A stretch of 64,000 nt of DNA from an alpha proteobacterium U9-1i (GTDB lineage Bacteria; Pseudomonadota; Alphaproteobacteria; Caulobacterales; Aquidulcibacteraceae): positions 744,001 to 808,000 of the forward strand of contig BBSY01000003.1 of NCBI GenBank assembly GCA_000974665.1. The letters are read 5' to 3'. The position numbers were made by a program, and so were the translations under genes. The notes under the pieces were generated by a model, which had not been told where the DNA came from, ran no database searches, and saw only the letters and a program-made list of their open reading frames with translations. Below are positions 1 to 64,000 of this stretch, piece by piece. Every line of letters starts with the position of its first letter. Positions within the stretch are counted from its first letter, which is position 1.

Positions 1-2
1 CC

Positions 3-1253
3 CAATACATCCGGCGCACCGGCCGCCCGGAAGATGCCATGCCTGTGGCCGCGCGGATCGACGCGCGCGAAGCACCGCTTGCGGCGCGTGACGAGATTTT
101 TGATGAACGCCGCTTGTACGTCCCGCGCGCGCTCCGCGCTGGAAACACGCGCTTGGCCTACAATCTTGTCAGCAATCACGGCCTCACCTCCGGTGAAGAG
201 TTCGCTGATGCCGAATGGTTGTCTGGGTGGCTGCAATTGCGCTTCCTCGACGCACCCGCGCGCGCCGAAGAACATTTCAGGCATTTGAGCGACAACGTCT
301 CCGCGCCCGTCTCCAGCTCGCGCGCATTTTACTGGCGCGCCGAAGCCACACGCGCACTGGGACGAGAAAACGAGGCGAACGAATTGCTCGCGAACGCCGC
401 TCGCTATCCGTTCACCTATTACGGCCAACTCGCCGCGCAACGACGCGCCGGGAACGGCCAAGCCATGCTCGACCTGCCCGACACTGGCGCCGTCGACGAG
501 GGAACGCGCGCACGCTTTGAGTCGCGCGAACTCGTCCGCGCGCTGCGCATGATGGCCGAGGTCGGCGACCGTGCAGATTTTGAAAGCATCGCCTATTATC
601 TGGACGACACGCTGGAGGACCCTCGCGAGGTGGAATTGCTGGCGCAGCTCGCGCGCGAGCAGGCTTACACACGCACCGCGCTGCGTAACGCCAAGGCTGG
701 CCTCTTCCGCAACGTCGTCGCCGTCAACGCCGCCTACCCGATGCTGCCATTGCCCTCGCAAGTCGAAACGCGCGGCCGTCCAGAGCCGGCGCTCGTCTAC
801 GCCATTATCCGCCAGGAGAGTGAGTTCGAGGTCAGCGCGATCTCGAGCGCCAACGCGCGCGGCTTGATGCAGCTCATTCCGTCAACCGCACAAGCACAAG
901 CGCGCCGCGAAGGCATACCGTATGAGCGCGCCGCGCTCACGACGGACGGCGCTTACAACATCACGCTGGGCGCGTCGCATCTGGGGGATTTGGTCGACAA
1001 TTTCGGCGGCTCCTACGTGCTCGCGATCGCAAGCTACAACGCCGGCTCACATCGGGCCCGAGAGTGGATTGCTGATTGGGGCGACCCACGTTCATCATCC
1101 GTAGACGTTGTGGATTGGGTGGAGCTCATCCCGTTTGCCGAAACGCGCAATTACGTGCAGCGGGTGACTGAGAATTTGCAGGTCTATCGCCACCGCATCG
1201 AGGGGCGGCCGGTGCCCATCCGCCTGCGCCAAGACCTGGAGCGCGGCCGCTAA
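3..1253 (+). CDS. soluble lytic murein transglycosylase, 3' part (5' end outside window)
   Basis: Periplasmic enzyme that cleaves the MurNAc-GlcNAc bond of peptidoglycan, leaving a 1,6-anhydro end. The frame is open to the left window edge, so the internal ATG at 39 is not the start; Slt70-like proteins are about 600-650 residues. The N-terminal part visible here is the alpha-helical superhelical U-domain. The C-terminal SLT domain has the catalytic glutamate in RQESEF, followed by ARGLMQLIPSTA and ASYNAG, which are the family motifs. The stop codon overlaps that of the convergent dehydratase gene by four bases (1250-1253). Family assignment is firm; the length and signal peptide cannot be judged. 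Confidence 0.93.
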   Translation, partial: QYIRRTGRPEDAMPVAARIDAREAPLAARDEIFDERRLYVPRALRAGNTRLAYNLVSNHGLTSGEEFADAEWLSGWLQLRFLDAPARAEEHFRHLSDNVSAPVSSSRAFYWRAEATRALGRENEANELLANAARYPFTYYGQLAAQRRAGNGQAMLDLPDTGAVDEGTRARFESRELVRALRMMAEVGDRADFESIAYYLDDTLEDPREVELLAQLAREQAYTRTALRNAKAGLFRNVVAVNAAYPMLPLPSQVETRGRPEPALVYAIIRQESEFEVSAISSANARGLMQLIPSTAQAQARREGIPYERAALTTDGAYNITLGASHLGDLVDNFGGSYVLAIASYNAGSHRAREWIADWGDPRSSSVDVVDWVELIPFAETRNYVQRVTENLQVYRHRIEGRPVPIRLRQDLERGR

Positions 1254-2197
1254 GCAAACGTGAGCGCGCGCTGAAACGTCTCTGCGTCCACATTGCCGCC
1301 ACTGGCGACCAACGCCACGGTCTTGCCACGCAACTCGACTTTGCTCTCAAGTGCTGCCGCTAGCGATGCCGCGCCCGAAGGTTCGAGAACGATCTTCAAA
1401 TGGCGGAACGCGAACGCCATGGCTTTCAGCACTTGCTCATCGGACACAGCCACCACGCCGGCGAACCGTTCACGCGCGATCGGAAACGTAAGATCGCCCA
1501 TCTGTTCGGTGAGCAGGCCATCACATATCGAACGGATGCCAGGCGCGTTGCGCTTGATCGAACCGGACGCCAGACTTTCCGCGATGTCCGCATGCCCATC
1601 GGGCTCAACAGCGTAGACGGCGGCATTCGGCAGACCAAGCGCAACGCCGGTGGACAGCCCGCCGCCGCTCGCGGGCACGATGGCGATATCGGGGGCGATC
1701 TCCTCACCGATCTCCAGCCCCGCAGTGCCTTGCCCGGCGATCACGTTCGGATCATCGAAGGGTTTCACCAGCGATAGGCCACGCTCTTCCGCGAGTTTCG
1801 CTCCGATCGCCTCACGGCTTTCGCGCACGCGGTCATAAGTGATCAGCTCGGCGCCGTTCGCGCGCGTCGTCTCTAGTTTGATGCGCGGTGCGTCAGACGG
1901 CATCACGATCACCGCCGGAATGCCGAAAATGCGCGCTGCGGTCGAAACCGCGATGGCGTGATTGCCAGAGGAAAACGCTACCACGCCACTTGCGCGCACC
2001 TCAGGCGAAAGCGCGGTAATCGCGCTCGCGGCGCCACGAAACTTGAACGCGCCGCCACGCTGCAAGCACTCGGCCTTCACAAACACCCGCGCGCCGACGG
2101 CCTCGTCCAGAGCGTCGCTGCGCAAGAGCGGCGTGCGCACGGCATACGGAGCAATGCGTTTCGCGGCGGCGCGGAGATCTTCAATCGTTGGGCTCAT
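1250..2197 (-). CDS. PLP-dependent threonine/serine dehydratase-family protein
   Basis: A 315-residue fold-type II PLP enzyme, probably threonine ammonia-lyase or a serine dehydratase/racemase relative, deaminating Thr or Ser to a 2-oxo acid in the cytoplasm. The PLP lysine lies in GGAFKFRGA, the SSGNHA loop binds substrate carboxylate, and PASGGGLSTG is the phosphate-binding glycine loop. There is no C-terminal ACT regulatory domain, so it resembles the short catabolic or racemase-type enzymes rather than biosynthetic IlvA. It starts three bases after the stop of hrpB, so the two are probably co-transcribed. Substrate specificity cannot be fixed from sequence alone. Confidence 0.85.
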   Translation of the reverse strand: MSPTIEDLRAAAKRIAPYAVRTPLLRSDALDEAVGARVFVKAECLQRGGAFKFRGAASAITALSPEVRASGVVAFSSGNHAIAVSTAARIFGIPAVIVMPSDAPRIKLETTRANGAELITYDRVRESREAIGAKLAEERGLSLVKPFDDPNVIAGQGTAGLEIGEEIAPDIAIVPASGGGLSTGVALGLPNAAVYAVEPDGHADIAESLASGSIKRNAPGIRSICDGLLTEQMGDLTFPIARERFAGVVAVSDEQVLKAMAFAFRHLKIVLEPSGAASLAAALESKVELRGKTVALVASGGNVDAETFQRALTFA

Positions 2198-2200
2198 CGT

Positions 2201-4624
2201 TTACGTTCCCTTGGGCTTTGCGCGACGCGTCGGCGGCGCGCTCAGCGGATCTTCCGGCCACGGATGCTTCGGGTAGCGCCCACGCATCTCGCTACGCACC
2301 GCCGCATACGACCCGCGCCAGAACCCGGGCAAGTCTTTTGTCGTTTGCACCGGACGGTGCGCGGGCGATAGCAGGCGCAACGTCAGCGGCACGCGCCCGC
2401 CAACGATGCTCGGGTGCCGGTCGAGGCCAAACAGCTCCTGCAAACGCACGTCGAGCGCTGGGCCGCCCTCTGCTTCATAGTCTATACGGAGCGATGAACC
2501 TGCCGGCGTTTCAAAGTGCGGCGGCGCCGCCACATCGAGTTTACGGCGCAACTCATATGGCAGCGCGCTCAGCAAAGCACACGCGACATCGACGTCTTTC
2601 AAGCGCCGTACCCCGTCCAGCGCGGGCGCCAGCCAATCGGCCAATGAGGCAAGAAGCGCCTCCTCGCCCAAATCAGGCCAGGCATCACCTTCGATCGCGC
2701 GCATCAACGCCACCCTTCCCCGTACTTGCGCGGCCGCGTCGCTCCACTCAAGCAACGCCAAGCCTTCATCGCGCACCGCCTCCATCAGAGCGTCGCGCAG
2801 ATCCTCCGCGCTCAGCTTCTCCAACGGCGCCTCGCTCAGAACAATGCGCCCGAACCGCCGGGTACGCCGCCCGCGCAACGCGCCAGTGGCGGCGTCGATG
2901 CTGACAGCCGCGTGCATTTCGATCTCGCGCGCGAACATCGCCTCGATGTCGCTCGCGTTTATCGGCGCGGCGAGCAGGACCTGCGCGCGCCCCGCCGCCC
3001 CAGCCACGTCGGCGATCACAAGGTAGGGCGATTGCGATAACGGTTCGGCGGCGTCTAACGATGCGGCACGGCCATTGGCCATCAGGAACGCGTCCCCACG
3101 CCGTTTGGCGACGCGGTCGGGAAACGCGCGCGCGAGAACCACACCGGTGTTGGTTTCATCGACCGCACCGCTTGCCCCGGCTTGACGAGCGATCCGGTCC
3201 GCCAACCGTCGCGCCGCTTCGGCGCGCTGCCCGCGCTCGTGCGTGAAGCGATGCAAGCGGTCACGCAAATCGGCGCCACGACCGCCAAGGCCCTGTTCGG
3301 TCAATACGACAGCGACGCGTGCGGCCAGCGCTTTGTCCTCACCCGCCGCCAGCACCATGTGCGCCAAGCGTGGCGGCAACGACATGCGGGCAAGCGCGCG
3401 GCCGTGCGCAGTCAACGCGCCCCCGTCCAATGCGCCAATGCGCGTGAGCAACGCCTGCGCTTCCGCCCATGCGGGTTTGGGCGGCGGATCCAACCAACCG
3501 AGCGTGTAAGGGTCGCGCACGCCCCACGAGGCCAAATCAAGCGCCAAACTGGAAAGATCGGCGTCCATGATCTCTGGACGCTCGAAGTCCGGCAGCGCGC
3601 GCGTTTCGCCTTCGCTCCATAGCCGCCAGCAAACACCAGGCTCAAGCCGCCCCGCGCGCCCCGCACGCTGTGTGATCGCCGCTTTACTGGCGCGCGCGGT
3701 TTCCAGCCGAGTGAGACCAATTGCCGGCTCGTAGCGCGGCCGCCGCGCCAAACCGCTATCGACCACAATGCGTACGCCATCGATGGTGAGGCTGGTTTCC
3801 GCGATCGAGGTCGCGAGCACAACCTTGCGCCGACCTGGTGGCGAGGGCGCGATTGCGGCGTCCTGCTCCCCCGGACCCATCGCGCCATAGAGCGGGCGCA
3901 CATCGACACTGGCGTCAGTCAAACTCGACCGAAGCACCTCTGCGGTTCGTTCAATTTCACGGGCGCCCGGGAGAAACACCAAGGCGCTGCCGCCGTCGGC
4001 CCGGAGCGCCGCGCGCACGGCAGCGGCGACTTCGTCTTCCAAACGCGCCCGCGGATCACGCGGCCGATAATTCATCGCAACCGGGAACATGCGGCCCTCG
4101 CTGACGATCACGCGCGCATCGCCCAGGAGCGAAGCCACACGCGCCGCGTCCAACGTCGCTGACATCACCAGAATCCGCAGGTCCGGCCGCAGGCCGCTTT
4201 GGGCATCGCGCGCAAGCGCCAATCCGAGATCGCCTTCCAACGATCGCTCGTGGAATTCGTCGAATACTACAGCTGCGACGCCCGCCAGTTCCGGATCGTC
4301 TAGGATCATGCGCGTGAACACGCCCTCGGTGACAACCTCCACCCGCGTGCGCGCGCTCACTTTCGAATCCAGACGCACGCGATAGCCGATCGTCTCGCCC
4401 ACGCGCTCACCCATTTCGAACGCCATGCGCGCGGCGGCGGCCCGCGCTGCAATACGGCGCGGCGAGAGCAGAATGATCTTGCCTGCCCGCACCCAACTCG
4501 ACGCAAGCAAGGCAGGCGGCACGCGCGTCGTTTTGCCCGCGCCCGGCGGGGCCACGAGCACGGCCTCGGCCCGCGCCTCCAGCGCGGCCAACAATTCAGG
4601 CAGAACCTCCTCGACCGGCAACAT
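2201..4624 (-). CDS. hrpB: ATP-dependent DExH-box helicase HrpB
   Basis: An 807-residue superfamily 2 helicase of the DEAH/RHA group. The Walker A motif GAGKTT is near residue 28, motif II reads DEFH, motif III is MSATLD, and motif VI is QRAGRAGR. The C-terminal half carries the HrpB-specific region of roughly 300 residues seen in the family, and total length matches (about 800-830). Proposed role is RNA remodelling; the exact substrate of HrpB is poorly defined. The ATG is preceded by a divergent lipoprotein gene 110 bases away, so the promoter lies in 4625-4733. Confidence 0.93.
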   Translation of the reverse strand: MLPVEEVLPELLAALEARAEAVLVAPPGAGKTTRVPPALLASSWVRAGKIILLSPRRIAARAAAARMAFEMGERVGETIGYRVRLDSKVSARTRVEVVTEGVFTRMILDDPELAGVAAVVFDEFHERSLEGDLGLALARDAQSGLRPDLRILVMSATLDAARVASLLGDARVIVSEGRMFPVAMNYRPRDPRARLEDEVAAAVRAALRADGGSALVFLPGAREIERTAEVLRSSLTDASVDVRPLYGAMGPGEQDAAIAPSPPGRRKVVLATSIAETSLTIDGVRIVVDSGLARRPRYEPAIGLTRLETARASKAAITQRAGRAGRLEPGVCWRLWSEGETRALPDFERPEIMDADLSSLALDLASWGVRDPYTLGWLDPPPKPAWAEAQALLTRIGALDGGALTAHGRALARMSLPPRLAHMVLAAGEDKALAARVAVVLTEQGLGGRGADLRDRLHRFTHERGQRAEAARRLADRIARQAGASGAVDETNTGVVLARAFPDRVAKRRGDAFLMANGRAASLDAAEPLSQSPYLVIADVAGAAGRAQVLLAAPINASDIEAMFAREIEMHAAVSIDAATGALRGRRTRRFGRIVLSEAPLEKLSAEDLRDALMEAVRDEGLALLEWSDAAAQVRGRVALMRAIEGDAWPDLGEEALLASLADWLAPALDGVRRLKDVDVACALLSALPYELRRKLDVAAPPHFETPAGSSLRIDYEAEGGPALDVRLQELFGLDRHPSIVGGRVPLTLRLLSPAHRPVQTTKDLPGFWRGSYAAVRSEMRGRYPKHPWPEDPLSAPPTRRAKPKGT

Positions 4625-4733
4625 CAGCTAAGCGATTGGCCTCGTTTGGAATTGTTGTCCACGCCGTCGCCGCATTGGCGGGCGATTGTCGGCCCTGTAT
4701 AGCCGTACCGGGCATAAGGATGGAGTGCTGGCC

Positions 4734-5273
4734 ATGCGCTATTGGCGCGAGCTGATCGCGGTTGTCTTGGTGGGAACGATCGCAGCGTGCTCGTCCGGCC
4801 GTACCGCCGACACGCGCCGGGGCGCTGTGGAGGCCGCCCAAACGCCTTTCCGAGATCTAGGCCTCGTTCGTCAAGACATCCCGCTGATGCTGCGCAATCT
4901 ACAATATCCCTATGCGACGGCCACACTCGCGCCGGGGTGCTCGGCGCTTGCGACTGAGATTGGGCAACTCGACGCCATCCTTGGTCCGGAGAGCTTCCAA
5001 CCCGGTCCGTCGCGCAACATCTGGGATCGCAGCGGCGATTTCGCCGAGGAACAAACCATTGACGCGATCCAAGGCACCGCACAGGACCTGATCCCGTTCC
5101 GCTCGTGGGTGCGTCGCCTTTCCGGGGCAAGCCGGGCGGAGCGCGATGCACTGCGTGCGTTCGCCAATGGCCAACAGCGCCGCACTTTTCTGCGCGGCTA
5201 TGGCGCAGCGTTGGGTTGCCCGAACGCCGTTCCGCTGCCGCCGCCCTCGGCGCAATCGCGCTCTCGCGGTTAG
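4734..5273 (+). CDS. putative lipoprotein, unknown function
   Basis: A 179-residue protein of no family I recognise. The ATG at 4734 is chosen over an upstream in-frame ATG at 4686 because it gives a clean lipoprotein signal (MRYWRELIAVVLVGTIAAC, cysteine about residue 19) and has AAGGATGGAG upstream. The mature part has two cysteines (about residues 65 and 160) that could form a disulfide, and ends in a proline-rich tail. It is divergent from hrpB and its stop overlaps that of the convergent serine hydrolase by four bases. Likely periplasmic or outer-membrane anchored. Confidence 0.75.
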   Translation: MRYWRELIAVVLVGTIAACSSGRTADTRRGAVEAAQTPFRDLGLVRQDIPLMLRNLQYPYATATLAPGCSALATEIGQLDAILGPESFQPGPSRNIWDRSGDFAEEQTIDAIQGTAQDLIPFRSWVRRLSGASRAERDALRAFANGQQRRTFLRGYGAALGCPNAVPLPPPSAQSRSRG

Positions 5274-6718
5274 CTGAGCTGACGCGCCAGCGCTTGGCCG
5301 ATCCGCTCCGGCAGTTCCGGCACGTTGCCCGTCACGATCACGGCCCATTCGCCGTCGGACACCAAGATGTTGCTCGCCCCACCGCCACCGCCGGCAATTC
5401 CGAGCGATGTCGTGTTGCGTCCGGCGCTGGCGGTCCCGCCAAGGACCCACGCGGTCAGCTCTGCATTCAGCAATCGCCCGTCGCGCAAGGCGTTGTCGAA
5501 GGCGAGCAAGTCTCCAACCGTGGAGTAGACGCCGCCAGCGCCGCTGCCGGTAACTCCATGATGATCGAGCGTGTTCTCATACGGGCTGCCAGGGCCCGCC
5601 GTGCGCATGTATGGCCGTGCTGTGTTCGACGGCAAATTGGTTGAGTTGAAGTATCCTGTTCGAGTCATTCCTGCGGGCGCGAACACCACGCGTTGAATGT
5701 AGTCTTCGTAGCGCATACCCGACAGGCGCTCGATGATCTCGCCCATCACGATGTAACAGCCATTGCAATACTCATTGCGCGCGCCGGGCGCGAAGCGCTG
5801 CGGCAAGCCGGAAACGTATTCGTAGTAGGCATGGTTCGAATTGAAGCGCGCCTTTGGCAGAGCATCGAACTGGGCGCCAAAGAAATCGGATATCCCGCCA
5901 CGCATGTTCACAAGCTGCTCGATCGTAGCGGCATGCGCTTCGGAGTTCGGGTAATCAGGCAGAAGTTCACCGATCGTCGATGTACGCGACAAGCGGCCTT
6001 CCTGGATCAGCCGCGCAATTGCGGTCTGCGTGAACTTCTTGCCTATCGACGCGACATTGTAGGCAGTCGCCGCGTTCGCGGCTTGGTTCTGCTCTCGGTT
6101 TGCCAATCCATAGGCGCGCGTGACAAACGGAGCGCCGTTGCGCGCGACCATCACAACACCGGCAAAATCCTCCTGCCGCGCAAACGGTGCGAGCCAGCTC
6201 TCCAACGCTGCGCCCATCACGTCGGCGGACATGCTCGCATCAATCGGCGGCGGCGGCACGTTTGGCCCGCGCGCGCCTGGCCCTCCATGAATCGCTCCGC
6301 CGCCAGCCTCCGCTTGCATGTCAACGCGCGCAATGCGGCGTTCCGCCGTGTCGTCAAAGGTGAACACGAGCGCACCCGACATCGCGCCGCTGTCACCAAC
6401 GACATTGGCGGTGAGCACGCCGTTGCCCTCACTGACTTGCGTAACGCGCATCGCACCGAAATCGCTTGCGACCATTCGCACGAAGTTTGCCCTCTCCTCC
6501 GGCGTCCTGCGCGCGAACAAAGCCTCAGCGTAGTGCTCGCGAGACACGCGCTCGTATTGCGCCGCATCGCCACTCGCCAAAGCCGCCACGATCGCGCGCA
6601 CGCGGACCTCGCGAACATCGGCCGCCTCCTGGGTGGATGCAGGCGCAGCGTGCTCGCCTGGCGTGGCGCACGCCACAAGCGCGGCGCCAAGTGCGATGAC
6701 ACTGAGTACGTTTTTCAT
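5270..6718 (-). CDS. class C beta-lactamase-family serine hydrolase with N-terminal accessory domain, lipoprotein
   Basis: A 482-residue penicillin-binding-protein-like hydrolase. The start at 6718 (MKNVLSVIALGAALVAC) gives a lipobox; an in-frame start seven codons upstream would bury it. Residues about 35-150 form a small alpha+beta domain, and the beta-lactamase/transpeptidase fold follows with the SxxK nucleophile motif in VASIGKKF and a YxN-like motif in NEYCNGCY. Such proteins act as esterases, D-aminopeptidases or carboxypeptidases; true beta-lactamase activity is unproven. The N-terminal domain closely resembles the whole mature product of the gene immediately upstream (6720-7133), with one base between the two genes. 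Confidence 0.85.
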   Translation of the reverse strand: MKNVLSVIALGAALVACATPGEHAAPASTQEAADVREVRVRAIVAALASGDAAQYERVSREHYAEALFARRTPEERANFVRMVASDFGAMRVTQVSEGNGVLTANVVGDSGAMSGALVFTFDDTAERRIARVDMQAEAGGGAIHGGPGARGPNVPPPPIDASMSADVMGAALESWLAPFARQEDFAGVVMVARNGAPFVTRAYGLANREQNQAANAATAYNVASIGKKFTQTAIARLIQEGRLSRTSTIGELLPDYPNSEAHAATIEQLVNMRGGISDFFGAQFDALPKARFNSNHAYYEYVSGLPQRFAPGARNEYCNGCYIVMGEIIERLSGMRYEDYIQRVVFAPAGMTRTGYFNSTNLPSNTARPYMRTAGPGSPYENTLDHHGVTGSGAGGVYSTVGDLLAFDNALRDGRLLNAELTAWVLGGTASAGRNTTSLGIAGGGGGASNILVSDGEWAVIVTGNVPELPERIGQALARQLS

Positions 6719-6719
6719 T

Positions 6720-7133
6720 TCAGTGCCCGCCCGCCTCAACGCGGATTGCTTCGATTTTCTGTTGAGGGGTTCCGTCGAAGGTGAACGTGAAGACGCCGCT
6801 TGTCCCGCTCGCGCCGGTCACCTCTACACGCATGTTCTCGCCCTCGTTGGTTGCGTTCCTCAGTTGTAAGGCGCCGAAGTCACCATAAATGCGCTGAAAG
6901 AACTCCGCCCGTTGCGCAGCGTCGCGGCGCGCCAACAAGGCGGGCGAATAATTGGCTTGAGCTGCGGCTTCGAACGCGACCGCATCGCCGCCCGATAGCG
7001 CCGCAAAAAACGCGTGGACGCGCCCCTGGGCGATCGACGCGTGGCCGGCTTCTTGCGCCATCGCCACAGGCGGTGGAGCGATAAACGCGCAATAAAGTCC
7101 TACCGTGAATGCGAACGCCAGCTTATTCATCAT
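6720..7133 (-). CDS. small secreted protein paralogous to the N-terminal domain of the next gene
   Basis: A 137-residue exported protein. Tandem ATG codons at 7133 and 7130 follow GGAGG with good spacing. A signal peptide (MNKLAFAFTVG to PVAMAQ) is clear. The mature domain (AALSGGDAVAFEAAAQANYSPALL, a DFGAL segment, then VFTFTFDGT and IEAIRVEAGG) aligns along its full length with residues about 40-150 of the downstream serine hydrolase. The fold may be NTF2/DUF3887-like, a guess based on length and pattern. One base separates it from the hydrolase gene, so they are co-translated. The promoter should lie in the 153-base divergent gap 7134-7286. Confidence 0.75.
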   Translation of the reverse strand: MMNKLAFAFTVGLYCAFIAPPPVAMAQEAGHASIAQGRVHAFFAALSGGDAVAFEAAAQANYSPALLARRDAAQRAEFFQRIYGDFGALQLRNATNEGENMRVEVTGASGTSGVFTFTFDGTPQQKIEAIRVEAGGH

Positions 7134-7286
7134 CTGATCCTCCAATGGATCGAGCGGTATCCAGCGCGCGTTGCTGCAATGTTGCGGGCGTTGACACATT
7201 CTGGAAATGAAACTCAGCACAGCCGACCAATTGACGTTTCCGGGCGACGAGCGCGCATCGAGCCTGGTTCACGACGGAGTCTTGTC

Positions 7287-8168
7287 ATGATCCGCCTGCT
7301 TTTCCCTTTGGCCTTGACGCTTCTTCCGATCTCCGTTGCTTCCGCTCAGCCCTCGCCGGCGCCTGTCGTCATCGGCGAGACCTTTGAGTTTTCATCGACG
7401 GTCATGGGAGAGGCGCGCGAGATCAATGTGTGGGTTCCGCCGAGCTATGCCGAGGGCGATCGGCGCTATCCGGTACTCTATCTGATCGACGGCGCGCGCG
7501 ATCAGGACTTCCACCACATTAGCGGCCTTGCGCAGTTGGCCACGATCAACGGCGCGTACCGAGAGATGATCGTCGTGGGCATCGGCACGAAGGTGCGCAC
7601 CAGCGAACTCACGCCGACGCCAACCGATCCGCGGTTCGTACGAGGCTTTCCAACGTCGGGCCAAGCCGAGCGTTTTCGCAATTACATCGCCGATGAAGTG
7701 ATCCCCTTTATCGAAGCGCGCTATCGCACCGACGATCAGCGCGTGTTGATCGGTGAATCGCTCGCGGGGCTGTTTGTCGTCGACACCTACCTCAAGGCGC
7801 CGAACCTGTTTGACGATTACGTCGCCGCCAGCCCCAGCGTGTGGTGGGATGGAGAGCGCCTCGCGGCCGCTGCGCCCCGTTTGCTTGCGCGCCACGATGC
7901 AACGCCGCATCGGCTCTACCTCACCATGGGTGACGAAGGCGGCACGATGCAGAGTGCGATGGACACGCTGCTGCTGGCGTTGCGCGAACATGCCCCGGCG
8001 GGCCTTGCGCTCACGTGGGTTGATCGCCGCACGAGCGAGACGCACGCGACGATCTACCACGGCGCTGCCTATGACGCGCTGGAACGCTATTTTGCGTACG
8101 CGGAGCCGTATGAACCGGGGCCGTATCCCTGGTGGCTGACGCCGAACGGGCAACCGCCGGCGAACTAG
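7287..8168 (+). CDS. secreted alpha/beta hydrolase, esterase D / IroE-like
   Basis: A 293-residue exported hydrolase of the putative-esterase (Fes/IroE/esterase D) family. The start at 7287 follows GGAGT and gives a signal peptide ending in ASAQ; the frame is open further upstream but that stretch lacks coding character. The nucleophile elbow is GESLAG, after the segment DDQRVLIG. A candidate acid lies in GDEGG and the catalytic histidine is probably in ETHATIYHG. In this family substrates include siderophore esters, S-formylglutathione and acyl esters; there is no siderophore gene nearby. The stop codon overlaps that of tgt by four bases. Confidence 0.8.
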
Positions 8169-9283
8169 GCGTCGCGCCGCGCCATGCCGGCTTTAAAGTT
8201 CGCGACGAAATCCGCGTAACGGTCTTCCGCGATCGCCGTGCGGATGCGCGCCATCAAGCCTTGGTAGTACGCAACGTTGTACCAGGAGAGCAGCACTTGG
8301 CCGAGCAGTTCGCCGGCTTTGAACAGATGGTGCAGGTACGCCTTCGAATAGTCGCGGCTCGCCGGGCAATCGAGCGACGCGTCGAGCGGCGTTAAATCCT
8401 CCGCGAAGCGCGCATTGGTGATGGTGATTGGCCCCGCATCGCCCCAGGCTTGGCCGTGACGCCCTGAGCGCGTCGGCAGCACGCAATCGAACATGTCGAT
8501 CCCGCGCGCCACAGCCTCCACGATATCGATCGGCTTGCCGACGCCCATCAGATAGCGTGGCCGCGTGGTTGGAAGGATCGGCGCGGTATAATCGAGCACG
8601 GCGAGCATTTCCTCGTGGCTTTCGCCCACCGCAAGCCCGCCGATCGCATAACCGTCAAAGCCCTCCGCGACCAAAGACGCCGCCGATTGCTCGCGCAAAC
8701 GCTCGTTCACGCCGCCCTGCACGATCGCGAACAGATTCTGCTTCTCGCGCGCGCCGAACGCGCGCTTGCAGCGTTCCGCCCAGCGCAGCGAAAGCTCCAT
8801 CGCCTTGCGCACGTCGGCTTCCGGCGCCGGCAGCGCCGGGCATTCGTCCAGTTGCATGACAATGTCGGCGCCGATCTGGTCGGCCTGGATTTCCATCGCC
8901 CGCTCAGGCGTGAGCCGGTGCATCGAACCGTCTATGTGGCTCTTAAAGGTCACGCCTTCTTCGTCGAGCGTCCGCAATTGCGAGAGCGACATCACTTGAT
9001 AGCCGCCGCTATCGGTGAGGATCGGGCCATTCCAATGCATGAAAGAATGAAGCCCGCCGAGGCGGGCTAGACGTTCGCCACCAGGGCGAAGCATAAGGTG
9101 GTAGGTGTTGCCAAGCAGGATGTCTGTTCCTGCTTGGCGTACCTGATCGACGCTTAGTCCCTTGACCGTTCCCGCCGTGCCCACCGGCATGAAAGCCGGC
9201 GTACGGATTGGCCCGCGCGACGTCTCAAGAACGCCGGTGCGCGCCGCGCCGCTGGCGGCGGAAACGTGAAAGGGAAACGCCAT
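8165..9283 (-). CDS. tgt: tRNA-guanine transglycosylase (queuosine) with degenerate zinc site
   Basis: A 372-residue TIM-barrel enzyme that exchanges guanine 34 of GUN-anticodon tRNAs for preQ1. Catalytic aspartates are in [12 protein letters not shown] and [16 protein letters not shown], and IVQGGV is present. The usual zinc site CxCxxC-x25-H is not: the four ligand positions read Leu304, Cys306, Ser309 and Tyr335 with no gap in the alignment (context [17 protein letters not shown], then [10 protein letters not shown]). Start ATG at 9283; a TTG at 9286 is also in frame and abuts the TGA of the upstream 106-residue gene. It belongs to the leftward set queA - 106-residue protein - tgt. Family certain, activity less so. 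Confidence 0.93.
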
Positions 9284-9286
9284 CAA

Positions 9287-9607
9287 TCACGCGAGCGGCG
9301 TGATGCTGGCGATCTTGTAGCCGATCGTCTCGTCCTCGAACGTCACCGTCACGGGCGATCCCGCCGTCAGGTTCGACGTCAGCAGATTGGTTTCGTAATA
9401 TTGGTCTTCGTCCTCATAGCCTGGGCCGTAATCGAGCTGGCCTGAGCCGTTGAGAATGAACGGGCATTGCGTGCCTTCGGTCTTGTCGTACCAAACGCCG
9501 AAATAGTCCGTGCCCTTTTTGACCTGCGCGCCATTCAGCACGATGTCGATGTGCATCCCTTCATTCGCATCGTCGTCGCGTTGAAAGGTGATCCGCACAG
9601 CGCTCAT
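9287..9607 (-). CDS. small acidic protein of unknown function between queA and tgt
   Basis: A 106-residue protein with no signal peptide or membrane segment and no family I recognise. It is rich in acidic and aromatic residues ([19 protein letters not shown], then [16 protein letters not shown]) and predicted mostly beta ([17 protein letters not shown] at the end). Its ATG overlaps the TGA of queA (9604-9607) and its own TGA is directly followed by the tgt start, so all three genes are translationally coupled. That position suggests a link to queuosine synthesis or to Tgt itself, which is inference from context only. An in-frame start further upstream is less likely because it lies inside queA. 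Confidence 0.82.
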
Positions 9608-10701
9608 GTTCCATCTCCCTCTTCTGGGTTCCGTTCGATCAGACACGCGTCGCCGTATGAATAGAAGCGATAGCCCCCACGGATCGCGTGCGCATAAGCC
9701 GCCCTCATCCGGGCAAGCCCGGCGAAAGCAGAGACCAACATGAACAGAGTCGAGCGCGGAAGGTGGAAATTTGTCCAAAGCCGATCGACGATTTTGAACC
9801 GGTAGCCTGGGGTGATGAAGATGTCGGTCGGGCCCGTTAAGGGCTGCAGCCGCCCATCGGAATCCGCCGCTGATTCAAGGCTTCTGAGCGCGGTGGTGCC
9901 GATGGCGATGATCCGTCGTCCCTCAGATTTGGCGCGATTTACCGCTTCAGCCGTTTCCACAGGGATTTCCCGCCATTCGCCGTGCATATGGTGCTCGGCG
10001 GTGTCGTCCGCCTTTACCGGCAGGAACGTTCCGGCCCCGACATGGAGCGTGACGCGGTGGCGCTCAACGCCGCGCGCATCAAGTGCGGCGATCAGTTCTT
10101 CCGTGAAATGCAGGCCCGCCGTCGGCGCAGCGACCGCGCCGTCGCGTGCGGCGAACAAGGTCTGGTAATCGGCGCGATCCTGATCGTCCTCGGCGCGCTT
10201 ACTGGCGATATAAGGCGGCAACGGCATGATCCCATGCATCGCGATCGCCGCGTCAAGGTCCGCGCCAGCGAGATCGAACGCGAGCGTCACTTCGCCGGTT
10301 TCCGCCTTCGCAGTCACCGTCGCGTCGAGCGCACCAAGCATGCACACGTTGCCTTCGCTCGCCTCACCAAAACGAATGCGATCCCCTTCCTTCAAACGCT
10401 TCCCAGGCCGCGCGAACGCGATCCAGGTCGAGCTTGAGACGCGCTGGTGCAGCGTCACCTCCACGCGCACCGAATTTTCGCCGCGCGTGCGCACGCCATT
10501 GAGCCGCGCCGGGATCACACGCGTGTCGTTGAAAATGATGACATCGCCAGGCTCGAACAAAGCCGGCGCGTCGCGCACGATGCGATCGGTCAGCGCGCCA
10601 TCCGCGCCGACGTGCAGCAACCGTGCGCTGTCGCGTGGCCGCGCGGGACGCAAAGCGATGCGCTCTTCCGGCAGCTCGAAATCGAACAGATCAACGCGCA
10701 T
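9604..10701 (-). CDS. queA: S-adenosylmethionine:tRNA ribosyltransferase-isomerase
   Basis: A 365-residue enzyme that transfers and isomerises the ribose of SAM onto preQ1-modified tRNA, giving epoxyqueuosine. Typical family landmarks are the N-terminus [18 protein letters not shown], then [28 protein letters not shown] and [11 protein letters not shown], with [10 protein letters not shown] and [14 protein letters not shown] near the C-terminus. Length is normal (about 345-365). It is the first gene of the leftward set with the 106-residue gene and tgt, and its stop overlaps the next start. The 85-base gap to the divergent membrane-protein gene should hold its promoter. Confidence 0.96.
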
Positions 10702-10786
10702 TCCGTCTCATTTCATCGACGAACGACCGCATCCGCCGCCGCCCGCTGGCGCATCCCTAGCAGCAGAAACCGCTTTGGGGGAGCAC

Positions 10787-11449
10787 ATGGCGCTGGAAGG
10801 CATCGAACCGCCGGAACCAAGAAAAACGGGGCATCGCTGGCTGGATGTAGTGGTCGCGTTGCTGGCCCTGTTTATGTCGGTGCTGTCCATTTTTGTCGCC
10901 CAACACACGAGCCAGACGATGGAGCGTCTCGTTCACGCGAATTCCTGGCCGTTTCTCCAACTAGGCTCCGGCAACTCCAATGACGAACGCGTCGCGGAAC
11001 TTGTGTTTGGAGTCAGCAATGTGGGCACCGGGCCCGCCCGTATCCATAGCTTCGATGTGATCATCGATGGGCGCCCAATCTCGCGCGAGCGGAACATGAC
11101 GTACGGCATCATTGAGGCATGTTGTTCCGAGGAGTTCGAGGCCGCGGTTGCCCGCTCCGGCGGCGATCGGCTCGCAGCGGTTGGCTACGATCTCACCTCA
11201 CCCGCGTCGCAGATTTTCCTAGCCTCGAACGAAGAGGTCGCCCCAATGCGCTGGACGCGCAGTGAGATCAATCACGAGCTTTGGACTGCCGTGGATATGG
11301 CCCGCCAAACCGGTCGCATTCAAATGCGTGCCTGCTACTGCTCAGTGTTTGATGAATGCTGGATCGCCGAAACCAATGTCTTCCCACCGACGCCCGTCGC
11401 GAGTTGCGAGCCAGGCGCGCCGCCGCGCGACGCTGGCGCAGGCCACTAG
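10787..11449 (+). CDS. single-span membrane protein, unknown function
   Basis: A 220-residue protein. The start at 10787 has GGGGGAG just upstream; earlier in-frame starts would run inside antisense queA. One transmembrane helix (about residues 19-41, WLDVVVALLALFMSVLSIFVA) follows a short charged N-terminus, so the bulk is probably periplasmic. That domain begins with WPFLQLGSGN and VFGVSNVGTGPARI, a pattern seen in beta-sandwich domains of uncharacterised bacterial membrane proteins, and has paired cysteines (EACCSE, RACYCSVFDECW) that could form disulfides or bind metal. No function can be assigned. The stop overlaps that of the convergent HD-domain gene by four bases. Confidence 0.72.
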   Translation: MALEGIEPPEPRKTGHRWLDVVVALLALFMSVLSIFVAQHTSQTMERLVHANSWPFLQLGSGNSNDERVAELVFGVSNVGTGPARIHSFDVIIDGRPISRERNMTYGIIEACCSEEFEAAVARSGGDRLAAVGYDLTSPASQIFLASNEEVAPMRWTRSEINHELWTAVDMARQTGRIQMRACYCSVFDECWIAETNVFPPTPVASCEPGAPPRDAGAGH

Positions 11450-12069
11450 CCCTTCACCATCCGTCCCCGGCGCATTTCTTCAAGCTCCCAGCGCATGTTC
11501 GCGCGCGCCGTTTCGCCCAACTCTGCTTGGTAGACGTCAGTGCGAAACGTGCGTTCGTGCGCCAGTTGCTTTTCAAGCCAACCCCAACGTCCCGCCGCGA
11601 ACGCGCCGTCCGGATAGTCTCCGAACTCACGCCGAACGCCCGCGGCGTAGGCGCAATATTGCTCCCAGGGCGCGCCCAGAATGGCGATGTCCATGTCGAG
11701 AAACAGCGCCGCGTCGCCGGCGGCTTCGCCCTCGTGATGCTTCTTCGTCATCTCGACAACGTGCGCGACCCGCGCGGCCAGATCAGGCTCATGCGAAATC
11801 GCATCGCGCGCCCAGGCTGCGCTGCGTAATTCGTTGTCGGGCTCGCCCGGCTGGTAGATGGCGTCGTGAAACCAGATCGCGTAGCCCACGAAACGCGCAT
11901 CGCTGATCAGCGCAGCGCGCCGATCAGCTTCATCCAGAAGCCAAAGGAGATGGCCCGTTCCGTGATAATGCCGCTGCGGCGCGCTCCACGCGCCAATCAG
12001 CGCTTCGCCAAGCGTATCGGCGCCATCTCCCGCTAGCGACCGCCAGCGTTGGAGAAGAGGCGCGCCCAC
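11446..12069 (-). CDS. HD-domain predicted metal-dependent phosphohydrolase
   Basis: A 207-residue cytoplasmic protein of the COG4339-type HD family. Metal-binding positions are visible as YHGTGHL, WFHDAIY (the HD pair), KKHHEG and DMDIAILG. Substrates of this group are unknown. The proposed start is GTG at 12069, seven bases after the stop of the cyclophilin gene, making it the last gene of the leftward set gyrA-coaD-cyclophilin-cyclophilin-HD. No ATG closer to the conserved region competes. The stop codon shares four bases with the convergent membrane-protein gene. Confidence 0.83.
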   Translation of the reverse strand: MGAPLLQRWRSLAGDGADTLGEALIGAWSAPQRHYHGTGHLLWLLDEADRRAALISDARFVGYAIWFHDAIYQPGEPDNELRSAAWARDAISHEPDLAARVAHVVEMTKKHHEGEAAGDAALFLDMDIAILGAPWEQYCAYAAGVRREFGDYPDGAFAAGRWGWLEKQLAHERTFRTDVYQAELGETARANMRWELEEMRRGRMVKG

Positions 12070-12076
12070 GAGCCGC

Positions 12077-12538
12077 CTACGTAGCTTTGGCGCTCACGAT
12101 CACGCCCGGCGTGCGCGGCGGCTCGCCCTTCGGCAGCGCGTCGACATTTTCCATGCCTTCGATCACTTCGCCCCAAACCGTGTACTGGCCATCGAGGAAG
12201 CCCGTATCGCCGAAGCAGATAAAGAACTGGCTGTTGGCCGAGTTCGGATCGCTGGTGCGCGCCATGGAGCAAACGCCACGAACGTGGGGCTCTTTCGAGA
12301 ATTCCTGCTTCAGGTTCGGCTTAGAGGAACCGCCGGTGCCGTTGCGATTTCCGCCGTCACCACCCTGCGCCATGAAGCCGGCGATCACGCGGTGGAACGG
12401 CACGCCATCGTAGAAACCTTCGTTGGCGAGTTCGCCGATACGCTGAACGTGGTTCGGCGCAAGGTCCGGGCGGAACTTGATCGTCACGTCGCCCGTGTCG
12501 AGCTTCAGGTTCAGGGTATGAAAGGAATTATCGACCAC
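12077..12538 (-). CDS. cytoplasmic peptidyl-prolyl cis-trans isomerase, cyclophilin type
   Basis: A 153-residue minimal cyclophilin (PpiB type) catalysing proline isomerisation. The active-site segment FHRVIAGFMAQGGD contains the catalytic arginine, phenylalanine and glutamine; NSANSQFFICFG and FLDGQYTVWGEV are the other conserved blocks. The start is taken as GTG at 12538 (VVDNSFHTLNL), which overlaps the end of the upstream cyclophilin gene by 28 bases; a longer in-frame start at 12595 would add 19 residues with no homology to the family. No signal peptide, so it is cytoplasmic, unlike the preceding paralogue. Confidence 0.9.
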   Translation of the reverse strand: MVDNSFHTLNLKLDTGDVTIKFRPDLAPNHVQRIGELANEGFYDGVPFHRVIAGFMAQGGDGGNRNGTGGSSKPNLKQEFSKEPHVRGVCSMARTSDPNSANSQFFICFGDTGFLDGQYTVWGEVIEGMENVDALPKGEPPRTPGVIVSAKAT

Positions 12539-13425
12539 CAGCGTCTCTCTCTTTGTTCGTCGCGCGGCACCCGCGCTGGAATTTGCACATCGCACACCGA
12601 GAAGTCGGCGCCACGCTCGCGGCGTGTATCGTCGATCAACTCACGGAAATCTGGTCCGTCGGTGCGCAGGACGTAAATGGGCGCACGCTCGCTCTCCGGC
12701 AAATCCGCGGCGATGCGGGCGGCGAGCATACGGTCCGGGTTTGGCGGCGGATTGCCGATGGCGAGCGCCATCACAGCCGGCATGCCCCACACGACACGAC
12801 CCCAGATCGAATAGGTCTTGTCCAAAGCGGTATTGGTTTGGCGCATGATGAAGAACTGGCTGTTGGCGCTGTTAACCTGATCCGTGCCGCGCTGGTCGCG
12901 CCCGGCCCGCGCCATCGATACGACGCCCTGACAATGGATCGCATTCGACGCCACCCTGCCATCGGCGGTGACAAGCATTTGCGTGTCGGGCTGTGTCTCG
13001 ATCGGCAACGTTTTGTAGAACCCGAGCCTGGCGCGGTTCTGAACGGCGGCCTCCACGAATGGCATGTCCGCGCCGCGGCGGAACGTGAATTCCTCGCGCA
13101 GGTCCGGCAGGCTCGATGCGCCCTCGCCAGTGCCAAGCGGATCACCGGTCTGCGCCATGAAGTCGTCCACCACCCGGTGAAACAGAACGCCATCATAGAA
13201 GCCCGCGCGCGTCAGAGCCTTCAGCCGCTCGATATGGCGCGGCGCCACCTCGGGGTACATCTCAATCACGATACGGCCATGCACCGTGTCGATGTAGAGC
13301 GTGTTCTCTGGATCGAGCTGACGCCAATTGGTTGGGTCCGGCGCGCGTTGCGCCGACGCTTCGGGCGCAGCCCCGCCCAACGCCAACGCGACCACCGCCG
13401 CGGCCGCTAAAGCTCCAAACCGCAT
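12511..13425 (-). CDS. secreted cyclophilin-type peptidyl-prolyl isomerase with C-terminal extension
   Basis: A 304-residue exported isomerase. A signal peptide ends at EASAQ (about residue 26). The cyclophilin core runs from residue 40 to 230 with YDGVLFHRVVDDFMAQTGD and NSANSQFFIM, so catalytic Arg, Phe and Gln are kept. An insertion of about 30 residues follows the FTF segment, and a C-terminal tail of about 75 residues (IAADLPESERAPIYVLRTDG onwards, with one cysteine) is not part of standard cyclophilins. The same tail pattern occurs in the cyclophilin-like protein at 49230-50141. It begins one base after the stop of coaD. Confidence 0.88.
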   Translation of the reverse strand: MRFGALAAAAVVALALGGAAPEASAQRAPDPTNWRQLDPENTLYIDTVHGRIVIEMYPEVAPRHIERLKALTRAGFYDGVLFHRVVDDFMAQTGDPLGTGEGASSLPDLREEFTFRRGADMPFVEAAVQNRARLGFYKTLPIETQPDTQMLVTADGRVASNAIHCQGVVSMARAGRDQRGTDQVNSANSQFFIMRQTNTALDKTYSIWGRVVWGMPAVMALAIGNPPPNPDRMLAARIAADLPESERAPIYVLRTDGPDFRELIDDTRRERGADFSVCDVQIPARVPRDEQRERRWWSIIPFIP

Positions 13426-13426
13426 C

Positions 13427-13933
13427 TCAAGACACCCCGAGTTTCGCCTTCAGACGCCGTTCTACTTCCGGAGGCACAAAGCGCGCGACACTTCCTTGCA
13501 GTCGCGCGATCTCTTTCACCAGTCGCGAAGCCACCGCCTGGTGGGTGGGGTCCGCCATCAGAAAAACCGTTTCGATATCAGCATTAAGGTTCTGGTTCAT
13601 GCCCGCCATGGCGAACTCATAATCAAAATCCGACACCGCCCGCAGCCCACGCACGATGATGCCCGCGCCCTGTTCCTCCGCGAACTTCATCAGCAATGTG
13701 TCGAAAGGACGGACGACGATCTCCGTCGCAACGCCCAACCGCGCGCATTCCTGCTCGACCATGTCCACCCGCTCTTCCAATGTGAACAGCGGGCCCTTGT
13801 CCTCGTTGATGGCGACGCCCACCACCAGCCGATCGACCAGTTTGCACGAGCGCTTGATAATATCGACATGGCCGTTGGTGACCGGATCGAACGTCCCTGG
13901 GTAGAGGCCCACGCGGAGCTGGCTCTTGGTCAT
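13427..13933 (-). CDS. coaD: phosphopantetheine adenylyltransferase
   Basis: A 168-residue nucleotidyltransferase that makes dephospho-CoA from 4'-phosphopantetheine and ATP, the penultimate step of CoA synthesis. Signature motifs are GTFDPVTNGHVDII (containing the nucleotidyl-transferase T/HxGH motif as TNGH), GLRAVSDFDYE and ASRLVKEIA. Length is normal. It follows gyrA by 21 bases and precedes the secreted cyclophilin by one base, so it sits inside a leftward operon; gyrA-coaD-cyclophilin order is shared with Caulobacter relatives as far as I recall. Confidence 0.96.
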   Translation of the reverse strand: MTKSQLRVGLYPGTFDPVTNGHVDIIKRSCKLVDRLVVGVAINEDKGPLFTLEERVDMVEQECARLGVATEIVVRPFDTLLMKFAEEQGAGIIVRGLRAVSDFDYEFAMAGMNQNLNADIETVFLMADPTHQAVASRLVKEIARLQGSVARFVPPEVERRLKAKLGVS

Positions 13934-13954
13934 CGTCTGGCACCCCCCGCTCGC

Positions 13955-16672
13955 CTATTCCTCGCTGGCGGTCTCCCCGCCCAACGCTTCCAACCGCTCG
14001 GCGGCGACGACGTGTTCGTCCTCGCCAACGTCGATCAGGATCACGCCTTGGGTCGCGCGTCCAGCGATCCGGATCTGATCGATACCGGTGCGGATGAGCT
14101 GACCCTTGTCCGTGACCAACAATAATTCCTCGTCCTCATGAACAGGGAATGAAGCGGTGAGGCGCGCCTCACCCGTGAGGCGATGCGCGATCAGACCTTT
14201 GCCGCCACGGCCCGTCACCCGGTACTCGTAAGACGATGCCCGCTTGCCAAGCCCGCCCGAGGTCACAGTCAGGATGAATTGCTCCTGCGTCTTGAGCCAG
14301 GTGAGACGTTCAAACGGCACTTCCGCACTCTCGGTGCTCGGCGCCTCGTCCGCTTCGTCGGCGCTCGCTTCAACGTCGCCACGATCCTGCGCGTCCCATT
14401 TGAAATAGGCGCGCGCTTCCGCGGAACTGATCTCGACGTGCTTCAGGACGCCCATGCCGATCACGCTGTCGCCATCGTCCAGCTTGATGCCTCGATTGCC
14501 AGTGGAATCGCGCCCCTTGAACACACGCACATCCGTGACTGGGAAGCGAATGCACATGGCGTTCTTGGTCGTCAGCAACACGTCATCGTCGGCCGAGCAA
14601 ATCTGGACGTCGATGATGCCATCGCCCTCATCAGGCTTCATGGCGATCTTGCCGTTGCGGTTCACTTGCACGAAATCGCTGAGCTTGTTGCGCCGCACGC
14701 TGCCTGAGCGCGTGGCGAACATGACGTCGAGCTTATCCCAATCGCCCTCATCTTCCGGCAGCGCCATCACCGAAGTGATGCTTTCTTCCGGCCCGAGCGG
14801 CAGCAGGTTCACAAGCGCGCGGCCCTTGGTGCGGGGGTCGCCAGCAGGCAAACGCCACACTTTCATTTTGTAGACCATGCCGGCCGACGAGAAGAACAGG
14901 ATCGGCGTGTGCGTATTGGCCACGAACAGGCGGGTAACGACGTCTTCGTCCTTCGTCTGCATGCCGGCGCGGCCTTTGCCGCCGCGGCGTTGCGTGCGAT
15001 ATGCCGCCAAGGGCGTGCGCTTCACGTAGCCGCCGTGCGTCACGGTCACGACCATATCCTCGCGCGGGATCAGCGCTTCGTCGTCAATATCGCCATCGGC
15101 TTCCGAGAATGTCGTGCGGCGGTCAACGCCAAACGCGTCGCGCACTTCGAGCATCTCGTTGCGCACAATCGAAAGGATGCGCTCACGGCTCGCCAAGATT
15201 GAGAGCAATTCCTTGATCTCTTCGGCGATCTCGTTCGCGGCTTTGGCGATATCGTCACGGCCCAGGCCGGTGAGGCGCGAGAGTTGCAGCGCCAAAATCG
15301 CCCGGGCTTGTTCGTCCGACAAGCGCACGGTGTTTCCATCGCTCACAACCGTACGCGGGTCGGCGATGAGCTCGATCAGCGGCAGCATGTCCATCGCCGG
15401 CCAATCGCGCGTCTGCAGGCGTTCGCGCGCGGTCGCGGGATCGGGGCTTTCGCGAATCGTGCGGATCACTTCGTCGATGTTGGCGACCGCAATCGCGAGG
15501 CCGACGGTTTCATGGCCGCGCTTGCGCGCCTTGGCCAAGCGGAATTTCGTCCGGCGTGTAACCACTTGCTCGCGGAACGTTAGAAACGCCGTCAGCATCT
15601 GACGCAGGTTTAGCTGCTCAGGCTTGCCGGCGTTGAGCGCCAACATGTTCACGCCGAACGATGTCTGCAATTGCGAATAGCGATAGAGCTGGTTCAGCAC
15701 GACATCGAGCACGGCGTCGCGCTTGAGTTCGATCACCAAGCGGATGCCGAGGCGGTTCGACTCATCGCGCACCTCGGCGATGCCTTCGATGCGCTTCTCG
15801 CGCACCTGCTCGCCGATACGTTCGACCATCTCGGATTTGTTCACCTGATAGGGAATTTCAGTGAACACCAGCGCCTCGCGCCCGCGGATCGTCTCGGTGT
15901 GATGCTTGGCGCGGATCACAACCGAGCCGCGTCCCGTCAGCAGCGCCATGCGCGCGCCGCCGCGGCCTAGAATTTCGCCACCGGTTGGAAAATCTGGCCC
16001 AGGCACGATCTCAAGCAACTCGAGATCGGTCGTTTCCGGCTTGTCGATCAGAGTGATCGCAGCGTTGATCACTTCGGTCGGATTGTGCGGCGGAATATTG
16101 GTCGCCATGCCGACAGCGATGCCGCCAGCGCCGTTCACAAGCAGGTTCGGAAACCGCGCCGGCAACACCGACGGCTCACGTCGGGAGCCATCGTAATTGT
16201 CCACGAAATCGACCGTGTCCTCGTCGATGTCGTCCAGCAGCGCGCGAGACACCTTGGCCAATCGGCTTTCCGTGTAGCGCATCGCCGCCGGCATATCGCC
16301 GTCGATCGAGCCGAAATTGCCCTGGCCGTCGATGAGCGTGACGCTCATCGCAAAATCCTGCGCCATGCGCACCAGCGACATGTAGATCGCGAGATCGCCG
16401 TGGGGGTGATAGCGGCCCATGACTTCGCCAACTGTGTTGGCGCTCTTGCGATAACTCTTGTCGTGGGTGTTGCCCGCTTCATCCATGCCGAACAGGATGC
16501 GCCGGTGCACCGGCTTCAAGCCGTCGCGCACGTCTGGCAGCGCGCGCGAGACGATCACGCTCATCGCATAGTCGAGGTACGAGCGCTTCAGCTCGTCCTC
16601 GATGGTGACGGGCGAGACGCCCTTCGGAAGTACTGGACCGCCGTTCTCGGCGGGATCTGACGTGTCTGACAC
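13955..16672 (-). CDS. gyrA: DNA gyrase subunit A
   Basis: A 905-residue gyrase A subunit, which breaks and rejoins DNA to introduce negative supercoils together with GyrB. The catalytic tyrosine lies in [10 protein letters not shown], and the gyrase-specific box QRRGGKG is present in the C-terminal DNA-wrapping domain, distinguishing it from ParC. An acidic insertion of about 40 residues ([22 protein letters not shown]) interrupts the wrapping domain. In the quinolone-binding region [17 protein letters not shown], the residues matching E. coli Ser83 and Asp87 are Leu94 and Met98. The start codon is GTG at 16672. A divergent sodC lies 203 bases upstream. Confidence 0.98.
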
Positions 16673-16719
16673 GGATCGCCGGCTTTGCTTCTAAAGGTGC
16701 AGGAAAAGACTGCGGAAAT

Positions 16720-16737
16720 GGGCGGAAAAACCCGCCC
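16720..16737. other. hairpin in the gyrA 5' region
   Basis: GGGCGG and CCGCCC flank a six-base A-rich loop about 50 bases upstream of the gyrA GTG. The T-run on the gyrA strand is in the loop, so it is not an intrinsic terminator. It may be a 5' UTR structure of the gyrA mRNA, or chance in GC-rich DNA. Confidence 0.35.
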
Positions 16738-16807
16738 GCGATTCCACCAAAACCTAACATTCGCGCGGGGCTATCGCAAACCGAGCAGGCGCGACCAAAA
16801 CGCGCTG

Positions 16808-16816
16808 TTTTCCACA
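16808..16816 (+). promoter_or_regulatory. single DnaA-box-like sequence upstream of gyrA/sodC
   Basis: TTTTCCACA differs from the E. coli DnaA-box consensus TTATCCACA at one position. It lies in the 203-base gap between gyrA and sodC. A single match of this kind is weak evidence; it is recorded because gyrase transcription is linked to the cell cycle in Caulobacter relatives. Confidence 0.25.
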
Positions 16817-16875
16817 GGCAAAACAAGCATTTGATTGGGCTTAAATCCGCCATCTCCGAAGTTCATGGAGCGACC

Positions 16876-17439
16876 ATGCTCCGAACCGGTTTCAGCGCCC
16901 TCGCCTCCCTCCTCGCCCTCGCCGCGTGCGCAAGCGATCCAGACTTACCCGCATTCACGCCGCAGCCGCCAAAAACAGCTTGGATCGTCGCCGCTGACGG
17001 ACGTCCGATCGGTCAGGCGCAGTTTCTAGAGGCGCCGCGCGGGGTGATGATCCGGCTTGAGTTTCAGGCGGGTGCGCTACCGCCTGGCTGGCACGGCTTG
17101 CATCTGCATAATGTCGGCAATTGCAGCGATTTCGCAGAAGGTTTCCGGGCTTCCGGAGACCATCTCGGTCACGGCGAGCGTGTGCAACACGGGCTGATGA
17201 ACCCTGCCGGCCCGGACGCAGGTGACTTGCCCAATCTCTTTTCAGCGCCGGCCGGTCCATTCGCGGCCGAGTTCTATTCCGACGCCATCACGCTCACGAG
17301 CGCGGATGGCCGCGCAAACCTGTTGGACGGGGATGGAACGGCGCTCGTGATTCATGCCTCGGCGGACGATCAAACCAGCCAGCCGATTGGCGGCGCGGGT
17401 GCGCGCATCGCCTGCGCGGCCGTGACCAATCTGCCGTGA
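16876..17439 (+). CDS. sodC: periplasmic Cu-Zn superoxide dismutase, lipoprotein
   Basis: A 187-residue enzyme dismutating superoxide in the periplasm. The ATG at 16876 gives a lipobox (LLALAAC); an in-frame start 15 codons upstream does not. Copper ligands are in HGLHLHNVG and LVIHAS, the bridging histidine in ASGDHLGHG, and a zinc histidine in VQHGL; the structural disulfide cysteines are in GNCSDF and IACAAV. The segment usually reading HAGDLPN is PDAGDLPN here, so Asp114 replaces the third zinc histidine while the zinc aspartate (Asp117) remains. Divergent from gyrA. Confidence 0.92.
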   Translation: MLRTGFSALASLLALAACASDPDLPAFTPQPPKTAWIVAADGRPIGQAQFLEAPRGVMIRLEFQAGALPPGWHGLHLHNVGNCSDFAEGFRASGDHLGHGERVQHGLMNPAGPDAGDLPNLFSAPAGPFAAEFYSDAITLTSADGRANLLDGDGTALVIHASADDQTSQPIGGAGARIACAAVTNLP

Positions 17440-17491
17440 AATTGCGACGATCAGCACGGACGCTGGCGCGCCGGTCGCGCTAGCATCACGC

Positions 17492-18508
17492 ATGATCAAG
17501 CTGACCCGTCGCGCCTTTGCCGCATCCGCCGTCGTGCCGTTCGTGGGCGCGTGCCAAGCTCCCTCGTCGCAGGTAGCGGCGGCGCCGCCAACGCCGCCCG
17601 CGAGCGCCACCGCTTGGCGGCAAGGGCCGGCCAGCCCGTATGCCGTGCAGGAAATCTATCCAGCGCTCTTCCAGGATCACATTTGTATCGCCGGTGGCTT
17701 TTCCTCCGAGACGCGCGGCGCCACGGAACGCGTGATTGCGCTCAATCCAGCGAACAACATGTGGACCGACGCACCACGCCTGCCCACTCCGTCGCATCAC
17801 GTGCAATTGGCGGCGGTCGGCGCTCATCTCTACGCCATCGGCGGCTTCCTCGGCGGCGCATCGCGCACGCAATGGATCAACACGACGCGGGTGCTACGGC
17901 TCGATAGCGGGCAGTGGGTTGAAGACCCGCCACCCCCGAAGCCCATCGCCGAGGGCATGCCCCTGGTTCACGGCGAGAACATCCATTTGATCGGCGGCCG
18001 GTCGCCGCGCGCTGCCGCCAACAGCGAATGGAATGACCAAATCGATGTCGACGATCACTTCATCCTGCGCCCCGGCGCGACCGCGTGGGAGCGTGCGGCG
18101 CCGCTGCCGATGGCGCGCAACTCGCACGCCGGCGCCGTATTGGGCGACGAACTTCACATCGTTTCCGGCCGCACCGTCGCCGGCGGGCAAACCCCTGCGC
18201 ACCACATCTACGACACCCGGACCGGCCAATGGCGAGAGGGCGTGGCATTTCCCGAAGCGCGCGGCGGCATCGCCGCAACGGTCTGGCGCGGGAAATTGGT
18301 GGCGGGCGGCGGCGAGATTTTTCAGCCACCCTCCGTCGGCGACACGCTCTACGAATATGACGGCGCCCGCTGGACGACCTTCACGACTTTGCCAACGCCG
18401 CGACATGGGCACGGCTTCATCACCCGCGGAGATGCGCTCTACGCCGTCGGCGGCAGCCGCCTCGTCAGCGCCGGTGAAACGCTCGCAAGCGTCGACATCC
18501 TCAGCTAG
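17492..18508 (+). CDS. kelch-repeat protein with Tat signal and lipobox
   Basis: A 338-residue exported beta-propeller protein. The N-terminus has a twin-arginine motif (TRRAFAAS) followed by a lipobox (PFVGAC, cysteine 21), so it is probably a Tat-exported lipoprotein. Kelch-type repeats of about 45-50 residues recur with the double-glycine signature: ICIAGGF, LYAIGGF, IHLIGGR, LHIVSGR, LVAGGGE and LYAVGGS, consistent with a six-bladed propeller. The family includes N-acetylneuraminate epimerases and galactose-oxidase-like proteins, but no catalytic motif can be assigned. It lies 52 bases after sodC; its stop overlaps that of the convergent oxidoreductase. Confidence 0.82.
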
Positions 18509-19503
18509 AGCGAAGCGCGCACCTCGGCGACAATCTCGTACGACCGCACACGCGCCGCATGATCGTAAATATGCGAAGCGATGATCAACTCATCGGCTCC
18601 AGTGCGCTTCAGGAACGCGGCGATAGCCTGCCTCACCGTGTCAGGTGAGCCAACAGCCGAACACTCACGCACGAACGCAATCTGCGCCCGTTCGGCTTCA
18701 CTCAAAGTTTGCTCGTAGCCCTCACGCGGCGGCTGAAGCTTGCCTGGCGCGCCACGTCGCAAGCTGACGAAGGATTGCATCATCGATGTGGAGAGGAACC
18801 GCGCTTCCTCATCGCTCGGCGCCGCAAATACATTGAAGCCCAGCATGACGTATGGCGCCTCAAGCTGCTCCGACGGCTTGAAGCGCGCGCGGTAGATCGC
18901 GATCGCGTCCATCATTTGCGCCGGGGCGAAGTGTGAAGCGAACGCAAACGGCAATCCGAGCGCGGCCGCCAATTGCGCGCCGAACAGCGACGAACCCAAA
19001 ATCCACAGCGGTATGTTTGTGTTCTCGCCCGGAACCGCCCGCACCGATTGCCCGTGCGCGCTCGGCCCCAGCAACGCCATCAACTCCAGCACGTCCTGCG
19101 GAAACCGATCCTCGCCGCCAACCAGAGTGCGCCGCAGCGCCCGCGCCGTCGCCATATCGCCGCCGGGCGCACGGCCGAGCCCGAGATCAATGCGGCCCGG
19201 ATAGAGCGCTTCCAGCGTGCCGAATTGTTCAGCGATCAGCATCGGCGCGTGGTTGGGCAACATGATCCCGCCCGCGCCGACACGGATGGTCTTTGTCGCC
19301 TCAGCCGCGTTCGCAATCGTCAGCGCCGTCGCCGCACTGGCGATCCCTGGCATGTTGTGGTGCTCGGCGAGCCAAAACCGATTGTAACCCAACCGCTCGG
19401 CCGCTTGCGCCAAATCGCGGCTGTTCTGGAGCGCCTGACGGACGTTCCCGCCTTCAACGACCGGGGCGAGATCGAGGACCGAGAATGGGATCATCGCGCT
19501 CAT
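18505..19503 (-). CDS. LLM-class (luciferase-like) flavin-dependent oxidoreductase
   Basis: A 332-residue TIM-barrel FMN-dependent oxidoreductase of the bacterial luciferase superfamily, group usually annotated as MsnO8-like. Characteristic segments are the N-terminal [56 protein letters not shown] and IPLWILGSS. The start at 19503 ([11 protein letters not shown]) is chosen because upstream in-frame sequence lies inside the antisense of the transporter gene. The gene starts eight bases past the stop of the EamA exporter. Substrate unknown. Confidence 0.88.
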
Positions 19504-19511
19504 ATGGGCGT

Positions 19512-20402
19512 TCACGCCATCGCCTTGAAGCGCCGTTCGGCTAAAGCGACGAGCAACACACCCGACATTGTCAGCGCCGCACCGAGGATCAGCCGCCACG
19601 TAATGACGTCCCCGAGTACGAACGCCGCCAGCGCAAACGAAATCACCGGCGTGCTGAGCAGATAGGGTGTGGTTCGTGACACTTCGTAGCGCTGCACGAG
19701 ACGGAACATCAGCGCGTTGGCTAGAACGCCCGACAACAGCGCGCCAAAACCCACGCATGCCCATGATAGCCAGGAAGCTTCCGTCGCGTTGCGGACCGGA
19801 TCGCCCTCGAAGAGCACCGAACCGAACAGCAATACCGGCGCCGAAGCGAGCGCCAGCCATGCTTGCATCGCCCACGCGTCCACGCTTGGACCCATGAGCC
19901 GCACCAACACCGTGCCGAGGCCGTATGAGCACGCGGCGCACGCAACCATAAACAACGCGCCGCCCTGCGCGAACACAATCGGATCAAACGCCAGCGCCGC
20001 CGTGCCGAGAAACGCGGTCGCCACGCCCGCGACCCGCAGCCCGCCGGCGCGTTCCTTCAGCAACAGCATCGCGAACAGAACCGATGCGGGCGCCCAAAGC
20101 TGCATCGCCACAATCATCGGCGCGAGGTCTCGCGCCAGAGAGAGGCCGATATATTGAACGCCGAAGTGGATCGGGCCGACGCACGCGAGCATCGCCACGA
20201 ACAACCACGCCTTCTCCAATGGCACAGGCCGGATGCGCCAGCCCAGCACCAGGAAAACCAACAAAAACCGCATCGACACTGCAAACAGCGGCGGCATGTC
20301 CTCCAACGCCACCTTCGCGGCGACGTTGTTCACGCCCCAAATGAGCGCAATCAGCAGCAGCTGCATGAAGTCGAGCGGCGCGAACGCGCGGGAGCTGGTC
20401 AC
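19512..20402 (-). CDS. EamA/DMT-family transporter
   Basis: A 296-residue inner-membrane protein with about ten hydrophobic helices in two EamA repeats, typical of drug/metabolite exporters such as amino-acid or O-acetylserine effluxers. Signature features are [14 protein letters not shown] in helix 1, and paired helices ending in [17 protein letters not shown] and [20 protein letters not shown]. The start codon is GTG at 20402. It is probably co-transcribed with the flavin oxidoreductase. The ssb terminator lies just upstream. Substrate cannot be deduced. Confidence 0.88.
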
Positions 20403-20419
20403 GCTGCTTGGCCTAAAGC

Positions 20420-20452
20420 AAACGCGCGCCGCTCAGCAAGCGGCGCGCGTTT
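20420..20452 (-). terminator. ssb: intrinsic terminator of ssb
   Basis: A perfect 14-base inverted repeat (AAACGCGCGCCGCT / AGCGGCGCGCGTTT) with a five-base loop begins 33 bases past the ssb stop. On the minus strand it ends in TTTGCTTTA, a modest U-tract. Confidence 0.82.
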
Positions 20453-20484
20453 CACTTCATGTTGCCGTTTGTGGCGACGATCGC

Positions 20485-20970
20485 TCAGAACGGAATTTCG
20501 TCGTCGAGGTCCTGGTTGAAGCTTTCGCGCGGGCCGTCGCTTACGCGCTTGGCGCCTTGCTTCGATGAAAACGACCCGCCCCCGCCTTCATCATCGTACG
20601 ACCGGCCACCGCCATCGCCCTTGCCGCCGAGCATCGTCAGTTCGCCGCGGAACTTCTGCAGCACAACCTCGGTCGTGTACTTCTCGGCGCCGGATTGATC
20701 TGTCCATTTGCGCGTTTGCAATTGGCCTTCGATGTAAACCGTCGAGCCCTTCTTCAAATATTGCTCAGCAACCTTGGCAATGTTCTCGTTGAAGATCACC
20801 ACGTTGTGCCACTCGGTCTTCTCGCGGCGTTCGCCCGATTGCTTGTCGCGCCAATTCTCGGAGGTCGCGATGCGGAGGTTGACCACCGGCTCGCCGGAAT
20901 TCAGACGGCGCACCTCCGGGTCCTTGCCGAGATTGCCGATCAAAATCACCTTGTTCACGCTGCCAGCCAT
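20485..20970 (-). CDS. ssb: single-stranded DNA-binding protein
   Basis: A 161-residue SSB that coats single-stranded DNA in replication, recombination and repair. The OB-fold N-terminus reads [21 protein letters not shown], followed by TEWHNVVIF and [16 protein letters not shown] glycine-rich linker leads to the acidic tip DLDDEIPF, which recruits partner proteins. A LexA box of the alphaproteobacterial type lies 75 bases upstream in the gap shared with the dioxygenase-uvrA unit, so SOS induction is likely. A terminator follows. Confidence 0.97.
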
Positions 20971-21044
20971 AACGGCCTCCGTTTCCTGCGCACTAAAACC
21001 AAACCCAAGACGCCCGCTTTGCCGGATAGACGCGGCGGAACTTT

Positions 21045-21059
21045 GTTCTTACTATGTTC
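21045..21059. promoter_or_regulatory. LexA (SOS) box, GTTC-N7-GTTC
   Basis: GTTC TTACTAT GTTC matches exactly the direct-repeat operator recognised by alphaproteobacterial LexA. It sits 75 bases upstream of the ssb ATG and about 205 bases upstream of the dioxygenase-uvrA unit, in the divergent gap. Both ssb and uvrA are classical SOS genes, which supports function. Confidence 0.85.
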
Positions 21060-21120
21060 TCACGAATCAGGCCTGCCATCAAGGTTAAAGCGGCGGGAGC
21101 CCGGCAGGGAGGGCGGCGCG

Positions 21121-21258
21121 CATGAAATCGCAGGCGATCGGCCCTTCGGCTTACGGCAAAACCGGGCAGCTGACCCTATCTAGGGGCAATCTCCCCGATA
21201 GCGCTCCTGCCATCCCTTGGATAAGGGCGTGGGATCGTTGCGCAGAAAGCTCAAAGTG
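21121..21258 (+). CDS. possible small ORF of 45 codons upstream of the dioxygenase gene
   Basis: An ATG at 21121 preceded by an AGGGAGGGCGG purine-rich stretch opens a 45-codon frame (MKSQAIGPSAYGKTGQLTLS at its start) ending TGA six bases before the dioxygenase ATG. It has no hydrophobic segment and resembles nothing I know. It lies downstream of the SOS box and could be a leader ORF coupling translation, or just leader RNA. Low confidence. Confidence 0.25.
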
Positions 21259-21263
21259 ACGCC

Positions 21264-22034
21264 ATGACCAAAGCGCCAGCCCTGTTCATCGGCCATGGCT
21301 CGCCCATGAACGCCATCGAAGACACGCCCTCTTCGCGCGGCTGGGCCGACCTCGCTGCGCGCTTTCCAAAGCCCCGCGCGATCGTGGTGGTGTCTGCGCA
21401 TTGGGTGACGGACGGCGTCCGCGTGACGTCGAACGCGCGGCCCCAGACGATCCACGATTTCGGCCGCGGCTTTCCACCGGAATTGTTCGCACAGCAATAC
21501 CCGGCGCCAGGTGATCCAGAGCTCGCGGCGGAGATCGCCGGCAAACTGTCCGCCTTTGGTGCACGTACCGACGAGAGTTGGGGCTTGGATCATGGGACCT
21601 GGAGCGTGCTGAAGCATATGTATCCCAACGCCGACATTCCCGTGCTTCAGGTGAGCCTGGACGCACGGCGCGGCCCCGAGGAGCATTACGCGATCGGCCG
21701 GGCGCTGGCGGAATTGCGCGACGACAACGTGTTGATCCTCGGCAGCGGCAACATCGTGCACAACCTTCCCGCGTTCTTTCGTACGCCGACGCCCGAGCCT
21801 TGGGTGGAAGGCTACGACACATTGATCGCGTCGAGAGCGGACGACGATCACGCCGCCATTTTACGCTACGCGCAGCAACCTGACGCCTCATCGGCCGCGC
21901 CCGATTGGGAGCACTTCTTTCCGATCTTCTATGCGCTCGCAGCCAAAGGCGACGGCGAACGCGCGCACCTTTTCAACCGCCATTATTTTCCGGGCATCTC
22001 CATGACCTCGATCGCCTTCGGCCTGCCCGCATGA
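21264..22034 (+). CDS. LigB-family extradiol ring-cleavage dioxygenase (YgiD-like)
   Basis: A 256-residue protein of the class III extradiol dioxygenase family, close to 4,5-DOPA dioxygenase-like YgiD. Metal-ligand regions are visible as FIGHGSPM near the N-terminus, [32 protein letters not shown], and [11 protein letters not shown] near the C-terminus. The natural substrate of the bacterial group is uncertain. The stop TGA overlaps the uvrA ATG (ATGA, 22031-22034), so the two are translationally coupled, and the only intergenic region upstream carries the SOS box. Confidence 0.88.
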
Positions 22035-25012
22035 GAGACGCGCTCACCCATATTCGCGTGCGCGGCGCCCGCGAACATAATCTCAAGGGCGTCAGCGTCG
22101 ACATTCCGCGCAACGAACTGGTGGTGATCACCGGCCTCAGCGGAAGCGGCAAAAGCTCGCTCGCGTTCGACACGATCTACGCCGAAGGCCAGCGCCGCTA
22201 CGTGGAATCGCTTTCGGCCTACGCGCGTCAGTTTCTCGAATTGATGCAAAAGCCGGACGTGGACTCGATCGAAGGCCTGTCGCCGGCGATTGCCATCGAA
22301 CAGAAAACCACGTCGCGCAATCCGCGCTCCACGGTCGGCACGGTCACCGAAATCTACGATTACATGCGTCTCCTGTGGGCGCGCGTCGGCATTCCGTATT
22401 CGCCCGCGACCGGCCAACCGATCGCCGCGATGCAGATCAGCGAGATGGTGGACCGCATCATGGCGCTGCCGCAGGGCACACGGCTCTATCTGCTCGCGCC
22501 GATCGCCCGCGATCGCAAAGGCGAATACAAAAAGGAAATGGCGGAGCTCCTGAAGAAGGGCTACCAGCGCGCGAAGATCGACGGTGAGTTCTACGAACTC
22601 AGCGAACCGCCGACGCTCGATAAGAAGTTCAAGCACGATATCGATGTCGTCGTCGATCGCATCGCTGTAAAAGCCGGCATCGAGACGCGCCTCGCGGATT
22701 CGCTCGAACAAGCTTTGAAGCTCGCCGACGGCATCGCTTTCGCGGAATTCGCTGACAGTAAAAGTGATGAAGCCGCGACCGGCAAAGCATCGCTGAAGAA
22801 CAAGACCAAGACTGCAGAACGCCTAATCTTCAGCCAGAAGTTCGCTTGTCCCGTCTCCGGCTTCACGATCCCGGAAATCGAACCGCGCCTCTTTTCGTTC
22901 AACAACCCTGCCGGCGCCTGCCCCGCGTGCGACGGCTTGGGCGAGCAGCTTAAGTTCGACGCCGCGCTTGTGATCCCAGATACCGGCAAGACGCTTGAAG
23001 AAGGGGCCGTGGCCCCATGGGCTAAAGGGCCGTCGCCGCTTTACGCGCAGACGCTTGAATGCCTGGCCAAACACTACAAGGCCAACATCAAGACGCCGTG
23101 GAAGAAGCTCGCCGCCGACCTGCGCAACGCGATCTTGAACGGCACCAAGGACGAAATTCGCTTCGTCTATGACGATGGCGTGCGCCGCTACGAGACGAAA
23201 AAGAATTTCGAAGGCGTGTTGCCGAACCTCGAACGCCGCTGGAAGGAGACCGATAGCGCCTGGGTGCGTGAGGATCTTGAGCGCTACCAATCCTCCGCGC
23301 CGTGTCCGGTATGCGAGGGCCGCCGCCTGAAGCCGGAAGCGCTCGCGGTAAAGGTGGCGGGCCAAGACATCGCCCAATCCTCGACGCTGTCGATCCGCGC
23401 TGCGCGCGATTGGTTCGGCGCGCTGAACGATCAGCTCAATCCCAAACAGCGCGAAATCGCGGTGCGCATCCTGAAAGAGATCAACGATCGCCTGCGCTTC
23501 CTCGTGGACGTGGGGCTCGACTATCTTTCGCTGGGCCGCGCGTCCGGCACGCTGAGCGGCGGTGAAAGCCAACGCATTCGACTGGCGTCGCAAATCGGCT
23601 CGGGCCTCACCGGCGTTCTTTACGTGCTCGACGAGCCCAGCATCGGCCTGCACCAGCGCGACAATTCACGCTTGCTCGAAACGCTTCGACACCTCCGCGA
23701 TCTGGGTAATTCCGTCCTCGTCGTTGAACACGACGAAGAAGCGATCATGACTGCCGATTACGTGATCGACATGGGACCGGCCGCGGGCATCCATGGCGGC
23801 CACGTGATCGCCCAAGGCACGCCGGCGCAGATCGAGAAGTCCAAGGAAAGCCTCACCGGCGCTTATCTCACCGGCACACGCCGGATTGAGGTGCCGGAGA
23901 AGCGGCGCTGGACCGATAAGAAGCGCATGGTCAGCGTCAAAGGCGCGCGCGGCAACAATCTGCAGAACGTAGATGTCGATATTCCCCTCGGCACGTTCAC
24001 CTGCGTCACCGGCGTCAGCGGCGGTGGCAAATCCACGCTCGTGATCGAGACGCTTTACAAAGCTATCGCGCGGCAGTGGCACGGCGCGGGCGATGTGCCG
24101 GCCGAACACGATGCGATCGAAGGCCTCGAACACATCGACAAGATCATCGACATCGACCAATCGCCCATCGGCCGCACGCCGCGTTCAAACCCCGCCACTT
24201 ACACCGGGGCCTTCACACCGATCCGCGATTGGTTCGCGGGCCTGCCGGAAGCGAAAGCGCGCGGCTATGGCCCCGGCCGCTTCTCGTTCAACGTCAAAGG
24301 CGGGCGCTGCGAAGCGTGCCAGGGCGACGGCGTTATCAAGATCGAGATGCACTTCCTGCCGGACGTGTACGTGACCTGCGATACCTGCAAAGGCAAACGC
24401 TACAATCGCGAAACGCTCGAAATCCTCTATCGCGGCAAATCGATCTCCGACGTGCTCGACATGACGGTGGAAGAAGCCGGCAATCTCTTCCACGCCGTGC
24501 CCAGCATTCGCGACAAGATGGAGACGCTGAAACGCGTCGGCCTCGGCTATGTGCACGTCGGCCAGCAAGCAACAACGCTTTCCGGCGGCGAAGCGCAACG
24601 CGTGAAGCTGTCAAAGGAACTGTCAAAGCGAGCCACCGGGCGCACGCTTTACATTCTCGACGAACCCACCACCGGCCTGCACTTCGAAGACGTGAACAAG
24701 CTGCTCGAAGTGCTTCACGAGCTTGTCGACAACGGCAACAGCGTTCTCGTCATCGAACACAATCTCGATGTCATCAAAACCGCCGATTGGGTGATCGACA
24801 TGGGGCCGGAAGGCGGCGATGGCGGCGGTAAGGTCGTGGCGCAAGGCACGCCCGAAGACGTCGCCAAGGTGAAAGCGAGCTGGACCGGCAAATATCTCGC
24901 CGAAGCGCTCAAGCGGCATCAAGAACGCTTGCCGCCGAAGAACGCAGCGGCCGCCGCAAGCCCACCAGCGGCCGCCGCTCGCAAAGCCGGCAAAAAGCGC
25001 GCGTCAGGCTGA
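22031..25012 (+). CDS. uvrA: excinuclease ABC subunit A
   Basis: A 993-residue damage-recognition ATPase of nucleotide excision repair. It has two ABC ATPase units: Walker [15 protein letters not shown] near residue 37 and [14 protein letters not shown] in the second half, with signatures [12 protein letters not shown] and [12 protein letters not shown]. The second zinc module ([18 protein letters not shown]) is complete; in the first, CPVSG replaces the usual CPxC while the partner pair CPACDG is kept. An Ala-rich tail of about 25 residues follows the conserved end. The ATG overlaps the dioxygenase stop; longer in-frame starts lie inside that gene. Predicted SOS-inducible. Confidence 0.98.
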
Positions 25013-25984
25013 CGCGCGCTCGATCTTACCCTCAGCAAGCGCTGCCTCTACGGCGCGCGCGTTCACGCCGTAAAACAGGATGTAGAACACGACGTAGAGC
25101 GCCCAGCTGATCAACTGGAACACCACAAACACCGCGATGGTGGTTGGGTTCGAGAACAGGCTCATGATGCCGGTGAAATAAGCTTGCAAAAATGCATCCG
25201 GGTTGGTCGCGGCCATGGTCGGATCTAGATTCGAAAAGGCGCCGGCCATCACGACGGAAAACATGATGGTCGACAGGATTGTGCCGGCGACGATGTAGAT
25301 CACCGCCAACAATAGGAAAGCGCCGAAGATCGCCCAGAAGCGGCCGCTGGTGACGCTCCATGCTTTGAAGAACGAGAAGCGCCCACGCCCGATGGAAGTC
25401 GCCGCCGCTGGCGCCAATCGCACTGAAACATAAAGCCAAGCAAGCAAGTACGCTGCGCACGCCAACATCACGATCATGATCGTGCCGCCCGCGGCGCTTT
25501 CACCGCCCATGGCGCCGCCAATTCCGCCAAGGAAAATCGCCATCAGGATGAGGCCGAGATAGCCGGCGATGAAAGAGAAGAACCACACCCAATACGTCGC
25601 ATAAACGCGCCACGTATCAGCGCCCAAGCTTAAGCCCATGAAGCCGCCGCCCGCCTCGCCGCGCACCATCCAGCGCAGGCACGCCGCTTCAAACGCCGCA
25701 AGCAGTACGAAGAACGCGAAAATAAACAGGAGGTAAGCTGGGCCAAGCGTGAACAGCGCCGCGGGCGGAGCGATCATAGGCGCCGCGCTCGGGTTCTGCG
25801 TCGCGGCGCTCAGCATTTGGGCGTACCAGCCCATCACCGTGCTGATCGAGCCCCACATCGCGAACATGAAAGCGGCCACCAAAGCCGCTCCGACGATCAC
25901 AAACGCGACCGCCGCGCGCGTGAGCACACCGCTCTGTTCGCGTTTGCGAAAGGCGAAAAATGTCGCGTCCAAAGATTCGGCCAT
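25004..25984 (-). CDS. multi-pass membrane protein, unknown function
   Basis: A 326-residue inner-membrane protein with about six hydrophobic helices (for example [59 protein letters not shown]). Two glycine-rich loops ([29 protein letters not shown]) and an Ala-rich extracytoplasmic segment stand out. I do not recognise a family; it resembles generic DUF membrane proteins of Caulobacterales. Its 3' end overlaps the uvrA 3' end by nine bases in convergent orientation. The ATG is at 25984, after AGAGGGGG upstream. Confidence 0.75.
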
Positions 25985-26039
25985 GATGATCCCCCTCTAA
26001 GATCGGGGCGAGCATGCCTTTCGATCTGGCATGGATCAA

Positions 26040-26807
26040 TCAAGGATTGGCGACAATCCCCGCCAGGAATTGCGGATCATCGGTCAAGCGCTTCCGTGCG
26101 GCGTCGAGTTTACGTGCAAGATGCGGTTTGAGCGCGGCGCGAGGCGCGGCGGCGTCCAGCTCGCGCAGCCCCAGGAACACGGCGAGCGCAAACACCCACG
26201 CATCCTCACTGAAGTATCCCCACGAGCCGCCCGACCAGCCCTGACGCCCGAAATCCTGGTGCTGCTGAAAATCAAACGCGCCGTTCGCGGCGATGATTCC
26301 GAACCCGTGGTAGGCGACAGCCAACTCCGTCGCGAGTTCGTGCAGGCCCTCCTCGACATCCGCTCCCGGCGGCAACTCGTCAATCGTCGCCAACAAATAG
26401 TGCGACAGTTCGTGCGCGAAGGTCGCGATCAGATTATTCGGCCGCTGCAGCAACGCTGGATCGTAGGTGATGATCACTTCGCCATCCGATGCGCGGAACG
26501 TACCAGCCGCCGGCCGCTCGGCGCGAACGAACAGAAACTCACCAACCTGCGCGTTGTTTTGTGGCTGCTCCACCAAAGTACAAGCCCAATGGCCAAGCCC
26601 CATCAAATCTTTGACCCGCCCAAACACACGCTCAGCGCGGGCGTGCCCTTGCTCTTCCATCTTTGGAAAAAACGCGCCGGTAGGCAGCACTAGATCGCGC
26701 GAACGCAGATCGTCTTGGCCCCCGAGATTACGCAACAACCACCGCCAGCACTCGGCGTGCCATTCCTCGACCTCCGGATCGAGAAAATGCTTGCGCTTAC
26801 CCCACAC
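26040..26807 (-). CDS. hypothetical protein with HExxH zinc-peptidase-like motif
   Basis: A 255-residue cytoplasmic protein. The segment TFAHELSHYLLA is an HExxH zinc-binding motif, and a later EEGLHELATELAVAYHG could supply the third ligand. The region before it (GTFRASDGEVIITYDPALL) looks like the strand preceding the active helix in gluzincin-type peptidases. No signal peptide, so any protease would be cytosolic. I do not know the family name. Start taken as GTG at 26807, overlapping the VOC gene by 11 bases in a leftward run dapF - lipoprotein - VOC - this gene. Confidence 0.75.
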   Translation of the reverse strand: MWGKRKHFLDPEVEEWHAECWRWLLRNLGGQDDLRSRDLVLPTGAFFPKMEEQGHARAERVFGRVKDLMGLGHWACTLVEQPQNNAQVGEFLFVRAERPAAGTFRASDGEVIITYDPALLQRPNNLIATFAHELSHYLLATIDELPPGADVEEGLHELATELAVAYHGFGIIAANGAFDFQQHQDFGRQGWSGGSWGYFSEDAWVFALAVFLGLRELDAAAPRAALKPHLARKLDAARKRLTDDPQFLAGIVANP

Positions 26808-27597
26808 GTTTTGACGTCTCGATCATCAAGGTCGGCACACCGCAGGTTTGGTTTCGCACGCTGAACACCCGTGTGCCCGGTTTCATGCCCGTGCGCACTT
26901 CCGAAACATCCACGCCTGCCGCCACCAGACGCTCGCGCGCTGCGTCGGCGTTTGCGATGCGCCAGGATAAACCCCACAAAGAATCCGCCGCAGCATCGGA
27001 CTGTTGAATGATCTCAACCACTGCATCGCCGCAGCGAAAGAACATCAGCCGTCGTCCCGCGATTTCACGATCGAGCCGCATGTCGAGCCCAAGTCGCGCA
27101 CCGTAGAGCGCGGCAGCGCGTTCTGGATCGGCGGTGCGAACGACGATGTGATCCAGGCCACTGACGCCGTCGTCACGTGCATTTGCCGGCGCGGGCATGT
27201 CATCCCGTTGCAGCGCGAACAATCGCACCCCGTGTGTGCAGTGCGTCGCGAACCGGAAGCTTGCATAGCCGTCGCGCTGCGCGATCGCCTCGGGCGCCAG
27301 ACCAACCCGCTCAGCGCGCCGATGCAGCGCGCTCAGATCGCGCGTGGCGAACACCAGGCTCTTCAGCCCATCGCCACTCTCAAGCGCCACGCGCAGGCGC
27401 CGCGCGCCCTCGCTATCGCCCGACGGGGCCATCAGTTCAACGCTGAGATTGTTCGTGGCGATCAACGCCGTCGCGACGCCATCCTGCTCCGTGCGGTGCG
27501 ACACGCCACGCCCAAGCAAAGTTTCATACGCCGCAACGCCCGCCGCAAGATCGCGCACAGCGATTACGACGTGGTCGAAACCGCTGATCAATCGCAC
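26797..27597 (-). CDS. VOC-superfamily (glyoxalase-like) protein
   Basis: A 266-residue protein made of two VOC modules: the first begins ISGFDHVVIAVRDLAAGVAAYE, the second VSGLDHIVVRTADPERAAALYG. Metal-ligand candidates are His8 and Glu residues in VELMAP and VVEIIQQ. The superfamily includes glyoxalase I, extradiol dioxygenases and resistance proteins; the substrate is not predictable here. Start GTG at 27597, overlapping the preceding lipoprotein gene by ten bases. Confidence 0.85.
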   Translation of the reverse strand: MRLISGFDHVVIAVRDLAAGVAAYETLLGRGVSHRTEQDGVATALIATNNLSVELMAPSGDSEGARRLRVALESGDGLKSLVFATRDLSALHRRAERVGLAPEAIAQRDGYASFRFATHCTHGVRLFALQRDDMPAPANARDDGVSGLDHIVVRTADPERAAALYGARLGLDMRLDREIAGRRLMFFRCGDAVVEIIQQSDAAADSLWGLSWRIANADAARERLVAAGVDVSEVRTGMKPGTRVFSVRNQTCGVPTLMIETSKRVG

Positions 27598-28016
27598 CCG
27601 TCCCGGCGACCGTCAAAAATCAGGCGCTCGCCCAAATCCGTCACGACGCTGATGCGCAAGCGCTCTTCATGTTGATCGATGAACGCGCGCCCGCCGTCGA
27701 GCGAACCGCCGCCGCTTTGCGCCACACGCCAACAGACATTGCCGCCCGGCCCGTCGGCGTCGAGCTGACAGAACTGCCATTCGCCCTGCGGACCGGTTTC
27801 CACCGCGTAGCGCCCTCCTTGGCGCGGCGCGCCGCGTCCATATTGCATGGCGACGCCCTCCATCCGGCCGGCTACCTCGCGGTTTGGGAGCCAGCGGAAA
27901 GTCGTCGTCACCTCGTCGCCGCGCGCGATCCAGCAGCCGTGCACCCGCTCGGGCGGCGGCTCAGGCGGGCTCGTGGCGCAGGCCGCGAGCAGGAAACAGG
28001 CGATCAATGCTCTCAA
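27588..28016 (-). CDS. small putative lipoprotein
   Basis: A 142-residue protein with an N-terminal lipobox (ALIACFLLAACATS). The mature part starts proline-rich (SPPEPPPERVHGCW) and has about four cysteines, suggesting disulfides in the periplasm. No known family. The start is TTG at 28016, overlapping the dapF stop as TTGA; no ATG exists before the signal sequence, and the perfect signal peptide supports the TTG. Confidence 0.75.
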   Translation of the reverse strand: MRALIACFLLAACATSPPEPPPERVHGCWIARGDEVTTTFRWLPNREVAGRMEGVAMQYGRGAPRQGGRYAVETGPQGEWQFCQLDADGPGGNVCWRVAQSGGGSLDGGRAFIDQHEERLRISVVTDLGERLIFDGRRDGCD

Positions 28017-28825
28017 GCGGGCAGGTCCCCCGTGCCTTCGAGTTCTACCGGCCCCGTCATCAAAACCCGGTCATCGCCGGCGCGCCATTCAATCTGAAGT
28101 GATCCACCGTCGGCGATGATCTCCACGTTGCGCCCGGTCCGCCCTTGACGGTGGGCGGCGACCACGGCCGCACAGGCGCCGGTGCCGCAGGCCTTGGTCA
28201 GCCCAACGCCGCGCTCCCACACGCGCAGCCGGATCCGTTCAGCGGAGCGAACCTCCGCGAAGCCGACATTCACGCGCTGCGGAAACAGCGGATCGTGCTC
28301 AACTTTTGGGCCAATGCTTTCGATCGGCACGGCGCTGACATCATCGACGAAAAACACCGCGTGCGGATTGCCCATGTTCACGCCGCCCGGCCCGCTCAAA
28401 CCGTCGATGCTAAAGTCCAGCCGCGCCGTATCCATCGCACGCGCCACCGGAATTTCTTCCCAGCGCAACAGCGGCGAGCCCATGTCCACTGTTATGAGTC
28501 CGTTTCCGGCTCGCTCAGCGTAAAGCATACCCGCGCCGGTTTCGATGCGGCGCGAATTGGCGCCGCCTTCCTCCATCAGCATCCACGCGACGCACCGGGT
28601 AGCGTTTCCGCACGCGGTTACCTCTCCGCCGTCTTGATTCCAGATGCGCATGAAGGCGTCGCCCCGGATGGAGCGCTCGATCGCGATAACCTGGTCGCAG
28701 CCAACGCCGCTTTTGCGGTCTGCGATCGCTTTGACCTGGGCGGCGCTCAGCGGCATCGACCCGCGCGAGCGCGCGTCGATGATCACAAAATCGTTGCCGG
28801 TGCCGTTCATTTTGAAGTAGCGCAT
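28013..28825 (-). CDS. dapF: diaminopimelate epimerase
   Basis: A 270-residue cofactor-free racemase interconverting LL- and meso-diaminopimelate for lysine and peptidoglycan. The two catalytic cysteines lie in TACGNATRC and KACGTGACA, the hallmark pair. The N-terminus MRYFKMNGTGNDFVIID is typical and length normal. In many alphaproteobacteria dapF neighbours mtaB and ftsY; here it is 18 kb away and leads a leftward set of a lipoprotein, a VOC protein and an HExxH protein. Confidence 0.97.
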   Translation of the reverse strand: MRYFKMNGTGNDFVIIDARSRGSMPLSAAQVKAIADRKSGVGCDQVIAIERSIRGDAFMRIWNQDGGEVTACGNATRCVAWMLMEEGGANSRRIETGAGMLYAERAGNGLITVDMGSPLLRWEEIPVARAMDTARLDFSIDGLSGPGGVNMGNPHAVFFVDDVSAVPIESIGPKVEHDPLFPQRVNVGFAEVRSAERIRLRVWERGVGLTKACGTGACAAVVAAHRQGRTGRNVEIIADGGSLQIEWRAGDDRVLMTGPVELEGTGDLPA

Positions 28826-28873
28826 CGCCGCCTATGTAAGCGGGTTCGCGGGCCTTCGCTACGCCTAGCCCAG

Positions 28874-30289
28874 CTAGCCCGGCGCGTCGGGGACCGCCCT
28901 TTGGGCGGCGGTTTCAGCCGCGAACCAGGCGATGATGCGCGGATAGAGCGTTTCCAGCGTCTCACCGGGCGCCCGGTTGGCGTACAAATCCAGCAGGAAC
29001 GCGTTGAACGCCTCAAATTTTCGGAACCCGCGCCGGTCCACCAAGGCGCGCTCGACGGCAGGCCGGGCGATCGCCCGATCCGCCTCGCTCAAATAGTCGA
29101 GCTCATAGAGGCTCACGAGCCCCCAATTCATGTACTCGTTGAAGAGCGCGTAATCGTTCGGATATGTGCGCGCGGGCTTGGTGTCATCGGCCCACGGCTC
29201 GCGCGCCGCGATCGCCGCATCAATCGCGCCCGCGTATCGATCCGCCGTCGGGTTGATGAACCCGTGATTGAGCTCCGTGAACAAGATGCGCCCGCGAACA
29301 ATGCCCGCGCCCGCCGCCGTCAAACCATCCGGAACGTTGTAGGGATAGTTCACGTGCGGCTGTAACTCGCGATAGCCATTCTCGTCCAACGTCAACAATG
29401 ATTGGTTGTAGCCCACGAGCGGCGAGAAAATAATCTTCACGCCATCATACGGCGCAACGCTCGGAAACTCCCGGCGCAGCCACGTATTCATGCCGGCGAT
29501 GTCTACTTCGTCACGCATGTAGGCGATTTGGCGTTGGTAGAGCGGCTGATTTGCCGCGAAGAACGCGCGAAACCCGCTCTCATCCGCGAAAGCCTGCATT
29601 GCAGGCATAAACGGCAGCAAAGAATTGCTGGCCTCGCCCCACCCCATGCGGTCGTACACGGGGCTGCGCACGATGCGGCCCGCCCCGTCAAACTCAAACG
29701 CATACGCGTTCATCTTCAACGTAAAGTACGACATCTGGTCGGCGGTGATGGCGGCGTTCACATCGCGGACGAACTGGTGATCGCGCCACGGCGCGAAGTG
29801 CGCACGTACGCGCTCCAGATAATCGTCCCCCATCACGAGGCCGGGGTTGGCCGTCGCATACTCCGTCAACGCCACCGCGATGTTGAAAAGCTCATATGTT
29901 TCCGGAATGAGGATCAAGGTGCGCCCGCGATGCGCCGCCTGATATTCCGGGCTGAACACCGCCGCTGGCACACGCACCACGCCGGTGATGCGGGTGTTGT
30001 GCGCGACACCATCACGCGAAATGACGAAATCGCGGCTCTCTCCTACGCCAACGTTGAAGCACTGCTCATCGCGCTCGCTCACAAAGCACACGTCGGCGCG
30101 GGCGCCCTCGGCCATGCCAGCCTCAAGGACATCCGGATTGAGCGCCGGGTTCAGCCCCCAATCGCGGGCGCGCCCGCCGTCGATGCGGTAATTCACGGAA
30201 CCTTGCGATGTTTCGAGCGTCACATCGCGCGGCGCGCTTACGCATGCCGTAAGCGCCGCCAACACCAGCAACCCTGCAAGTACGCGCAT
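28874..30289 (-). CDS. large lipoprotein of unknown function
   Basis: A 471-residue exported protein. The start at 30289 gives a lipobox (MRVLAGLLVLAALTAC); the frame continues upstream without coding character. The mature part contains LILIPETYELFNIAVALTEYA, SYFTLKMNAYAFEFDG, and ILFTELNHGFINPTAD. The last resembles the ligand helix of some zinc peptidases, but a canonical HExxH is absent, so this is only a hint. It is divergent from the prolyl oligopeptidase gene with a 119-base shared promoter region. No family assigned. Confidence 0.75.
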   Translation of the reverse strand: MRVLAGLLVLAALTACVSAPRDVTLETSQGSVNYRIDGGRARDWGLNPALNPDVLEAGMAEGARADVCFVSERDEQCFNVGVGESRDFVISRDGVAHNTRITGVVRVPAAVFSPEYQAAHRGRTLILIPETYELFNIAVALTEYATANPGLVMGDDYLERVRAHFAPWRDHQFVRDVNAAITADQMSYFTLKMNAYAFEFDGAGRIVRSPVYDRMGWGEASNSLLPFMPAMQAFADESGFRAFFAANQPLYQRQIAYMRDEVDIAGMNTWLRREFPSVAPYDGVKIIFSPLVGYNQSLLTLDENGYRELQPHVNYPYNVPDGLTAAGAGIVRGRILFTELNHGFINPTADRYAGAIDAAIAAREPWADDTKPARTYPNDYALFNEYMNWGLVSLYELDYLSEADRAIARPAVERALVDRRGFRKFEAFNAFLLDLYANRAPGETLETLYPRIIAWFAAETAAQRAVPDAPG

Positions 30290-30408
30290 GCGATTCCCTC
30301 TCTCGTGCGTCTTAACGGTGATGCACGAACCGCGCTCCCTGGATGCGACCAACAGACCCTTGGCGCGCCGCCCCGCTTCTGCTTGGCTGCCGTCGTGAGG
30401 GACCCCAA

Positions 30409-32505
30409 ATGCACCGATCGTCGATTTACCTGGCTGCGGGCTTCGCCGCGGCCGTTCTCGGTTCGTGCAGCACCATGAATTCCGTGACCTCCCTCTTCGA
30501 ACGTAACGACCCCTTTCTGTGGCTCGAGGAGGTCGAGGGCGAGCGCGCGCTTGCATGGGTGCGCGAGCAAAATGCGCGCACCCTTCCTCAGCTTGAGAAC
30601 GACCCCCGCTTTGCCCAGCTGCACACCGACGCATTGGCAATCGCCAACAGCCGTGATCGTTTGGCGCTCGGCGCGGTGCGCGACGGCTTCCTCTACAATT
30701 TCTGGCAGGACGAAACCCATGTCCGCGGCGTTTGGCGCCGATCGCCGCTGACGGCCTATGCAGCCGGGCGCCCGCAATGGGAGACCCTGCTCGACATCGA
30801 CGCCCTCGCAGCGGCCGAGAGCGCTAACTGGGTTTACAAAGGTGTGGATTGCCTTGAAGGCACGACGCGCTGCATGGTCTCGCTCTCCGATGGCGGCAAG
30901 GACGCCACCACGTGGCGCGAGTTCGACACCGCGACGCGTCAGTTCGTGCAAGGCGGCTTCACGCTGCCGGAAGCGAAATCTGGTTTGACTTGGATCGATG
31001 TCGACACGCTGATCGTCGGCACCGATTGGGGGCCGGGCACGCTCACGGAATCCGGCTACCCGTTCGTGTTGAAGCGCTGGTCTCGCGGCACGCCGCTGGA
31101 GTCCGCCATTGAAGTCATGCGCGGAGAGGCGACAGACGTGGGCGTGTACGCGGCGGAGCTGGAAGACACCGATGGCACGCGTCTGGCGGCCGCCGTTCGC
31201 TACCGCACCTATTTCGAAGGCGAGAATTATCGCCTCGACGGCGTAACGCCGCAACGCATCAACCTGCCGGCGCGCGCCACCATCCAAGGCTTGCACAAAG
31301 GCCAGCTGATTTTCACGCTTCAGGAGGCGTGGCGCGGCCTGCCGCAAGGCGCATTGGCCGCCTATCCGCTTGATGACACTGCGGCCGAAGCGCCGCGCGC
31401 GCACTTATTGTTCGCCCCTGGGCAGCGCCAATCCATCGAAGAAGTGACGTTCACGCGTGACGCCATCCTCGTCGCCGCAACGGAAAACGTACGCGGACGC
31501 ATCTTGCGCCTCGCCTATGACGGCCGCGCTTGGATCGAGAGTCAGATCGATCTGCCGGCGAATGGCGCGGTGAAATTCGCGGGCAGCTCGCCCACCCAAT
31601 CCCACGCTTTCGCTGTGTTCGAGGACTTCTTAACCCCGCAAACCCTTTACGCGCTTGACGAGCGCGCTACACGCGCACGCGCGATCTCATCACTGCCTGC
31701 ACAATTTGATGCATCGCCCTATGTGTCGGAGCAATACGAGGCTGTAAGCCGCGATGGCACGCGCGTGCCATACTTCGTTGTACGACCGCGCGAGCGCCCT
31801 TTAGACGGCCAGAATCCAACCCTGCTGTATGCGTACGGCGGCTTCCAGGTTTCGGAGACGCCAATCTATTCCGGCTATATCGGCCGCATGTGGCTGCAGA
31901 ACGGCGGCACGTACGTCCTTGCAAACATCCGAGGCGGCGGCGAATTCGGACCCGCTTGGCACCAAGCTGGCCTCAAAACCAATCGCCAAGTCGTGTTCGA
32001 TGATTTCTATGCCGTCGAGCAGGACCTTATCGCGCGCGGCATCACCTCACCACGACGCCTCGGCATAATGGGAGGATCGAACGGAGGCTTGCTCATGGGC
32101 GTGATGCTCAATCAGCATCCAGAGATGGTCAACGCGGCTGTCGTGCAGGTGCCGCTGCTCGATATGATGCGCTACGATCAATTGCTCGCTGGCGCATCAT
32201 GGGTGGACGAGTACGGCTCGCCCGCCGTGCCGGAGGAGCGGCGCTATCTCCGCACGATGTCGCCCTACCAAAATCTACGCGCGCGTGACGATTTCCCCAC
32301 GCCATTCGTGCTCACGTCAACCAAGGACGACCGCGTGCATCCCGGCCACGCCCGCAAATACGTGGCGCGCATGCAGGAGCTCGGCATGCCCGTGCTCTAT
32401 TACGAAAACACAGATGGCGGACACGCGGCCGCGGCAAACCTCAACGAGGGCGCACGTCGGCGTGCGCTTGAATACACCTATTTGATGCAGCGTCTGATGG
32501 ACTAG
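30409..32505 (+). CDS. prolyl oligopeptidase family serine peptidase (S9A), lipoprotein
   Basis: A 698-residue peptidase hydrolysing peptides after proline. The ATG at 30409 gives a signal with lipobox (AAAVLGSC), placing it in the periplasm or outer membrane rather than the cytoplasm. The N-terminal beta-propeller begins DPFLWLEEVEGERALAWV, the usual opening. The catalytic triad is visible in the C-terminal alpha/beta hydrolase domain: serine in MGGSNGGLLMG, aspartate in TKDDRVHPGHARK and histidine in NTDGGHAAAAN. Length is normal for the family. The stop overlaps that of the convergent symporter by four bases. Confidence 0.93.
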   Translation: MHRSSIYLAAGFAAAVLGSCSTMNSVTSLFERNDPFLWLEEVEGERALAWVREQNARTLPQLENDPRFAQLHTDALAIANSRDRLALGAVRDGFLYNFWQDETHVRGVWRRSPLTAYAAGRPQWETLLDIDALAAAESANWVYKGVDCLEGTTRCMVSLSDGGKDATTWREFDTATRQFVQGGFTLPEAKSGLTWIDVDTLIVGTDWGPGTLTESGYPFVLKRWSRGTPLESAIEVMRGEATDVGVYAAELEDTDGTRLAAAVRYRTYFEGENYRLDGVTPQRINLPARATIQGLHKGQLIFTLQEAWRGLPQGALAAYPLDDTAAEAPRAHLLFAPGQRQSIEEVTFTRDAILVAATENVRGRILRLAYDGRAWIESQIDLPANGAVKFAGSSPTQSHAFAVFEDFLTPQTLYALDERATRARAISSLPAQFDASPYVSEQYEAVSRDGTRVPYFVVRPRERPLDGQNPTLLYAYGGFQVSETPIYSGYIGRMWLQNGGTYVLANIRGGGEFGPAWHQAGLKTNRQVVFDDFYAVEQDLIARGITSPRRLGIMGGSNGGLLMGVMLNQHPEMVNAAVVQVPLLDMMRYDQLLAGASWVDEYGSPAVPEERRYLRTMSPYQNLRARDDFPTPFVLTSTKDDRVHPGHARKYVARMQELGMPVLYYENTDGGHAAAANLNEGARRRALEYTYLMQRLMD

Positions 32506-33794
32506 CGCCCGATCTCGGTGTCGCCCTGATCCTCGAGCGGCGGAGCGGCCGCGGCGCCGATCGGGGCGATGTCGCGCTCTGGCCCGAGTTCCTTTTCCCA
32601 CTTGGCGACAACCGCCGTGGCAATCGAATTACCGACAACGTTCGTCGCACTGCGGCCCATGTCGAGGAAGTGGTCAACGCCCAGGATCAACAGCAGGCCC
32701 GCCTCCGGCATGTTGAACTGCGTCAGGGTCGCGGCGATCACCACAAGCGACGCACGCGGCACGCCCGCCATGCCTTTCGAGGTCACCATCAGCAGCAACA
32801 GCATCGTCACCTGCTGCGCCACGCTGAGTTCGATGCCGTACACCTGGGCGATGAAAATCACCGCGAAGGTGCAATACATCATCGAACCGTCAAGGTTGAA
32901 CGAATACCCGAGCGGCAGCACGAAGCCGGCAATGCGCCGGGAAATGCCGAACTTCTGCAGCGCTTCAAATGTGCGCGGATAAGCGGCCTCCGAGCTAGCG
33001 GTTGAGAACGCCAGCAGGATCGGCTCTCGCACAAGCCCGATCAGGTTGAGCACGCGTCCACCGATGATCAGCAAGCCGGCGGCGATCAGGAACGCCCACA
33101 AGATGCCAAGGCCCAAGTAAAAGTAGCCAATGAACTTGCCGTAGGTGACGAGAATATCGAGCCCGTTTTCAGTAACCGTCGCCGCGATCGCGGCGAACAC
33201 CGCCAGTGGCGCGAAGTTCATCACGTAGCCGGTCACGCGCAGCATCACGTGTGACACGCGCTCAGCCAAATCCGTGACGGGCTTTGCTTGATCGCCCAAA
33301 GCGGCGAGCGCCACGCCGAAGAACAGCGAGAACACGACGATCTGCAGCAGTGAATTAGTCGCCATCGCGTCGAAGATCGACGTCGGCACCAAGTGGATGA
33401 CGAAGTCGCGCAGGTTGAGCGCCGAGCCTTGCGGCGCAGTCTGGCCCTCGGGGATCGGCAGCGAAAGCCCGACGCCGGGTTGCGTGAGGTGCACGACCAC
33501 CAAGCCCAGGACGAGCGAGATGACCGAGGCGGTCAAAAACCAAAGCAGCGTCCGCACGCCTACACGGCCAAGCGAGCCCGTGCCCCCCATATGCGCGATG
33601 CCCACCACCAATGTCGAAAGCACCAGCGGCGCGATGATCATCTTGATCAGCCGCAGGAACAAATCGGTGACGATCTTGAAGTTGGAGGCGATGCCCGCCC
33701 AGCTCTCTGGCGGCTGCTGCTCATGCAGTACATAGCCGACGCCAATGCCTAGGATGAGGCCGAGGAGTACGAGGAGGGTGAGATAACGCTGCAT
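32502..33794 (-). CDS. dicarboxylate/amino acid:cation symporter (DAACS family)
   Basis: A 430-residue inner-membrane symporter of the DctA/GltP family importing C4-dicarboxylates or glutamate/aspartate with H+ or Na+. Multiple helices are evident, with LFLRLIKMIIAPLVLSTLVVG early, the re-entrant hairpin region LAFSTASSEAAYP, and VLPLGYSFNLDGSMMY, matching the conserved NxDG segment. The C-terminal tail is short and proline-rich. It is monocistronic, with its promoter in the 159 bases before the divergent DUF1475 gene. Confidence 0.94.
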   Translation of the reverse strand: MQRYLTLLVLLGLILGIGVGYVLHEQQPPESWAGIASNFKIVTDLFLRLIKMIIAPLVLSTLVVGIAHMGGTGSLGRVGVRTLLWFLTASVISLVLGLVVVHLTQPGVGLSLPIPEGQTAPQGSALNLRDFVIHLVPTSIFDAMATNSLLQIVVFSLFFGVALAALGDQAKPVTDLAERVSHVMLRVTGYVMNFAPLAVFAAIAATVTENGLDILVTYGKFIGYFYLGLGILWAFLIAAGLLIIGGRVLNLIGLVREPILLAFSTASSEAAYPRTFEALQKFGISRRIAGFVLPLGYSFNLDGSMMYCTFAVIFIAQVYGIELSVAQQVTMLLLLMVTSKGMAGVPRASLVVIAATLTQFNMPEAGLLLILGVDHFLDMGRSATNVVGNSIATAVVAKWEKELGPERDIAPIGAAAAPPLEDQGDTEIGR

Positions 33795-33953
33795 CCGCCT
33801 CGCTTAGCCGGGCCAGCCGCGAGACAAAAGCTCTATTCTTCCGGCCGCAGCCGAACCGTGCTGCCGGCTTGATTTTGCCGCCCCGCGAAGGGACAAGCGC
33901 CGAGGGACACGCGCCGGAGCGCCGCGCCGGCCCCACAAAAGGGGAGAACCTCC

Positions 33954-34292
33954 ATGAACGTGTTGCGGGCGGCCATCGGCATCATCGGCCTGGCGCTTCT
34001 GGGCCTGGTGCTCTGGGCGGCGCTTTCCGCGCACGAGCTGCACGGCAGTTTCCTCGATCAATTCGCGGTCGTCACCACATTGCCCTGGGGCATCGTTTCA
34101 CTGGTCGATCTCTATATCGGTTTTCTGCTCTTCGCGGTGCTCGTCTTCCTGACGGAGCGATCGTGGATCATCGCCGCTTTATGGGCGGCGCCGGTTTTCG
34201 TGCTCGGCAACATCTGGGCGGCGCTTTGGTTTGTGATCCGGCTGCCGCATCTGGCCAAGCAGCTCTCGAAACCAGACTGGCCGACCTCCTAA
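33954..34292 (+). CDS. DUF1475-like small membrane protein
   Basis: A 112-residue protein with three hydrophobic helices (AAIGIIGLALLGLVLWAAL, SLVDLYIGFLLFAVLVFL, IIAALWAAPVFVLGNIWAAL). The central motif DLYIGFLLFA recalls DUF1475 family proteins; function unknown. The ATG at 33954 is preceded by GGGGAGAACC. The stop overlaps that of convergent oxyR by four bases. Confidence 0.75.
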   Translation: MNVLRAAIGIIGLALLGLVLWAALSAHELHGSFLDQFAVVTTLPWGIVSLVDLYIGFLLFAVLVFLTERSWIIAALWAAPVFVLGNIWAALWFVIRLPHLAKQLSKPDWPTS

Positions 34293-35179
34293 ACCAGCGC
34301 CGAACGCAACTCCTCGGCCAGCATTCGCGCCTCCGCTTCACGCGGACCGCCCTCGCGCCATACCACCCCAAGCGAGCGCCCGATCACCGGCTCGGCAAAA
34401 GGCCGAATGGCGACATCCGCGCCGGCCGCCGCGCCGGCCTCAGCAGCGATCTTGGGTAGCAACGTCACGCCCATGCCGCCGGCGACCATCTGCACCAAAG
34501 TGTGGAGGCTCGTCGCGCTCACATCAGTTGAGCGTCGGCCTGGCGCCGCGCGGCACACAGAAAGCGTGTGCTCGCGCAGGCAATGTCCATCCTCCAGCAA
34601 CAACACGTCTTCATCGCGCAAATGCTCAGGCGCCAGATCGTTGCGCTTGGCCAGAGGATGGTCACCTGGGCACAGCAGCAGAAACTCATCTTCCGCGACC
34701 GGCGCCGACGCGATCCCCGCCGCATTGTACGGCAACGCGATCACGGCCGCGTCCAAAGTCCGCGCGCGCAACGCTTCGATCAGGCGTGTCGTCAGGTCCT
34801 CGCGAATTTGCAGCCGCAATCGTGGGAAACGCTTCTTCAGATGAGGCAACACGCGCGGCAGCAAGAAGGGCGCGATCGTTGGAATGGCGCCGAGACGAAA
34901 CACGCCGGAAAACGGCAGGCCGTCGGCGCGCACATTGCGCACCAACTCCTCAACTTCGCTCAGCGCCCGCGCCGCGCGCTCCGCCGCTTCCTCGCCCGCC
35001 GGCGTCAGCATCGCGCCCGCCCGGCCGCGCTCCACCAGCACCACACCCAGACCGTTTTCGAGTTCTTTGACCCCTGCCGACAAAGTCGGCTGCGTCACGC
35101 CCACCGCTTCAGCGGCGGCCACAAAACTTCCCTCGGCCCGGAGCGCCAGCAGGAATTGCAATTGCCGAAGCGTCGGCAT
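34289..35179 (-). CDS. oxyR: OxyR-like hydrogen-peroxide-sensing LysR-family regulator
   Basis: A 296-residue LysR-type regulator. The winged-helix domain reads LRQLQFLLALRAEGSFVAAA then QPTLSAGVKELE. In the effector domain, EDGHCLREHTLSVC carries two cysteines nine residues apart; counted from the ATG at 35179 they are Cys200 and Cys209, nearly identical to the disulfide pair Cys199/Cys208 of E. coli OxyR. This supports the ATG over the in-frame GTG at 35209, although the GTG has a better purine-rich upstream stretch. No catalase or peroxidase gene is adjacent in this window. Confidence 0.9.
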   Translation of the reverse strand: MPTLRQLQFLLALRAEGSFVAAAEAVGVTQPTLSAGVKELENGLGVVLVERGRAGAMLTPAGEEAAERAARALSEVEELVRNVRADGLPFSGVFRLGAIPTIAPFLLPRVLPHLKKRFPRLRLQIREDLTTRLIEALRARTLDAAVIALPYNAAGIASAPVAEDEFLLLCPGDHPLAKRNDLAPEHLRDEDVLLLEDGHCLREHTLSVCRAAPGRRSTDVSATSLHTLVQMVAGGMGVTLLPKIAAEAGAAAGADVAIRPFAEPVIGRSLGVVWREGGPREAEARMLAEELRSALV

Positions 35180-35270
35180 CGCCGACGCGGGTACACGGGC
35201 TTCGTCCACGAACGCCTCTATGCTTACGCCCGCCTTATATCGACGCCCTCTATGCTGACTTCAACCGCCC

Positions 35271-36677
35271 CTACGCCGCGGCCCCAAGTTTCCGCAGCAA
35301 CTTTTCACCCTCGCTCGCCTGCACATCGCCAAGGCGCATCGGCAGGCGGAGCGTGAAGGTTGAGCCTTTGCCAATCTCGCTTTCGGCGCTGACGCTGCCG
35401 CCTAGCAATTGCGCGGTGCGCTGGGTGAAGGAAAGGCCAAGCCCCATACCGCCATGGGCGCGTGTGTTGGTGCCGTCGAGTTGCGTGAAAGCCTGGAATG
35501 CCCGCGCGACCTGCTCAGGCTTCATGCCCACACCGGTGTCCGACACCGCGATCTTCATCCACTCGCGGCCATCAACGGTTTCGCGTTCCACCGACACGGC
35601 GATCAAACCGCCCTGCGTGAACTTCGCGGCGTTGGAGAGCAGGTGGCCGATGCACAGCGAAAGCTTGCCGCGGTCGGTTCGCGCCATGCCGACATCCGCC
35701 GCAACGCGTGTGGCCAGCCGGTTGCCGTGCTCCTTGGCTGAAACCGCGATCGCCGCGGAGGCATCCTCGATCAGGTGACGCACGTTGAACTCAACGATCT
35801 CCAGTTCCGCGCGCCCAGTTTCCAGCATCGATAGTTGCAATATCTGGTCGATCAGGCCGAGCAGATGGCGCGCCGAGCTTGCGATGCGGTTTGCGTCCTG
35901 CGCCGGCCCCGCGCGACTCTCAGCTTCCATGTCCTCGGCGATGATTTCTGCGTAGCCGATCACGGCGTTGAGGGGCGTGCGCAACTCATGCGTCATCGTG
36001 GTGAGGAATTCAGACTTGGCGCGGTTAGCCGCGTCGGCGTCGGCTGCTTTGGTTTCCGCCTCGATTTGGCGCTCTCGCGCCGCCTTCGTGGCGGCCTCCA
36101 ACCCTGAAAGCAATTGGCTGTTCGTCAGCGCCGCTCGCCCGAGATATAGCATGAACGCGAAGATCCCGCAGGCGACGCCCACAGCGCCCTGCCATGCAGG
36201 CGCAGGGCTCGCTTGATCCGGGATCAGAGGCGCGGCCACCAAACACAACGCCGCAGGCGCAACTGTGATGAGCATGAACGCCCGTGCGCGATAGTGCGAC
36301 AGCACCACCCCGACCAGCGATGACACCGCCATCAAAACGCTGAACACACGCCCCGACGGGCCGCCGGCCGCAGCCGTGACCACCGCCATGCCCGCGAAGA
36401 TGAGCAGCGTGAATGTGCAGCCCCAGATAAACATCACGCCGCCAGCCTGACGGTCACGCGCGGAGCGCGCATCGATGTAGCTTTTGCCCAGCATGTAGTC
36501 GAAGCCCATCGACAAGCTGAGCGCCAGGAACCAGCCCGCGCCGGCCGAGAAGGAATCAAGCACCAAAGCGGCGCCGCAGGCGAATAACGCGCCCTGCCAC
36601 AATCGGAATGTTGTGCCGCTCACACGGCTGCGCGCTGCGCTCAACATCGCCGGGTCTTGCAGTTGCAAAATGCCCAT
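35271..36677 (-). CDS. membrane-bound sensor histidine kinase
   Basis: A 468-residue kinase. About six hydrophobic helices fill residues 20-190, followed by a coiled-coil linker (LEAATKAARERQIEAETKAA), a HisKA domain with the phosphorylated histidine in TTMTHELRTPLNAVIGYAEI, and an HATPase domain with N-box HLLSNAAKFT, G1 DTGVGMKP and G2 GMGLGLSF. No receiver domain and no adjacent response regulator, so it is an orphan. The start at 36677 follows GAGG by nine bases; a 24-codon longer frame is less likely. Signal unknown. Confidence 0.9.
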   Translation of the reverse strand: MGILQLQDPAMLSAARSRVSGTTFRLWQGALFACGAALVLDSFSAGAGWFLALSLSMGFDYMLGKSYIDARSARDRQAGGVMFIWGCTFTLLIFAGMAVVTAAAGGPSGRVFSVLMAVSSLVGVVLSHYRARAFMLITVAPAALCLVAAPLIPDQASPAPAWQGAVGVACGIFAFMLYLGRAALTNSQLLSGLEAATKAARERQIEAETKAADADAANRAKSEFLTTMTHELRTPLNAVIGYAEIIAEDMEAESRAGPAQDANRIASSARHLLGLIDQILQLSMLETGRAELEIVEFNVRHLIEDASAAIAVSAKEHGNRLATRVAADVGMARTDRGKLSLCIGHLLSNAAKFTQGGLIAVSVERETVDGREWMKIAVSDTGVGMKPEQVARAFQAFTQLDGTNTRAHGGMGLGLSFTQRTAQLLGGSVSAESEIGKGSTFTLRLPMRLGDVQASEGEKLLRKLGAAA

Positions 36678-36807
36678 TGCGGAAATCCTCGCCCCTGCTC
36701 GGCTTCTAAGGATTCTCTGTTGCCATTGAATTAACCTCCTCGCCGTCACGCGCTTCGTTTACGCTCCCGAAACCACGTTGGAGTTCCGCAATGATCGACC
36801 GGTACCG

Positions 36808-37899
36808 ATGAGCGACTTCGACGCCACGATTGTCGGCGCGGGCGCCGTTGGCCTTGCCTGCGGTTATGCCTTGGCGCGCCGTGGCCAATCGGTTGTCGTC
36901 ATCGAAAAGGAAACGCTGATCGGTTCCGGCGTGTCCGCGCGTAACTCGGAAGTGATCCACGCCGGCCTGCACTATCCGACAGGCTCGCTCAAAGCCCGCC
37001 TTTGCGTCGAGGGACGGCGCGCGCTCTACGCCTTCCTCAAGAGCCACAACGTGGCGCACCAGCGCTGCGGCAAACTCATTGTCGCCACGGCGGAAGGGGA
37101 GATCTCCGCGCTTGAAGGGCTTGCGCGCCAAGGCGAGATCAATGGCGTCGAAGGCATACGCTGGCTAAGCGGCGCCGAGGCCGACGCGCTGGAGCCTCAC
37201 CTCGCTTGTGTCGCTGCGCTTGAATCCGTGGAAAGCGGCATCCTTGATGCGCACGGCTACATGCTCGCCCTGCAAGGCGAGATTGAAGCGCATGGCGGCG
37301 CCATCGCGCTCGGGACGCCGTTCCTCGGCGCCTCGCCGGTCCCGGAAGGGTACTCAATCCGCATCGGCGGCGCGGAGCCCTCCCGCTTCACAACCCAGCG
37401 ACTGATCATCGCCGCTGGCCTCGGTGCTCAAAGCTGCGCCGGCGCAATCGAGAACTTCCCCGCGGCGCGCATTCCCACGCTGCACTTTGGCAAAGGCCAC
37501 TATTTCGCGCTGAGCGGTGTGAAGGCGCCCTTCGAACGTTTGATCTACCCACCGCCGATACCGGGCGCGCTCGGCACGCATTATCGGCGCGACCTCGGCG
37601 GCGTCGCCCGCTTCGGCCCCGATCTCGAATTCGTTGAGACAGAGGATTATCGCGTCGACGCCAACCGCGCGGCAAGCTTTTACAAAACCGTGCGCCGCTT
37701 CTGGCCAGCCTTGCCCGATGGTGCGTTGACTCCGGACTATTCAGGCATTCGCCCCAAACTCCACGGCGCCGGCGAACCGCAACGCGATTTCGTCATCGAC
37801 GACAGCATCGCCAATCTTATTTGCCTCTTCGGCATCGAAAGCCCCGGCCTGACATCATCGCTCGCGATCGGCGACGAGGTCGCGCGGCGCCTAAAATAA
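36808..37899 (+). CDS. FAD-dependent oxidoreductase, L-2-hydroxyglutarate oxidase (LhgO)-like
   Basis: A 363-residue DAO-family flavoenzyme. The dinucleotide-binding motif is ATIVGAGAVGLACGYALA at the N-terminus, followed by ARNSEVIHAGLHYPTGSLKA, a segment typical of the L-2-hydroxyglutarate dehydrogenase group. Further family blocks are HFGKGHYFAL, DYSGIRPKLHG and IESPGLTSSLAIG at the C-terminus. The start ATG at 36808 (MSDFDATIVGAG) is preferred over 36778. It is divergent from the kinase gene and ends before a shared terminator. Substrate is likely an L-2-hydroxyacid but unproven. Confidence 0.87.
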   Translation: MSDFDATIVGAGAVGLACGYALARRGQSVVVIEKETLIGSGVSARNSEVIHAGLHYPTGSLKARLCVEGRRALYAFLKSHNVAHQRCGKLIVATAEGEISALEGLARQGEINGVEGIRWLSGAEADALEPHLACVAALESVESGILDAHGYMLALQGEIEAHGGAIALGTPFLGASPVPEGYSIRIGGAEPSRFTTQRLIIAAGLGAQSCAGAIENFPAARIPTLHFGKGHYFALSGVKAPFERLIYPPPIPGALGTHYRRDLGGVARFGPDLEFVETEDYRVDANRAASFYKTVRRFWPALPDGALTPDYSGIRPKLHGAGEPQRDFVIDDSIANLICLFGIESPGLTSSLAIGDEVARRLK

Positions 37900-37902
37900 A
37901 GC

Positions 37903-37933
37903 GCCGCGCTCCCGGTAGAACCGGAAGCGCGGC
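37903..37933. terminator. bidirectional hairpin between convergent genes
   Basis: GCCGCGCT-C-CCGG and CCGG-A-AGCGCGGC form a 13-base arm pair with one mismatch and a five-base loop, between the oxidoreductase stop and the autotransporter stop. It is the only convergent junction in the window with a clear hairpin. The U-tract is poor on both strands. Confidence 0.6.
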
Positions 37934-37954
37934 GAAGGGTGCTGCGCGAAAGTG

Positions 37955-40900
37955 TTAGAAGCGTTGCGCGAACCGCGCGACGACGCGGTCGTCATACAAT
38001 TCTTGACGCTCGACGCTCTGTTCGAGACGCAACGCGATTGAGGTTTGGTCGCGGCTCAGCGCAAGGCCCGCCGTCACTTCACCCCAAAGATCGTCGCGCG
38101 CTTGGCCCGGCAAGTAGAACGGAATGTCGTCTACGGCCGCGAACCGCGCCCACACGCCATCCTCATCGCCTGCGAGGTTCGACACAGCCGACACGTCAAT
38201 GTTCGGCGCAAATCGCCAGCCAGCGGCCAAGCTGAAATCACCAGCCAGACTTACGCCAAAGCGCGCTTCGAGCCGGTTATAGACCTGCTCGTCGAACGCC
38301 AACGCCGTCTCGCCGCCGCCGGCCTCGGTGAAGCCGTCCATGCGCATTTGCGTCTGCTGAATTGAGACACGCGGCGTCAGCACGAGGCCCTGCGCCAGAT
38401 CGAAATTCACGCCGCCTTCCAGCGACGCAAGCGCGATCGAGCCATTGGTCTCGCCCTGCATATGATAGTCCAGCGTGCCCGCCATGAAGCGCCGCTCCGT
38501 CGTTGTGCGGCTGGTGCCCACGCCGACGAGGCCGGAAAGGTACAGGCCATCGTCAAAGCGATAGACACCGTACACTGCCGATTGCGCCAGATCGTTTTCA
38601 GCGCGCGCGCCGGCCTCGGTCTGCAGCGCGTGACCGCGCCCGTAGGACGCCGCCACACCGAGTGTGAAATCACCAAAATTCTGCTCGACGCCGCCGGCCA
38701 TAGACCACGTGCGCATCGCATCGTCAGCATTGAGCGCCGCACGCCCGGACACCGCCGAGACCCGATCCTCGTCGTAACCACCGCTGAAGAAGCCCGTCAT
38801 GCCGTTGGGCAGGTTCGTTACTGTGCGCGTTTGCGCGAACGCCGATCCGAACGCGAGATCGCCCGCTGCGCTGATGCCGCTATCGCCGCTAAACGCGAAG
38901 ACGTCGTTCGGTGCGCCCATAACCGACAGCCCGATCGGCCCGTCTTGGGAACGCGACATCAACGCCAGACGGTTCTGCAGCGTGGTCGCGAAGCCGCCAT
39001 CCTGCATCGCCATCAAACCGCGCGCATCCAGAAGCGACGTTGGTTGCAACGCGTTGAACGCACCCATGAGCTGCGACGGGTTCATCAAATCGATTTCACC
39101 GTAGAGCCCGTAGAGCGATGCGTAATGGTTCTCGCGAATCTCATCGAGCGCGAGAGCCAAAGGCGCGAGCCCAGGTGCGTGGAAGAGCGCATCGAGGAAA
39201 CTGCCCGCCTTCAGCTTCACTGAAACTGACGTCGCAGCGTAAGTCACCTGAGGACGCAGAATGCCCAGGAATCCGTTCACGGCGTCAAACGTATCCGTTA
39301 CGCCGCCAGCGGCGGTTATGAACGTATACGAATTACCATGCCGCGGCCCACCACCGGCACTCGATGGCGTGAACCATACATCGCCACCAAGATTGATGAT
39401 GCCCGTGGTCGCTTGCGCGGGGTCGGCGGTCACACGCAACACATCATTGGTCGAGCGGCCAAGCTCGATCAACAATTCGTTGCCCGAGGCCAACACGACA
39501 TCGCCTTGAACGGTGAGCGTACCCACACCCAAGACGCCGCCGGGCGCGATCGCGCCATCTACCGAGGTCAGATACGTCGGATTGAACGTGCCCCGACCAG
39601 TCAACAGCCCTTGGATGATGAGCGCTTCGCCGGAATTGATCCGGCCGTCTACGTTCAGGAATCCGCGGCCCATGGTGAAGTCGGTCAGCACGTTCAGCGT
39701 ACCGCCCGAGCGCACGTCGAGGGATGTCAGCAATCCATCGACCGTCAAACGATCGATCGTTACAGCGCTGTTCAACCGCGTCTCGCCAATCGCATCGAGC
39801 GTCACGTCATAATAACGCGCGCGCCGATGCAACGCTGGATCAGCGCTGTTCAGCGGCTCGACATTGTTCGGAACGAAATTCCGTGAACCAGGCCCGCCGG
39901 CGGTGACGATCATCTCGCCGGTACCCGTTGGATTTCCAGGCCCGACAACGTCTTGGCAGCTTTGCTCAAGGAAGCAGACTGTGCCGAACTTGCCGACCGG
40001 CCCATCCGCGCCGCCTTGCAGCGTGTCAGGCACGCCGTTCAGCAACTCGCCGTCGGCGCCGATGATCGCATAGTTGGGATCCATGTCCTGGACCCAATGG
40101 TTCGGATCCATCCAATCACGAATGCCGGCGCGGGCCGATGCATAAACGTAGGGGTTGTTCAGCACGATCTCTTGCCAGAACAGGAAGAGCGGCGGGTAAA
40201 CGCTGAACTCCCCGTACGTGCCGATGCCGCCGTTAAACGAGAAACCGCCTGTGAGCACGCCGGCGACAACTGGTCGATCCCAACGCTCGTCAACAACCAA
40301 GGGCCCGCCGGAATCGCCGCCAGCCGTCGTTGCTTCGTGCGGCAGCGCCGAACCGCCAAGTCCGTTGAAATCATAATAGCCGTTGTTGCGCACCGGCGAG
40401 GTGTTGAGGAAGAAATTCGCCGGCAGATTGTTCGGATCATGGTTCGGATCGTCGAAGTCGAACCAATACATTGCATGCGTGAGGTTCGCGAAAGTCGTCG
40501 TGCCTGGGCCATTGATCGCGGGGCTCGACACGAAATCGTACGGGCTCATCAGCGCGTCGATCATGTTCTCCGCGGAGCGGCGGCGATAATCTATGCCAGC
40601 GAGCGAGCCGATGCCGGACGTCCCAACACCCGCGCCGCCATATCCAACCATCGTCGTATGCGTTGAACCATCGAGTGGTGAGAACAACAGCGTCCAGGTT
40701 GGGATATCTTGAACGTGGGTGTCGAGCGTGACGAGCGCGATGTCGCCGTTGCCGAATTCGCCGCCGCCGCCAAGCGCGACGGGCTGCGCGCCGCGATTAT
40801 ACCAGACCTGGTTTGCGTTATAGATCGACAGCGCCACGTTGGTTGAGAAGCCGCTGTCGCGCCAAACTTCATACGCTCCCGTGCCGGCCGCGCAGCCGTT

Positions 40901-41410
40901 CACAGCGACGCCGAGGCAGCGATTGGTCGAGCCGAAGCCGAAGCTAAGCGGAACGCCGCTTGTGGCGCCGAGAGCAGTCGCCAGCGGGCCGGTCAGTCCG
41001 CCGCCGCTGCCTGTGTCGCTCCCATATTGGTCCGCCGGACGCGTGTAGAGGCAGTGCGCCGCCGTGATCACCGTGCGTGGATTGATCAGCGTGCCGGTGC
41101 AGAGGCCGAGCCCCGCGGTGGTCGGGCCGGTTTGTACAAAGGCGATCTGTTGGCCAACGCCGGTGATGGACCCAGCCGGATCAAGTACCTCAGGCGAGTT
41201 CGCGAAATTCGCGCCCGTCGCCGGATTTCCGGGCCCTGGGGGCACGGTGTGATTGGTGACGATGGAATTGTGAGAGTCGAGCGCGTTGCTGTATTGCGAC
41301 GCCGATTGCGCATTCGCGTTGGATCCAAAAGCGGCCGCCATAGTAATGGCGAGTACGGACGCAGTGGCGCGCAGCGCGCAAAAACGCGCTTTCGCAGATG
41401 ACTTCGTCAT
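37955..41410 (-). CDS. autotransporter with chymotrypsin-like serine protease passenger
   Basis: A 1151-residue type Va secretion protein. The start at 41410 follows GGGAGA and yields a long signal peptide ending in NANAQ. A trypsin-like domain follows, with catalytic His119 in ITAAHC, Asp223 in NGDIALV and Ser367 in GGDSGGPL. Residues about 540-790 contain the beta-helix stem pattern of autotransporters (APGGVLGVGTLTVQGDVVL). The last 270 residues form the outer-membrane beta-barrel with alternating aromatic strands and the terminal FAQRF ending in phenylalanine, as BamA substrates do. The substrate of the protease and whether the passenger is released are unknown. Confidence 0.92.
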   Translation of the reverse strand: MTKSSAKARFCALRATASVLAITMAAAFGSNANAQSASQYSNALDSHNSIVTNHTVPPGPGNPATGANFANSPEVLDPAGSITGVGQQIAFVQTGPTTAGLGLCTGTLINPRTVITAAHCLYTRPADQYGSDTGSGGGLTGPLATALGATSGVPLSFGFGSTNRCLGVAVNGCAAGTGAYEVWRDSGFSTNVALSIYNANQVWYNRGAQPVALGGGGEFGNGDIALVTLDTHVQDIPTWTLLFSPLDGSTHTTMVGYGGAGVGTSGIGSLAGIDYRRRSAENMIDALMSPYDFVSSPAINGPGTTTFANLTHAMYWFDFDDPNHDPNNLPANFFLNTSPVRNNGYYDFNGLGGSALPHEATTAGGDSGGPLVVDERWDRPVVAGVLTGGFSFNGGIGTYGEFSVYPPLFLFWQEIVLNNPYVYASARAGIRDWMDPNHWVQDMDPNYAIIGADGELLNGVPDTLQGGADGPVGKFGTVCFLEQSCQDVVGPGNPTGTGEMIVTAGGPGSRNFVPNNVEPLNSADPALHRRARYYDVTLDAIGETRLNSAVTIDRLTVDGLLTSLDVRSGGTLNVLTDFTMGRGFLNVDGRINSGEALIIQGLLTGRGTFNPTYLTSVDGAIAPGGVLGVGTLTVQGDVVLASGNELLIELGRSTNDVLRVTADPAQATTGIINLGGDVWFTPSSAGGGPRHGNSYTFITAAGGVTDTFDAVNGFLGILRPQVTYAATSVSVKLKAGSFLDALFHAPGLAPLALALDEIRENHYASLYGLYGEIDLMNPSQLMGAFNALQPTSLLDARGLMAMQDGGFATTLQNRLALMSRSQDGPIGLSVMGAPNDVFAFSGDSGISAAGDLAFGSAFAQTRTVTNLPNGMTGFFSGGYDEDRVSAVSGRAALNADDAMRTWSMAGGVEQNFGDFTLGVAASYGRGHALQTEAGARAENDLAQSAVYGVYRFDDGLYLSGLVGVGTSRTTTERRFMAGTLDYHMQGETNGSIALASLEGGVNFDLAQGLVLTPRVSIQQTQMRMDGFTEAGGGETALAFDEQVYNRLEARFGVSLAGDFSLAAGWRFAPNIDVSAVSNLAGDEDGVWARFAAVDDIPFYLPGQARDDLWGEVTAGLALSRDQTSIALRLEQSVERQELYDDRVVARFAQRF

Positions 41411-41694
41411 CAACGTCTCCCTTGTTGCTTTGTGACAGCCCACCAGGCCCCTTGCGGCCCCGTTTGCGCCACAATTGCTGCCTGAGGCATTACAATCGTC
41501 AAGCGAAACCGAGCGAGCTTACTCGTTTGTCAGGATTGCCGCTCGCAAACGCGAGCAATGCGGCGCCCGGCGCCCGCTTCAGCGTTTGACGCTTTCGCCT
41601 CTGCACACTAGAACCCCGCCCAACGCGCCAATTCAAAGCGCGCTTTGACCGGCACACGCGCTCACCCATCTGAGCACAGGAGGCTGGCGAGGCA
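41411..41694. other. gene-free region between the autotransporter and ffh genes
   Basis: The gap between the autotransporter ATG and the ffh ATG is 340 bases (41411-41750). It should hold two divergent promoters. I see no open frame with coding character and no RNA gene in it. The only structured element I can support is the hairpin at 41695-41722 next to ffh. Confidence 0.6.
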
Positions 41695-41722
41695 CCCCGC
41701 CCGACGTGATCGTCCGGCGGGG
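41695..41722. promoter_or_regulatory. hairpin immediately upstream of ffh
   Basis: CCCCGCC-C-GACG and CGTC-C-GGCGGGG form an 11-pair stem with one mismatch and a TGAT loop, ending 28 bases before the ffh ATG. There is no U-tract, so it is more likely a 5' UTR structure than a terminator. Confidence 0.4.
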
Positions 41723-41750
41723 CATTTGTGCATTGGCGTTTGGAGTGACG

Positions 41751-43220
41751 ATGTTTGAGGCCCTGACAGAACGACTTGGCGGCGTCTTCGACCGGCTCAC
41801 CGGCCGTGGCGCGCTGAATGAGGCCGACGTCGAAGCCGCGCTCCGCGAAGTGCGCGTTGCGTTGCTTGAGGCCGATGTCGCGCTCCCGGTGGTGAAGGAC
41901 TTCATCACCAAGGTAAAGGCCGCCGCCGTCGGCGAAGCCGTCATCAAGGCGGTGAAGCCCGGCCAACAGGTCGTGAAGATCGTCTACGACACTTTGGTCG
42001 AGACGCTGGGCGGCGACGGCCCGCCCGAAACCCTGCGTATCGATGGCGAGCCGCCCAACGTCATCATGATGGCGGGCCTGCAAGGCTCAGGCAAAACTAC
42101 CACAGCCGCGAAACTCGCAAATCGCCTGACGAAGACTGACAAAAAGCGCGTCTTGATGGCGTCGCTCGACGTCTACCGCCCAGCGGCGATGGAACAGCTT
42201 GCTACGCTTGGGAAAACCATCGGCGTCGATGTGCTGCCGATCCTAGCCGGCCAAAAGCCCGCCGACATCGCCAAGCGCGCGCTGACATCCGCGCGCATCG
42301 GCGGCCACGACGTTCTCATTCTTGATACGGCCGGCCGCACCACGCTCGACGATGAGATGATGGGCGAAGCCGCCGAGATCGCGAAAATCGCCAAGCCCGG
42401 CGAGATCCTGCTCGTCGCCGATAGCCTTACCGGCCAGGACGCCGTCGAGACCGCGCGGCGCTTCCACGAGCGCTTGCCGCTGACAGGCCTCGTGCTCACC
42501 CGCGCTGACGGCGACGGCCGTGGCGGCGCGGCGCTCTCGATGCGCGCTGTCACCGGCCTGCCAATTAAGTTCCTCGGCGTCGGCGAACGCACCGACGCGC
42601 TTGAGCCGTTCGACGCCCGTCGCGTCGCTGGGCGCATCCTTGGCCAAGGCGACATCGTCGGCCTCGTCGAGAAAGCCGCCGCGAATGTCGACCGCGAGCA
42701 AGCCGAGAAGATGGCCAAGAAAATGGCCAAGGGCGCGTTCGATTTCGACGACATGGCCGGTCAGCTCAATCAGCTGATGCAGATCGGCGGCCTGAAGGGC
42801 GTCATGGGCATGCTGCCCGGCGTCCAGAAGCTCAAAGGCCAGATCAACGAAGCAGCCATGGATGACCGCCAGCTGCGCCGCCAGGTCGGCATCATTCGCT
42901 CGATGACCGCCGCCGAGCGCAAAAAGCCAGACCTCATCAACGGTCGCCGACGCGCCCGCATCGCCAAAGGTTCCGGCGTTGAGGTGTCGGAGGTCAACAA
43001 GCTCATCAAGATGCACCGCAACATGGCTGACATGGCAAAAGCCATGGGTAAGGGGAAACTCCCCGCCGGCCTCGCGGGCATGATGCCTGGCGGTAGCCGC
43101 ATGCCGAGCCCTGAAATGCTCCGGCAAATGGGTGGCGGTATTCCAGGTTTACCAAATCAAGGCAGCCCAACTGGCCTTCCCGGCCTGCCAGGGCTTCCCG
43201 GAAGCCAGAAAAAAGACTAA
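41751..43220 (+). CDS. ffh: signal recognition particle protein
   Basis: A 489-residue SRP GTPase (SRP54 homologue) that binds signal sequences of nascent membrane proteins with 4.5S RNA. N domain to residue about 85; G domain with GLQGSGKTTTAAKLA, DVYRPAAMEQL, LDTAGRT and TRADGDGRGGAAL; M domain methionine-rich, with RRRARIAKGSGVEVSEVNKL, the RNA-binding motif. The tail is glycine/proline-rich (PGLPGLPGSQKKD). ATG at 41751 after GGAG. First gene of ffh-rpsP-rimM-trmD. No 4.5S RNA gene is in the window. Confidence 0.98.
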   Translation: MFEALTERLGGVFDRLTGRGALNEADVEAALREVRVALLEADVALPVVKDFITKVKAAAVGEAVIKAVKPGQQVVKIVYDTLVETLGGDGPPETLRIDGEPPNVIMMAGLQGSGKTTTAAKLANRLTKTDKKRVLMASLDVYRPAAMEQLATLGKTIGVDVLPILAGQKPADIAKRALTSARIGGHDVLILDTAGRTTLDDEMMGEAAEIAKIAKPGEILLVADSLTGQDAVETARRFHERLPLTGLVLTRADGDGRGGAALSMRAVTGLPIKFLGVGERTDALEPFDARRVAGRILGQGDIVGLVEKAAANVDREQAEKMAKKMAKGAFDFDDMAGQLNQLMQIGGLKGVMGMLPGVQKLKGQINEAAMDDRQLRRQVGIIRSMTAAERKKPDLINGRRRARIAKGSGVEVSEVNKLIKMHRNMADMAKAMGKGKLPAGLAGMMPGGSRMPSPEMLRQMGGGIPGLPNQGSPTGLPGLPGLPGSQKKD

Positions 43221-43243
43221 GAGTTCAAAGGAGAAAGTAAGAA

Positions 43244-43606
43244 ATGTCCCTGAAAATCCGTCTCGCCCGCGGCGGCGCCAAAAAGCGTCCATTCTACTCC
43301 ATCGTTGTCGCGGACAGCCGTAGCCCTCGTGATGGGCGATTCATCGAGAAGGTTGGCACCTACAATCCTATATTGAAGTCAGACGACCCGAACCGTGTCG
43401 TTCTCAAGCTTGAGCGGATCCAAGACTGGATGAAGAAGGGCGCGCAACCGACTGACCGCGTGGCCCGCTTCCTTGACCAGGCTGGCGTGCAAAAGCGCGA
43501 GGCCCGCAGCAACCCGAACAAGGCCCAGCCGGGCAAGAAGATGACGGAACGCGCAGAAGCGCGCGCCGCCGCCAACGCCCCGGCCGAGGCAGCTCCAGAG
43601 GCATAA
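43244..43606 (+). CDS. rpsP: 30S ribosomal protein S16
   Basis: A 120-residue S16 protein. The conserved core is [21 protein letters not shown], then [16 protein letters not shown] and [20 protein letters not shown]-terminal tail of about 35 residues rich in Ala/Lys/Glu extends it beyond the roughly 80-residue E. coli protein, as in other alphaproteobacteria. A strong AAAGGAG site precedes the ATG, 23 bases after ffh. Confidence 0.98.
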
Positions 43607-43615
43607 GGAAAACCC

Positions 43616-44965
43616 TTGCCCACCACCAAAAAGACCGTTCCGTCAAAGACTTCGGCAAAGCCAGCGGCGAAGCCCGCAGTCAAAGCCGCAGCTAAGACCG
43701 TGGCCTCCAAGCCTGCCCCCGCGCCCGCCCCGGCGGCGCGCCGGGACCAGCGTCCGCCGGCCAAAGCGGAAGCGCGCCCGGCCGCGCCAAAGGCGGCAGA
43801 GGCGAAGTCCGCCAAGGCGGCTCCAGCGCCTAAACCGGTAGCGAAGGGCGCCGAGGCGAAGCCGCCCGGCAAGGCGGCGGCGAAAGCCGCGCCGGTCGCC
43901 AAGCCTGCGCCTAAGCCGGTTGAGCCGAAGGCAAAGGTGGAGGCCAAAAAGCCTGCGGCGAAGCCGGAGCCCGCGCCGAAGGTGGTAGCCAAGGGCGCAG
44001 CAAAACCGGCGAAGGCCGAAGCGGCCAAGCCCGAAGCCAAAGCCAAGACTGAGCCGAAGGTTGGAGCCAAGCCCGCACCGAAGGCAGCTGCGAAGCCCGA
44101 ACCGAAGGCGAAGCCCGAGCCCAAGGCTAAGGCGAAAGCCGAGCCAGCGGCCAAGCCTGAGCCGAAAAAGCCCGAGCCCAAGAAGCCGGAAGCCAAGGCC
44201 GCGCCAGAGCCAAAAGCCAAGGCTGCGCCGAAGGCGCCTCCTAAACCCGTACCGCCGCCAAAGCCTTTGGTGGCGCCAGTCACCACTAAGACCGCGCCGA
44301 TCATCACCCGTCCGGTGCTGAACGGCGCGCGCCCGATCACCCGCCCCGTCGCCCCGCCGAAGCCGCTTTCCGCGCCTAAGCCATCCGCGACGCAACCGGA
44401 AATCATCGGAGACGAACAGGCGGTGCCGGCGTTTAAAGGCAAGTCATCAAGCGCGAAAGGAATGGTGCTCGTCGGTGCTGTCGCTGGCGCGTTCGGCGTA
44501 AAAGGTGAAGTGCGTTTGCGCGCGTTCACCGCCGAGAAGCAAGGCGTGATCGCCTACGGCCCGCTCCACACAGCCGAAGGCAAAGTGCTGTTGAAGCCGA
44601 AGTCCTGGCGCGAGTTGAAGGATGGCGTCGCCATCACCGCGCCGGAAGTGAAAAGCCGCGAAGAAGCCGAGAAGCTGAAGGGCACGCGCCTTTACGTCCC
44701 GCGCGCCAATCTGCCGGCCCCGGCGGAAGACGAATTCTATATCGTCGATCTGCTAGGCTGCCGCGCCGAAAGCGTGGACGGCGGCGTGCTGGGCGAGATC
44801 GTGGCGGTTTGGAATTTCGGCGCTGGCGATATTCTCGAGTATCGCCCGCAAAACGGCGGCCCGAACCAACGCATCACGTTCACCAAGGACACCGCGCCGC
44901 TGGTCGATCTCACCGGCAAACGCGTCGTTCTCGACCCGCCGGCCCCCGAAGCGGTCGGCAAGTGA
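43616..44965 (+). CDS. rimM: ribosome maturation factor RimM with long Ala/Pro/Lys-rich N-terminal extension
   Basis: A 449-residue protein. Residues 283-449 are a normal RimM: the N-terminal domain starts MVLVGAVAGAFGVKGEVRLRAF and the PRC-barrel part contains EDEFYIVDLLGC and GAGDILEY. RimM binds S19 and assists 30S head maturation. Residues 1-280 are low complexity, almost only Ala, Pro, Lys, Glu and Val, with repeats such as AKPEPKAK and no aromatic residue before Phe273. The start is TTG at 43616, eight bases after AAGGAA and nine after the rpsP stop. An internal ATG at 44462 lacks usable ribosome-binding spacing, so I favour the full fusion. Confidence 0.88.
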   Translation: MPTTKKTVPSKTSAKPAAKPAVKAAAKTVASKPAPAPAPAARRDQRPPAKAEARPAAPKAAEAKSAKAAPAPKPVAKGAEAKPPGKAAAKAAPVAKPAPKPVEPKAKVEAKKPAAKPEPAPKVVAKGAAKPAKAEAAKPEAKAKTEPKVGAKPAPKAAAKPEPKAKPEPKAKAKAEPAAKPEPKKPEPKKPEAKAAPEPKAKAAPKAPPKPVPPPKPLVAPVTTKTAPIITRPVLNGARPITRPVAPPKPLSAPKPSATQPEIIGDEQAVPAFKGKSSSAKGMVLVGAVAGAFGVKGEVRLRAFTAEKQGVIAYGPLHTAEGKVLLKPKSWRELKDGVAITAPEVKSREEAEKLKGTRLYVPRANLPAPAEDEFYIVDLLGCRAESVDGGVLGEIVAVWNFGAGDILEYRPQNGGPNQRITFTKDTAPLVDLTGKRVVLDPPAPEAVGK

Positions 44966-44975
44966 TCGCGCGGCG

Positions 44976-45662
44976 ATGTTCGCCGCAAGCATCATCACGC
45001 TTTTCCCGGAAGCATTCCCGGGCACGCTTGGCGTCTCGCTGATTGGCAAGGCGTTGCGCGAGGGCGCATGGTCGCTTGAAACCTTGAACCTGCGCGATTT
45101 CGGCCAAGGCCCGCACAAGAACGTGGACGACACCCCTGCTGGCGGCGGCGCCGGTATGGTGTTGCGCGCCGACGTCGCCGCCACTGCGATCGACAGCATT
45201 CCACGCAACGATCGCCCGCTGATCTATCTTTCGCCGCGCGGCGATCAGCTGAACCAATCCATGGCGCGAGAGTGGGCGGCCGGCCCCGGCCTCATCCTTT
45301 TCTGCGGCCGCTTTGAAGCCCTTGATGAACGCGTCATCGAAGCCCGCAACATGCGTGAAGTCGCTGTGGGGGGCGCCGTATTGGCCGGCGGCGAGGCCGC
45401 CGCGCTCGTGCTGCTCGAAGCCTGCGTCCGACTCATTCCAGGTGTGCTCGGAAACGAGGCCTCCATCGTCGAGGAAAGCTTCAGCGACGGCCTGCTCGAA
45501 CACCCGCATTACACCCGGCCGCGCGAATGGGAGGGCCGTTCAATCCCAGAGGTGCTGACGTCCGGCGATCATTCCAAGGTCGCCGTTTGGCGCCAGGCCG
45601 AGCGCCAGCGCATAACTGCCCAAAGACGGCCCGATTTGCTCGCCAAACGCGACCGCAAATAA
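44976..45662 (+). CDS. trmD: tRNA (guanine-37-N1)-methyltransferase
   Basis: A 228-residue SPOUT methyltransferase that methylates G37 next to the anticodon, preventing frameshifting. Trefoil-knot SAM-binding segments are visible: LFCGRFEALDERVIEA, AVLAGGEAAALVLLEA and LIPGVLGN, followed by HPHYTRPREWEGR. The arginine matching catalytic Arg154 is present (ACVRLIPG), but the position of the proposed general base Asp169 of H. influenzae TrmD is Glu (EESFSDG). The usual DDTPYGGGAGM reads DDTPAGGGAGM. The ATG lies ten bases after the rimM stop. Confidence 0.95.
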   Translation: MFAASIITLFPEAFPGTLGVSLIGKALREGAWSLETLNLRDFGQGPHKNVDDTPAGGGAGMVLRADVAATAIDSIPRNDRPLIYLSPRGDQLNQSMAREWAAGPGLILFCGRFEALDERVIEARNMREVAVGGAVLAGGEAAALVLLEACVRLIPGVLGNEASIVEESFSDGLLEHPHYTRPREWEGRSIPEVLTSGDHSKVAVWRQAERQRITAQRRPDLLAKRDRK

Positions 45663-45678
45663 AGCTCGGAGTATTCTC

Positions 45679-46203
45679 GTGCGCAGTCTGATTTTCGCCC
45701 TTGCCCTCACTGCAGCGTTTCCGGCCGCCGCCCAGACCCCGCCGCCGCAAAATGAGATGGCGCAGGTCGCGCGGATGCTCGGCGCCATTTGGCGGCCTCT
45801 GCCCCCATCCCAGCCCGGCCAACAGCGCGCCACCGCCGAGGCGGCTTGCGTCGGCGCAAACGAAGAGATGAACGCTGTGAGCGAAGTGGTGCCCGAGGAT
45901 CTCAGTTCGCCGGCGCTCAACTCCATCCGCGCCTCACGCGGGTTCGTGATCGTCAACAGCGCTGACATCGGGGAAGCCTACTTCTTCCCGAACGCCGAAC
46001 TTGGATTCATCACCCCAGGCCCTGGTCAATTCGCGATAACCGACCGCGCTCAAGGGCGGGTCGATCTCACCGACTCCGCGGGCGCGACCATACCGGTCCA
46101 GATCGGTGCGTCTGGGGGGCTGCCGCTGATGCGGATTCTGCGTCCGAACGCCACGCCGCTGACCTTCGTCGGCTGCGCCTCCACGGGCAATCCCGGCGGG
46201 TAA
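45679..46203 (+). CDS. secreted protein of unknown function between trmD and rplS
   Basis: A 174-residue exported protein. Start GTG at 45679 after CGGAG; a signal peptide ends at AAAQ (about residue 19). The mature part has two cysteines far apart (about residues 57 and 167, AACVGA and VGCAST), a probable disulfide, and beta-rich segments ([16 protein letters not shown]). No family recognised. It lies in the translation-gene cluster, 16 bases after trmD, in place of the usual direct trmD-rplS junction. Confidence 0.75.
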
Positions 46204-46313
46204 AACCAGGGCGAGGCCCTCGACAAGCCCGCCCGGCTCCCTTATACGCCCCCCTTTCCTGTCGTTTCCTTTGGAGACGCCGGCCTTTGGCCGCGCGTTC
46301 CCCGTGTGCTCCG

Positions 46314-46727
46314 ATGAACCTGATCCAGACGCTCCAACAAGAAGAAATCGCCCGCGTCACCGCTGGCAAAACCATCCCGTCCTTCGACCCGGGCGACACG
46401 CTGCGCGTGAACGTGAAGATCAAGGAAGGCGACCGTGAGCGCGTCCAGGCTTACGAAGGCGTCTGCATCGCCCGTTCGGGCGCCGGCCTCAACGCCAATT
46501 TCACCGTCCGCAAGATCAGCTTCGGCGAAGGTGTGGAACGCGTGTTCCCGCTCTACGCCCCAACGCTGGACTCGATCGACGTCGTCCGTCGCGGCGCCGT
46601 TCGCCGCGCGAAGCTCTATTACCTGCGTGATCGCCGCGGCAAGTCGGCCCGCATCGCTGAACGCGCCGGTGGCGCGCGCGAGGACGATTTCGTCGGCGCA
46701 GAAATCGAAGCGCCGGCCGCCGAGTAA
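46314..46727 (+). CDS. rplS: 50S ribosomal protein L19
   Basis: A 137-residue L19. Conserved blocks are [50 protein letters not shown], and [23 protein letters not shown]. The ATG at 46314 is chosen over an in-frame start nine codons upstream because it matches the family start. The 110-base leader (46204-46313) contains a small CGGCC-TTT-GGCCG hairpin. A strong terminator follows, closing the ffh-rplS cluster. Confidence 0.97.
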
Positions 46728-46747
46728 TCGTCCGGCAAAAGCCAATC

Positions 46748-46778
46748 AAAAGGCCCGCGATCGCTCGCGGGCCTTTTT
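46748..46778 (+). terminator. intrinsic terminator after rplS
   Basis: A perfect 13-base inverted repeat AAAAGGCCCGCGA / TCGCGGGCCTTTT with a four-base loop, followed by another T, starting 21 bases after the rplS stop. A textbook Rho-independent terminator; the A-run on the other side could make it bidirectional. Confidence 0.95.
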
Positions 46779-46837
46779 CATTTCAGAGGCCCCGCGCTTG
46801 ACCTCCGCGCCCGGCACGCGCACCTCACCCAGATCAG

Positions 46838-48265
46838 ATGAACGCGCCCGCCAAATCCTCAAGTTCAGACGTCGAGATCGTGACGTTCGGCTGCAGGCTC
46901 AATGCCTATGAGAGCGAAGCGATGCGCGCGCTCGCCGGCGAAGCGTCGCTCTCAAACGCTTTGATCTTCAACACCTGCGCCGTCACCAACGAAGCGGTGC
47001 GCCAAGCCCGCCAAGCCATCCGTCGCGCGCGCCGCGAACGGCCGGACGCTGAAATCATCGTCACCGGCTGCGCCGCGCAGATCGACCCTCACAGCTTCGC
47101 GGCGATGCCGGAAGTAAGTCGCGTCATCGGCAATTCCGAAAAGATGACAGCTTCCGGCCTCGCGCGCAGCGAAGAACGCGTGCGTGTCGCCGACATCATG
47201 GCCGTGCGCGAAACCGCGCCGCATCTGATCGATGGCTATGCAGAACGCACCCGCGCGCATGTGCAAGTGCAGAACGGTTGCGACCATCGCTGCACGTTTT
47301 GCATCATCCCCTACGGACGCGGAAATTCGCGTTCGGCGGCGGCCGGCGATGTGGTCGCGCAAGTGCGCCGCCTCGTGGACAACGGCTATCAGGAGATAGT
47401 TCTCACCGGCGTCGATCTCACCTCCTGGGGCGCCGATCTTCCGGGGCAACCCGCGCTCGGCAATCTCGTCGCGCGCATTTTGAAGCTCGTGCCGGACCTC
47501 AAGACGCTTCGCCTCTCCTCCATCGACGCGGTGGAGATGGATGCAGCTTTGTTCGATCTTGTGACCACCGAGAAACGCGTCGCGCCGTATTTGCATCTCT
47601 CGCTGCAGCACGGCGACGATCTCATCCTGAAGCGCATGAAGCGCCGCCACGCGCGCGCGCAAGCGATTGAGTTGTGCCAACGTGTGAAATCCGCCCGCCC
47701 AGAGATCGCCCTTGGCGCCGATCTCATCGCCGGCTTCCCCACCGAAACCGACGCGCACTTCGCGAACACATTGGCGCTGATCGAGGAATGCGATCTCGCC
47801 TTCGTGCATGCTTTCCCGTTCAGTCCGCGCGAAGGCACGCCCGCCGCGCGCATGCCACAACTTGATCGCGCTTTGATCAAGCACCGCGCCGCGCGCCTGC
47901 GCGAAGCGGGCGGTGCGGCGCTACAGAAGCACCTCGCCCGCTGGGTCGGCCGCGAGGCTGACGCGCTGGTGGAGAAGGATGGCTTCGCGCGTCTGCCGGA
48001 TTTTACGGGCGTGCTCTTCTCCCCCTCCTCTCAAAAGGAGGGGGCCGGGGGGTGGGGTGAACCTCCGAAGCCTGAAAGTCTTGGCGCGACGCACGCAACG
48101 GCAAACGCTGGCGCTTCACCCCACCCCCTACCCCCTCCCCCACCGGTTTGCTCCGCAACCCGGCCATCAGAGAATCCCGATCGCAGCGCGATCGGGAGGG
48201 GGAGTGGGATCAAACTTCGCTTCACCGCGCATGACGGCGCGCATCTGATTGGCGTGGCCGCATGA
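46838..48265 (+). CDS. mtaB: tRNA t6A37 methylthiotransferase MtaB with in-frame repeat insertion
   Basis: A 475-residue radical-SAM enzyme converting t6A37 to ms2t6A in tRNAs reading ANN codons. The N-terminal MTTase domain has three cluster cysteines in TFGCRLNAYE, FNTCAVTNE and VTGCAAQ. The radical-SAM motif is CDHRCTFC, followed by IIPYGRGNSRS. The C-terminal TRAM domain starts near residue 370 but is interrupted: residues about 395-456 (SPSSQKEG to GRGSG) are encoded by a 186-base palindromic repeat, after which the domain resumes with IKLRFTAHDGAHLIGVAA. Typical MtaB is about 410-430 residues. The stop overlaps ftsY (ATGA). Confidence 0.93.
   Translation: MNAPAKSSSSDVEIVTFGCRLNAYESEAMRALAGEASLSNALIFNTCAVTNEAVRQARQAIRRARRERPDAEIIVTGCAAQIDPHSFAAMPEVSRVIGNSEKMTASGLARSEERVRVADIMAVRETAPHLIDGYAERTRAHVQVQNGCDHRCTFCIIPYGRGNSRSAAAGDVVAQVRRLVDNGYQEIVLTGVDLTSWGADLPGQPALGNLVARILKLVPDLKTLRLSSIDAVEMDAALFDLVTTEKRVAPYLHLSLQHGDDLILKRMKRRHARAQAIELCQRVKSARPEIALGADLIAGFPTETDAHFANTLALIEECDLAFVHAFPFSPREGTPAARMPQLDRALIKHRAARLREAGGAALQKHLARWVGREADALVEKDGFARLPDFTGVLFSPSSQKEGAGGWGEPPKPESLGATHATANAGASPHPLPPPPPVCSATRPSENPDRSAIGRGSGIKLRFTAHDGAHLIGVAA
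48019..48204. repeat. palindromic repeat element inserted in frame in mtaB
   Basis: A 186-base (62-codon) block bounded by inverted CTCCCCCTCC (48019-48028) and GGAGGGGGAG (48195-48204). It contains further inverted pairs: CCCCCTCCT / AGGAGGGGG (48021-48029 / 48036-48044), GGGGGTGGGGTGA / TCACCCCACCCCC (48048-48060 / 48116-48128) and TCCCGATCG / CGATCGGGA (48175-48183 / 48189-48197). Base composition differs sharply from the gene around it. The pattern matches the style of small palindromic repeats of alphaproteobacterial intergenic regions. I find no other copy in this window. Confidence 0.85.
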
Positions 48266-49233
48266 TTTGGGGATTGTTCGGCAAGAAGGACAAAGAGGCC
48301 GCGGCGAAGGAGGAGAAATCCGGCGTCGCGCGGCTGTTCGAGGGCTTAGCGAAATCCTCGTCCAAGCTGGCAGACGGCGTCGGCGCCATCTTCACCAAGC
48401 AGAAGCTCGACCGCGCCGCCATCGACGCGCTCGAAGAAGCGCTCATCGCCTCCGACATGGGCCCCGCCGCCGCGCAGCGCATCGCCGCAGCACTTGAGAA
48501 AGAGCGCTTCGACAAAGAACTCGGCGTCGATGAAGCACGCAAATTCCTCGCCGGTGAAATCGCCGACATCCTGCGCCCGCGCGAAGCCGCGCTCGACCTC
48601 AACAGCGGGCCGAAGCCGCGCGTCGTGCTGGTGATCGGCGTCAATGGTTCCGGCAAAACCACGACCATCGGTAAGCTGGCGAAGCTGCTCACCGACAGCG
48701 GCGCAAAAGTCGTCATCGGCGCCGCCGACACCTTCCGCGCCGCTGCCATCGAACAATTGCAGACCTGGGCGCAACGCGCAGGCGCTGAGTTCATCGCGTC
48801 CAAGCAAGGCGCCGACGCCGCCGGCATCGCCTTCGAGGCAGTGAAGCGCGCGAAGGAAACGAACGCCGACGTCGCCTTGATCGACACGGCCGGGCGCCTG
48901 CAAAACAAGACCGAGCTGATGGCCGAGCTCGCCAAGATTATCCGCGTCATGCGCAAGATCGACGAGGACGCCCCGCACGAGACGTTGCTGGTGCTTGACG
49001 CCACCGTCGGCCAGAACGCCCTCAGCCAAACCGAGAGCTTCCGCGCCGTCGCCGATATCACCGGGCTGGTGATGACGAAACTCGACGGCACCGCCAAAGG
49101 CGGCGTGCTGATCGCGCTGGCCGAACGCCACGCGATCCCGATCCATTTCGTCGGCGTCGGTGAAAAAGCGGAAGACCTCCAGCCGTTCAATGCCGATGTG
49201 TTTGCGCGCGCGCTGGTCGGCGCTGGCGACTAA
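48262..49233 (+). CDS. ftsY: signal recognition particle receptor FtsY
   Basis: A 323-residue SRP receptor GTPase that docks the SRP-ribosome complex at the inner membrane. A short charged N-terminus (GLFGKKDKEAAAKEEKSG) replaces the long acidic A-domain of E. coli. The NG domain has GVNGSGKTTTIGKLA, DTFRAAAIEQL, DTAGRLQNK and TKLDGTAKGG. Its ATG overlaps the mtaB stop, so it is translationally coupled to mtaB; the partner gene ffh lies 5 kb upstream. The stop overlaps that of the convergent cyclophilin-like gene by four bases. Confidence 0.97.
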   Translation: MIWGLFGKKDKEAAAKEEKSGVARLFEGLAKSSSKLADGVGAIFTKQKLDRAAIDALEEALIASDMGPAAAQRIAAALEKERFDKELGVDEARKFLAGEIADILRPREAALDLNSGPKPRVVLVIGVNGSGKTTTIGKLAKLLTDSGAKVVIGAADTFRAAAIEQLQTWAQRAGAEFIASKQGADAAGIAFEAVKRAKETNADVALIDTAGRLQNKTELMAELAKIIRVMRKIDEDAPHETLLVLDATVGQNALSQTESFRAVADITGLVMTKLDGTAKGGVLIALAERHAIPIHFVGVGEKAEDLQPFNADVFARALVGAGD

Positions 49234-50141
49234 CGGGTCACCGCGCGCACAGGCGCGGCGATGTTGCAGATATTCAGCCGGCCTGTCGGCGCATTGGCGA
49301 AGAAGCTTTCGCGGCGGGTGCGGCGCGAGTCCACGACGCGCGCCCATGTCGCGCTGTCGGTGCGCAGCGTTTCGAGATTTGTGCGCTCCGCCGCCGGCAC
49401 GTCAGACGCAACACGAATCGAGCGGATCAGCGTGCGCTCAGCGGCGGTGGCGTAAAAGCCTAGCGCTTCCGTGCCGCGTTGCGTCGATGACAAAAGCTCC
49501 ATCCCCTGCACAACGCGCCCCACCAGCGTGATGTTGCGATCGAGATGGCGCGGCGCCTGGCCGTTGACGACATAAAGTTGGCCGGCGTTGCCGGAATTCA
49601 GGCCATCGCCGCGCGCCGAACCAACGATGCCGTAGCAATGCGTCATCCACGTTTCTTGGCGATTGCGCGCGGCGGGGAAGCCGTCGGAGAAGCCAACTTC
49701 GTCGGCGTAAGTATCGGGATCGGCGAAGGGCGTGAACGGAAGCGAAGCGCGCGGACGCGCGATCTCGCCCGCCACCGACTCCAACCCAGCCCCGAGCGGC
49801 TTTGGATCCTCGTCCGGCCGCCCCCATTGCACGACGTAATTGTCCTGCGAGCGCAAAATGCCGCCGCCGTCATAATAATTCGCCCGGGCCAAGGCGCGAA
49901 TGTTGGCCACATGGTTCGGCGCGAAGCTGGGCGCAAGTTCGATGATCACCCGCCCGCGCGGCAGCTCCATGTAAATCGTGTTGTTCGGATCGATCGCCCG
50001 CCAGTCTGATGCTGGCGATTGCGCCAGAATGTCAGCCAGCGCCGGCGGAGGCGTCGTCGTATCGGTTTGCGCCGCCTGCTCAGTCGCCGGGCTCGCACAC
50101 GCCACCGCTAAAAAAGCCAACGCCGTCCACATGAAGCGCAT
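49230..50141 (-). CDS. secreted cyclophilin-like lipoprotein with altered active site
   Basis: A 303-residue exported protein with lipobox ([11 protein letters not shown]). It is a paralogue of the secreted cyclophilin at 12511-13425: the same order of blocks, the same C-terminal extension ([20 protein letters not shown] against AADLPESERAPIYVLRTDG) and a single late cysteine. The usual FHRVxxxFMxQGGD motif has become [14 protein letters not shown], and NSANSQFFI is [10 protein letters not shown], so arginine and glutamine remain but other active-site positions differ. It may be a weakly active isomerase or a chaperone. Confidence 0.82.
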
Positions 50142-50245
50142 GACACCCCTCCCAAATCTGTCGCTTGCGATCTGACCCAGCGCGGCGCGGCTTGTCCATG
50201 CCGTTTCGACTGGTCTAGCGGGGCGGCCCTGGCGTATCAGGGGCC

Positions 50246-50869
50246 ATGACCGAGACGCCCGCTTCGCCGCCAGCCAAATCCGTTCGCAGCGGCACTAACC
50301 AATTGCTGATCGACCTCGGCCCGATCGCCGTTTTCGTCATTGCCTACAACGTGCTGAACCGCATTCCGTCCATGGCGGAGGAAGCGGTCTACATCTCGAC
50401 CGGCATTTTCATCGTCGCGACGATCGCGACGATCATCTATTGCCGCATCACGCGCGGCAGCGTGCCACCCGTTCTGATTGTAACGGGCGTGCTGGTGACG
50501 GCGTTTGGCGGCCTCACGCTCGCGCTGCATGACCAGCGCTTCATTCAGATGAAGCCGACATTCGTCTATGGGTTTTATGCGGCTGCGATCTTCGGTTCGA
50601 TGCTGTTCAAACTCAACATCTGGAAGCTGCTGTTCGGCCACGCCTTCACGCTGCCCGATCGGATTTGGAACGTCCTCGCGTTGCGCTGGGGCGCGTTCTT
50701 CGTATTCATGGCGATCCTCAACGAGGTAATCCGGCGCACCCAAGATTTCGATTTCTGGCTGAGCTCACGTCTATGGCTTGTGTTCCCGCTGGTGATCGCC
50801 TTCGCGATCGCAAATACGCCGCTTGTGTTGAAACACCAGCCGCCGGAAACAAATGACACTGTAAAGTAA
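50246..50869 (+). CDS. yciB: YciB/IspZ-family inner membrane septation protein
   Basis: A 207-residue membrane protein with about five to six helices. The N-terminal NQLLIDLGPIAVFVIAYNV, ALHDQRFIQMKPTFVYGFYAA and RIWNVLALRWGAFFVFMAILNEV segments are characteristic of YciB (also called IspA/IspZ), linked to cell-envelope elongation and septation. A 20-residue polar N-terminus precedes the first helix. In alphaproteobacteria it often follows ftsY, and here one convergent gene lies between them. Confidence 0.93.
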   Translation: MTETPASPPAKSVRSGTNQLLIDLGPIAVFVIAYNVLNRIPSMAEEAVYISTGIFIVATIATIIYCRITRGSVPPVLIVTGVLVTAFGGLTLALHDQRFIQMKPTFVYGFYAAAIFGSMLFKLNIWKLLFGHAFTLPDRIWNVLALRWGAFFVFMAILNEVIRRTQDFDFWLSSRLWLVFPLVIAFAIANTPLVLKHQPPETNDTVK

Positions 50870-50881
50870 CTGTGCGCGAGC

Positions 50882-50895
50882 TGCTCTCGAGAGCA
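50882..50895. promoter_or_regulatory. 14-base palindrome, candidate MarR-family operator
   Basis: TGCTCTCGAGAGCA is a perfect palindrome in the gap between yciB and the marR-type gene. A matching half-site, GTGCTCTCG, recurs at 50941-50949. MarR-family proteins bind palindromes of this size in their own promoters, so autoregulation is plausible. Confidence 0.45.
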
Positions 50896-51010
50896 CTCCG
50901 TCTCAAATTCGCCCACGTGGGGAACCACGTTTCGATCATGGTGCTCTCGCGATTGAACCGTCATGAACGCGCGCTAAAACCGCGTGCGGTGTGTGGGGCA
51001 AGCAATCAAT

Positions 51011-51568
51011 ATGGCGCGACGTATGTCGGACCAAGCTGAGGCCGACGCATTCCGCTTGGCGCGGTCTACGAGCCATTTGCTGCATCGGGCGCAGCAACTT
51101 GCCTCGGATCGCTTCAGCTTTCTTGTTGGCGATGACGGCGTCACGTTACGGCAGTTCGCTGTGCTTGCAGCCATTCACGAGCATCCTGGCTTAAGCCAAA
51201 CCGATCTCGTGCGCGCCACCGGCATCGATCGCTCGACCCTCGCCGATATGGTGACCCGCATGGAGAAGCGCGGGCTTATCACCCGCACAGCTTCCCCGTC
51301 GGATGGGCGCGCCCATGCTGTGGATTTAGCTGCCGCGGGCCAGCAAATGCTCTCGAGCGCCACCAAACACGCGCGCGCCGCCGACGCGGCCATCCTAGAC
51401 TCGCTTCCGAAGAACAAGCGTCGCGCCTTCCAATCCACGCTCGCTCTGCTGGCCGAGCTCGCCGACAAAGGCGAACGCGCGACGCGCAAGGAAGACAAAA
51501 AGGCCGACAAAAAGCGCCAGCAAGCCGAACCGAAGCCCGAGAAGACAAAAGGAAAAGAGCGCGCCTAA
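51011..51568 (+). CDS. MarR-family transcriptional regulator
   Basis: A 185-residue winged-helix regulator. The DNA-binding region reads LRQFAVLAAIHEHPGLSQTDLVRATGIDRSTLADMV, followed by the wing KRGLITRTASPSDGRAHAVDL, where the DxR pattern is the MarR signature. The C-terminus is a lysine-rich tail of about 30 residues (RKEDKKADKKRQQAEPKPEK), beyond the usual dimerisation helices. Start ATG at 51011; a second ATG at 51023 and an upstream GTG at 50984 are alternatives. The ligand is unknown. The stop overlaps convergent ccmG. Confidence 0.9.
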   Translation: MARRMSDQAEADAFRLARSTSHLLHRAQQLASDRFSFLVGDDGVTLRQFAVLAAIHEHPGLSQTDLVRATGIDRSTLADMVTRMEKRGLITRTASPSDGRAHAVDLAAAGQQMLSSATKHARAADAAILDSLPKNKRRAFQSTLALLAELADKGERATRKEDKKADKKRQQAEPKPEKTKGKERA

Positions 51569-52089
51569 GGCCGCGCTAGCGCCGGCAAGATCACGCGCTC
51601 AACGTCGTCCTGCGTTAGCGGCCCGCGGTGCACGGCGCGGATAGCGCCATCGGGGCCAATCACGAAGGTCTCCGGCACGCCCGCCATGCCAAGCTCCAAC
51701 CCGAAACGTCCCTCCGGATCGAGGGCCGTCGCCGCGAACGGATTGCCGAGGTCGGTCAGAAACCCCTGCGCGTCGTCCGCCTCGTCCTTGTAAGCCACGC
51801 CGACGATGGTCACTCCGCTCTCGGCCAGTTGCGAAAGCACCGGATGCTCGGCACGACACGGCGTACACCAAGAGGCGAAAAGATTGATCACGTGCGCACG
51901 CCCGGCGAAATCGGCGCTCGTCACCGGCGCGCCGCCGCCAAGACGTTGAAGTTCATAAGCCGGCTGCGGGCGCCCAATGCGCCCCTCGGAAACGGTCTGG
52001 CGCTCACCGCCGCGCAGCAGCACGAACGCGCTCAGCACCACGATTAGCCCCAACACCGCGAGCGGCAGCCATTGGCCCCACCGGCTCAT
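51565..52089 (-). CDS. ccmG: cytochrome c biogenesis thiol:disulfide interchange protein
   Basis: A 174-residue membrane-anchored periplasmic thioredoxin (DsbE/CcmG) that reduces apocytochrome c before haem attachment. One N-terminal helix (LPLAVLGLIVVLSAFVLL), then the redox motif WCTPC (Cys75, Cys78) and cis-proline loop GVPETFVIG. The ATG at 52089 overlaps the ccmD stop; a longer in-frame start is unlikely. Last gene of leftward ccmABCDG. The ccmE, ccmF and ccmH genes are not in the window. Confidence 0.95.
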   Translation of the reverse strand: MSRWGQWLPLAVLGLIVVLSAFVLLRGGERQTVSEGRIGRPQPAYELQRLGGGAPVTSADFAGRAHVINLFASWCTPCRAEHPVLSQLAESGVTIVGVAYKDEADDAQGFLTDLGNPFAATALDPEGRFGLELGMAGVPETFVIGPDGAIRAVHRGPLTQDDVERVILPALARP

Positions 52090-52226
52090 GGCTTGCGCTC
52101 CAACTCTCTGGCGCGCTTGGCCCAATGTAGACCGCGCAAAACCACCGCGATGGTCAAAACGGCCAGAAAGCTCAGCGCGACCGCGTAAGCTCCGTTCACA
52201 TAAGCCGACACATCAGAATCGATCAT
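52086..52226 (-). CDS. ccmD: haem exporter protein CcmD (46 residues)
   Basis: A 46-residue single-span protein: MIDSDVSAYVNGAYAVAL begins it, a hydrophobic helix follows (FLAVLTIAVVLRG), then a basic cytoplasmic end (WAKRARELERKP). This matches CcmD, which helps release holo-CcmE from the CcmABC complex. It has ATGA overlaps on both sides: its ATG with the ccmC stop (52223-52226) and its TGA with the ccmG ATG (52086-52089). Confidence 0.93.
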   Translation of the reverse strand: MIDSDVSAYVNGAYAVALSFLAVLTIAVVLRGLHWAKRARELERKP

Positions 52227-52939
52227 TGCGCGCTCCGCAGACGTTGCGCTTCCACGCGGCGACGATTAATCGCCGCGCGCATGGACACTAGCAGCAAGGC
52301 CGCGAACAGGGCCGCGTATGCGCCGAACATCGTCATCAGCGGCCCCACCATCGAGGGATCAACCGACATCGACGAACCTTGAAAGATCGAGCGCTGATGC
52401 AACGTCGACCACCAATCTACGGAGAACTTTATGATCGGCAGGTTGATCAAACCAACCAGGCACAGGATCGCCGCGAAGCGCCCGGCTTTCTCCTCGTCGT
52501 CTACCGCCGTCCAAAGCGCGATGTAGCCGAGATAGATCAAGAACAGCACCAGCATGGACGTGAGCCGTCCATCCCACTCCCACCAGGTGCCCCACGTCGG
52601 CGCGCCCCAGATGGAGCCGGTGATCAGGCATATAGCCGCGAACGTCGCGCCAATCGGCGCCGCCGCGCGCGCCGCGACGTCCGCCAAAGCGTGGCGCCAA
52701 ACCAGGCTCACAAAGCTAGCGCCGCCCATCGTCGCGTAGGCGATCAACGACATCCACGCAGCCGGCACATGCACGTACATGATCCGCACCGTCTCGCCCT
52801 GCTGATAATCCGCTGGCGAAAACTGAAACGCCCACGGCAGGCCGACCACGAACAGCACAGCCGCGAGCGCGCCGAAAATCGGCGTCGCCCACGCGGAAAA
52901 CGCCATGAAGCGCGCTGGGTTGGCGAAGGTTGAGATCAT
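52223..52939 (-). CDS. ccmC: haem ABC transporter permease CcmC
   Basis: A 238-residue integral membrane protein with six helices. The tryptophan-rich signature WGAPTWGTWWEWDGRLTS binds haem, with conserved histidines in YVHVPAAW and WWSTLHQ on either side. CcmC loads haem onto CcmE. It starts 24 bases after ccmB and overlaps ccmD by four bases. Confidence 0.96.
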   Translation of the reverse strand: MISTFANPARFMAFSAWATPIFGALAAVLFVVGLPWAFQFSPADYQQGETVRIMYVHVPAAWMSLIAYATMGGASFVSLVWRHALADVAARAAAPIGATFAAICLITGSIWGAPTWGTWWEWDGRLTSMLVLFLIYLGYIALWTAVDDEEKAGRFAAILCLVGLINLPIIKFSVDWWSTLHQRSIFQGSSMSVDPSMVGPLMTMFGAYAALFAALLLVSMRAAINRRRVEAQRLRSAQ

Positions 52940-52963
52940 GGCTCCACGCTACCCGACACCTGC

Positions 52964-53617
52964 CTATTCCGCGTGCAGACGCAACGCCGCAGCCGCCGCG
53001 ATTGGCCCGATTGCGATGGATGCGGCGGCACAGCCCGCCAAAATCAGAAATGGCCCGCCAAACCCGGCGCCAGCCGCGACTGCGGCGCCAAAGATGATAG
53101 GCGGCGCAAAGAACGGCAGCACGATAAGAGCGATCAAAACGCCGGCGCGCTTTACGCCCGCCGCGATGGCCGCGCCCACTAACCCCATGCCGATGAACGC
53201 CGCGCTGCCGAGCGCCACACTCGCCACGATCGCTGGGATCAAATGCAGCGGTGCTTGCAGCGCGATGGCTGCCGGCGCGCTGGCCAAAGCAAGCGGCAAC
53301 CCCACCGCCACCCAAAGCGCCGCGCCCTTCACCAGAACGATCATCTCAAGCGAAGCCGGCGAGAGCAGCATCTGCTCCAACGATCCATCCTCGATATCGG
53401 CCTGAAACAGCCGCTCCAGCATCGCCAAAATCGCCAGCGCCGCCGCGATCCACACAAGCGGCGGACCAGCCGCCGCAAGCAGTGCGCGTTCGGCGCCCAT
53501 GGCCAACGGCACGAGCGTCGTCGCGCCGAAGAAATAGCCGACCGGCGCCAGCGCCCCGCCACCGGCGCTCCATGCGAGCGCGAGATCGCGTTTGAATGTC
53601 GCGGACAAAGCGCTCAT
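52964..53617 (-). CDS. ccmB: haem exporter permease CcmB
   Basis: A 217-residue membrane protein with six predicted helices. ERLFQADIEDGSLEQMLLSP is the conserved cytoplasmic loop of the CcmB family, and ALWVAVGLPLALASAP follows. With CcmA it forms the ABC module that drives release of holo-CcmE. Its ATG overlaps the ccmA stop (53614-53617). Confidence 0.95.
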   Translation of the reverse strand: MSALSATFKRDLALAWSAGGGALAPVGYFFGATTLVPLAMGAERALLAAAGPPLVWIAAALAILAMLERLFQADIEDGSLEQMLLSPASLEMIVLVKGAALWVAVGLPLALASAPAAIALQAPLHLIPAIVASVALGSAAFIGMGLVGAAIAAGVKRAGVLIALIVLPFFAPPIIFGAAVAAGAGFGGPFLILAGCAAASIAIGPIAAAAALRLHAE

Positions 53618-54231
53618 GCGCCGACCTCGACGCGCGCACTCGGCGTCGGCACAAGCGGCTCATGCACCGCCGCCAACACAACGCCACCCTGCGCCCGGTG
53701 CGCCTCGATCAAATCCGAAAGCAGCGCACGCCCCGCCGCGTCGAGCGCCGCCGCTGGTTCGTCGAGCAGCCACACCGGCCGCCGCGCCAGCAGCAAGCGC
53801 GACAACGCCAAGCGCCGCGCCTGCCCTTGGCTCAACACACGCGCCGGCAAATCTGCTGCGCGCGCCAGACCAACGCGCTCCAACGCCGCGCGCTCATCGC
53901 CCGCGCCGCCCAACAATCCCGCCCAATAACGCAAATGTGCGCGCACGCTGATTGAGGGCTTCAAGCCGTTTTGGTGCGCCACGAAGTGCTGCGCCAAAGC
54001 GGACTCGCTTGCGCCGTCGAGCACGATGCGCCCCGCGTGCGGACGCAAAAAACCGGCGATCGCCCGTAAAAGACTGGTTTTTCCCGCGCCATTCGGCCCG
54101 ACGATCTCCACCAACGCGCTTGGCGCGGCCTCAAAGCTCAGCCCGTCAAACAGCACGCGTCCGCCGCGCGCGATGGCAAGCGCCTCGACCCGCACCCGTG
54201 GCGTTTCTTGGAAAGGTCCGTCGGCGCTCAT
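53614..54231 (-). CDS. ccmA: haem exporter ATP-binding protein CcmA
   Basis: A 205-residue ABC ATPase. Walker A is GPNGAGKTSLLRAIAG, the signature is LSQGQARRLALSRL, and Walker B leads into LLDEPAAALD. Length is normal for CcmA. It is the first gene of the leftward ccmABCDG set; the 74 bases before it are shared with the divergent DUF4349 lipoprotein gene. Confidence 0.96.
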   Translation of the reverse strand: MSADGPFQETPRVRVEALAIARGGRVLFDGLSFEAAPSALVEIVGPNGAGKTSLLRAIAGFLRPHAGRIVLDGASESALAQHFVAHQNGLKPSISVRAHLRYWAGLLGGAGDERAALERVGLARAADLPARVLSQGQARRLALSRLLLARRPVWLLDEPAAALDAAGRALLSDLIEAHRAQGGVVLAAVHEPLVPTPSARVEVGA

Positions 54232-54305
54232 AATCCCGCCCCGGTTCTAAGAAGGGTTGCGCCATCCGCCAAGGCGACGTTCTGTTTGCGGGCGGTAGGG
54301 AGGGA

Positions 54306-55331
54306 ATGATGCGACGGATTTTTGCCGGCCTGGCTTTGGCCGCTTTGCTGGTCGCCTGCGGCCAAGCCGATCAGGTTGAAAACGCGGGCGGTCCGATGGG
54401 CGGCGCGGATGGTTACGCCAGCGTGACCCGTGAGGAAGCCGCGCAGGAGGCCCCAGCGCCAATGGCGCCTCCCCCGCCTCCGCCGGCCCCCACGACAGCG
54501 CCGGCCGACGCTGACGTAAGTCGCGGCGGCGAAACCGGGTCCAGCGTCACGCCGACGCCCGATCAGCCCCGCGGCGGAACGAACTCCCCAATTCTGTTCC
54601 TTGCCTATTCCTACCAAATCGGTCTTGAGCTTCCGGCTGGCGTGCTTGCCGACACCGTCGCCCGCCACGTCGCCAACTGCCAGGCCGCGGGCCCACGGCT
54701 CTGCCAACTCGTCGGCTCCAACGTCAGCGGCGACCCCGAAAGCAGCATGAACGGCTACGTTTCGCTTCGGGCCGAGCCCAATTGGCTGCGTACCTTCCGC
54801 AACGGCCTCGAGGCCGAGGCCGACGCCGCCGGCGGCAAGATCCTGCAAGAAGCCACCAACAGCGAAGACCTTACCCGCGCTATCGTCGATACCGAAGCGC
54901 GTCTGCGTGCGCAAACCGCGCTGCGTGATCGCTTGCAGCGCCTGCTTGAAAGCCGTCCTGGGCGTTTGTCCGACCTGCTTGAAGTCGAACGCGAACTGGC
55001 GCGGGTTCAGGGCGAGATTGACGCGGTGCAATCGGCGCTCGCTGTGATGCGCACGCGCGTTTCAATGTCCGAGCTCACCTTGAGCTACCAATCCACATCG
55101 CGCCCGCTGCGCAGCGACACGTTCCGGCCGCTGGGTGAGGCATTCGCCAACTTCCTCGGCATCGTCGTCGCCGGCTTTGCCGCGATCGTCACCATCATCG
55201 CCGGTCTCATCCCACTTGCAGTCGTTGTGGTTCCGATTGTTTGGCTGGTGCTGCGCTGGCGCCGACGCCGCGGGGGGCGCTTCTTCAACCGCGATCCGAA
55301 ACCGGCGGAGCCGGCGACACCGCCTCAATAG
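54306..55331 (+). CDS. DUF4349-domain lipoprotein with C-terminal membrane anchor
   Basis: A 341-residue envelope protein. Lipobox LAALLVACGQ at the N-terminus; a proline-rich linker (PPPPPPAPTTAPADAD); then the DUF4349 region with Tyr/Leu strands (GYVSLRAEPNWLRTFRNGLE), a coiled coil (TEARLRAQTALRDRLQRLLESR, LLEVERELARVQGEID), strand SMSELTLSYQ, and a membrane helix near the end (GIVVAGFAAIVTIIAGLIPLAVVVVPIVWLVLRW). Function unknown. The combination of lipid and helix anchors is typical of the family. A terminator follows. Confidence 0.85.
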   Translation: MMRRIFAGLALAALLVACGQADQVENAGGPMGGADGYASVTREEAAQEAPAPMAPPPPPPAPTTAPADADVSRGGETGSSVTPTPDQPRGGTNSPILFLAYSYQIGLELPAGVLADTVARHVANCQAAGPRLCQLVGSNVSGDPESSMNGYVSLRAEPNWLRTFRNGLEAEADAAGGKILQEATNSEDLTRAIVDTEARLRAQTALRDRLQRLLESRPGRLSDLLEVERELARVQGEIDAVQSALAVMRTRVSMSELTLSYQSTSRPLRSDTFRPLGEAFANFLGIVVAGFAAIVTIIAGLIPLAVVVVPIVWLVLRWRRRRGGRFFNRDPKPAEPATPPQ

Positions 55332-55342
55332 ACGCCAAAATC

Positions 55343-55384
55343 GCGGCTTGTTGCGAAACCATCGCAACAAGCCGCTTTCTCTTT
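55343..55384 (+). terminator. intrinsic terminator after the DUF4349 gene
   Basis: A perfect 14-base inverted repeat GCGGCTTGTTGCGA / TCGCAACAAGCCGC with a five-base loop, followed by TTTCTCTTT, 11 bases after the stop. Confidence 0.92.
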
Positions 55385-55512
55385 CCCCGATCAATTGCGC
55401 GTTCACAAATCGGCGCTAAATAAGCCTTGCCGCGCGCCCGGTTTGATTCCGGATTTGGGGCGCTCCCCAACGCGTTTGCATCTCTGTCGCTACTCAAGCC
55501 GGATGCACAACC

Positions 55513-58203
<2,691 letters not shown>

Positions 58204-58260
58204 CTGCAATCAATCCCGCCATAACGGGGGTTTGATTCGAATGGCGGGCGGCGGGCCTCC

Positions 58261-59013
58261 ATGTTTCCAGCCATGAAGGCTCGCCTCCTCGCCGCCGCCC
58301 TGCTCGTCTGGGCGGCGTTGAGCGCTCTCGCGCCCGGGCATGCGTATGCGCAGACGGCCCCCGTGCGCGCGCCCATCGTGGTTGAACTCTACACCAGCCA
58401 AGGCTGCTGGCATTGTGCGCGCGCCAACCGCTTCCTGGGCACGCTTTCGCGCGAGGACGACATACTCGCCCTCACCTTCTCGGTGGACTACTGGGACTAT
58501 CTGGGCTGGGCGGATACTTTCGCCGAACCTGAATATGCCCAACGTCAGCGCGCCTATGCCGATGCGCTACGTGGACGACGCTCGACGCCGCAATTGGTGA
58601 TCGCCGGCCAGCGCCAAGTGAGCGCCACCGATTGGGACGTCGCGCGGGCCACCTTGGACCAAGTGCGCGCAACCGCACGCGCCGCCGGCGCACCAAGTGT
58701 TTCGATCCAGCGCTTGCGCAATAGCAGCATCCGCGCCGTCGTCGGCGCGGGCACAAGCGCTGGCGAGGCGGACGTGTGGTTCATCGCTTTTGAACCCGGC
58801 CCCGTCGCCGTCAACGTGCTTGCCGGCGAGAATGATCGGCGCACCCTCTGGCACTACAACCTCGTCCGCCGCATCACTCGCGTCGGGGGTTGGAGCGGCG
58901 CTTCGGCGTATTACGAGCAGCCACGCTGCACGCCCGAGTGCGTAGTCATCGTCCAAGCGCCGAACGGCGGACCGATCCTGGGCGCGGCGTCAACGCGGCG
59001 CGCCCGACGCTGA
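58261..59013 (+). CDS. DUF1223 secreted thioredoxin-like protein
   Basis: A 250-residue exported protein. A signal peptide ends near YAQTA. The domain opens with PIVVELYTSQGCWHCARAN, the DUF1223 signature with a CxxC motif in thioredoxin position, followed by LTFSVDYWDYLGWADTFA and TPQLVIAGQRQV. A second cysteine pair (PRCTPEC) lies near the C-terminus. The biochemical role is unknown; a redox or metal function is likely. It follows acnA by 57 bases and ends three bases before the convergent DUF4340 gene stop. Confidence 0.87.
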   Translation: MFPAMKARLLAAALLVWAALSALAPGHAYAQTAPVRAPIVVELYTSQGCWHCARANRFLGTLSREDDILALTFSVDYWDYLGWADTFAEPEYAQRQRAYADALRGRRSTPQLVIAGQRQVSATDWDVARATLDQVRATARAAGAPSVSIQRLRNSSIRAVVGAGTSAGEADVWFIAFEPGPVAVNVLAGENDRRTLWHYNLVRRITRVGGWSGASAYYEQPRCTPECVVIVQAPNGGPILGAASTRRARR

Positions 59014-59016
59014 TCA

Positions 59017-60057
59017 TTATTGCGGCGGCGGTGGAGGTGGCGCCGGCGCAGCGCCAGGCACAAGAGTGCTCAGCGGCGCCACCAGCGTGTCCACATCGAT
59101 ACCGCTCAGTGCGAACGCCCACGCCGCAGCGCGATTGTTCACCTCAAGCGCCGCCGGCTCCTGCTCCGGCGTTTGCGCGCGCGCCACGAGCTTCAGCCAC
59201 GTCTTGCCATCGCTATCGATAAGTTCGCCGTCGATGAGCACGCCATCGAACGTGATGACGCGCACGCGTGCGCGCGGCGCACCTTGGATGGCCGGCGCCT
59301 CCATCACATCCGTCGGCGCGAGCGCCGTGATACGTTCTCCCACAGCGTTGACACTCGATTGCGCCACCGCCGCCAAGCGTGCCGGCAGCACAATTTGGAA
59401 GTCTTGCCCCTGCGCTTCGCGCGCCAGGGTGTACGGGCGTCCAACGGACGGCACGACTTCCACCCGCGCCAAGCTCGCTGGGTCAAGCGAGAGCGGCCGC
59501 AGTTCAAGCCATGACGCAACGCTGCGCAGCGGCGGCAATTCCCCGCGCGCGGACCACACTTGGTCCTGGCCGGTGCGGCGCACGTAGAGGCTGCCGTTCG
59601 GCTCAACACCCAGGATCACATCCACAAGCAGCGCACGCGCGCCGTCTTCAACCTGCACCAGCACGCCACGCCCGCCCTCGCGCGGGTCGCCCACGCCCAG
59701 GCGCTCATGCTTGGTCGGATCGCCGGTCATGCGGCGAACATATTGAAGGCTCTGCAATCCCTCTGTCAGGCGCGCCAAAGCAGCGGCGTTCACAGGATAG
59801 TTGCCACGATCCTGCATCGCCCAGCCGCGTTGCGTGCGCTCGATGCGATAGCTGGCTTCTGTGCTTGTCACGATGATGCGCTGCGCGCGGCCGATGCTTT
59901 CGGCCAGCCCCGCAATCACCGGCCCGCTTGCCGTGTTGGGTCGCGACGCGCGCATGTCGATCGCTGCCGTGATCGCCGCCACCACCGCGAGCGCACCAGC
60001 CAACAAGAACAGCCCGACCGCGCGGTTCTTGCGGCGTTCAGCGAGTTCGGTGGTCAT
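59017..60057 (-). CDS. DUF4340-domain protein of the Gld-type ABC cluster
   Basis: A 346-residue membrane-anchored protein. One N-terminal helix (NRAVGLFLLAGALAVVAAITAAI) precedes a periplasmic beta-rich domain (IIVTSTEASYRIERTQRGWAM onward) of the DUF4340 type, and the C-terminus is a proline run. DUF4340 genes usually sit downstream of gldG-like genes, as here. The ATG at 60057 overlaps the gldG-like stop (ATGA). Function is unknown, presumably part of the transporter. Confidence 0.83.
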   Translation of the reverse strand: MTTELAERRKNRAVGLFLLAGALAVVAAITAAIDMRASRPNTASGPVIAGLAESIGRAQRIIVTSTEASYRIERTQRGWAMQDRGNYPVNAAALARLTEGLQSLQYVRRMTGDPTKHERLGVGDPREGGRGVLVQVEDGARALLVDVILGVEPNGSLYVRRTGQDQVWSARGELPPLRSVASWLELRPLSLDPASLARVEVVPSVGRPYTLAREAQGQDFQIVLPARLAAVAQSSVNAVGERITALAPTDVMEAPAIQGAPRARVRVITFDGVLIDGELIDSDGKTWLKLVARAQTPEQEPAALEVNNRAAAWAFALSGIDVDTLVAPLSTLVPGAAPAPPPPPPQ

Positions 60058-61985
60058 CGCCGCGCCCTCCGCGTGCGCCGCTGTCGGCGCCAGAACAGAT
60101 AAAGCCCCGCCCCCGCCACAAGGATAGGCGCGAGCCAAACATTGATGAACACGATCAAAGTTTCCAACTGGTCGATATCGCCACGCAGTTCGCGGCTCAC
60201 CGAACGCAACTCGCCGCGCACGTTCACCACTTGCTCGCGAAAGCGCTCGATCTCGACACGCTCTTCCGCCGTCAGTTCAGCGCCAAGATCGCCGGAGAAA
60301 AATCCAGACCCTCGCCCGCGGGTTTGCAGGTCGGCCAGACGCTGTTCGGTCTCGGCCAATTCCGCTTCCAATTCCTGCTGGCGGCTCTCTATGCGGCGTT
60401 GCGCATCGCGCTCCATCGCATCGACGAGTTCCATGCGACGCTCTGAAGGCGCCCGCGACCGCAACGACACCAGCGCATCCGAACCAGAGAGGATGTCGAT
60501 GGCGTTCAACGCGAACGCGCCATTATCTGCGGCCGGCGCGCCATTCGACGCCACATAGAACGCATCGTCGAGAAAATCCGCGTCCGCCACGATCACCAGT
60601 TCGGCCGGCGTGGCTGAACGCGCGAGCGTTTCACCCTGTGGCGCAGCCGCTGGCGTTGGCGCATCGCCTTCAGCGGGCGCAACAGGCTCAATCGCCGGCG
60701 CGCCATCGGGATAGGCGGTCTCCAGCGTGCCCGAAAGCCGCAGCGCCACCGTCTCTATGCGACCGCCCGCGGGCCAGTCCTGCAGCAACTCAAACGGCGA
60801 AGGCTGCATCAACGCGCGCTCCGCGGCGATGCGCCGTGTGCGCCCGCTCGTGCTCGCAAGCGGCGTCACCGTGACGCCCTCGCGCTCGCTCCACGTCAGC
60901 GCGCCCGCAAGACCGAAATTCATGTCGCGCGGCAACCATGCGGTCAGCATGTCCTCGCTGTCGCGCTGCGCCGGCGGCACACGGAAGAACAAAGGTTGCG
61001 GCGCGTTCATCGGCTGTCCCGTTTGCGGGTCCTGCGCCTGCACCGGCAACGCGCCGTCGAGATCGAGCACGACCTCGCGCGTCATCGCCAAACCCCAGCG
61101 CTCCAGCAGCGGCTCAAGGTTGGATGACGTCGGCGCTCCACCCATCATCGCCGAGAACGGGTCCATGCCGCCGGCGCTGCGCTGCGCCACCATCGATGCG
61201 GGGTCGAGCGCAATGAAGGCCCGGCCATGATGCATAATGAATTGGTCAATCGCGTAAAGCTGCGTGGGCGAGAGCGGCCCTGGATGAATGATCGCCAGAA
61301 CATCCACGCCGTCGGGAATGGATGTGAAGGTCGGCGGCAGCTTCTCCACATTCATCAGACGGCCGAGTTCGGTCTCAAACATCGACGGCTGCGCCCCGAA
61401 CGCGCCACCACCCGAAAGCGCCGGATCAAGCGGCAAAGACGTAATCAGCGCCACGCGCGCGAGGTCAGGGTTTTCTAGTTCGTAGATCAGCCGCGTGATC
61501 TCGTACTCCAAGAACGGCTCGCGGCTGGGGTCGAGAAACGAGATCGCGACCTGATCATCGATCGCATTGGCGCCAGCCAACCCCATGTAAATCGGATCGG
61601 CGCCTTCGATCACTTGCCGCGCTTCGATACCTGCTTCGACAGCAGCATCCTCCTCCTCGGAGAACGGCTCCACGTTCACTTCAACGAAGCGCACGCGCCC
61701 GTTCGAACGCGCCTGGAACGTCTGCAGCATTTCACGTACGCGCGCGCCATACGTCTGCACGGCGGGGAACGTAGACGCGGCGTCACGAGAAAAATAAAAC
61801 CGCAGCTCCACCGGCTCGTGCAGGCCGTCAAGCGTGCGCTCGGTGCCCTCGCTCAGGGAGTAAAGTTGGTTCTGCGTGAGATCGAGCCGCCAAGTGCGAA
61901 ACCACGTGTTGGCAATGAGGTTCGTCGCCACGAACATGACGAGAAAGGCGGCCGCAGCGAAAAGCGCGAAACGACGTCCGCTCAT
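60054..61985 (-). CDS. GldG-family ABC transporter auxiliary protein
   Basis: A 643-residue membrane protein. Helix 1 (FALFAAAAFLVMFVATNLIA) is followed by LDLTQNQLYSLSEGTERTLDGL, the standard opening of the GldG family, then an extracytoplasmic domain with VDVLAIIHPGPLSPTQLYAIDQFI, a long coiled coil (RRIESRQQELEAELAETEQRL) and a C-terminal helix before a very basic tail. In Bacteroidetes GldG is linked to gliding; in proteobacteria the role is undefined. Start 61985 (MSGRRFALF) follows the permease stop by one base. Confidence 0.88.
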   Translation of the reverse strand: MSGRRFALFAAAAFLVMFVATNLIANTWFRTWRLDLTQNQLYSLSEGTERTLDGLHEPVELRFYFSRDAASTFPAVQTYGARVREMLQTFQARSNGRVRFVEVNVEPFSEEEDAAVEAGIEARQVIEGADPIYMGLAGANAIDDQVAISFLDPSREPFLEYEITRLIYELENPDLARVALITSLPLDPALSGGGAFGAQPSMFETELGRLMNVEKLPPTFTSIPDGVDVLAIIHPGPLSPTQLYAIDQFIMHHGRAFIALDPASMVAQRSAGGMDPFSAMMGGAPTSSNLEPLLERWGLAMTREVVLDLDGALPVQAQDPQTGQPMNAPQPLFFRVPPAQRDSEDMLTAWLPRDMNFGLAGALTWSEREGVTVTPLASTSGRTRRIAAERALMQPSPFELLQDWPAGGRIETVALRLSGTLETAYPDGAPAIEPVAPAEGDAPTPAAAPQGETLARSATPAELVIVADADFLDDAFYVASNGAPAADNGAFALNAIDILSGSDALVSLRSRAPSERRMELVDAMERDAQRRIESRQQELEAELAETEQRLADLQTRGRGSGFFSGDLGAELTAEERVEIERFREQVVNVRGELRSVSRELRGDIDQLETLIVFINVWLAPILVAGAGLYLFWRRQRRTRRARR

Positions 61986-61986
61986 C

Positions 61987-62739
61987 TTAGCCTCCCCGCC
62001 GTGCGTCAACCGCAAGCGCATTGAGCCCGAGGCACAAGGCGATCAGCGAGACGAAATAGAACACCGACCGGAACTCAACGACGCCGCGTTGAGCGGCGTC
62101 GAAATGATGCAGCAATGAGAAGCGCGAGATCGCTTCAGCCGCCGGCCCACCCACGACGCCGGAGAAGAAATCGCTCACCAGAGGCAGACCAAGCGCGGTC
62201 AACACGAACGCCACCAGCACAGCCAGCACGAACGCCACCACCTGCGCCGGCGTCAGCGCCGACATCATCGAGCCGATCGCCAGATACGCGCCCGCCATGA
62301 GCAAGCTCGCAAGATAGCCCGTGAAGATCGCAGCATTGTCGGCGTTGCCGAGCACATTGACCGTGATCCAGAGCGGGATCGTCAGCAGCAGCGCAACGGC
62401 CGCCACCGTCCACGCCGCCAGGAACTTGCCAAGTACGAGCGACCATGTCGGCGCGGGCAAAGTCAGGAGGAGCTCAATCGCGCCCGATCGCGCCTCTTCC
62501 GACCAGAGGCGCATGGCGACTGCCGGCAGAAACACCATGAAAATCCACGGATGAAACGCAAAGAACGCACTGAGTTCCGCGCGGCGCGCGTCAAAGAAGC
62601 CGCCGACTTGGAACGTGAAAAGTCCGATGGCGAAAAGGAACACAGCGACGAACACGTACGCCGTCGGAGTCGTTACGTAGGAAAGCAGCTCGCGCCGATA
62701 GATGGCGAGCATGCTGGCAAGGCCAGGCCGCTTCTTCAC
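61987..62739 (-). CDS. ABC-2 type permease (GldF-like)
   Basis: A 250-residue membrane permease with six helices. The N-terminus reads LAIYRRELLSYVTTPTAYVFVA, then HPWIFMVFLPAVAMRLWSEEARSGAIELLLTLP, characteristic of the GldF/NosY-type ABC-2 permeases. The start is GTG at 62739, overlapping the ATPase stop as GTGA; an ATG ten residues later is an alternative. It forms a transporter with the upstream ATPase and the GldG-like protein. Confidence 0.9.
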   Translation of the reverse strand: MKKRPGLASMLAIYRRELLSYVTTPTAYVFVAVFLFAIGLFTFQVGGFFDARRAELSAFFAFHPWIFMVFLPAVAMRLWSEEARSGAIELLLTLPAPTWSLVLGKFLAAWTVAAVALLLTIPLWITVNVLGNADNAAIFTGYLASLLMAGAYLAIGSMMSALTPAQVVAFVLAVLVAFVLTALGLPLVSDFFSGVVGGPAAEAISRFSLLHHFDAAQRGVVEFRSVFYFVSLIALCLGLNALAVDARRGG

Positions 62740-63458
62740 GCGCGTTCCTCCCCGCCAGTGAGCGTTCGGAACGCTTTTTCCAAGCTGCCAAACTCCTCGG
62801 CCAAGGCCGCGGGCGTCTTGTCGACGATGATGCGGCCCTTATCGATTAGGATCGCGCGCGTGCACACCGCTTCCACCTCTTCCAGGCTGTGGGTTGAGAT
62901 GATGAGCCCGCGCTCCTCGCCAAGCCGCTTGATCAAATCGCGCACCGCAGCACGCTGGTTTGGATCGAGACCATCGGTCGGCTCATCGAGAATGAGCAGC
63001 AAGGGATCGTGCAGCAGCGCCGCCGCCAGGCCGACGCGACGGCGATAGCCCTTAGAAAGCGTCTCAATCGGCTGATCGATGCTGTCGCCCAAGCGCGCGT
63101 CCTGCGCTGCCCGGCGCACCGCGTGGCGCGCGGCCTCTTTGCTCATGCCACGCGCTTCGCCAACGAAACGCAAGAACGTCCACGGTGTCATCTCACCGTA
63201 AAGCGGCGCGCCTTCGGGCAGGTACCCAACGCGCTCCTGCGCGCGCCGGCGATCCTGGGCGACATCGATGTTGAACACTTTGGCAGCGCCGTCGTCGGGC
63301 TCCAGATAGCCAGCGATCATCCGCATCGTGGTGGTTTTGCCGGCGCCATTGGGGCCGAGGAAGCCGACAATCTCGCCCACATCGAGCGAAAAACCGACAT
63401 TGTCCACCGCCGTGCGCCGACCGAACGTCTTGCGCAGCCCGTCGACCTGCAAAAGCAT
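62736..63458 (-). CDS. ABC transporter ATP-binding protein (GldA-like)
   Basis: A 240-residue ABC ATPase. Walker A GPNGAGKTTTMRMIAG near residue 35, signature LSKGYRRRVGLAAALL, and Walker B LLILDEPTDGLDP, with the switch histidine in ISTHSLEEVE. The LSKG(Y/F)RQRVG signature and GYLPEGAPLY are typical of the GldA/NosF subgroup. First gene of the four-gene leftward operon; the promoter should be within 63459-63720. Confidence 0.92.
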   Translation of the reverse strand: MLLQVDGLRKTFGRRTAVDNVGFSLDVGEIVGFLGPNGAGKTTTMRMIAGYLEPDDGAAKVFNIDVAQDRRRAQERVGYLPEGAPLYGEMTPWTFLRFVGEARGMSKEAARHAVRRAAQDARLGDSIDQPIETLSKGYRRRVGLAAALLHDPLLLILDEPTDGLDPNQRAAVRDLIKRLGEERGLIISTHSLEEVEAVCTRAILIDKGRIIVDKTPAALAEEFGSLEKAFRTLTGGEERA

Positions 63459-63717
63459 GAGGCCCCTCGAAAATGAGCGCCGCTCTTAGAGCCGTTTCAG
63501 CCAAAACGCCACCGCCTAAATCGGCGCGGACGCCCGAATCAAGGCGATGGCGATTCGCGCGTTTCTTGCCACTTCGTGAATCGCTGCGACGAGCCGACGA
63601 GGCGTCACGATGGGCGTTGTTGGAGATCACAGACGCGGTGCGCTAGAGCACGCAACGCACGTCTCAAGTCCGCCAATTCCGATTGATTTTACGGCTTTTT
63701 CTGCGTGTCGCAGGCAA
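63459..63717. other. gene-free region upstream of the ABC operon
   Basis: The non-coding stretch extends from 63459 to the window end, 542 bases. This first half should hold the promoter of the ABC operon. I see no open frame with coding character. The rest carries a terminator and inverted repeats listed separately. Confidence 0.5.
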
Positions 63718-63718
63718 C

Positions 63719-63741
63719 AAAAAACCCGCGCATCGCGCGGG
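63719..63741 (-). terminator. intrinsic terminator on the minus strand
   Basis: CCCGCGC / GCGCGGG with a three-base loop, followed on the minus strand by six T residues. It ends a leftward transcript coming from 63742-64000 or beyond, where no protein gene is visible. Confidence 0.85.
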
Positions 63742-63884
63742 CTGTTTGGATGAGAGTGTGGTCGACCGAAGCGCGGACCCAGGGGGCTGGGGGGGCTGAT
63801 GGATACTGGATCCGTGCCTTTCTCCGGTCGACCACGATGCTAGGGTCGCGCCCGATTGAGGCATTCGCAAGTACAAAATCGGGC
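63742..63884 (-). ncRNA. possible structured small RNA ending at the terminator
   Basis: On the minus strand, an 11-base inverted repeat (63758-63768 / 63825-63835, GTGGTCGACCG / CGGTCGACCAC) encloses a second nine-pair stem (CGGATCCAG with CTGGGTCCG, one G-U pair) and a C-rich loop with CCCCCCC and CCCCC runs. A third hairpin, GCCCGATT / AATCGGGC, lies at 63850-63884. No tmRNA, SRP RNA, RNase P or tRNA motif is recognisable. The 5' end and promoter are not identified. Confidence 0.45.
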
Positions 63885-64000
63885 TGAAAGCCGACTCCGA
63901 CGCAATGTTAATGTGCGCCGAAAACTTATCCCCAAGGGTATTTGTCGGAAAAGCCGAATGCTTCCAAACTCACACGCCAGACCTATACACATATGCACAG

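Follow-up and report, generated by a model that had tools for sequence, protein, structure and literature searches.

A dispersed palindromic repeat inserted in frame in mtaB of the alphaproteobacterium U9-1i, and its possible origin from DUF559 nuclease genes enclosed by palindromes

Palindromes in frame within repair and RNA genes have precedents in Rickettsia palindromic elements (RPEs) and in GTAG/CGTC REPs (PMC3733652). RPEs are described as palindromic sequences of about 100-150 bp that lie both between genes and in frame within the genes of conserved proteins (PMC2229807, PMC10969869, PMC3767692), and the R. japonica paper leaves open whether they enter hotspots. GTAG/CGTC REPs are described as head-to-head dimers, dispersed and mainly intergenic, with many intragenic copies in genes of DNA synthesis, repair and replication and some in RNA genes; the recB genes of two Xanthomonas are reported to be hit by REPs at about the same site (Di Nocera 2013, PMC3733652). 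The CIR repeats of Caulobacter and its relatives are described as absent from the interior of genes, with GANTC conserved and every frame closed by stops (PMC2229807, PMC10969869). The repeated filling of one enzyme loop by unrelated repeat families, and the link of such repeats to DUF559 nuclease genes, go beyond what was found in print.

The window analysed is a stretch of 64,000 nucleotides from the U9-1i genome (GCA_000974665.1, contig BBSY01000003.1, positions 744,001 to 808,000). Its preliminary description reported a 186-base palindromic repeat inserted in frame in mtaB. The features of this locus are:

46838..48265, + strand: mtaB, tRNA t6A37 methylthiotransferase with insert; 475 aa; TIGR01579, Radical_SAM, UPF0004
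48019..48204, + strand: in-frame palindromic repeat element, type A, long variant; codes for residues 394-456
48021..48044, + strand: left terminal hairpin CCCCCTCCTCTCAAAAGGAGGGGG, from the sequence, its codons and the 27-unit alignment
48045..48060, + strand: G-run box CCGGGGGGTGGGGTGA, conserved across 27 aligned units
48061..48114, + strand: variable spacer; spacers vary from copy to copy
48115..48204, - strand: right inverted unit, consisting of a C-run box and a terminal hairpin with two nested hairpins
48262..49233, + strand: ftsY, from the open reading frame list; overlaps the mtaB stop (ATGA)

Assignment of the first open reading frame to MtaB is borne out by NCBIfam model TIGR01579 (419 bits against a cut-off of 357), and the frame that overlaps its end we take to be ftsY. 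The block at 48019-48204 is real: its 186 nt keep the mtaB frame open and its ends form a perfect 10-base inverted repeat (CTCCCCCTCC / GGAGGGGGAG). The further inverted pairs reported inside it are also present, namely a 14-bp pair within 48048-48128, the left hairpin and a nested hairpin at 48175-48197, and the folding energy of the loop gives z = -5.3 against dinucleotide shuffles. The block comprises two inverted units, a dimer, rather than one palindrome. The loop of the left hairpin avoids TGA; the common TTGA loop would give TGA in the mtaB frame. Being in frame, the insert would yield a disordered loop rich in Gly, Pro and Ser: AlphaFold2 assigns a pLDDT of about 30 to residues 398-453, between TRAM strands 391-394 and 457-465, in a model of modest quality (16 sequences, mean pLDDT 67).

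The insert, open in frame, belongs to a dispersed family of palindromic repeats, type A. Similarity and motif searches placed type A at 23 places in the U9-1i genome (4.05 Mb, five contigs), 22 of them besides mtaB, contrary to the possibility that the element had no other copy. The motif TCACCCCRCCCC has 37 matches in this genome and 0 for a reversed control, and a covariance model of the unit, itself built from U9-1i copies, showed the places again. A unit consists of a hairpin with a G-run box behind it, and units are paired, facing one another across a variable spacer; plus and minus units are so arranged at nearly all places, C2:1825775 showing a single unit. The consensus of 27 units contains neither a GTAG nor a CGTC tag. 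At mtaB the copy is of a longer form, its right terminal loop holding two additional hairpins; it has two full-length and further partial relatives in the genome, an alignment over all 186 nt reaching only two other places (C2:777302 and C3:21066). Model R1, which was built in part from the mtaB copy itself, matches 48020-48069 (+) and 48107-48203 (-).

The expectation of a mobile, mostly intergenic repeat agrees with the gene calls: 20 of the 23 places lie outside called genes, the three inside being in the genes of MtaB, TrmB and RsmE, even though 83% of the 800 kb sampled is called coding. The gene calls come from a purpose-built model of codon usage, for which the window served as training set; it missed the DUF559 frames running through type A in L014 (U9-1i), L179 and L199; if L014 is counted as inside a gene, 19 places rather than 20 are outside. 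Among 61 further places in five genomes of the genus (G013, G018, G020, G003, G002), 10 are inside called genes, where frames are open by construction. A DNA search found type A in 15 of 19 genus genomes and in 0 of 12 others of the order; by the unit model it is scarce in part of the genus, with no match in G015 and one weak match in G001. All three called genes in U9-1i encode RNA-modifying enzymes, but confinement to such enzymes was rejected, since further in-frame copies occur in helicases, PolA, GlyS, UvrD, UvrC and probably GltB. The names GlyS, Lhr, UvrC, TrmB and RsmE are backed by Pfam domains, and those of UvrD, PolA and GltB are presumed; the matches in GltB (L203) and a UvrD-like protein (L181) are uncertain, lying at predicted N-termini. 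This wider range of host genes agrees with the published bias towards repair and RNA genes. UvrC of U9-1i (L312, G000:C1:51854) holds a weaker, related palindrome in frame, the inner end of which, GCGCTCAATTCCGA, resembles by eye the DUF559-bearing unit of L311 and the mtaB insert of L024. Across 864 kb, 63 tight hairpins (stem of at least 10) were detected, 21 of them in called genes; besides the nested mtaB hairpin, L391 is the only in-gene hairpin of the C/G-run kind, indicating that in-frame copies are rare per genome.

The source of mobility is likely to be a composite of palindrome, DUF559 (Vsr-like) nuclease gene and inverted palindrome, of which the short repeats would be nuclease-less derivatives. 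U9-1i has a DUF559 gene (PF04480, 77 bits; L311, 1069-1542, - strand) between two inverted palindromic units, with its final codons supplied by the palindrome itself; the enclosing unit is related to type A, not exact type A. In the genus, none of the enclosed DUF559 genes seen has exact type A ends; type A there only follows DUF559 genes whose frames run through it (L014, L179, L199). One of these is the second DUF559 frame of U9-1i (L014, 1203 onward; G000:C5, about 75000), which comes after a presumably lgt-like gene, continues through a complete type A element, and was matched by the second query only in a tblastn search. Elsewhere in the genus, DUF559 genes are enclosed in L355 and L181 and flanked on both sides, by eye, in L399, the only DUF559 locus in the 800-kb sample. 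The enclosing units are inverted units of one repeat in L311, L355, L181 and L400; the association was examined for type A and related units.

A gene was scored as enclosed if the inverted repeat around it exceeded by 2 or more bases those in each of 40 shuffles. By this measure, 16 of 26 plasmid DUF559 loci (Alphaproteobacteria, Deinococcus, cyanobacteria) are enclosed by inverted palindromes, as are 19 of 32 when six genus loci are added, three of the six (L399, L199, L179) failing; the controls gave 0 of 15 neighbouring genes (Fisher p 5e-5) and 2 of 208 small genes drawn from U9-1i and not from the plasmid hosts (Fisher p 3e-16). The 26 plasmid loci comprise 8 of 16 and 18 of 39 records matched in annotated plasmids; the queries were themselves enclosed copies, so the enclosed fraction is biased, and we judge the 16 enclosed loci to represent about 13 independent contexts. 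The 10 loci that are not enclosed by the test include both gammaproteobacterial ones, and nine of them have, by eye and without a shuffle control, a one-sided C/G-run hairpin of at least 7 bp. Twelve alignment columns are invariant in 18 of 18 DUF559 copies, including E, Q, D, E, D and H, which we take to be the catalytic residues of the nuclease motif. In Sphingomonas parapaucimobilis such a unit, with type-A-like ends, separates sufB from sufC (L400, 1201-1660), and in Deinococcus psychrotolerans another separates paaD from paaZ (L423, 965-1318). On a Pseudanabaena galeata plasmid (L426, 47-4912) a palindrome-DUF559-palindrome lies in frame within a 1621-aa DNA methylase of the restriction-modification (Eco57I/MmeI) type, just before the SAM motif DPACGSGHF. 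A link of DUF559 to palindromes or transposition was not found in the titles and abstract beginnings searched, a scope that excludes most subscription journals. DUF559 is a testable candidate mover for palindromic repeats.

An unlikely alternative is that these are ordinary REP-like repeats moved by a RAYT-type (Y1) transposase, with DUF559 as cargo or as a gene that prefers palindromes. For GTAG REPs, movement by RAYTs is the presumed mechanism (PMC3733652), and U9-1i does have one Y1 transposase. However, this gene lies among another repeat, GTGACACACAC...GTGTGTGTCAC, with no type A visible by eye in 3.3 kb; type A lacks the GTAG and CGTC tags; and the enclosure of DUF559 recurs in three phyla. 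A RAYT was rejected as the mover, the sole Y1 match of the genome not being flanked by type A (by eye). The repeat that accompanies the Y1/RAYT-like gene (L051; G000:C2, about 1062500-1065800) is REPIN-like; by eye, two copies precede the gene and one follows it.

The history of the mtaB site was followed across 30 genomes of the genus, 28 of which have an mtaB ortholog, the other two (G007 and G010) being 57% and 65% complete. The loop is readable in 26 genomes, in 25 by script and in L048 by eye; L033, which begins a palindrome, and L038 were left out at contig ends. With palindromic loops defined by z below -2.5 and a perfect stem of at least 9, 10 of the 25 script-read loops qualify; the control, 189 stretches of 150 nt taken from mtaB cores, gave 2. 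In total, 14 of 26 loops are element-derived, of at least three kinds: the ten just mentioned, a half unit (L043), two degraded copies of type B (L042, L045), and a third kind of palindrome, read by hand (L048). The other 12 loops are short linkers. The inserts belong to different families and use different frames, and types A and B have no obvious common sequence. Type B is itself dispersed, with 59 matches in G003, at least 100 in G026, 34 in G013, 20 in G020, 6 each in G000, G016 and G017, and none in G002. All seven type B mtaB loops (L034, L035, L039, L040, L042, L044, L045) contain YGCCGGCR, described as the ScmA methylation motif and as linked functionally to the DUF559 protein VsrA (PMC12907096).

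In keeping with the preliminary description, which called the segment unlike any MtaB, the insert is not common to the mtaB genes of relatives. Among 80 named mtaB loci, labelled Alphaproteobacteria in nearly every case, 79 have an end that lacks an insert, with a tail of 115-143 aa from the GFP motif; the eightieth, L082, is the contig-cut copy of a genus member (G019) and wholly contains L033. Other genes have been filled in the same manner. Of the loops read by script in the genus, 14 of 26 in TrmB (before the SAM motif), 8 of 22 in RsmE (before VGPEGG) and 11 of 19 in an Lhr-type helicase are palindromic, the script having failed to parse 3 of 29, 8 of 30 and 11 of 30 loci, respectively. 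Outside the genus, none of the 16 TrmB loops parsed from 26 loci satisfied both palindrome criteria.

The mtaB palindromes lie about 60 nt upstream of the mtaB stop, in a gene pair with no intergenic room, and unrelated palindromes at this one site are what would be expected if an RNA hairpin between mtaB and ftsY were selected for processing, attenuation or stabilisation, any palindrome being able to serve. This explanation is improbable, in that the same filling is found inside TrmB, RsmE and Lhr, 12 of the 26 readable mtaB loops have no palindrome, and degraded copies stay as linkers in L042 and L045.

Even less probable is one insertion in the ancestor of the genus that most lineages have since lost or overwritten, although U9-1i, the deepest branch of the genus tree, carries type A. 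The 12 empty loops resemble those of outgroups; families and frames differ among the inserts; and on a tree of the MtaB core and FtsY, loop state requires at least 9 changes (7 if scored as filled or empty only), while a single clade of carriers of A and A-like units is rejected (p-AU 6.9e-5); one insertion is disfavoured on this test. L022 and L023 have similar spacers (by eye) though apart on the tree, so some of the recurrence may be due to lateral exchange. Expansion of a tolerant loop by low-complexity sequence with no mobile element, for which the Pro/Gly-rich peptide might speak, has a negligible probability; for the mtaB copy it is refuted, since that DNA family recurs at 22 further places, most of them not in called genes.

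The explanation that we consider probable is that a mobile palindromic repeat derived from a DUF559 composite filled the MtaB loop in frame by way of break repair. The insert would be a copy of a non-autonomous mobile repeat in which a short spacer separates two inverted units, each a hairpin plus a G-run. It would have inserted into the loop preceding the final strands of the TRAM barrel, in place of a native linker of about nine codons. No target duplication was visible by eye at four filled/empty mtaB pairs, which have diverged; replacement of the linker without one suggests break repair over classical transposition. Insertions may occur at many places and survive outside genes, or in frame in tolerant surface loops, which would account for the loops of MtaB, TrmB, RsmE and Lhr having been filled many times by unrelated families. 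More tentatively, these observations may point to an unnamed, widespread class of element in Alphaproteobacteria, Deinococcus and cyanobacteria, in which a DUF559 nuclease gene between inverted palindromes could spread by cutting and repair, enter genes in frame and shed dispersed, nuclease-less repeats like REPs and RPEs, repeatedly rebuilding loops of RNA-modifying and DNA-repair enzymes in the genus. An enzyme surface loop refilled repeatedly by unrelated selfish palindromes is a natural experiment, one that separates the tolerance of a site from the history of a repeat family.

Type A shares two-armed palindromic structure with the CIR of Caulobacter and relatives, but membership in that family was rejected: GANTC occurs in 6 of 20 copies only, 32 of 102 frames are open in 17 copies, and in-frame copies exist. 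The ERIC and RU repeats of enterobacteria are likewise intergenic repeats with open frames and some copies inside genes, but they are other sequence families in other hosts, and their abstract reports no recurrent single loop (PMC2759123). VsrA of Caulobacter crescentus (CCNA_02930) belongs to the same DUF559 family, a PD-(D/E)XK Vsr-like endonuclease, and is treated as a likely mismatch-repair nuclease; enclosing palindromes are not mentioned in the main text, where 'palindrom' occurs 0 times (PMC12907096). A REPIN moved by a RAYT would be expected to flank the RAYT gene; type A does not flank the one Y1 gene of U9-1i (by eye). Type A units resemble GTAG/CGTC REPs in occurring mostly as inverted dimers, unlike them in having neither tag. 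The likeness to RPEs proposed at the outset fits in behaviour, both being palindromic, intergenic and in frame inside protein genes, with the RPEs compared by description. The repeats of the genus differ from RPEs in being GC-rich, in their host, a genus with one member labelled Hyphomonadaceae, and in that several unrelated families occupy one loop of one enzyme.
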